Of a DNA stretch of 30,162 nucleotides, positions 1 to 30,162 are shown in pieces. The notes under the pieces are model-generated. The model was not told where the DNA came from, searched no databases, and was given only the letters and a program-made list of their open reading frames with translations. This stretch comes from a virus, in the IMG/VR virus record IMGVR_UViG_3300046001_001762, positions 1 to 30,162 of that record, one strand, 5' to 3'. Every line of letters begins with the position of its first letter. Within the stretch, counting starts at the first letter, position 1. A program made the translations under genes and the position numbers.

Positions 1-58
1 GGTTAGGGCGTGCGCCACCTCCCTTGAGTTTTGCTTTGAAGCTGTCTAGTCCTGCCAT
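1..58 (-). CDS. gp19: Tail tube protein gp19, N-terminal fragment (runs off the window)
   Basis: Only the first 19 codons are inside the window; the start ATG is at 58-56. They read MAGLDSFKAKLKGGGARPN. The GGGARPN segment matches the conserved N-terminus of T4-superfamily tail tube proteins (T4 gp19 has ARPN in the same place). In this family gp19 stacks as hexamers to form the inner tube that DNA passes through, inside the gp18 sheath. The position directly after gp18, interrupted only by a homing endonuclease gene, is the expected T4 order. A late-promoter-like box lies 31 nt upstream of the ATG. The identity rests on a short peptide plus gene order. Confidence 0.8.
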   Translation of the reverse strand, partial: MAGLDSFKAKLKGGGARPN

Positions 59-89
59 ATGATTGGTGTCTTGTTAGTGGTGGTTGATT

Positions 90-97
90 TATTTATT
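90..97 (-). promoter_or_regulatory. T4-type late promoter box upstream of gp19
   Basis: Read on the minus strand the bases are AATAAATA, seven of eight matches to the T4 late consensus TATAAATA. The box overlaps the TAA stop codon (98-96) of the HNH gene and lies 31 nt before the gp19 start codon, leaving room for a normal leader. No strong Shine-Dalgarno sequence is visible in that leader. Late promoters of this type need the phage sigma factor and sliding clamp and have no -35 element. Confidence 0.6.
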
Positions 98-686
98 AGT
101 GAGACGCCTTAGTTCTGTTCTCTTTCCAAGGGATAAATTGAAGATTTGATATGTTGCCGATCACGTCAGGAGAGATTCGTTGGAGGAATCCTTTCTTGAT
201 TGATGTTATATGATCTAGCTGATAGGCTCCGTCTGTTCCACAAATGCCTCTTGGTTTATCGAAATTCTCTAGAGACGATACGTTTTGCAAACGTGTTATT
301 GATCGAACCTTACTTGAGTAGAGTTTTAGTTCTGTCCTATTAGGATTATGTTTTCCGTGGTTTTCACCTCGAACTTTAAAATTAGGTTTTCCTTTATGAG
401 CTTTGCCATAAGTGTTACCTAATTTTAATGTGCCGATCTTCTTATATGAACACTGGGTACAGCAATCTGTATTGCGTGAAAATACCCTAGTGAATTCGGA
501 TTTACATTTATCACATATACATTTTACTTCAATTTTGCATCCTTTGGTTAGTTGGGAACTCTTAACAGCTATTACAGGGAAAAACTTTCTCTTAGGAGCG
601 GGGTTTGGAAATTCATATCCCAAACCCCGCCAATATGAAGAGGTCTTGCCTATAACAGTGATGCTAATGGGCTCGTCTATAACCAT
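96..686 (-). CDS. Free-standing HNH homing endonuclease
   Basis: A 196-residue protein with a possible zinc ribbon (C58-x2-C61 and C76-x2-C79) and a C-terminal HNH nuclease signature: YQLDH (D158, H159), then N181 in the ISNLQ segment and N190 in WKENR. The N-terminal region, with SYWRGLGYE followed by V-K-C and paired cysteines, resembles HNH homing endonucleases found free-standing in T4-like phages. Such enzymes cut related phage genomes lacking the gene and spread by repair. The start codon overlaps the gp18 stop by one base (TAATG), so translation is probably coupled to gp18. It is inserted between gp18 and gp19, which adjoin in T4, and does not disrupt either. All motif residues look intact, so it may be active. 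Confidence 0.85.
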   Translation of the reverse strand: MVIDEPISITVIGKTSSYWRGLGYEFPNPAPKRKFFPVIAVKSSQLTKGCKIEVKCICDKCKSEFTRVFSRNTDCCTQCSYKKIGTLKLGNTYGKAHKGKPNFKVRGENHGKHNPNRTELKLYSSKVRSITRLQNVSSLENFDKPRGICGTDGAYQLDHITSIKKGFLQRISPDVIGNISNLQFIPWKENRTKASH

Positions 687-3259
687 TATGCGCCTACAAT
701 TTCTTTGAACTCAACGCCAGTTCGAGTAGCGATGAAGTTGAGCTTGATGTAGTTGATCGAGCGGGCTGGCTTGATGTAGATGTCGCCAACGAACTCGTTG
801 CGGTCGATGACCTCAGGAGTGTTATTGGTTTCATCGCAAACAACGCGGTAGTCAAGAATGCCGCGGCGACCTTGAACATCGCGAAGGAATGGCTCAATCG
901 TGTTCTTGAATGAAGCACGGGTGAACTCATCGTTCAGTTCAAACAACTGATATTTAGCAGCGCCTGAGATCGTGCGCTCAACAACGTTGAACAGACGACG
1001 AACATTGATGCGGTCGAACGCAGAAGGCTTGCTTAGAGCCGTTCTGTCGCCTAGCAACACGATGCCTTCTCCAGGAATTGCAACAATCGAGTTGATGCGC
1101 TTCTTGTAAAGGTCATCACGATCAGTTTGGCCTGGGTTGTAAGCGATCTTCGAGATGCCCTGAAGTTGTCCGCGATTGAAGCCACCTGGTGAGAACCAAG
1201 GATCAGCAACGAGGTCAGTGTTTGCACATAGACCTGCGACGTGACCGGCGAGTGGGATCCAGACATAAGTATCTGCATACTTGTTGTATGTGTAGCCAGG
1301 AGTTTCGTCGAACACAACGAATGACGTCGAGGAATATGCAGCTGAATCGAATTTTTCGATGACTGCATCCTTCTTAAGCACATTCGAGGTTAGGTTAGCG
1401 ATTCCTACAGGTGCTGAGATCGTCGCGAGGATGTCGCGGCGAGTGTTTGCAATTCCGTAGACAGCAACGTCAACGATTTCTTGCGATACATCGAACATCT
1501 CGGCCCAGAGGAAGTTGATGTCAACCAAATCCTTGTCCGCGAATAGTTCAAGCGCTGTAACAACGTTTCCTGGGGCGGCAGTTGCATCAGTACCATTGAC
1601 GAGTGCAAGTGTTGTGATCAACGTGTTATCGTTGTAACTCACGATGTCGCCTCCGACGAATGGAATGATTGATAGAACGACCTGGTTGGTCGCGGTGTAA
1701 GGAAGCACGGCTTCAATGTTGAACTTCATCGAAGCAATTGGAGTTACTGAGGTTACAGCAACGCCGTCTACTTCGAACGTGAGGTCCATCAGATTAGCAT
1801 CATTCAATAGAGCGGACTCATAAACGATTTCTTCAATGATGTCAGCCAACGTTACATTAGTAACATTCGTTGTGACCGGTCCAACAACAGCTTGGCTTGC
1901 ACCAATCGTTACGTCATAAGTAACATATCCTGTCGCTGCATCAAGTACATCAACAGTCACGTCAACGTAATCAGTTGAAAGAGCGTCAACCCCGCCTTTT
2001 AGTGTAGGACCTGATACACTCATTGTGCCAGCATTCAAACCAAGCGAAAGCGTGGTCGCATTTGCGGCCGCTCCAGGCGTGTCTGACACGATGTTGATGA
2101 GGCTGCCAACAACAGTCGTATCAAGACCGGAGATAGCGCTGATCAATGCAGATAGGTCGGAGATCGTGATGAACTGTGTTAGGGCATCAGTGATTGTCGC
2201 GACCTTCGTGAATTCATCGCCGTCGATGTCAACTGTGTCGCCGTTGATAGGAATGCCGAAGTTGACGAATCCGTGTGCAGCCTTTGCAGGAACAGCAGAA
2301 TCATCGACCAAACGAATGTTGATCTTTGCGTTGTTTCCGATTGCACCGTCATAACCTGACTTAACAACGACAGTCTTTGCTGTGTTTGTAGTAGTGGTTA
2401 CTGATGCGCCGCCCGAGTAAGTAACGGTCGTTTCAGTTGAGAGCAGGAACGGAAGGTCAAGAACAGATTCATTTGAAACTGCGCCACCCGCAACATCGAA
2501 GACAGACTCTACCGTGATTGGTTGGTCAGCATCAGCAAACGTGTTTGTCAACGTGTTTACGTAGATGTAAGACGACGTGTTATTGATGACGTCCTTGTAG
2601 TAAATCGAAGCGCCGTCTTCAGTCTTTGCATTAGAACCAAGGGAAAGACCTTCGTATTTTTCGAGGACAGTTCCTTTCGTTCCAGAGATAAGACCTAGAG
2701 TGTCGATAACGACAAGGTGAATTTCATCGTTGGTTCGTTCCGATTCAAGTAGTTCTGCCATGACTGCCTCAGCCGTCAATGAACGATTAGGTGCTGAATC
2801 GAATAGGCCTTTGTAAGCCCAGTCATCGTATGAAGCATCAGCAACGCCTGAAACGTGAGCGTACTCAACGGTAATGCTGTTGCCAATTGCTCCAGGATAA
2901 CGAGCGGAGAAGATGAAATTAAGAGCTCCGATCGTGTCGAAGTGATCTTTATTCTTGATGAGGATTGGGTTAGAGTCAGCCGCATTAAAAGCCGACGCAG
3001 AAATTGCGCGGGACACTCTAAGCGTGTTGCTGTACTTTAGAAAGCTTGCTGCTGTTAGGAATGAACGAGTGTTGACTCCGTTTGAAGGAGAGCCGAAGTA
3101 CTGCGCCAATTCTTTTTCAGAACCAACGGTGACAATTTCACCAGCAGGTCCCCAGTTAAGGTGTCCAGCGTAAGCACCGATCGATGTCGATGTAGCTGGC
3201 ACCACGTTAGTTTGGTCGAGTTCGTTAATGTCGAGTCCAGGTGAGACTAAGAATGCCAT
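686..3259 (-). CDS. gp18: Contractile tail sheath protein gp18
   Basis: An 857-residue sheath protein. The N-terminus (SPGLDINELD, then SIGAYAGHLNWGP and ELAQYFG) and the C-terminus (SINYIKLNFIATRTGVEF) are characteristic of T4-superfamily sheaths. The C-terminal strand links neighbouring subunits, and the sheath contracts to drive the gp19 tube into the host. It is about 200 residues longer than T4 gp18 (659 residues). The extra length sits in the middle, where residues about 336-426 form a recognisable phage beta module (GDTVDIDGDEFTKV ... TPGAAANATTLSLG ... GPTLKGGVDA); such inserts usually decorate the outer surface. It follows gp17 in T4 order and has its own perfect late promoter box about 62 nt upstream. 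A GAAAG sequence lies 8 nt before the ATG as a possible ribosome binding site. Confidence 0.95.
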   Translation of the reverse strand: MAFLVSPGLDINELDQTNVVPATSTSIGAYAGHLNWGPAGEIVTVGSEKELAQYFGSPSNGVNTRSFLTAASFLKYSNTLRVSRAISASAFNAADSNPILIKNKDHFDTIGALNFIFSARYPGAIGNSITVEYAHVSGVADASYDDWAYKGLFDSAPNRSLTAEAVMAELLESERTNDEIHLVVIDTLGLISGTKGTVLEKYEGLSLGSNAKTEDGASIYYKDVINNTSSYIYVNTLTNTFADADQPITVESVFDVAGGAVSNESVLDLPFLLSTETTVTYSGGASVTTTTNTAKTVVVKSGYDGAIGNNAKINIRLVDDSAVPAKAAHGFVNFGIPINGDTVDIDGDEFTKVATITDALTQFITISDLSALISAISGLDTTVVGSLINIVSDTPGAAANATTLSLGLNAGTMSVSGPTLKGGVDALSTDYVDVTVDVLDAATGYVTYDVTIGASQAVVGPVTTNVTNVTLADIIEEIVYESALLNDANLMDLTFEVDGVAVTSVTPIASMKFNIEAVLPYTATNQVVLSIIPFVGGDIVSYNDNTLITTLALVNGTDATAAPGNVVTALELFADKDLVDINFLWAEMFDVSQEIVDVAVYGIANTRRDILATISAPVGIANLTSNVLKKDAVIEKFDSAAYSSTSFVVFDETPGYTYNKYADTYVWIPLAGHVAGLCANTDLVADPWFSPGGFNRGQLQGISKIAYNPGQTDRDDLYKKRINSIVAIPGEGIVLLGDRTALSKPSAFDRINVRRLFNVVERTISGAAKYQLFELNDEFTRASFKNTIEPFLRDVQGRRGILDYRVVCDETNNTPEVIDRNEFVGDIYIKPARSINYIKLNFIATRTGVEFKEIVGA

Positions 3260-3321
3260 ATGTGTTTCTTTCAGTGTAGGTGTAATGCGGAGACATAATA
3301 AGAAGAATTCAATCTAATCCT

Positions 3322-3329
3322 TATTTATA
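3322..3329 (-). promoter_or_regulatory. Perfect T4-type late promoter box for gp18
   Basis: The minus strand reads TATAAATA, an exact match to the T4 late promoter consensus. It lies in the 81-base gap between gp17 and gp18, 62 nt before the gp18 ATG at 3259. This gives the major sheath protein its own late transcript with an ordinary-length leader. The rest of the gap shows no convincing terminator. Confidence 0.8.
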
Positions 3330-3340
3330 TTTTGGGCATC

Positions 3341-4939
3341 TCAAAGGCCCCATTCCTTCTGAGCTGCAATCAATGCCGCATATGCAGCCATACTTGTGTC
3401 TTGTTCGGTCGTGTCTGGCATAATACCGAACGGAACAACGTCATCCTCCATCTCCTTGATCCGATCCGAATAAAGCAAATCTTTGAGGTTCACAGACGAT
3501 GAATCCTTGAATAGGTCGGTTGACACGAACCAAGAGAACAACACGATGTTCATTACAAGGTCATCATTCGTATTTCCTGCAGCCGCATATGAACCTGATG
3601 AGGTGGCCTCGAATGAACTCAATTCTGCGATTGAGTTCGCGTCGCTGATCGAGAGCTTACCGGACTCGATCAAGTCCTTTGCGTTTGAACACCCGATTCG
3701 TTTGACACGCTTTGTCATGGTAACACCGATACCCATTGACTTCACGGATGACTCGACGAACGTATTTTCGTACTCATACTCGTGATAGACAGTGTTGCAT
3801 ACGACGTGACCAGCATCATTATTTTCAATGATGACAAGCGCGTCCGCATAAAGCTTAGCACAACGGACAATGATGTCCGGGAATAGCAGCGGCGATATGT
3901 TATTATTTCGGTAGACCGCTACCTGCTCAAATGGCATAACGCTAGTGTCGAAGATAGTGAACGTCGAATAGTCCTGCCCACGTCCCTTCGAGACGTCGAC
4001 TGTCATCACGTATGAATGCCCTTCAACGGGAACCTTGTAATACCTAACATCATTCCTTAACTCGAACGGATCAATTGCTTTTAGGGCAAGGAGGACCGCC
4101 GAACTAATCAGCGTATCGGATGAGCCAATGAAGTTGACATCAAATTCTTGACTGAATTGAAGCTCGGACGTGTTCGCGATCGTCAACGCCTTCCATGCCT
4201 CGTCACGACCCGGAACGTCCGACCATTTGATCGTGAACGGTTTGAAACCGTCGGCTGTTGGTTGTGTTACCGCCTTCTCCCAAAGCTTGTAGAACATATT
4301 GCCGATTCCGTTAGGAGTCGATGTGATGATTACCTTCGAGTCTTCACCTGACGTGATAACCGGGTAGGTTGATGTATAGAATGTTGCCGCATCGTTGACG
4401 AACGCGAACTCGTCAAGGAAAATGACGTTCATCGAAAGACCACGAATCGAACTTGAACTCGTCGCGGCCGCAATGATCTTCGAGTTATTCGAGAAGTGAA
4501 TCGAGCCTTTGTTGAGTTGCTTACAACCAGGCTGGAGGAAGAACGGAATGTTCTCAAGCATCAACGTCAAACGCGAAAGCATTTCGCGCGCAGTGGCTCC
4601 TTTGTTTGCAAGGATGCCGACCATCTTCTCCGCGTGGAAAAGGACATACCAAAGAAGCCATGCAACTGAAGTTACCGACTTGCCTGATTGCCGACACGCA
4701 AGAACGATGCTGAATCGGTTGTCCGAGAAGTGTTTGACCATCTTCTTCTGATAACCATACAGCTTGAAATCGACAAGCCCTTTATTAAGGTTGATGACCT
4801 TGACATATTTCTCGATGAAGTACTCAGGATCCTCAGAACACTTGATGTATTCCTCAAGCTCGGTATCGGTGTACTGCTGCTCAACACCATCCCTCTTCAC
4901 ATACGGGTTGCCGTTATAGCCGTGCTCAGGATTGTTCAT
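3341..4939 (-). CDS. gp17: Terminase large subunit gp17 (packaging ATPase and nuclease)
   Basis: A 532-residue DNA packaging motor. The N-terminal ATPase shows a Walker A-type CRQSGKS at residues 82-88, Walker B VIFLDEF (D176, E177) and the coupling motif STPNG at 207-211. The C-terminal RNase H-fold nuclease shows VDVSKGRGQDYS with D315, an acidic IEN with E372, and the NDDLVMN segment (D459, D460) near its end. These match the T4 gp17 catalytic triad pattern. The enzyme cuts concatemeric DNA and pumps it through the portal. Its start overlaps the stop of the upstream GIY-YIG gene (AATGA), so translation is probably coupled. Its usual partner gp16 is about 5.3 kb upstream rather than adjacent. 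Confidence 0.97.
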   Translation of the reverse strand: MNNPEHGYNGNPYVKRDGVEQQYTDTELEEYIKCSEDPEYFIEKYVKVINLNKGLVDFKLYGYQKKMVKHFSDNRFSIVLACRQSGKSVTSVAWLLWYVLFHAEKMVGILANKGATAREMLSRLTLMLENIPFFLQPGCKQLNKGSIHFSNNSKIIAAATSSSSIRGLSMNVIFLDEFAFVNDAATFYTSTYPVITSGEDSKVIITSTPNGIGNMFYKLWEKAVTQPTADGFKPFTIKWSDVPGRDEAWKALTIANTSELQFSQEFDVNFIGSSDTLISSAVLLALKAIDPFELRNDVRYYKVPVEGHSYVMTVDVSKGRGQDYSTFTIFDTSVMPFEQVAVYRNNNISPLLFPDIIVRCAKLYADALVIIENNDAGHVVCNTVYHEYEYENTFVESSVKSMGIGVTMTKRVKRIGCSNAKDLIESGKLSISDANSIAELSSFEATSSGSYAAAGNTNDDLVMNIVLFSWFVSTDLFKDSSSVNLKDLLYSDRIKEMEDDVVPFGIMPDTTEQDTSMAAYAALIAAQKEWGL

Positions 4940-5529
4940 TTTGTTAGCTCGATCCAGGTTGGGTATTGTTCGCTTTTGAGGCGGGTCCTCACGTGATAGC
5001 GGCTAATCGAAAACGCCTTACATACTTCGCCAATACCAACATAAACTTTATCGTCAACACTAATTCGCTTGCATATCCATGGTTTTGGGATTCCAGTTGT
5101 TGCTGCACTAACTGATGCTGAACGTCGGGCTCTTACCTCAGGAGAATCTTTCATGCCTCGTCTGGCCTCAGCACCTAGCTTAGCAGCCATTAACACTTTT
5201 TGTTTGTCTCTCCTAGGAGTTCTAATTCCAGGTTTGCCTTTGAAGTTTTTAACACCAGCACCTCCCTGAATTTTATTCAAGCAAAATGGATCCGCTAAAT
5301 ACCTATCGCCGACCAAAGTCTTTTCATGAGCAAATGCAGCGTCACTGGATTCATGTAAAGCTACCATTTCAAATGAGTGTCTTGCATTTTGTTTGATGAG
5401 GTTTGCTACATCGACGCCAGACCCTTTATAGCGATCATTTAACCGCTTTGTTGAATGCTTGCCAAAATAATAAAACCCAGTATCCGGAAAGGTGATCTTA
5501 TATGTAATGTGAAAATACTGAGCGATCAT
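4936..5529 (-). CDS. Free-standing GIY-YIG homing endonuclease (Seg-like)
   Basis: A 197-residue protein with an N-terminal GIY-YIG domain: YKI at residues 10-12 and YYFGKHST at 20-27, followed by LNDRYKGSG, catalytic-type E69 in AHEKTLV, and N85 in CLNKIQGG. This pattern matches T4 Seg-family endonucleases. A basic linker (about 105-145) and a C-terminal segment KVYVGIGEVCKAFSIS resembling a NUMOD DNA-binding helix follow. These enzymes make site-specific breaks in gene-lacking genomes and spread by repair. The gene sits directly before gp17 with an overlapping stop/start and has its own late promoter box 7 nt before its ATG. All key residues appear present. Confidence 0.9.
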   Translation of the reverse strand: MIAQYFHITYKITFPDTGFYYFGKHSTKRLNDRYKGSGVDVANLIKQNARHSFEMVALHESSDAAFAHEKTLVGDRYLADPFCLNKIQGGAGVKNFKGKPGIRTPRRDKQKVLMAAKLGAEARRGMKDSPEVRARRSASVSAATTGIPKPWICKRISVDDKVYVGIGEVCKAFSISRYHVRTRLKSEQYPTWIELTK

Positions 5530-5536
5530 GCAAATC

Positions 5537-5544
5537 TATTTATG
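5537..5544 (-). promoter_or_regulatory. T4-type late promoter box for the GIY-YIG gene
   Basis: The minus strand reads CATAAATA (seven of eight to TATAAATA; the first base is the most variable). It contains the TAA stop of the DUF1353 gene and ends 7 nt before the GIY-YIG start codon at 5529. Initiation 5-7 nt downstream of the box would give almost no 5' leader. It could also serve gp17 as the first gene of a short GIY-YIG/gp17 transcript. Confidence 0.6.
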
Positions 5545-5917
5545 CCTTTCTAAAGCATGCCCACCCGAAGGTGTTCACGGCCTGATAAACGATATCACGC
5601 CGGTACCAAGGTACGCCTATGTTAAACATTGCTTCCTTGAAGATTAGGTCAGCCTCTTTACGATTATAGAGAGGACATTCCTTGTTGTAAAGATAGTCGT
5701 GAATGACAGCGGCGGCAAAGTAATCGCCGAACGGAGCAAGGATTGACCAAAACACCTTTGGAATGCTTGCTCCATCAGTGATGAAACCTTCAGGCACAAT
5801 AATAGTTCCCTTCGATGAGACGTAACTAAATGGCTTTTCTAGTCTGAAGCACCGAGATGAACCACGCATGCCTGCGTCTTCAAAACATAGCTTGTCTGGA
5901 AAATAGTCATTCATCAT
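5540..5917 (-). CDS. DUF1353 family protein
   Basis: A 125-residue protein of the DUF1353 family, common in phages and of unknown function. The family hallmarks are the PEGFITDGASIPKVFW segment and the AVIHDYLYN motif, followed by the acidic helix RKEADLIFKEAM. I chose the ATG at 5917 rather than the one at 5932. A GGGGAG Shine-Dalgarno lies at a suitable distance upstream of 5917, and this start overlaps the upstream TGA stop (ATGATGA), the usual coupling arrangement here. The longer form would add only five residues and would place the Shine-Dalgarno inside the coding sequence. It lies at the end of the inserted block between gp16 and gp17. No role can be given. Confidence 0.85.
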   Translation of the reverse strand: MMNDYFPDKLCFEDAGMRGSSRCFRLEKPFSYVSSKGTIIVPEGFITDGASIPKVFWSILAPFGDYFAAAVIHDYLYNKECPLYNRKEADLIFKEAMFNIGVPWYRRDIVYQAVNTFGWACFRKA

Positions 5918-7938
5918 ACTTCTTCTCCCCATGTTAGAACTAGATCGCCCACACCGTTAGAAAGCGTGCATGTGACGACAAGATAATCGCCGCGAACCAA
6001 TGTTACTTCGCAACCAGGCTTTCCAATATCAACTGTCTTAGAAACGTTTGCTTCAACAAACACGGTGTCGAGGTATTCCATTGACGCAACGGTTGCTGCA
6101 GTTGCACGAGTTGTGCCAGCTGTCATCGTAGGCGAGTCAGTTTGAACGAATGAGCCATTGCCTAGAGCAACAAGAACCTCACCTGTGATAAGGCCTGGAT
6201 TGCGTGCGCGGAATAAGCGGTATGTTGCTTTCTTAGTGTTATTCACGGAAAGCTCTAGGAGAGTAATAGACCGAGTGTTAGTGACGCCGTTAATCAAGAG
6301 CGGGTTGTGAATAACAAGTGTAGGAACATTCGTGCCGTTAAGTGTTACCGCGTCCGCAGCAGCTGATCCATACTGATGCGTGTCATCAAGACCATTCTCC
6401 GACGTGATATCACAGCAGCCGATGTTCATCGTAACATCCTGTGTTGTTCGAGTTGCTTTGAACGAAACAGGAAGCGCAGGATTTTCCATCGAGAGCGCGG
6501 TAAGAGTACCGAGAGATGAAATCGTATGAACGAGCTTCAGGTTAATGAAGAACTTGTAGTTACCAACGCCTCTCCATTGATATTGGATGTCATAGACGTT
6601 GCCTTTCTCGACGTCGAAGCCAGGAATAGATGAAGTGTCAACTTCAGCCTCGTAGTTTTGTGCGCCGCCCGACTTGCGAACCGCGTATAGTTTACCATCA
6701 TTCTTAAGACGGAAGAACACGCCGTTCTCCGTTGTTTGAAGTCCCCACTCGCGAACACCGTTAGCTGTTTTAGTTGGGCACCACACAGCAGTCGAGAACA
6801 AATGTCCTCTGTTAGGCTGATATCTAGGAGATAGCCGTGACTCAAGAATCAATGCTGACTTCGTCGAGGTTGCATTCAGTTGTGCCGCCCCTAGATTAGA
6901 AATAATGTTAGTCGATGTATAGACTTGAACACCGTTCTCATACATGAACCAACTCTTAGCGGGAATATCATATGTCCACATTCCGTGGAATAGAGATTGA
7001 GGCAATGAAATCTTTTGAATGCCCCATGCATCGAGCGTGATGTCGCCCTCACCCATAACAGAATCGGTTAGTATTGGTGCTGCACGAAGCTGAGCATCAG
7101 TCAAGCCGTTCGAAGTAGCGACCGTGCCTGAGATAGGAACTGCGGATGCTCTTAATTGTGTGTCGGTTAATGGGCCAGAAACAGGAACCGGCGTAGTACG
7201 AAGTTCGACGTTAGTAAGGCCACCTGAGACAGGAACTGCTGACGCACGAAGTTGAGCATTTGTTAGGCCACCTGTGGTGACATCAATCGGAGTAGCTCTA
7301 AGCTCGGCATCTGTTAGACCGCCTGTTGAAACTGTGCCGGAGACAGGAACTGGAGTTGCACGAAGTTGTGTGTCAGTAAGGCCTCCTGTAGAGACAGGAA
7401 CTGGAGTTGCACGAAGTTGGGTATCAGTAAGACCTCCAGTAATGACAGTGCCAGAGACAGGAAGCGGAGTAGCGCGTAGTTGCGTATTGGTTAGACCGCC
7501 TGTAGTAACATCAATTGGAGTTGCGCGAAGCTGAGTATCAGTAAGACCGCCGGTAGTAACATCAATTGGAGTCGCGCGAAGTTGAGTATCAGTGAGTGCT
7601 CCTGTGATAGGAAGAGGCGTCAAACGAAGTTGAGTATCAGTGAGTCCGCCAGTTGAAACTGTACCCGAGATAGGAACCGGAGTAGCTCTAAGCTCGGCAT
7701 CTGTTAGACCGCCTGTTGAAACCGTTCCTGAGACAGGAAGAGGTGTCAAACGCAACTCTGTGTCAGTCAGCGGTCCTGAGACAGGAACCGGAGTTGCTCT
7801 AAGTTCGGTGTCTGTTAGGCCGCCAGTATCAACAGTTCCAGTGACGAAGTGGTGAGGCGTATGGACACCAAAGGCTTCAGTCGAACGGAATGTTTGCGGT
7901 TGTGATTCGCCGTCAACAATTTTGAAGTTATCGCTCAT
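5914..7938 (-). CDS. Repeat-containing virion fibre or adhesin protein
   Basis: A 674-residue protein in three parts. Residues 1-40 are a short N-terminal segment. Residues 41-290 are 14 tandem copies of a roughly 16-22-residue unit resembling GLTDTQLRATPVPVSG. The rest is a non-repetitive beta-rich C-terminal region, with a receptor-binding or lectin-like look around 300-500 (NRGHLFSTAVW, then WGLQTTENGVFFRLKNDG). The same repeat unit is known from many phage structural proteins, where it probably forms a fibrous shaft, but I know of no solved function. It is coupled to the preceding 58-residue gene by an ATGA overlap. A virion protein used in host contact is the likely role; this is inference. 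Confidence 0.7.
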   Translation of the reverse strand: MSDNFKIVDGESQPQTFRSTEAFGVHTPHHFVTGTVDTGGLTDTELRATPVPVSGPLTDTELRLTPLPVSGTVSTGGLTDAELRATPVPISGTVSTGGLTDTQLRLTPLPITGALTDTQLRATPIDVTTGGLTDTQLRATPIDVTTGGLTNTQLRATPLPVSGTVITGGLTDTQLRATPVPVSTGGLTDTQLRATPVPVSGTVSTGGLTDAELRATPIDVTTGGLTNAQLRASAVPVSGGLTNVELRTTPVPVSGPLTDTQLRASAVPISGTVATSNGLTDAQLRAAPILTDSVMGEGDITLDAWGIQKISLPQSLFHGMWTYDIPAKSWFMYENGVQVYTSTNIISNLGAAQLNATSTKSALILESRLSPRYQPNRGHLFSTAVWCPTKTANGVREWGLQTTENGVFFRLKNDGKLYAVRKSGGAQNYEAEVDTSSIPGFDVEKGNVYDIQYQWRGVGNYKFFINLKLVHTISSLGTLTALSMENPALPVSFKATRTTQDVTMNIGCCDITSENGLDDTHQYGSAAADAVTLNGTNVPTLVIHNPLLINGVTNTRSITLLELSVNNTKKATYRLFRARNPGLITGEVLVALGNGSFVQTDSPTMTAGTTRATAATVASMEYLDTVFVEANVSKTVDIGKPGCEVTLVRGDYLVVTCTLSNGVGDLVLTWGEEV
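7069..7818 (-). repeat. Fourteen coding repeats of the LTDTQLRATP type
   Basis: Residues 41-290 of the 674-residue protein are tandem units with core (G/P/A)LT(D/N)xxLRxxPxxV(S/T)G. Units are separated by nothing or by a short TVSTG/TVITG spacer, giving unit lengths of about 16-22 residues. At the DNA level neighbouring units share long near-identical stretches, so unit number could change by recombination. Confidence 0.9.
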
Positions 7939-8111
7939 AAGAGGGGTATGTAATTTGAATTGATAGGAACATTCATAACGAAGGCACGGTCTGGATCAGG
8001 CGGCGGAACAACAATGTCATCGTCTGTATCTGAGAATGGGTAGGTACGATCAACGAACACATCCTTGATTATAGGAGGCAGCGTGTTTCGTATTGTCGCG
8101 TCTGCTGGCAT
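7935..8111 (-). CDS. Small 58-residue protein of unknown function
   Basis: I found this short gene by reading the gap between two larger genes. It begins MPADATIRNTLPPIIKDV and ends NVPINSNYIPLL. Its ATG at 8111 overlaps the TAA of the 105-residue gene (TAATG) and its TGA overlaps the ATG of the 674-residue gene (ATGA). Without it, 172 bases would be empty inside a tightly packed operon. It is rich in Pro and Asp (DTDDDIVVPPPDPDR) with no membrane segment. It occupies the same place in its cassette as the 60-residue gene at 9766-9948, though the two sequences are not clearly similar. It may be an assembly or connector peptide for the following fibre; that is inference. Confidence 0.8.
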   Translation of the reverse strand: MPADATIRNTLPPIIKDVFVDRTYPFSDTDDDIVVPPPDPDRAFVMNVPINSNYIPLL

Positions 8112-8428
8112 TAGCGTGGTAGCAAGTCAATAACAGAAACTAACACAGCAGTATTCGCAGTGCATCCAGAGATAGATATGCCAACCTTGCCAGATGCTGG
8201 AATGCTGGAGATCCATCTTCCAACTGCGGTCTTTGGACGTGTAAGCCCATCATCGCCAACGTCTAAGATGAAAGTCGCGAGGTCTCTAGCCAGATACCCA
8301 GGAACAACAGTTGCGCCGTCGAGAACACCTGCGATCTCAATAGAAACCGGCCGGCCGGGATGACGAGCTTTTACGATGATGTATTCGCCGTCGGTCGTGA
8401 CAGTATTGTTAGTAGGTAGTTCGAACAT
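8111..8428 (-). CDS. Small beta-rich virion protein, paralogue of the 106-residue protein
   Basis: A 105-residue protein clearly paralogous to the one at 9948-10268. Both share PTNNxxTTDGxY near residue 5, HPGRP near residue 23, IxDVGDDGxxRPKTxxGRW in the middle, and the final DLLPR. I recognise no named family. The length, glycine turns and alternating hydrophobics suggest a compact beta fold, perhaps a fibre-capping or decoration protein. Its stop overlaps the start of the 58-residue gene in the same TAATG arrangement as its paralogue. The duplication, not the function, is the firm observation. Confidence 0.75.
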   Translation of the reverse strand: MFELPTNNTVTTDGEYIIVKARHPGRPVSIEIAGVLDGATVVPGYLARDLATFILDVGDDGLTRPKTAVGRWISSIPASGKVGISISGCTANTAVLVSVIDLLPR

Positions 8429-8429
8429 G

Positions 8430-9764
8430 TTAGTTAATGACTAGGAAGTTGACTTTGCATTCTCCGCCGCCAGGTCCATTTGAATCCATGTAGATAACAA
8501 ATTGACCTTGTGCCGCAACAACACCACCTAGACGAGCGGTATTATCATTGGTAGCTTTAGAGATAAAGATGAGCGAATTCGGAGTTACTTTATTATTCAC
8601 AACCGTCAATGATGTAGCCGTGGCCGCGAAATTAACAGATCCTAAATTTGTGTTTATAGTTCGGTTTCCAGTCGTGCCTGAGGGAGTGATTGTTTTTGCA
8701 AGCGTGATGTCACCAGTCGCGCCTAGTTCAACGAAGTTTGCACCGCCTGTCACCGACCGAACAACGGCGGTGCTTGGTGTCGCAAGATGAGTTCCATCTA
8801 GAATTCCTGCACTCGGAAGGCTGTATGTCTCGGGATGAACGTATAACTTCCCACGAGACGGATGCGAGAAAGCAACTATGCCAACTCGAATGATTGCGTT
8901 TGGCGCAACAGGATACGTTGACGTAAGTGTACCAGGAACAGTGCTTGAAAGATATAGCGGAGTTCCATCAGGATAGATCGCAAGATTCAAACCATTGACA
9001 ATACCGCCTGTGGTAACATATCCGAACTGGCCTATTGGGATTGTGTGTGTTATTACTCCTAACACACGTGCTGTTGTAATAGCATCGGCGAGCGCTAATT
9101 GCACCGTTGGATGCTCTTCATTTGCACCGGAAATGAAAACAACTTGGCCATCTGTTAATGGCGCGGCGGTCATATTCTTTACTCGAACCCAGACCTCGCG
9201 CCCGATGTTCATCGTAACAGCTGCCTCGTCGTTGTAATACGCAAGCGACTTATCAACTGTATCATAGAATACTCGTCCCTCTGAGTGAGCAGGCTTGCCA
9301 TCAAGATTGTAGTCAAGATGATGCAGAGATGCATTATCCATGGCCTGCGTGCCTGTCAACGTATTGCCGCCTTCAAGATTTGCCTTTCCTGCAAACAAAG
9401 CGTTGGTGTCGATGATATCTTGGTCGTGACCATCGACTCGGCTGTCGAGTGTTGAGATATCAGAATCATGTCCGTCAATGCGGCCATCGAGTGTTGTTAT
9501 AGCGGAGTCGTTTCCATCAATGCGACCATCAAGTGTTGTTACATCGCCTGCAACAGCAGAGATAAGAGGCGGTATCGCGTCTATGTTATCTTGCAACGTA
9601 TCGAGTGTGTCCTGAAGGCCTGACGTCTTTGCGATCGTAAGAGTACCATCCGACATCGCAACGCCGATAGCGTCAGGCGTTGTATAACCCTTTTGCGCGC
9701 CCGCTGCCTCAGTAGGTATCTTACTGATGTTGTCAATTGTGATTTGTGTGTCGGTGAATTTCAT
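8430..9764 (-). CDS. Fibre-like virion protein with coiled-coil N-terminal part
   Basis: A 444-residue protein. Residues about 45-125 carry three near-copies of a 14-residue unit like TTLDGRIDGNDSAI, typical of trimeric coiled-coil fibre shafts. A beta-rich middle domain follows, containing VFYDTVDKSLAYYNDEA and VWVRVKNMTAAPLTDGQVV, a fold seen in several phage fibre or structural proteins. The C-terminal region has two beta-rich stretches ending PGGGECKVNFLVIN. Its place after the 106- and 60-residue genes mirrors the 674-residue protein after the 105- and 58-residue genes, suggesting both are the long product of a duplicated cassette. A tail fibre or head fibre is the best guess; the exact location is unknown. 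Confidence 0.7.
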   Translation of the reverse strand: MKFTDTQITIDNISKIPTEAAGAQKGYTTPDAIGVAMSDGTLTIAKTSGLQDTLDTLQDNIDAIPPLISAVAGDVTTLDGRIDGNDSAITTLDGRIDGHDSDISTLDSRVDGHDQDIIDTNALFAGKANLEGGNTLTGTQAMDNASLHHLDYNLDGKPAHSEGRVFYDTVDKSLAYYNDEAAVTMNIGREVWVRVKNMTAAPLTDGQVVFISGANEEHPTVQLALADAITTARVLGVITHTIPIGQFGYVTTGGIVNGLNLAIYPDGTPLYLSSTVPGTLTSTYPVAPNAIIRVGIVAFSHPSRGKLYVHPETYSLPSAGILDGTHLATPSTAVVRSVTGGANFVELGATGDITLAKTITPSGTTGNRTINTNLGSVNFAATATSLTVVNNKVTPNSLIFISKATNDNTARLGGVVAAQGQFVIYMDSNGPGGGECKVNFLVIN

Positions 9765-9765
9765 A

Positions 9766-9948
9766 TTACCATTCTAAGAGAGTGTCATCAGAGAACTGTA
9801 TCGTGACTTCATCTGAAAACAAGATTGCTTCTAATAGATTACTAGTTGCTGCTGACCCCTCTGATCCGAAGATAGTCTTGCTCAAAAACCGTTGTGTAAG
9901 TACACTTAAGACGGCCTCATCAACGGTATCTTTTACAGTTGGAATCAT
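9766..9948 (-). CDS. Small 60-residue protein of unknown function
   Basis: A 60-residue protein beginning MIPTVKDTVDEAVLSVL. It has an amphipathic helical first half and a second half ending in beta-like TIQFSDDTLLEW. Its start overlaps the stop of the 106-residue gene as TAATG, exactly as the 58-residue gene overlaps the 105-residue gene, and it ends one base before the 444-residue fibre start. I recognise no family. The tight packing and the conserved junction argue that it is a real gene. A connector between the small beta protein and the fibre is possible but unproven. Confidence 0.7.
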   Translation of the reverse strand: MIPTVKDTVDEAVLSVLTQRFLSKTIFGSEGSAATSNLLEAILFSDEVTIQFSDDTLLEW

Positions 9949-10268
9949 TAACGTGGAAGGAGATCAACTATCTTGACTAGAATTGCTGTTGTGCCAGTTG
10001 CATTGGTTACGCGGATAGCAGGCTTTCCAGATGATGGTCGAACCGACACCCATCTACCCGCTTCGGTCTTTGGACGAGCAATCCCGTCATCACCTACATC
10101 AATGATGAACACCGGGACTTCATCCGATGAAGTGAAACCAATTGTTACTGTCGCACCGCCGAATACACCCGTGACTTCAACTGATATTGGACGACCTGGG
10201 TGCCACCCTTTAGCAGGAAAGTAATCTCCATCAGTTGTGATGATGTTGTTGGTTGGGATTGGTGTCAT
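9948..10268 (-). CDS. Small beta-rich virion protein, first copy of a duplicated pair
   Basis: A 106-residue protein paralogous to the 105-residue protein at 8111-8428: both have PTNN near the start, WHPGRP or RHPGRP, VGDDGxxRPKT with GRW, and the final DLLPR. No named family is recognised. It heads the inserted block after gp16 and has a perfect late promoter box ending 8 nt before its ATG, so the whole block may be transcribed from there independently of gp13-gp16. The short spacing leaves almost no leader and no Shine-Dalgarno site is visible. Confidence 0.75.
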   Translation of the reverse strand: MTPIPTNNIITTDGDYFPAKGWHPGRPISVEVTGVFGGATVTIGFTSSDEVPVFIIDVGDDGIARPKTEAGRWVSVRPSSGKPAIRVTNATGTTAILVKIVDLLPR

Positions 10269-10276
10269 CTTGCTAG

Positions 10277-10284
10277 TATTTATA
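10277..10284 (-). promoter_or_regulatory. Perfect late promoter box heading the gp16-gp17 insertion
   Basis: The minus strand reads TATAAATA just after the gp16 stop codon (10289-10287) and ends 8 nt before the ATG at 10268. Expected initiation would fall about 1-3 nt before the start codon. It gives the accessory cassette its own late expression. Confidence 0.75.
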
Positions 10285-10286
10285 TG

Positions 10287-10763
10287 TTAGGCCTCAACCG
10301 TAATTTGAGAAGCTGTTCGTTTCGTCAGAAACTTTTGAAGATCGGACGTCGTTCCTGTGAAGATGACGTTGTTTGTCGTTGACGGGCCTGCTGTCACGAT
10401 AGCTGTTCCTTTTTTGCTTGTAGGATCGGCGTGCACCTTCTTACGATCTTTCTGAATCGTCGAGATTTGGTTGTTCACATCCGCCGCGGTCTTAATGAGG
10501 TTAGCCAATACCTCGAATGCGCGAGGGTGTTCTGAATCAGTCGCCAAATTCAACATGATCGCGATTGCTTCGTCTGATGTTTCGGCGAGCTTCTTTACTC
10601 GTTCGCGCGTGAATGCATAGTCTTCCTCGGCATCCTTTGCGAGCTGTTCCTCAGTAGGCTTGAACGATTGCACGACGACAGGCTTAGTCTCAATGAGTTC
10701 AGCGGGCGTGTTTTTCGAGAGAGCGGATAGGATGCTCTCCTTTGTCTTTGGTGTCGTGCTCAT
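10287..10763 (-). CDS. gp16: Terminase small subunit gp16
   Basis: A 158-residue protein close in length to T4 gp16 (164 residues). Features include a polar N-terminal part, a helical central region (LAKDAEEDYAFTRERVKKL, then SEHPRAFEVLANLIKTAADVN), and a C-terminal part with TNNVIFTGTTSDLQKFL. These match cyanophage-type gp16. In the family it forms a ring that recognises DNA for packaging and stimulates the gp17 ATPase. It overlaps the gp15 stop by one base (TAATG), in T4 order after gp15. Unlike in T4, gp17 does not follow directly: eight accessory genes intervene before gp17 starts at 4939. Confidence 0.88.
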   Translation of the reverse strand: MSTTPKTKESILSALSKNTPAELIETKPVVVQSFKPTEEQLAKDAEEDYAFTRERVKKLAETSDEAIAIMLNLATDSEHPRAFEVLANLIKTAADVNNQISTIQKDRKKVHADPTSKKGTAIVTAGPSTTNNVIFTGTTSDLQKFLTKRTASQITVEA

Positions 10764-11530
10764 TAGAATCCGTATGTTGTTACGACCGTGTAGTTTTCAG
10801 GCGTGTCATTCTCAGGATCACCAAGCGCAACATTGACATACTCGTCGCGCGTTGTATCAGGATCACATGCATCACCTGTTGTTAGGTTCACGGTGATGTC
10901 CTTGATGATCTTCTCTTTGTTCGTGATAGGACCTACGAACTTGATCTTGATCGAGAAGTCGAGTGTGTAAATGATTGAGCGACGGCCCGACTCGAAATCG
11001 CCTTCATAGTCGTCTTGAAGCGTAACACCGTTGAGGATGAAGGGGACATCAGTCTTTGTGTCAGGACCTTCCATGCCTTTCACGGCAAGCGTGTAAGCAG
11101 GATCAAACGACGGTAGAATCTGTTCAAGGATCTGTAAGCCCGAGTCTTGGTTATCCGCAAGGATCGAAAGCTGCATACCCAGGATGTAAGGAACTGATTG
11201 ACGCACAACAGTTTTCGATCCGTTGTCGTCAGGGATCGTGAACGTTCTCTTGTTGTTTCGATTCAGGACAGCGGCTGGATCAAATGATATTGACGTGATC
11301 TCGAACGACATACGAGGAAGCCGGATTGCGACGTCGGCGTGCTGGCTGTTATCCGCATCTCGAATACGAACGAGGAATCGTTCACGAGGCCCATATGAAA
11401 GAGGCACGCGAATAACATTGGACAACTTGCCTGAAATCAACTTGCCCGTGTAGATGTTATTGAAGATGGATCCGAAGACGGCCACGGTCTTGCGGACAGT
11501 TGCATTATAGAAGTATAGGTCGTCTAGCAT
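10763..11530 (-). CDS. gp15: Tail completion and sheath stabiliser protein gp15
   Basis: A 255-residue protein (T4 gp15 has 272). The N-terminus (DLYFYNATVRKTVAVFGSIFNNIY), the VPLSYGPRERFLVRI segment and RLPRMSFEITSISFDP are the family's typical landmarks. In T4, gp15 forms a hexamer capping the head-proximal end of the tail, holding the last sheath ring and joining to the gp13/gp14 neck. The gene begins 3 nt after gp14 and ends overlapping gp16, so it lies in one translation-coupled run, gp14-gp15-gp16. Confidence 0.93.
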   Translation of the reverse strand: MLDDLYFYNATVRKTVAVFGSIFNNIYTGKLISGKLSNVIRVPLSYGPRERFLVRIRDADNSQHADVAIRLPRMSFEITSISFDPAAVLNRNNKRTFTIPDDNGSKTVVRQSVPYILGMQLSILADNQDSGLQILEQILPSFDPAYTLAVKGMEGPDTKTDVPFILNGVTLQDDYEGDFESGRRSIIYTLDFSIKIKFVGPITNKEKIIKDITVNLTTGDACDPDTTRDEYVNVALGDPENDTPENYTVVTTYGF

Positions 11531-11533
11531 TAC

Positions 11534-12460
11534 TTACGGAAGTTTGATTTCACCGAAAGGATTTTTCTCGGAGAAGTCGATGAATGAATTGCCTTCGGCT
11601 TCGAACGAAGAGTTCTGCGCATTGTCATCATTAGCGAATGTTACGTTATCGCCCGCAGTCTCGATGTCAAAGATTTGTGTTATTGTTGCCTCAAGTCCTG
11701 AGATGATATTCGTCAGAACTGTGTCAGGCACTAGCGGCGCGAACAAGCCGTTATCATAGGTGATTGGGCCGAGGAACACGGTGTCGCTTACATCGTCTGT
11801 TTCATGAACGTCAAGGATTTCGGTAGAGCCTGTCGTGTCGTCAGGCATCAACATCGTTACCTTGTCGCCAATCTGTAGACGATCAGTGTCAGTAATAGCG
11901 TACTCTAGAAGAACTGAGAAGCCCTGTGACGAGTAGCTTTGAATCGCATCAATCTCTTCCACGCCTGTGTCAATCGAGTTGTTAGGATATTCGTAAAGTT
12001 CAATAATGAGCTTATACACGGGGAGACCACCTAACTGGAAGAATGGCTTCTTATCTTCGACGAACTTGATCTCGAACAACCCTTTCGTTAATGGAACATA
12101 GATCAGGTCACCTTCAGCAGGACGTGCCTGATCTTTAGGATAACCAAAGCGGCCTACTAATTGATTCCAGCGGCGTACTGAACAAGCTAGCGTCAGCTGA
12201 TCGCGAATTTCTAGACCGAACTTAGTGATAAGCTTGCCATCACCTTCGAAGCCATCAACCGATTCAACATACATCTCGATCATGTATGCATCAGGAAAGT
12301 TCGAGAGCGTGTCTTCGTTTAGGATTCGGTCAAGCTTGATGATCTTACGAGGAATGTAAAACATGTCATGCCCATAGACTTGAATTGATTCTATGATCAA
12401 GTCTTCGAGTAGGTCCTTCTCGGATTTAGTTCCGTGAGATATGTATCTATTACGAGGCAT
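11534..12460 (-). CDS. gp14: Neck protein gp14
   Basis: A 308-residue neck protein, longer than T4 gp14 (256). The N-terminus (MPRNRYISHGTKSEKDLLEDLIIESIQVYG) and the DMFYIPRKI, GLEIRDQLTLACSVRRWNQL and GFEGDG segments match cyanophage-type gp14. gp14 works with gp13 to close the filled head and provide the tail docking surface. Its start overlaps the end of the 80-residue Cys-rich gene by 11 bases. The extra C-terminal length contains an acidic stretch (FDIETAGDNVTFANDDNAQN). Confidence 0.92.
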   Translation of the reverse strand: MPRNRYISHGTKSEKDLLEDLIIESIQVYGHDMFYIPRKIIKLDRILNEDTLSNFPDAYMIEMYVESVDGFEGDGKLITKFGLEIRDQLTLACSVRRWNQLVGRFGYPKDQARPAEGDLIYVPLTKGLFEIKFVEDKKPFFQLGGLPVYKLIIELYEYPNNSIDTGVEEIDAIQSYSSQGFSVLLEYAITDTDRLQIGDKVTMLMPDDTTGSTEILDVHETDDVSDTVFLGPITYDNGLFAPLVPDTVLTNIISGLEATITQIFDIETAGDNVTFANDDNAQNSSFEAEGNSFIDFSEKNPFGEIKLP

Positions 12461-12692
12461 CTTGTTCTTTCACTATTCGAAGAATTGCGTTCACACATTC
12501 ATAACAGGAGTTTGGACAGTCGGGCGAACATACCATTCTAAAATCACAGCCTTGGTTGATGTTATCAATGAACTCGTTCGTAAATTTATTCACGTCGTCC
12601 TGATTCGTTATGCCGTTAAGACGTTCTGAACAGACGTCGATTGATACACGCCCATCCTTAACGTCTATGATAAGTGGTATTTCCGTGTTCAT
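12450..12692 (-). CDS. Small cysteine-rich protein between gp13 and gp14
   Basis: An 80-residue protein with six cysteines (21, 49, 55, 59, 63, 66). The last four form C-x3-C-x3-C-x2-C within CSPDCPNSCYEC, suggesting a bound metal ion or Fe-S cluster. The first 20 residues look beta-like (EIPLIIDVKDGRVSIDV). It begins 3 nt after the gp13 stop and overlaps gp14 by 11 bases, so it is coupled between two neck genes; T4 has no gene there. I recognise no family. The C-x3-C-x2-C part equals the radical SAM spacing, but the protein is far too short for that fold. Confidence 0.75.
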   Translation of the reverse strand: MNTEIPLIIDVKDGRVSIDVCSERLNGITNQDDVNKFTNEFIDNINQGCDFRMVCSPDCPNSCYECVNAILRIVKEQDAS

Positions 12693-12695
12693 ATG

Positions 12696-13451
12696 TTAAC
12701 CAACGAAAAAGTCAGGCGGGAACGAGTACTTCGAATCGAACTCTTCTTCAATCTTTTGAATCTCGGTATTTGCATCTTCGAAAAGAGCGCGGCCGTTGAT
12801 TGTGACACCACTTGGGAGTTGCATACCTTCAAATTTGATTAAGTTCGCGCCCCACTGCCGCTTAAGTAAAGCAGTTGCATACTTCTTAAGCATCATGTCG
12901 TTATACACGTCTGGGTATGCGTCAGGATCAAGAATTTGATAGCCTTCAAGAATAACATATTGGCCTTCCGTGAGGCCAGCCTCCAACCAATTGATTTCGA
13001 TTGAGAGGCGGTTCATATGACGTGTGAATGTCACTTGTTGTGACAACCCATTGATCGTCATGTCAATCAACGACATGTACTGCTTCGTCATTTCATAGTC
13101 AAGTATTCCGCCTGAGCGATGCAACGAATAAAGGTCATTCATATGCATCTGATACTTAACCGAGAACATATCGGATCCTGATGAATCCGCGGTCACGATA
13201 GGAAACACTCTAAATACTGAGATCAAAGCCTCAGGCAGAACAATGTAGTTATTCGCGACATCAATAGCAGTTAACTGATGCTTCACAAATACACGTTTGA
13301 CTGCGTCTGAGTGATATTCTTGGTAGTACTGAATAGCCTCATCGATGCGATCCTCGATTTGATCGTCGTCGATGTTAACTTCAACTACAGGTTCTCCGAG
13401 ATTACGAAGACAGTATTGAATGAGCGATGCTCGTGTAGTAGGTTTACTCAT
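12696..13451 (-). CDS. gp13: Neck protein gp13
   Basis: A 251-residue protein (T4 gp13 has 309). The N-terminus MSKPTTRASLIQYCLRNLG, followed by EPVVEVNIDDDQIEDRIDEA and IQYYQEYH, is characteristic of cyanophage-type gp13, so the start at 13451 is secure. gp13 binds the portal after packaging and, with gp14, completes the head. The start codon overlaps the end of the secreted discoidin-like gene (ATGAGTAA), and a late promoter box ends just 6 nt before the ATG. Confidence 0.93.
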   Translation of the reverse strand: MSKPTTRASLIQYCLRNLGEPVVEVNIDDDQIEDRIDEAIQYYQEYHSDAVKRVFVKHQLTAIDVANNYIVLPEALISVFRVFPIVTADSSGSDMFSVKYQMHMNDLYSLHRSGGILDYEMTKQYMSLIDMTINGLSQQVTFTRHMNRLSIEINWLEAGLTEGQYVILEGYQILDPDAYPDVYNDMMLKKYATALLKRQWGANLIKFEGMQLPSGVTINGRALFEDANTEIQKIEEEFDSKYSFPPDFFVG

Positions 13452-14517
13452 TGATACTATTTATTAGTGCAGATTTGTATTTTTGGCCCTTAACATACGG
13501 ATACGCTATTTTGCCTATGACTTTAAAAGTGGCGCCGCCATCAATAGACATAGACACATGGATGTATTTCTTGATGTCAGGATAAGCTGGATCTATTTCA
13601 GATACGATGTTGGTTTTATATCTTTGTCCCTTGACCAAAGGATAAGGAACCTTGCCGATAGACGTGAAGCTCGCGCTCGGCACCGACATTAGTATATCAA
13701 TGAATCTGGCCGGGCTTTCGACTGCAAGAGGCATTGGAGCAGATGGAAAATTCTTGATTACGACGTTTGCTACGAGCTCGTCAGATGGTTCAGATATCAA
13801 TCCGTCTGTGTTAACTGCGACAAGCGACAAATATGTTTTCTTAGTATCCATATTGACGAATTCGTATCGCAATTTTCCAACGACGTCGATATGCTTCGTG
13901 TAGTTACCAGAAGAGAATCCGTATGAAATAACATATTTTGCAATGTTAGGTTCGGGATTAGCATCCCATTTAATCGCGAAGTTTGGAGCTACGTTTAGAG
14001 TAGTATCTATAGGTGGAGCAATAGGAGTTACTCCGAGGTCTATAACATATTCGTGCGGCAGCGGAGCTGGAATTTTCCAATCTGTTATCCAAAACGTATT
14101 TGGATTTCCATCTATTGCGAACAAAGGTCCGCCGAACGGAGATCCAACTGCTGGAGTAGAAGAATCAGCCGATACTTTCCAATCTTTACGATCTAAGTTA
14201 TTGCCATTTTTGTCTATGACATTTATTTCAGAAATGTTGGTGTTATTGCTCCCATTTCCTTCAGTTAATACTTTCAATTTAACAAAATTAGAATTGATTG
14301 TGGGAAAATTTATTTTCTTCAGTGTTTTATCATTAGACATTACACCGGACGCGACGGCCGCACCCCAATTTTTGCCGTCCATGCTGGAATACAATTCGTA
14401 TTTTGCTATGTTCCCATCTAAAACGTTATCTTGTCGTGGCAACACAGAGAATCCGCTGATGCTAGTGTCGGCGAATAGATTCAGTGCTAAAAGCAAATAT
14501 AGTAGTGCAGTTTTCAT
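13444..14517 (-). CDS. Secreted protein with a permuted discoidin (F5/8C) domain, FN3 domain and C-terminal repeats
   Basis: A 357-residue protein with an apparent signal peptide (MKTALLYLLLALNLFA, cleavage near residue 16). Residues 19-103 match the second half of an F5/8 type C domain (ISGFSVLPRQD, then YSSMDGKNWG and ISEINV). Residues 112-162 match the first half (WKVSADSS, then AIDGNPNTFW and PHEYVIDLG). The halves are thus in reverse order. A fibronectin III-like domain follows (about 168-253), then two similar units containing SIGKVPYPLVKGQRYK and VIGKIAYPYVKGQKYK (about 273-355). Discoidin domains usually bind glycans or lipids. It is Lys/Asn-rich and visibly A+T-richer than its neighbours, suggesting recent acquisition. 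A signal peptide is unusual in a virion operon; a periplasmic or cell-surface role during infection is possible. Confidence 0.75.
   Translation of the reverse strand: MKTALLYLLLALNLFADTSISGFSVLPRQDNVLDGNIAKYELYSSMDGKNWGAAVASGVMSNDKTLKKINFPTINSNFVKLKVLTEGNGSNNTNISEINVIDKNGNNLDRKDWKVSADSSTPAVGSPFGGPLFAIDGNPNTFWITDWKIPAPLPHEYVIDLGVTPIAPPIDTTLNVAPNFAIKWDANPEPNIAKYVISYGFSSGNYTKHIDVVGKLRYEFVNMDTKKTYLSLVAVNTDGLISEPSDELVANVVIKNFPSAPMPLAVESPARFIDILMSVPSASFTSIGKVPYPLVKGQRYKTNIVSEIDPAYPDIKKYIHVSMSIDGGATFKVIGKIAYPYVKGQKYKSALINSINE
13458..13465 (-). promoter_or_regulatory. T4-type late promoter box for gp13
   Basis: The minus strand reads AATAAATA (seven of eight to consensus), inside the last codons of the discoidin-like gene and ending exactly 6 nt before the gp13 ATG. 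As the gp13 start is fixed by homology, transcription from this box would yield an essentially leaderless gp13 mRNA. It would drive the neck-gene operon gp13 to gp16. Confidence 0.6.
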
Positions 14518-14519
14518 AA

Positions 14520-17390
14520 TTATAGATTGGTTAATGATTGGAGTCTTGGTCCTGATAAACGTTTCTTGTAGTAGCGGATGCGGGAAATATGCCCGGTCGG
14601 CCAGCCGGCGTCGGCGTTTGCTGGGTCCGCAAGTAGAAATTGTGTAGGGGTAATTGGTGTAGGCGTGGCGCTTGTTGCATGTGCGCCGCCATTGAACGAA
14701 CGAGTCGCAGTAGTTCCGCTCATCGATATTGCTACTTTAAACGGATCATTGCCTGGCCAGCCTAAGTTCACTGACGTTGAATGCTGAATCATTGGGGCTG
14801 CAGTTTGCTTGAATATCACCCAGTGTCCAGTATACGATGCGCCGTTCGCAAACCCAACGATTGACCTATTGCCGAACGCGCCCGCTGGGACTAACAAGTC
14901 ACCCTCCCAGGTCAATGTTCCAGCGGCCGGGTTGTATAGTTTGTCGAAGGCGAACGCCGCCGCTGTGGTCGCGGTTTGCACGTAGGTCGGAGCAGTTGAT
15001 CCGTAAGACATCATCGCACCCCACAAGTAGAACTTGTCGGTGCTGTTTCCGACCACGGTGCGCGAACCGCTTCTTGCCGGGGACAGCCGCAAGGTCGTCG
15101 TCGAGGTTGCCAAGGCCACTGCGGTCACGGAACACCGATACCAACCATTTCCGACAGCCAAGATGGTCCCCGCAGCGCCAGTCGAGGACGCGACCGATCC
15201 GGCTCCCGAAAGATTGAAAATAATATCGACCGGCCAAGTGCCCGGACTACCAGCCCAGGCGGAGAACTGCGGGAAGTCGCCGCCGTTGACGTAAAACGAA
15301 AAGCAATAAGGCACCCCGGCCGTGAACCCCACGTTCTGCACGCATTGATAGACCGTAGTGGTAGCGCCGACCGTGCACTTATCGGCGGTCTGCGTTCCGT
15401 TAGGTGCCATGGCTTCCGCAGTGTCCGCAGCAACCGTGAAGTTTCTGGTTCCGGCCGGACTCCAGTCCGCTGCGTCAAATGCCTGCGACTGTGGGATTAT
15501 GTTAGCAGGAATGAAATCCGTCGCTTCAGTGCCGTTCTCAAGCTGTGCCCCGTATAAGCAGAACCTAGCAGAAGTTGCTCTGGTGATTTCGTTGTTTCCG
15601 ATAACGGCACGGTAGTCAATATAGCACACCGACCCTCCGGTAAACGTGGCTGTTATAGCTAGCCTATACCAGCCATCACCAACAGACTCGAATGTCGGCG
15701 GTTTCACTAGAGTTCCATTAGCAGTGTTGTATGAACCCAACACGCCGCTCCCGGTGAAATCCACATAAGCATTCACAGAGAGTCCTGTGGACGTCTTGAA
15801 AGTTACTCGCAACCAGTTCGATGTCCCTTTCTTCAAATATACAGATGCGGTATGCGCGGCACCTATGGTATGAGCACCACCGCCAGACACAATGTCGCCA
15901 GTGTTGCTGAAAAGCACCTCCTGACCAGCGTTTCCTCCGAACGGATCAGCCACGGCAGCATATAAGGAAGATCCGGCAAATGACCACGGTGAGGCTACCA
16001 TATTGCCCCCGGCGACTATCAAGTTGTCACGACGGAAGTTCTCCCGATACACTCCGAGATAGTCACGGCTTCGCGTCGCGGTTGCCGTGGTAGTCGGGAT
16101 GTAAGATGTCGGGAATGCGCCAACCTCAAGCTGCGCCCCCCAAAGAGCGTAAGCGCCAATATCAACTAGAGTGATGGTTTCATACACGAAACTGCTGTTG
16201 GTAAAAGTAATCCATACTCTATACCATCCGTTTGCGTGCTTTTCAATTCCTCCAGCATACCCGGCATCGTTAGCTGTCACGCTTCCCGCGCCAGCCAATG
16301 AAAACGTGCTGCCGTTTGCCCCGGAGAGGGCGTATCCGAGCTTGAAAGTGATGCCCGCGCCTAACGGTTTTACAAACACGCTGTAAGTCTGCGTGCTGGC
16401 GCTAGTAGTGCGCTGTCGATAATGGTAGTTGCTAACAACGGATGTAGTCCATACATCCGCCGCCAACGTCCCGTCCGGTGCGACTTCCGAGTTCTCCAAT
16501 ACAGTTAGTCCGGGTCCGATAGACCAGTTGGTTCCACCGTTGGCTAGAAACAAAGTGGAGTTTGTGATCAGGTTCGTCCTCGTCTCCTCATACAGTAATC
16601 CTTTGCATGCTCCGGTGATTGGGTCGTGATCGTAGCGTGGACCAAACACGCCGCCCCCAACAGCGGAGGGCATGTATGGATGCAATGTCGTTCCGCGAGA
16701 CACCTGAATACCCCAAAGGTAAACCCCGCTAGTGCCGTCCCCGTTGTATGAGTTGCTCACCCCGTTGTGGAGTCCGACATCCATCAGATAGTCAGGCGCG
16801 GCTAGGTAAGACAGCCAGCACCTCCACCAACCATTACCAGCATCTACGATACCACTGGCCAGCACGGATGCTCCTTGAGAAAGCACAACGCCGTTTACCA
16901 AGTCAAAGGTGGCGATATTCGCTGGATTGATAGCACCCACTGTCCCTACCAGCGCCATAGAGCGTCCAGCGGCCTTCAGGTAGCACGACATGTTGCACGC
17001 CCGTCCAGTCAAGGCAGCAGCCCCCATGCTAACCCTCGCATAGTGCGTGTTTGCGGCAGTGGAATCCTCTATGATCTTGTCAGCCGTTAGCTCCCCATTA
17101 GGTGCCGTCGTGGCGTTGTAGGCAGCAGTCGTGCGGGTCTTCGTCCATGGAGTGATGTCCTCGGAGTTGTTGGTTAAGTTCTCTGCCGCATACTTAATTG
17201 ATCCGTCCGAATCCACGAAAGTCCCGAGGCTTGCGCGGGAGAACTGCATGGCTGGCCCACGAAGGCTCGGAATCAAAAAGCCGTTTGGCACATACGGATC
17301 TTTCGTGAAGGCGGGCTTCTCCTTCAAGTTACAATCCAGCGCAAGCTTTTCATTGCCTGCCGTCAGTCTATGTTTGAACGGATAGAACAT
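14520..17390 (-). CDS. Large multi-module tail fibre or adhesin
   Basis: A 956-residue protein starting at the ATG at 17390, one base after the upstream TGA. A longer frame opens at 17537, but its first 49 residues overlap the end of the fibre gene before it and look like a frame shadow. After an N-terminal region come four diverged beta-sandwich modules of about 160-190 residues, each with a signature like GNGWYRC (corrected residues about 185, 387, 572, 748) and a closing LWGAQLEVG-type strand. These resemble phage head-spike/fibre or carbohydrate-binding folds. The final 140 residues (GTLTWEGDLLVP, then SRIRYYKKRLS) look like a concanavalin/LamG-type lectin. The gene is visibly G+C-rich compared with the core genes, suggesting transfer from another phage group. 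Likely a host-binding fibre. Confidence 0.75.
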   Translation of the reverse strand: MFYPFKHRLTAGNEKLALDCNLKEKPAFTKDPYVPNGFLIPSLRGPAMQFSRASLGTFVDSDGSIKYAAENLTNNSEDITPWTKTRTTAAYNATTAPNGELTADKIIEDSTAANTHYARVSMGAAALTGRACNMSCYLKAAGRSMALVGTVGAINPANIATFDLVNGVVLSQGASVLASGIVDAGNGWWRCWLSYLAAPDYLMDVGLHNGVSNSYNGDGTSGVYLWGIQVSRGTTLHPYMPSAVGGGVFGPRYDHDPITGACKGLLYEETRTNLITNSTLFLANGGTNWSIGPGLTVLENSEVAPDGTLAADVWTTSVVSNYHYRQRTTSASTQTYSVFVKPLGAGITFKLGYALSGANGSTFSLAGAGSVTANDAGYAGGIEKHANGWYRVWITFTNSSFVYETITLVDIGAYALWGAQLEVGAFPTSYIPTTTATATRSRDYLGVYRENFRRDNLIVAGGNMVASPWSFAGSSLYAAVADPFGGNAGQEVLFSNTGDIVSGGGAHTIGAAHTASVYLKKGTSNWLRVTFKTSTGLSVNAYVDFTGSGVLGSYNTANGTLVKPPTFESVGDGWYRLAITATFTGGSVCYIDYRAVIGNNEITRATSARFCLYGAQLENGTEATDFIPANIIPQSQAFDAADWSPAGTRNFTVAADTAEAMAPNGTQTADKCTVGATTTVYQCVQNVGFTAGVPYCFSFYVNGGDFPQFSAWAGSPGTWPVDIIFNLSGAGSVASSTGAAGTILAVGNGWYRCSVTAVALATSTTTLRLSPARSGSRTVVGNSTDKFYLWGAMMSYGSTAPTYVQTATTAAAFAFDKLYNPAAGTLTWEGDLLVPAGAFGNRSIVGFANGASYTGHWVIFKQTAAPMIQHSTSVNLGWPGNDPFKVAISMSGTTATRSFNGGAHATSATPTPITPTQFLLADPANADAGWPTGHISRIRYYKKRLSGPRLQSLTNL

Positions 17391-17391
17391 A

Positions 17392-19176
17392 TCAGTAAGT
17401 GAATCCTTGTGCGCAAGTTCCAAACCATTTGCCGCCCTTAGCAACAAATGAAATGATGTCCATCTTGCCAATTGCAGTAGTGATTGTTGGCGCACCAGCA
17501 TCGCCCCAATCAACTCCGGTGAAAGTTGCGCTACCATTTCCAGTGACGGCCGGCTGCTTCACGAACAGCGTAAAGCTTGTTCCTTCGGTAGCAGGAGGCA
17601 TTGTGACCACACAAGCAGTTGAGGCCGTTAGCGTAACATCCAACGAGGTTCCGCTAGTGATGCTTAATGTGCAAGCGGTTCCAACCCCAGTAGTCGTTGC
17701 GGTAGTTGAAGTCTCTGCGAAGGCTGCTATAGTAGTGTTGCCGCCTACATTCAGCGCGCCACCGATACCAACTCCGCCCACCACAACCAAGGCTCCAGTT
17801 GATGTGTTGGTAGATGCCGTGTTAGGCGCAACATACGCCCGAGTATTAGTTAGATTAAGAACGTCCGTCGCTCCGTTAATTTGGAACCGCATCTCTCCGT
17901 TGTAGGCATTGCGGAAGTATACGGTGTAGTTGGTCTGGCCAGAAGATGCGTCGATCACGCCAAACGATCCGATGCTGCGGAATGCAGTGCCGGATATTGT
18001 GTTCCCGATATTGATACCCATGGAGACGTTATGTGCCGTCTCAGTAGACTGGATGGCAGCGAACGTGTTCCTTCCTGATCTTGAGTTTAGGATGCCATTG
18101 AAAGTATGAGCTGTGGTAGCATTGAGTCCATACGTCATCGAGGACCATGTGCCGGAATAACCGATAGCTAGATCATTTGCACCGATTACATTGGAAAAGG
18201 CCGTTCCGTTTCCAATAGTAAGGTAAGGCAATTTTAACGAGCCATCGTTTCTAGTGAACGCGAGGACACTGCCTGCACTGTTATGATACTCCTGAAGGTT
18301 ACCTGTCTGGCCAGCAGCTCCTTTCACAGTAAGGCCTATTACACCCGCACCGCTTGATTGGATAGTCTGCCCGCCCGTGAGCTTGATGAACAGCCCTCCA
18401 AGTTTGGAGAACATATTCGCCCATGAGAATAGTTTTGTTTCAGCGCCTGACTTAACAGCAAAGGAGTCGGCATCTGCGACATCGGAGACAGTCGTGGTGA
18501 ATGTGCCGCTAACAGCAGCATTAGTAACATTTGCGTCATTCCCATCAACGCCATCGGCTCCAGGTTCGCCAACTAATGTGAAGGACCAGTCAGAGGTTGC
18601 TGATGGGTCCGCTGTATAGAACAGAACATCTACTATCATCCACTGCCCATCGTAGGAAACAACTCGTCCCTCGACATAGTAGGATTGTCCTAAGGCCGTA
18701 AATCGGATTCGGTTTCCTGGAACGAACGCTAAGTTAGCTCCTACAAAAATCTCCTGCTCACCAATCAGGCTGCTTATTTCAGCGATGGTGGTTCCGCTAT
18801 AAACTGGAGCTGATACTCCATCAATACCATCATCGCCTTTTTCACCTTTGATGTCAGCTAGCGCAATGATGTTGATCCACGTGTCTGTATTAGTTGGCTT
18901 CCATTGGATATGAGTTCCATTGTTGCGGAGATCTACACTCTCGCCAACATCACCCTTTAAGCTAGCAATAGAAACTAAATCTGTCCACACCACATCTCCC
19001 TCATATCGCCACTGAATATGAGTGACACCTGCTTGGATTTCCACCGGCCGGCCATCGGCTCCAGCAGGACCAACATTCAGTATGGTATTCTGCAAATGCC
19101 GTGGAGCATCCACATCCATTGCTAAAGCATGAGTGTGCGGCCCAACTCTAACCTTTATTGTAGTCAATTCACTCAT
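17392..19176 (-). CDS. Tail fibre with collagen-like segments
   Basis: A 594-residue protein. Collagen-like Gly-x-y stretches occur near the N-terminus (VGPAGADGRP, KGEKGDDGIDG, GEPGADGVDGND). They are interleaved with two copies of a small unit reading THIQWRYEGDVVWTDLVSIA and THIQWKPTNTDTWINIIALA. Such segments form trimeric shafts in phage fibres. A long beta-rich part follows with a STGALVVVGGVGIGGALNVGG segment, common near the ends of phage fibre shafts, and a C-terminal domain ending WFGTCAQGFTY. It is coupled to the preceding gene by an ATGA overlap and directly precedes the 956-residue adhesin. It is probably the attachment or shaft partner of that module. Confidence 0.8.
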   Translation of the reverse strand: MSELTTIKVRVGPHTHALAMDVDAPRHLQNTILNVGPAGADGRPVEIQAGVTHIQWRYEGDVVWTDLVSIASLKGDVGESVDLRNNGTHIQWKPTNTDTWINIIALADIKGEKGDDGIDGVSAPVYSGTTIAEISSLIGEQEIFVGANLAFVPGNRIRFTALGQSYYVEGRVVSYDGQWMIVDVLFYTADPSATSDWSFTLVGEPGADGVDGNDANVTNAAVSGTFTTTVSDVADADSFAVKSGAETKLFSWANMFSKLGGLFIKLTGGQTIQSSGAGVIGLTVKGAAGQTGNLQEYHNSAGSVLAFTRNDGSLKLPYLTIGNGTAFSNVIGANDLAIGYSGTWSSMTYGLNATTAHTFNGILNSRSGRNTFAAIQSTETAHNVSMGINIGNTISGTAFRSIGSFGVIDASSGQTNYTVYFRNAYNGEMRFQINGATDVLNLTNTRAYVAPNTASTNTSTGALVVVGGVGIGGALNVGGNTTIAAFAETSTTATTTGVGTACTLSITSGTSLDVTLTASTACVVTMPPATEGTSFTLFVKQPAVTGNGSATFTGVDWGDAGAPTITTAIGKMDIISFVAKGGKWFGTCAQGFTY

Positions 19177-19850
19177 GGTGTGCTAGGCGAAGGCTGTATA
19201 GTTAACAAGATGGTTGGAGTAACGTTGACAACGCTGTCAGACTCATCTAGTATCTTCACATCGAAATAGTAGTTTCCTGGTTCTAAATTTGCAGTGTCTT
19301 GGTCTATGAGTATGTGCCCATTTTCAATTGTTGGGGCAAATACTAATGCTTCTGGTCCAGTTGGATAAAGCTTAACCAGACGTGACACAGCTGACCAATC
19401 AGACGGGATTAGATACGGCAATCCAGCTTCATCTAATCCGCTCAGCAATATGTGGAGAGGCTGCCCTCTTTTGATCGTGATGACGTTAGCATCAGTTTCG
19501 GCTGGTAGCAAAATTGGAGCATCTTCGATAGTTACCGCGCTGTTAAAATGAGCTTGGCCCTCCATCTCTTTGTGAATGACGCCGCTTATCTTATTAGTCG
19601 CAAAAATATCGTACACGCCACGGTTTCTCTTCAGCAGAGAAGTGTTGTTTGACGATATTGTTATCTTTACTTTCTTAGGCTCATTCGCTACTGCGCCGAA
19701 TGAAAAAGGGACAGACGCAACAGATGAATACGAAGATTTTATTGAACCACTGAAATCATACTCAGCATAATTAACAGAGATCTCGATTGTCTGTTCAAAA
19801 TCTGATCCTTTATCAATGAATATATCTCGGTATGTTGGATGTGTTGCCAT
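19173..19850 (-). CDS. Two-domain beta protein, probable fibre-associated virion protein
   Basis: A 225-residue protein. Residues about 8-115 read YRDIFIDKGSDFEQTIEISV, then YDFSGSIKSSYSS and RNRGVYDIFATN. Residues about 120-220 form a second, related unit: ITIKRGQPLHILLSG, then LEPGNYYFDVKILD. Both match an N-terminal attachment fold common in phage baseplate or fibre proteins (an opening beta domain followed by a GxYxYD-like turn). It overlaps the membrane-protein gene by TAATG and the collagen fibre gene by ATGA. It may be the adaptor that docks the following fibre; that is inference from fold and position. Confidence 0.6.
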   Translation of the reverse strand: MATHPTYRDIFIDKGSDFEQTIEISVNYAEYDFSGSIKSSYSSVASVPFSFGAVANEPKKVKITISSNNTSLLKRNRGVYDIFATNKISGVIHKEMEGQAHFNSAVTIEDAPILLPAETDANVITIKRGQPLHILLSGLDEAGLPYLIPSDWSAVSRLVKLYPTGPEALVFAPTIENGHILIDQDTANLEPGNYYFDVKILDESDSVVNVTPTILLTIQPSPSTP

Positions 19851-20311
19851 TACTTAATTGTGTTGTTAGCGTGTAGCTGGTCGAGTTGAATAGCACGAAT
19901 TTTGCCTGCGTCAGCCATCTCGTTTGTGAGACGAATGATGTTGTGATCCATTGAGATGATCGCGTTTGTTGAAGACATTTGCGCTTTTGTCGCAGCAACT
20001 GTTAGGATTTTCAGATCGTCTGCAGTCTTTTCGTTAAGATCAATTAGGGCTTTGAAGTGCTCTTGCTGAGTAGCAATTGTTTCTCTGTGCCGACGTTCGC
20101 GCGCAGCATCATCTCTTACGGACTTTGTCCATACGACGATAAGACCAATGATTAGAACGAATACGAGACCATGTGGTCCCGTGATCCTATTCCAATCATC
20201 GGACGAAATCAGCGTTGCGATCCCTTGCCATACCGCAAGTAAACCTAACATGGATATGTCGACCACGGCCGCGATTGACGGGAAAATAAAGGAGGAAATT
20301 CGGTGAGGCAT
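19850..20311 (-). CDS. Two-TM membrane protein, holin candidate
   Basis: A 153-residue protein with two hydrophobic segments (about 8-35 and 48-62, GLVFVLIIGLIVVW) joined by a short polar loop. A basic patch (VRDDAARERRHRE) and a long charged helix, probably coiled-coil, to the end follow. Two N-terminal membrane helices with a charged C-terminal tail fit a class II-like holin or another phage membrane protein, but I see no definitive family motif and no lysis enzyme nearby. It starts the transcription unit after the terminator at 20339-20374. A perfect late promoter box ends 6 nt before the ATG, with no Shine-Dalgarno site, so the mRNA may be leaderless. A start at Met21 is possible but would lose most of the first helix. 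Confidence 0.65.
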   Translation of the reverse strand: MPHRISSFIFPSIAAVVDISMLGLLAVWQGIATLISSDDWNRITGPHGLVFVLIIGLIVVWTKSVRDDAARERRHRETIATQQEHFKALIDLNEKTADDLKILTVAATKAQMSSTNAIISMDHNIIRLTNEMADAGKIRAIQLDQLHANNTIK

Positions 20312-20317
20312 TTTATG

Positions 20318-20325
20318 TATTTATA
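20318..20325 (-). promoter_or_regulatory. Perfect T4-type late promoter box for the membrane-protein operon
   Basis: The minus strand reads TATAAATA, just downstream of the terminator hairpin and ending 6 nt before the ATG at 20311. Initiation at the usual distance would fall at or next to the start codon. It probably drives the whole unit from the membrane protein to the discoidin-like gene. Confidence 0.75.
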
Positions 20326-20338
20326 CAACCCGACACTA

Positions 20339-20374
20339 AAAAGCGGGCATGCCCGAATGAACATGCCCGCTTTT
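20339..20374 (-). terminator. Intrinsic transcription terminator
   Basis: A 13-bp perfect stem (20339-20351 pairing with 20362-20374), mostly GC with AT ends, with a 10-nt loop. On the minus strand the hairpin is followed by TTTTT (20342-20338), giving a U-tract in the RNA. It follows the 180-residue gene and separates two fibre modules. The left arm and loop also contain a 12-bp palindrome (20344-20355). The hairpin is nearly symmetrical and may also work on the plus strand. Confidence 0.88.
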
Positions 20375-20389
20375 CGAGAACTAATCAAA

Positions 20390-20932
20390 TTAGCTGAGTG
20401 GAAGAACTTCCCATGTGTTAGACGCAATACGAACGACCTTAACCGACGCCGTTTGAAGAACAGCTGCGGTGCCTACGATCGTAACGTCGCCGTCAACCGG
20501 AGTAATCGTTAGAGTACCCGCACCAACATTCTTGACGGTGAAGTAAGTACCAGGAACCCATGTCACGACGGATTGTTTTGGAATCGTGATCGTGTTCGCC
20601 GTAGCAAATGTACGACGAATGTACGATGCATGATTACCAAGAGCGAGGACAGTATCTTCATTCGTATCTTCAAGAACACGAATGTAACTTGCGGCTGCAC
20701 CGATCAATGCGAGCTGAGCAGGAGCGTCAGCTGCGGTGAACATAGCGACACCTGCAGCGGTCTTATCGCTTAGGTTAGTTGATGCAAGAGTGATTGGAAC
20801 TTCGCCAAGAGGAGTTGCTCCTTCGGAAGTAACGAGGTTAGGAACGCCTTCAATCATGTCAAGATAGACGCGGCCTGCGGCTGTTCCTGTGTTAGGAGAT
20901 GTGGTTGGGAATGATAGACGGGATACTTTCAT
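20390..20932 (-). CDS. Fibre-like virion protein of 180 residues
   Basis: A 180-residue protein. The N-terminal part (LSFPTTSPNTGTAAGRVYLDMIEGVPNLV) resembles fibre-attachment segments. The middle contains LSDKTAAGVAMFTAADAPAQLALIGAA, a motif often found near the tips of phage tail fibres. The C-terminal half is beta-rich (YFTVKNVGAGTLTITPVDGD, then SNTWEVLPLS). No catalytic motif is seen. It is the last gene before the terminator and has its own late promoter-like box 25 nt upstream. A fibre tip or minor virion protein is likely; the exact role is uncertain. Confidence 0.65.
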   Translation of the reverse strand: MKVSRLSFPTTSPNTGTAAGRVYLDMIEGVPNLVTSEGATPLGEVPITLASTNLSDKTAAGVAMFTAADAPAQLALIGAAASYIRVLEDTNEDTVLALGNHASYIRRTFATANTITIPKQSVVTWVPGTYFTVKNVGAGTLTITPVDGDVTIVGTAAVLQTASVKVVRIASNTWEVLPLS

Positions 20933-20957
20933 GTTTTCTGGGGTGTAATTACTATTC

Positions 20958-20965
20958 TATTTATT
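20958..20965 (-). promoter_or_regulatory. T4-type late promoter box for the 180-residue fibre gene
   Basis: The minus strand reads AATAAATA (seven of eight to consensus), in the 41-base gap after the YadA-like fibre gene. The box ends 25 nt before the ATG at 20932. With the terminator just after that gene, it could give a short transcript for this one protein. Confidence 0.55.
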
Positions 20966-20973
20966 CAAATCAC

Positions 20974-22749
20974 TTAGTTAATGACCTCAGTCGTGTTGAC
21001 TGTAGCACAAAACACAATAGAAACCCCGACTTGACCTGTCGCCAGAAGTCTAAGAGCACCGTTGGTCGTATCGGCATTGATCGTGAAAGTCCATGTGGAA
21101 GCGCCAGCATCCTGAAGAGGAGCGTCAATAGTTACCGCGCCAACAAGAGCAGTTGATGCAGCGTCAGCACCACGTTTGATCGTTCCTCTGAATCTCCATG
21201 ATGACACGTTAGCGCCAGCTTTAGCCGCACATGATCCGTCAAACACAAACACCGAATTGTTAGGCATAGTGATTCGAGTTGTTGCGCTCGGTGTGGAACC
21301 GCCGCCAGTAAGTTCATATGAAGATGTGTCCGTGACATATCGGCTAACTACATATCGTCCGTGCTGGGCATCTCCGGATGTGTTATAGCGCCCAGTAGCG
21401 TGTGCCATCATTCCATAAATGCTGCGAGTGTTGGAATAATATCCCATAGTAGCTGAATAGTCTCCAGACGCGACATTACTGCGCCCGCCAAGAACACTTG
21501 AGTATTGGCCGGATGCAGTATTACTAGCGCCGCCGGTGACAGAACTATATGTTCCAGATGCAGTATTCGCTTGGCCGCCTAGAACAGCTGCTTGAGATCC
21601 GTTAGCCGTATTCTGAATACCACCTGCGATTGTGCTATACGTTCCACCGGACGATATAGTGTTGAGATAACCGCCGGAGACCGTCGAGTTCTCGCCAGCC
21701 GCGCCATTGTCATAACCGCCGCCAACAAATGCATAATATGCAGAAGCTTCATTTGATCTTCCGCCAACAACAGTAACATAGTCACCGTTGTTGATTGTAT
21801 TGCTGCTGCCGCCACCAATAAACTGATAGTAGCCACCGCTTAGACTGTTCGTTGTGCCACCGCAGATAACACCGATGTTACTGTTGTTAGTATTGCCACT
21901 GCCGCCGCCAATAACCCCGCTGCCAGCATTTGTATTGAGGAGGTTGCTTGAGCCGCCGCCTACAAAACCGTTAGCTGCAACGCACGTGTTATTTGACCCG
22001 CCTACGATGACAGTTCGAGATCCTGAAGCGACCTGTGATGCGGCTGTTCTAACTGTCTGAAGATCAATTGCGCCAACTCCTCTTTTGTTACCTCCAGTCA
22101 CGAGGTTGTCAGGTATAGCAGCGATGATGCTGCCGGTGCCTTTAGGCCGAAACACCGCGTCAACATTAGTCGTTGTAGCTGCAGCTGTTAAACTTGATAC
22201 GTTCACAGTATCGTTCGGTGCTGCTGACGTTAGTCCTTCAACAAAGTTAATGGCGGTGGGAACATCCACGAGATCGGAATAGGAGACAGCGCCGTCGAGG
22301 CGCGATGTCAGAGCCAAGGTCCCGCTTGCATCAGGTAAAGTAATGATGCGATCCGCCGTGTAGCTTAATGGCGCGTAGAGCTGAGCCTTGAACCCCGCGT
22401 CGCTCCACATATTCAATACGCCACTTTGCCCACTACCAGACGTATTGACGGAAATCGAACTGACTCCGAGCCCATCGCCTTCCTGTGCCAAGAGCACCAA
22501 CAATTGGGCTTGGGTCAGCTTTCCTGAAAGGGCTAACGCCAAGTCCTCTTGATTGTCGAGCGTGCCGGTAATCGTACCCCAGGCCCCACCAGAGCTTATG
22601 CTTTGAATGACACCATCGGCGTCCTTGTAATACAAAATCCCGTCTCTGTAATTCAACGCGAGTTCACCAAACGATAAGAACGATTGGTCAGGAACTGCGC
22701 CTTCAACAGCAGTCTTCTTGATGATAAGTTTTGCAGTGATTTCGGCCAT
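20974..22749 (-). CDS. YadA-like beta-roll tail fibre
   Basis: A 591-residue protein. The N-terminus (LIIKKTAVEGAVPDQSFLSFGELALNYRDG, then ILYYKDADGVIQSI) is a common phage fibre opening. Residues 239-449 carry 13 units like SSVTGGASNTASGQY, about 15 residues each. They match the left-handed parallel beta-roll of trimeric autotransporter adhesin (YadA) heads. The C-terminal domain (GDAQHGRYVVSRYVT, then FVFDGSCAAKAGANVSSWRF) often follows such repeats in phage fibres and may be the tip. It lies 5 nt after the 10-residue-repeat fibre gene, with no promoter of its own seen. A trimeric host-binding fibre is the likely role. Confidence 0.82.
   Translation of the reverse strand: MAEITAKLIIKKTAVEGAVPDQSFLSFGELALNYRDGILYYKDADGVIQSISSGGAWGTITGTLDNQEDLALALSGKLTQAQLLVLLAQEGDGLGVSSISVNTSGSGQSGVLNMWSDAGFKAQLYAPLSYTADRIITLPDASGTLALTSRLDGAVSYSDLVDVPTAINFVEGLTSAAPNDTVNVSSLTAAATTTNVDAVFRPKGTGSIIAAIPDNLVTGGNKRGVGAIDLQTVRTAASQVASGSRTVIVGGSNNTCVAANGFVGGGSSNLLNTNAGSGVIGGGSGNTNNSNIGVICGGTTNSLSGGYYQFIGGGSSNTINNGDYVTVVGGRSNEASAYYAFVGGGYDNGAAGENSTVSGGYLNTISSGGTYSTIAGGIQNTANGSQAAVLGGQANTASGTYSSVTGGASNTASGQYSSVLGGRSNVASGDYSATMGYYSNTRSIYGMMAHATGRYNTSGDAQHGRYVVSRYVTDTSSYELTGGGSTPSATTRITMPNNSVFVFDGSCAAKAGANVSSWRFRGTIKRGADAASTALVGAVTIDAPLQDAGASTWTFTINADTTNGALRLLATGQVGVSIVFCATVNTTEVIN
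21403..22035 (-). repeat. Thirteen YadA-head-type coding repeats
   Basis: Residues 239-449 of the 591-residue fibre are about 13 units with core (S/A)xVxGGxxNxAxG, each roughly 15 residues. Later units (from about residue 380) are most alike, suggesting recent expansion; earlier ones have diverged and carry Asn-rich variants. Confidence 0.85.
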
Positions 22750-22754
22750 AAGTA

Positions 22755-23798
22755 TTAGAATATAAGCGTGAACATGAAACCGCCAAAAGCAGCAGCGGGT
22801 ATGCTATTAGCGTCTTTGAAAGCAACATTATTTTCGATGAGATTAGTAAGCTTTGTGTCTATGCTCTGCACAACGAAATATCCCGCCTGTCTATCCGTCA
22901 CAGTAAATAAATGGTCGCCGTTATTGCCCAATCCAGTGACCATTACACTATAACCAGTGATTGGCATGGCCCAATTAAAGTGAATAACTGCGATGCCAAC
23001 ACCCCAAGGCCCCATTGGTGCTATGGTTGTGTTAATTTCTGCGGAGCAGTTACCGAACCCTCCGCCGCCGAACACAGTTCCAAATGCCCGAACACCATAT
23101 ATTCTATATGCATCATATGCAGTGCCGCCAAACAACTTGCTTGATGTTATAGCACCTCCGCCGACTTTAGTAGCAGTGATTGCGCCGTCACCGATCTTTC
23201 CATTCGTGACCGCGAGATTTGCAATCTTTGTTCCGGTCACAGCTAAATCAGCAATCTTTCCAGTCGTGACATTAAGATCTGCGATCTTAGTAGATATGAC
23301 TGATCCGTCGATCAGCTTCCCGGATGAAATCGTGGTGTTTGCAATCTTTGTTCCGGTCACAGCTAAATCTGCGATCTTTCCAGTCATGACAGCTAGATCT
23401 GCGATCTTTCCAGTCGTGACAGCCAGATCAGCGATCTTTCCAGTCGTGACATTAAGATCAGCGATCTTATCAGTAATTACTCCGCCTAAACTTATACGTG
23501 TAGACGTTACGGCGCCGACCGCAATCTTTCCTTCAGTTACGGCTGCAGCAGCTAGCTTTAAAGTTGTGACAGCATCATTGAGAATATGGGTTGTGTTAAC
23601 GCCGTTTACTTTAAGAGAAATCGTATTCGTCGATGTATTGACCGAAATGGATTCTGACGCAGAGTTTGCACCAAAGCCAGCGATCACGTTGATGACGCCG
23701 TTGTCTTTCTTCCGCCATAGGTTGAACGTGTCAGTCGTCACAACACCGCTCGACGAAAATGCATCGAACGAAGTGAACTCATCAGGATCAGTAATCAT
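22755..23798 (-). CDS. Tail fibre with strict 10-residue repeats
   Basis: A 347-residue protein. The N-terminus has TFNLWRKKDNGVINVI, an opening typical of fibre proteins in cyanophage-like T4 relatives. Residues 71-224 are 15 units of exactly 10 residues, xxxAVTTGKI-like (for example ADLAVTTGKI), with Lys or Arg at 81, 91 and every tenth residue to 221. This suggests a regular trimeric beta shaft. The C-terminal 120 residues (YRIYGVRAFGTVF, then HFNWAMPITGYSVMVTGLGNNGDH) form a globular tip. The late promoter box ends 6 nt before its ATG. Likely a receptor-binding or short tail fibre. Confidence 0.8.
   Translation of the reverse strand: MITDPDEFTSFDAFSSSGVVTTDTFNLWRKKDNGVINVIAGFGANSASESISVNTSTNTISLKVNGVNTTHILNDAVTTLKLAAAAVTEGKIAVGAVTSTRISLGGVITDKIADLNVTTGKIADLAVTTGKIADLAVMTGKIADLAVTGTKIANTTISSGKLIDGSVISTKIADLNVTTGKIADLAVTGTKIANLAVTNGKIGDGAITATKVGGGAITSSKLFGGTAYDAYRIYGVRAFGTVFGGGGFGNCSAEINTTIAPMGPWGVGIAVIHFNWAMPITGYSVMVTGLGNNGDHLFTVTDRQAGYFVVQSIDTKLTNLIENNVAFKDANSIPAAAFGGFMFTLIF
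23127..23588 (-). repeat. Fifteen coding 30-bp repeats in a fibre shaft
   Basis: Each unit is 30 bp and encodes 10 residues with no insertions or deletions. A 120-bp higher-order duplication is visible: the 29 bases at 23221-23249 are identical to those at 23341-23369, exactly four units apart. Such DNA can gain or lose units by slippage or recombination. Confidence 0.9.
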
Positions 23799-23804
23799 TG
23801 ACAG

Positions 23805-23812
23805 TATTTATC
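23805..23812 (-). promoter_or_regulatory. T4-type late promoter box for the 10-residue-repeat fibre
   Basis: The minus strand reads GATAAATA (seven of eight to consensus). It contains the TAA stop of the 78-residue gene (23810-23808) and ends 6 nt before the fibre ATG at 23798. It would start the fibre transcript essentially at the start codon. Confidence 0.6.
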
Positions 23813-24044
23813 CCTTAGTTTTTATGAACTCGACAAACATCTTTTGCAACTCCGCATATTGTTTGCTAAGCTTATCAAGGTCGTCTTTCAACGAGGTGAC
23901 CGTTGCGTCCTTGTCAAGCATTGCTTTCTTGCGAGCACGTGCTGCAGCATAGCTTGACCGGTCTATGTTGATGATAGCCTTTGAGAACGTATCACGCACC
24001 AGGTCGGGTTTATCCTTGACTTTGATTTTCTTTTTTGAGGCCAT
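23808..24044 (-). CDS. Small coiled-coil virion-cluster protein
   Basis: A 78-residue protein with a strongly basic N-terminus (MASKKKIKVKDK), a central RSSYAAARARKKAMLDKDA segment, and a C-terminal heptad-like helix (VTSLKDDLDKLSKQYAEL) that probably forms a coiled coil. No named family is recognised. It begins 1 nt after the DUF4815 gene (TAACATG) and its stop lies within the promoter of the next fibre. A small fibre or baseplate assembly partner is plausible, but no function is shown. Confidence 0.7.
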   Translation of the reverse strand: MASKKKIKVKDKPDLVRDTFSKAIINIDRSSYAAARARKKAMLDKDATVTSLKDDLDKLSKQYAELQKMFVEFIKTKG

Positions 24045-24045
24045 G

Positions 24046-27000
24046 TTATGAAGTTGCTATGATTCGAAGATTCTTGACAGTTGTCACGCGAGGTGTAGCC
24101 GCTGCGGTAAACACGATTTTAACCGAGAATGAAATGAAGTCATTCAGCGATGAATCGTAAATATATTGTACCTCAGAATACTCGTCACGATCAGTCGTGA
24201 CCGGAATTCTAACCTGTGGCGCAACAGGAATCCAATCGGAGTATGTATTTGCATCATACTTCAACTTGACATATAACGCGATCGTTGAGTTCTCCTCAGG
24301 ACGCGATACATCAAGATAGATGTTGAGTTGATCAGCAGGATCGTTCAGATCAACTTCGCGCGTGATGTATCTCGATAGAGCAGACCCTGCATCCAGTGTA
24401 TCTTCGTTAGTGGTCAACGTATTGACCTCGTTCTCGATTGTAAGCAACGCCATCGAATCAAGATCAATGACAGGCGAAATGTATTGGCTTGTCGTCGTTA
24501 GAGACGAGGCAATCGTTGCACGATTCGACTTCGTGATCGTGAACTCCGACGCGGCTTCATATGTTTCTTCGGAGTCAACATCAGTGTATGTTGTCGCTCC
24601 AAATGTTAGGGTGTTTGTCAACGCACTTTCTTTTTGAACTGATGAACTTTGAATTAAATTGAATGCAGATGTTGGCGCGGAATACATATGTGCAACTGCT
24701 GTTGCGAGGGTGCCTGGTCCAACAGGAACAATCGTGACAAGCGGAGCAGCTGCATAACCGGATCCAGGATCGGTCACAGTAACACCTGCCAACGTGCCTG
24801 ACACGATGTCAATTACAGCGTCGGCATATGCCTGTGTTCCATCGAGTTCAGTAGGAGCCGCGATAGAAACCGTTGCTGCTACATAGCCTGATCCAGGTGC
24901 AGTGACCTCGATTGATTGAATGCCTTCGCGCAAGATCGACTTGAACTCAGCCGTGCCGGTAACTCCAGGAGTGAATACCGCGCGGTTAAGAACGAACTTA
25001 AGATCACGTGTTTGATCAGCGGTCCATGTTGATGCATTCTGCGACATGAACAACGTGCCGCCATACGGATTCGTTTGAATGACCTTACCGTCTTCGCCGG
25101 TGCCGCCTAAGCGGGAGACCTTGACACGATACAATGGATCATTCGAGACCAGGACGATTGCATATTCGGTGCCACCTTTGAGGTACACAGGATCGGAGAA
25201 CTCAAACTTTGTTAGACTACCGTCAATGTTTACATCGGCTTCAAGAAGTGTTACTTCCGAGAAAGGAACAACTTGTTGTGTTGGATAACCGTTATCAACC
25301 GTGACGATACGAGCCGTAACCGGGATCTTTGACTTGGTCTTGGATGTGAACCAAAGATCAAGCGATGTTACAAAGACTCCTTCAGCAATGTCATCGATTA
25401 AGAATGTTTGTGCAAGCGGATCGAACCAACGAATCTTGGTATCAATAGCGACGCGTGTTTTTCTTACGCGCTCCTTCTTGATCACAGGAACACGTGTAGA
25501 AAGAATTGTTGACTCGACGGACTGGGCAGTGCCAGACGCGTTGTAAACACCATCAGCATAAGTAGTTTCTTCCTCCAAATTATTCGTAGGAGAGTCAGAC
25601 AATCTAAAGACACGTTCACCAGTACGGAACTTTAGTGAAGAGTTGTTAGGAATGATGAAGTTACCAATAAGAGTGCCATCTGCGGTTGACACTAGAGGTG
25701 CAGCCGTAATGAAGCCAGTAGAACCTATCGTCTTTCCAAAATATTCTCGAACATTTGTAAGAGTTGAAGGTGTTACAACGCTTGCTGTTGGCGCAGTGTA
25801 TCCGCTTATGTCAATACCGTCAAAGAATGGATAAACCTTCGTTAGAGGTTTAAGACCTTGTGCATTGAAGTAAACTCGGCGCGAACGAATGAATGGAACA
25901 AAACTAACGTCAACGATGCGTTCACCAAGATTTTCTGTCACGGTGTTACTTGTCAACTTGGTTTTCCAACCAACCCTGTTTTGAACCTTTGCGACAACCG
26001 TAGTTTCGGTACGGCGGAGATGCCCATCAGGCGCTACCACGGTATGCGGCGGAGATTTTACAGTCGCGACAACGCCTGCCCAGTTAGTCTTCCAGCTCTT
26101 CCATTCGGTGCCTAGAATATTGGATTCCTTTGCAACATACTTGAGTGCATCATATGCGCCTTCTTGGTTTACGATAACCGCAGGACGAGTATTCACGTCA
26201 ACCCAAGTATCATTCGTTGGATACAGCTTAACTGAACCAATGAATGTAGCAACCTCGTATGGGTTGACTGATTCGGATTCCGATGACTTGGTCTGCGAGA
26301 TCAATGGAGTTTCCGTGAACGCCATCGTAATCGTGTTTTCATTCATCGACACGTTAGTCGATGAATTTAGAACAAGGTCGACTGCGTCAGTCTTGAAGTG
26401 TGGACGAAGTGTTTGATCCGCGACGTCGATTGAACATACGTATGCAGGATTGAATACGTTACCAACCGAATGCCCATTGAACGAGTCAATCAACATACCG
26501 TTCTTAAACCGTTGCCCTTGAACAGAATCGAAGATTGACTTGTTGTTAGCCGATGTTTCAAGCAGTGATAGAGACGTGTAATACTCAAGAGATGAGACGC
26601 GGCGGTCAATAGAACCGATGTCACGCATCGTGTACCGACGATTGTCAACATACTTGACACGGATGTCGCTTGCATCGAACGTGTACGCTGGAAACTCGAG
26701 TTCATACAATGACATCGATGCAGGAGGCGTCACAGGTGCTGTTGCTGCAAGACGAGGAACACCGTTGATAATCTTGAACTCTCCGTTCGAGTTCACGATG
26801 AGTTTATCAACACGAGGGAGGAAGAATGTTGGTGTGCACGTAAGAACACTGTTAGGATCCGGTTGGATCGCTGTAACAATGCCTGGCGTAGCAAGAATTG
26901 TTGGACGGAAGTCAATACAGTCAGTAAGAACATTCTGATTGAACGTAGGAACGTCCTTGTATCGAATTTCAGTTGCTCCTAACACATCATCTTCATCCCA

Positions 27001-29043
27001 GTTGATTGGATATGAGTTAGCCGTGAATGGCATACCGCTGTGAACAAAGTAACGATACACAACCTCAATCGTTGGAGGCGTGCCTGCTCCCGTGTATTTC
27101 AATTGGGAGTTCGTATACTTAGAAGCGGTTTGACCATCGAATGAAATAATGATGTCAGACTTGACGTCAGTCGCTGTTCCATCGACGACGACTGACACGA
27201 TGTCGAAGATGTCAGTTGTTGGAAGCGCGTAAGTATCGCCTGAAGGAATAAGTGTTGATTGCGTTACTTGAGTCAGCGTCTTTGATGCAGGTACATTTGA
27301 TGCAACTGTCACAGGGAAGATAACCGTAACATCATCGCCGTTTACCCACGGTGTCCCGCTTGATTTAATCGTGATTGACGATGAGGACGACGTGACGACT
27401 GTGAAGTCAGTCGTTGCAAGCCATGTTCCTTCGTGTTCAACCAATATGTTACCAACCGATGCATCTCCAAAGGTTTCATTAGCGCCTGTGCTAAACACGA
27501 ACTGATTCGATGGGTTTACCGTTCCTGGGAAAATCTTCTTAAGGACATAAGTCATGTCCGTAGGATTGACCGCTGCAAGCGACTTAACATTGTTGTAAGG
27601 AAGCTTGAATACAGCGGTGTCGCCTGAGGTATCTTGCACCGTTGAACCAGGAGCGACCGTGAGGTCAACATCATTGGAACCAGAGTCAAGATAGATACGT
27701 GCAATGTCAGAAATGTTATTTGCACCAGTCAGCGCGATGTCATATAGGAATACACGGTAGAGCGCTCCCACAGTTTCAATCGCTTTGATACGGCAAGAAC
27801 CAATTTGAGCAGGAGCGACAGGCGGCGAAATAGTGCCTGCATCCCAAAGCTCGTATGTTACATGCGCGGAGTTTGGTTGAGGAAGGTTAGAGCCTGCGAC
27901 CAATGAAACGTCAACGTAGTTGCCGATGCTCAATGATACGCTAACATCTGAAGCCGACGTGTCTCGCGCGCGAGGTGCCGTGAGGTCAAGCTTTGATCCA
28001 AGCTCGATTCGGTAACCATCGACATAAGCAACGGATGGTTCAAGGCCAACATACACGTCGTCCGCTGCGTCAACGTCGTCATGGCCTGGACGAAGCGAGC
28101 CTGCTAGATTAGAAACATCAATCTTGAATGGATTGGTGATGTAATTTCCAGATTCTTCATATGTTCGTTGCGCGAGCTGGCGATCAATGTCGGTGTATCG
28201 CGTTCTTGTCGCGAGAACCACTGCGCCATCGTTTATCTTCAGAAGATTGATACGTTCAACAGTATCAGCAACAGCAGCATCATCAAGATATGCAAGTGTT
28301 AGGGTGATCTGGTAACGGTCAGCACCTGGAGCAAGATGATTTGGTTGGCCAGTCGCATTATCAAGTAGTGTCGTATCATTTACATAGTTGACATACGACT
28401 CAACAACATTAAGCACTAATGAACCTGAAAGATCACCGACGAGAGGCTTATCAATGAAGATTGACTGCTTAGGAGTTACCACGAATGAACCATTCGTGAA
28501 GAATACTCCATCGGCTAGAAAAGCGCCTGCCACAACGGTATGTTCCATCGACAAAGCAGACCCCGAAATCACACCTAGATCAGATCGAGACTCTAACCCA
28601 ATCTCTGTAAGAATATCAAATACACCCGCGGCATTATCAGCTTCACCGCCTGTTGCATACCTAACATAGAATGTGGTTGTTACTTCGTTGGTGTCATAAC
28701 CTAACACATCCGCAATAATTGCAGCATCGCCTTGCCCTTGAACCAATGTATCAATTTCAGATAGAGTGATCTGCGAAATTGGCGGTGTAACTAAAGAAGT
28801 TGAGAACGTGATTGCGACGATGTTATTATCGAACGTGCAAGCACCTCCAAGAACAGCCGTTCCTGATTTCCAAATGCTTTGGCCAAACTTGTCGATCTGT
28901 GATTGTAGGATCGACTGCAACTGGTTGACTTCGCGAATCTGAACAGAACGCCCGCCATTGAACAAGATGCGTAGATAGTTCTTATCCTCAACACCGTTGT
29001 CGATGAAGTCGTCCTTATAGATTGTGTTATTTGCAGTAATCAT
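24046..29043 (-). CDS. Giant DUF4815 baseplate or virion structural protein
   Basis: A 1665-residue protein. The N-terminus reads YKDDFIDNGVEDKNYLRILF, then VQIREVNQLQSILQSQIDKFG and WKSGTAVLGG, the signature of the DUF4815 family found in cyanophage-like T4 relatives. A long beta-rich body follows, including SRVYFNA-type segments and PLAQTFLIDD around residues 1150-1250. Near residues 1380-1430 are two GSGY units (TAPGSGYVAA, TDPGSGYAAAP). The C-terminus has NIYLDVSRPEENSTIALYVK. It overlaps the gp8 stop (TAATG). By position it fills the T4 gp9/gp10 slot between gp8 and the fibres, so a baseplate-to-fibre connector is likely; equivalence to gp10 is inference. Confidence 0.85.
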   Translation of the reverse strand: MITANNTIYKDDFIDNGVEDKNYLRILFNGGRSVQIREVNQLQSILQSQIDKFGQSIWKSGTAVLGGACTFDNNIVAITFSTSLVTPPISQITLSEIDTLVQGQGDAAIIADVLGYDTNEVTTTFYVRYATGGEADNAAGVFDILTEIGLESRSDLGVISGSALSMEHTVVAGAFLADGVFFTNGSFVVTPKQSIFIDKPLVGDLSGSLVLNVVESYVNYVNDTTLLDNATGQPNHLAPGADRYQITLTLAYLDDAAVADTVERINLLKINDGAVVLATRTRYTDIDRQLAQRTYEESGNYITNPFKIDVSNLAGSLRPGHDDVDAADDVYVGLEPSVAYVDGYRIELGSKLDLTAPRARDTSASDVSVSLSIGNYVDVSLVAGSNLPQPNSAHVTYELWDAGTISPPVAPAQIGSCRIKAIETVGALYRVFLYDIALTGANNISDIARIYLDSGSNDVDLTVAPGSTVQDTSGDTAVFKLPYNNVKSLAAVNPTDMTYVLKKIFPGTVNPSNQFVFSTGANETFGDASVGNILVEHEGTWLATTDFTVVTSSSSSITIKSSGTPWVNGDDVTVIFPVTVASNVPASKTLTQVTQSTLIPSGDTYALPTTDIFDIVSVVVDGTATDVKSDIIISFDGQTASKYTNSQLKYTGAGTPPTIEVVYRYFVHSGMPFTANSYPINWDEDDVLGATEIRYKDVPTFNQNVLTDCIDFRPTILATPGIVTAIQPDPNSVLTCTPTFFLPRVDKLIVNSNGEFKIINGVPRLAATAPVTPPASMSLYELEFPAYTFDASDIRVKYVDNRRYTMRDIGSIDRRVSSLEYYTSLSLLETSANNKSIFDSVQGQRFKNGMLIDSFNGHSVGNVFNPAYVCSIDVADQTLRPHFKTDAVDLVLNSSTNVSMNENTITMAFTETPLISQTKSSESESVNPYEVATFIGSVKLYPTNDTWVDVNTRPAVIVNQEGAYDALKYVAKESNILGTEWKSWKTNWAGVVATVKSPPHTVVAPDGHLRRTETTVVAKVQNRVGWKTKLTSNTVTENLGERIVDVSFVPFIRSRRVYFNAQGLKPLTKVYPFFDGIDISGYTAPTASVVTPSTLTNVREYFGKTIGSTGFITAAPLVSTADGTLIGNFIIPNNSSLKFRTGERVFRLSDSPTNNLEEETTYADGVYNASGTAQSVESTILSTRVPVIKKERVRKTRVAIDTKIRWFDPLAQTFLIDDIAEGVFVTSLDLWFTSKTKSKIPVTARIVTVDNGYPTQQVVPFSEVTLLEADVNIDGSLTKFEFSDPVYLKGGTEYAIVLVSNDPLYRVKVSRLGGTGEDGKVIQTNPYGGTLFMSQNASTWTADQTRDLKFVLNRAVFTPGVTGTAEFKSILREGIQSIEVTAPGSGYVAATVSIAAPTELDGTQAYADAVIDIVSGTLAGVTVTDPGSGYAAAPLVTIVPVGPGTLATAVAHMYSAPTSAFNLIQSSSVQKESALTNTLTFGATTYTDVDSEETYEAASEFTITKSNRATIASSLTTTSQYISPVIDLDSMALLTIENEVNTLTTNEDTLDAGSALSRYITREVDLNDPADQLNIYLDVSRPEENSTIALYVKLKYDANTYSDWIPVAPQVRIPVTTDRDEYSEVQYIYDSSLNDFISFSVKIVFTAAATPRVTTVKNLRIIATS

Positions 29044-30162
29044 TAGAATTGTAAGATGATCGTGATATCTTCAGATTGTCCAGCGATGCGTGAAATCTTC
29101 TTGCGGTTTTCCGTGAATACAACCTCACCTGTTTGTTTCACATATTCTCCTGTAGAGACTGCCGACGGATCATATGGATCAAGACCAATAGCGATAGGCG
29201 TATCATCAAATGCGATGAAACCGGTCTCCGCTGTTTGATGATAGTATAGATACTTATTCACTTCATCGTAGTAATCAACGATGCCGATTGCACCGGTTGC
29301 TACCTGCGTGATTGTATCTCCAGTCGACGCGCTTGTTGGTTCAGGCGCGGAACTAAACGTCATTTTCTCGAGGCAGTTAAGCGACAATTCAGGATTGAGT
29401 ACACCTCCTGTGTAGTCTGGATTACGAACAATGGATACTTGACGATACGGAATGAAAGCGCCGTCGTTGATACCTTCAACAGCCTCGACCGTAATGCCTG
29501 CATACCATGAAGGTAGATCCGATGCTGGAACAGCACCAAACCCTAGAGCAGGCCCGATATTTGCATACACGCGCGCAGTCCCAGATGCAACTTTAACGTA
29601 ACCACGCTTCTTAATCCATGTTAGTGGTGTCGTCAATGCAGTATATGTTACTGATGTGATTGCGCCATCAGCAACGGTCGCGAGTAATGTTGTAGACGCG
29701 CCGTCTTCATCGATGTATTCAACTGTAGGAGCAACAGCATATCCTGACCCACCGTCAATGACAGTAAAACCATACACGAGATTACCTGACGCATTGGTGA
29801 TGGTGCTTAGTGTTTCAACACCGTTAAACGTAGGATCTTCTGTCACGGTAACGAATTGGCTGCCATTGATAGCGTCTGCAGGCAAAACCGAATACACGTA
29901 AATCCAAACAGATCCATCAGCATTTTCTTGAGGAATACGCGAGGGCGGATTCGAACCGTTAGGCAATGAATATGAAGGAAGAATGCCATCAGCTTCGCGT
30001 AAGCAAAGATAGACATTGTCATTCACGATAACATAACAAGGATACATCTGAACACCTAGGACAGACGTTTGGTAAAAACAGTTAGGGTCAAATGGATTGT
30101 ATGCCTTGTGCTTATGATTTGTCTTTGCGGCAATGTTAGGAATGACCTGGGTATATAAGTCA
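29043..30162 (-). CDS. gp8: Baseplate wedge protein gp8, C-terminal part (runs off the window)
   Basis: The frame stays open to the right edge, so the ATG at 30047 is internal. Thirty-eight more codons precede it (including NHKHKAYNPFDPNCFYQTS), joining smoothly to VQMYPCYVIVNDNVYLCL. Within the window are 372 residues. The C-terminus (GEVVFTENRKKISRI, then QSEDITIILQF) aligns well with the end of T4 gp8, which reads MIYMENRPPIIMAMDQTEEINILFTF-like in meaning: an ENR motif followed by an acidic stretch and a terminal F. gp8 dimers are part of the baseplate wedge. The middle contains one GSGY unit (DGGSGYAVAPTVEY), also found in the next gene. Gene order (gp8 before fibres and gp13) supports this. 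Confidence 0.85.
   Translation of the reverse strand, partial: DLYTQVIPNIAAKTNHKHKAYNPFDPNCFYQTSVLGVQMYPCYVIVNDNVYLCLREADGILPSYSLPNGSNPPSRIPQENADGSVWIYVYSVLPADAINGSQFVTVTEDPTFNGVETLSTITNASGNLVYGFTVIDGGSGYAVAPTVEYIDEDGASTTLLATVADGAITSVTYTALTTPLTWIKKRGYVKVASGTARVYANIGPALGFGAVPASDLPSWYAGITVEAVEGINDGAFIPYRQVSIVRNPDYTGGVLNPELSLNCLEKMTFSSAPEPTSASTGDTITQVATGAIGIVDYYDEVNKYLYYHQTAETGFIAFDDTPIAIGLDPYDPSAVSTGEYVKQTGEVVFTENRKKISRIAGQSEDITIILQF

Follow-up and report, generated by a model that had tools for sequence, protein, structure and literature searches.

A T4-like phage protein with the two halves of its F5/8C domain in reverse order: evidence for a probable natural circular permutation

The DNA analysed here, called the window throughout, is a stretch of 30,162 nucleotides making up positions 1 to 30,162 of IMG/VR virus record IMGVR_UViG_3300046001_001762. 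Between a tail protein gene and a neck protein gene, the window encodes a small protein (P0001) in which the second half of an F5/8C domain precedes the first. The features of the locus, all on the minus strand, are as follows.

14520..17537 (-), tail protein gene directly upstream (phrog_5939, E 4.5e-99)
13444..14517 (-), gene for P0001, a predicted permuted F5/8C - FN3 protein of 357 aa (ATG at 14517, stop at 13444)
14470..14517 (-), N-terminal signal-peptide-like stretch, residues 1-16 (MKTALLYLLLALNLFA, followed by D), recognized by sequence
14209..14463 (-), F5/8C second half, residues 19-103 (ISGFSVLPRQD ... ISEINVID), from profiles, phmmer and a structural match
14227..14229 (-), E97, predicted calcium ligand from the second half (GalOx E142; LnbB E931), from the galactose oxidase alignment
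14188..14214 (-), new junction of the old C-terminus to the old N-terminus, residues 102-110 (IDKNGNNLD), with an HMM gap of 3-4 residues
14029..14205 (-), F5/8C first half, residues 105-163 (GNNLDRKDWKVSADS ... AIDGNPNTFW ... PHEYVIDLG), from profiles, phmmer and models
14095..14112 (-), D136-G-N138-P-N-T141, predicted calcium ligands from the first half (GalOx D32/N34/T37; LnbB D804/N806/T809), from the galactose oxidase alignment
13768..14022 (-), FN3-like domain, about residues 166-250; the homologue in a distant phage, L093, matches PF00041 at 170-241, E 2e-8
13447..13767 (-), C-terminal region of two similar units of ~45 residues, residues 251-357, seen in the sequence
12696..13451 (-), neck protein gene (head-tail adaptor Ad2, gp13-like; phrog_211, E 4e-41)

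The tail protein gene ends 2 bp from the start of the P0001 gene, and the end of the latter is overlapped by 8 nt by the start of the neck gene. The P0001 gene lies within a T4-like structural cluster that also includes terminase, tail sheath and baseplate genes, and of the named relatives, Phage C48C1, a member of Kyanoviridae, is closest in its terminase (59% identical). The same gene is found at 99-100% identity on six viral contigs from other assemblies, which shows that it is not a single assembly error. We consider an assembly or sequencing chimera vanishingly improbable given that the order recurs on those six contigs and in a diverged homologue on the 116 kb L093 contig.

Relatives differ in what occupies the slot between tail genes and neck gene, and P0001 was absent from the neck-gene relatives on viral contigs. 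Two relatives carry several signal-peptide-like proteins in this slot (L044 2582-5985 and L058 4146-5229), and two others carry genes that by sequence are sulfotransferase-like and sugar-related (L016 2933-3733 and L019 3066-5403). Elsewhere in the window, inspection by eye found a GIY-YIG endonuclease-like ORF adjoining the large terminase gene (4936-5529, minus strand) and an HNH-type endonuclease-like ORF adjoining the tail sheath gene (96-686, minus strand); proteins rich in short repeats (GLTDTQLRATPVPVSG; TGKIADLAVT) are encoded at 5914-7938 and 22755-23798, both on the minus strand.

From its N-terminus, P0001 consists of the signal-peptide-like stretch, the second and then the first F5/8C half, the FN3-like domain and the two C-terminal repeats. 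No family was found for the protein in PHROGs or NCBIfam, and a Pfam search gave no FN3 match in P0001 itself. The C-terminal units (SIGKVPYPLVKGQRYKT / VIGKIAYPYVKGQKYKS) are without a Pfam match; they are conserved in L093, and each was modelled by AF2 as three strands with moderate pLDDT.

An earlier note on this DNA had proposed that the second part of the domain precedes the first, and three kinds of sequence comparison agree on that order, with bounds of about 105-163 for the first half. The Pfam profile PF00754 matches native P0001 as two stretches (E 1.1e-16), the best of which aligns residues 13-98 with profile positions 40-127. When the domain was re-ordered to the canonical arrangement, the profile gave one continuous match (residues 8-131 to profile positions 5-127), and scored 67.6 bits, against 60.4 bits for the unaltered domain; the note had suggested such a comparison with a permuted copy. 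In a phmmer search of PDB sequences, residues 19-103 of P0001 corresponded to galactose oxidase 64-148 and residues 105-164 to galactose oxidase 6-61, again reversed. Finally, half-domain HMMs built from bacterial rows only, with phage rows left out, gave i-E values on P0001 of 3e-24 for the second half (20-101) and 2e-10 for the first half (105-162), with the database size set nominally to 100,000 sequences. A half-HMM scan found no first half upstream and no second half downstream in the 430-residue open frame of P0001. The protein thus fits PF00754/CBM32 by profile similarity across the whole domain, but is called a permuted F5/8C variant and not a plain member because the canonical order of the halves, and so of the strands, is reversed. 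Order-dependent domain models give two partial matches for such proteins, which are then easily filed as fragments. The cut in P0001 falls in the loop between the halves (IDLG/ISGF), a loop that in most canonical domains is a gap of 4-6 residues.

A homologue with the same order was found in L093, the 116 kb contig of a distant T4-like phage, which encodes a full-length protein of 353 aa that is 45% identical to P0001 over 341 aligned positions. The two proteins have in common the signal-like start, the reversed halves, the FN3 domain and the C-terminal repeats, and identity between the phages' terminases is only 32%. Between the two F5/8C domains, synonymous differences are saturated (pS 0.85) and pN is 0.35. 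The permuted domain is shown here to have been kept under purifying selection in two distant phages, which are the two lineages that make up the evolutionary sample for the phage form.

This conservation bears on the alternative raised by the earlier note, that P0001 carries two half domains left by deletions in a tandem pair, without a working domain. Deletions in a tandem pair would yield exactly the order of P0001, and two tight tandem pairs (L137 and L139) share its junction length. However, debris would decay, whereas in L093 the order persists despite saturated synonymous sites and with low pN, core and metal-site residues are kept in both halves, and a fold is predicted with confidence. 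We therefore regard a pair of useless half domains as very unlikely. Deletion from a tandem pair nevertheless survives as the probable genetic route to the permutation, although not as a competing end state.

Structure prediction points to a single folded unit. With a 35-row alignment, AF2 modelled the second half of P0001 at pLDDT 91-98 and the first half at 61-92, with values of about 61 in the loop around residues 117-126; the protein beyond the F5/8C domain was modelled poorly. The domain of the L093 homologue, predicted alone, reached a mean pLDDT of 92.2 and a pTM of 0.88. The P0001 model may have been influenced by tandem rows in its alignment; the alignment for the L093 domain contained no such rows and gave the same result. 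For both models the top VIA-align match was 6EON, and in both the alignment runs across the junction: residues 32-148 of the P0001 model gave a Z of 13.4 and an rmsd of 2.1 A over 116 residues, and residues 31-145 of the L093 homologue model gave a Z of 12.3 and an rmsd of 2.4 A over 113 residues. Residues 1-88 of the P0001 model superimposed on galactose oxidase 62-149 with an rmsd of 0.7 A over 88 residues, and the first half packs as in 6EON in both AF2 models. The 6EON and galactose oxidase matches overlap in the last strands of the second half and so jointly cover one complete sandwich, an argument made from two sequential alignments and distinct from an order-independent superposition. 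The AF2 models predict the eight-stranded jelly-roll sandwich of the F5/8C family, with the old C-terminus joined to the old N-terminus by a short loop within one sandwich, as in 6EON. A Foldseek search with the full-length P0001 model was misled by the tail, which was modelled poorly, and a structure search of BFVD gave no match at E 0.001. The two outcomes that the earlier note held would tell against a permutation were not observed: the halves form one predicted sandwich, and no full-length tandem homologue was found that would make P0001 a truncated version.

Another possibility is domain swapping, in which each sandwich is built from the second half of one chain and the first half of a different chain, so that full sandwiches exist only in a dimer or oligomer. 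Order and conservation would then look identical, the junction is short, and adhesive domains, we infer, are often oligomeric. The monomer model nevertheless closes on itself (pTM 0.88), and the same junction closes within a single chain in the 6EON crystal structure, so that swapping appears unlikely, if less remote than a pair of leftover halves.

The arrangement of the putative metal site also speaks for one domain. In the CBM32 of LnbB, the calcium ligands D804, N806 and T809 lie close to the start of the domain, and the other two, A930 and E931, close to its end (PMC12926856). Through the galactose oxidase alignment these ligands correspond to D136, N138, T141, S96 and E97 of P0001. The calcium-site residues are conserved in the L093 homologue, and the column of E97 is the only invariant one among the 35 alignment rows. 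With D, N and T contributed by the first half and E by the second, the predicted calcium site is built from both halves, and the F5/8C domain of P0001 would be expected to bind calcium. The galactose pocket of CBM32, made of Glu, Phe, His, Trp/Tyr, Arg, Asn and an aromatic residue (PMC12926856), is kept only in part: by motif position R28, F142 and W147 are retained, but the His is replaced by I144 in P0001 and by M in L093, the aromatic residue five before the conserved Glu is N92, and the Asn is D34. Galactose binding by P0001 is doubtful because the His and the aromatic residue are replaced, and its ligand may not be galactose.

Our data are best explained if the F5/8C (CBM32-type) domain of P0001 is a single, complete domain that has undergone natural circular permutation, and not debris, a reading to which we assign a probability of roughly 0.83. 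The circular permutation suggested by the earlier note, with its cut between IDLG and ISGF, gains support from the order in the 45% identical homologue, the compact predicted domain and the calcium residues drawn from both halves. The old ends of the domain would be joined via the short loop, and the new ends would lie within the IDLG/ISGF loop, such that the mature chain would start directly at the ISGF strand after removal of the signal peptide.

Across samples totalling about 1,500 bacterial genomes and scans of viral and plasmid sequences, a cut inside this loop was seen in the two phage lineages only; these scans would pick up none but fairly close relatives. Samples of 289, 296, 299, 347 and 296 genomes of five phyla did not contain the phage form, nor did plasmids or the rest of the viral scans; the Bacteroidota and Pseudomonadota samples held no phage-class protein at E 1e-13, the Bacteroidota search being one without a positive control. 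The L093 homologue had no match in the phages collection. For P0001, the sole tblastn match in that collection, a weak one, was to the phage-labelled MT836250.1 (L088), and it was rejected; its open frame resembles a bacterial fucosidase. The F5/8C region of that record is probably not phage DNA. Other viral F5/8C matches (L094-L099, L156-L163) proved to be canonical, and contiguous second-first matches in Verrucomicrobiota, other phyla and plasmids (L137-L139, L179-L185) were tandem canonical domains. A literature search that covered few subscription journals turned up no paper describing permuted F5/8C domains. The earlier note knew of no described phage example; permuted F5/8C domains at large are not new, however, as they exist in bacteria with two other cuts, one of them in the solved structure 6EON.

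The half-HMM scan of the loci distinguished four arrangements: the canonical order, a form with the last strand region first, a form cut in the middle of the second half, and the phage form. The mid-second-half class comprises GH35 and GH2 proteins (L134, L142, L144) and, by sequence, 6EON (residues about 632-778), whereas the last-strand-first class was found in secreted or galactose-oxidase-like proteins of Verrucomicrobiota and Burkholderiales. Between a second half and the first half that follows it, every permuted form has a gap of 3-4 residues, as do the tight tandem pairs L137 and L139; the gap is about 5-12 residues in other tight tandems (L138, L179-L185) and at least 77 between loosely spaced neighbouring domains.

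A tight tandem pair whose junction likewise spans 3-4 residues is a plausible ancestor, and duplication is the most likely origin of the permutation in P0001. A duplication would have produced a tight tandem pair (first-second-first-second), from which the first half at one end and the second half at the other would then have disappeared. If the outer parts were trimmed at different points after such a duplication, all of the permuted forms could be explained. More tentatively, with odds a little short of even, at least three F5/8C permutations with different cuts arose from tight tandem pairs, the one in the inter-half loop being that of the phages, where it would put the mature N-terminus of an exported envelope-binding protein on the ISGF strand. 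Natural circular permutations are rarely seen alongside intermediates. Here the sequences of canonical domains can be set beside those of tight tandem pairs and of three permuted forms, so that permutation by duplication becomes testable in one family.

The N-termini of P0001 and its L093 homologue, judged by eye, each have a K, then 12-13 mostly hydrophobic residues and an A/D junction, and the layout is the same in L093 (MKKLLLSLLLISQIYA, followed by D). P0001 is probably a secreted protein, and the export would presumably run through Sec. The signal-like N-termini, the late structural gene setting and the signal-peptide-like proteins in the same slot of relatives (L044, L058) suggest export during late infection. 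The most likely role, which we nevertheless rate somewhat below an even chance, is that of a protein made late and delivered to the host envelope, in which the F5/8C domain would bind a surface ligand, probably a glycan, with galactose not required. A virion-bound adhesin is possible, but is less easily reconciled with a signal peptide than the envelope-binding role.

Several known systems resemble P0001 in part. Galactose oxidase domain 1, the sialidase CBM32 and other canonical CBM32/PF00754 domains share its fold, strands and calcium-site residues, and in the structural alignment with galactose oxidase its second half shows 44% identity; canonical CBM32 domains differ in having the normal order of halves and an intact, His-containing galactose pocket. 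In the tight tandem pairs L137 and L139 (Verrucomicrobiota) and the arrays L179 and L180, a few residues separate a second half from the first half that comes next, and L137 and L139 are, like P0001, small proteins with a signal-like N-terminus; the difference from P0001 is that both domains are complete. The last-strand-first domains of Verrucomicrobiota (L105, L107, L109) and of the Burkholderiales galactose-oxidase-like proteins (L113, L127, L130, L186) are permuted with a 3-4-residue junction like that of P0001, but only the last strand region (second-half HMM 54-82) has moved to the front. Similar in construction are 6EON, the C-terminal domain of the Bacteroides thetaiotaomicron galactanase BT0290, and related GH35 proteins, in which the F5/8C domain is permuted and has the same short junction. 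The 6EON domain is cut in the middle of the second half (HMM positions about 28 to 34), a cut point that P0001 lacks, its own being between the halves, and it stands at the C-terminus of an enzyme, whereas P0001 is a small phage protein. Permuted F5/8C domains already occur in bacteria, and what is novel in P0001 is the cut point and the phage setting.
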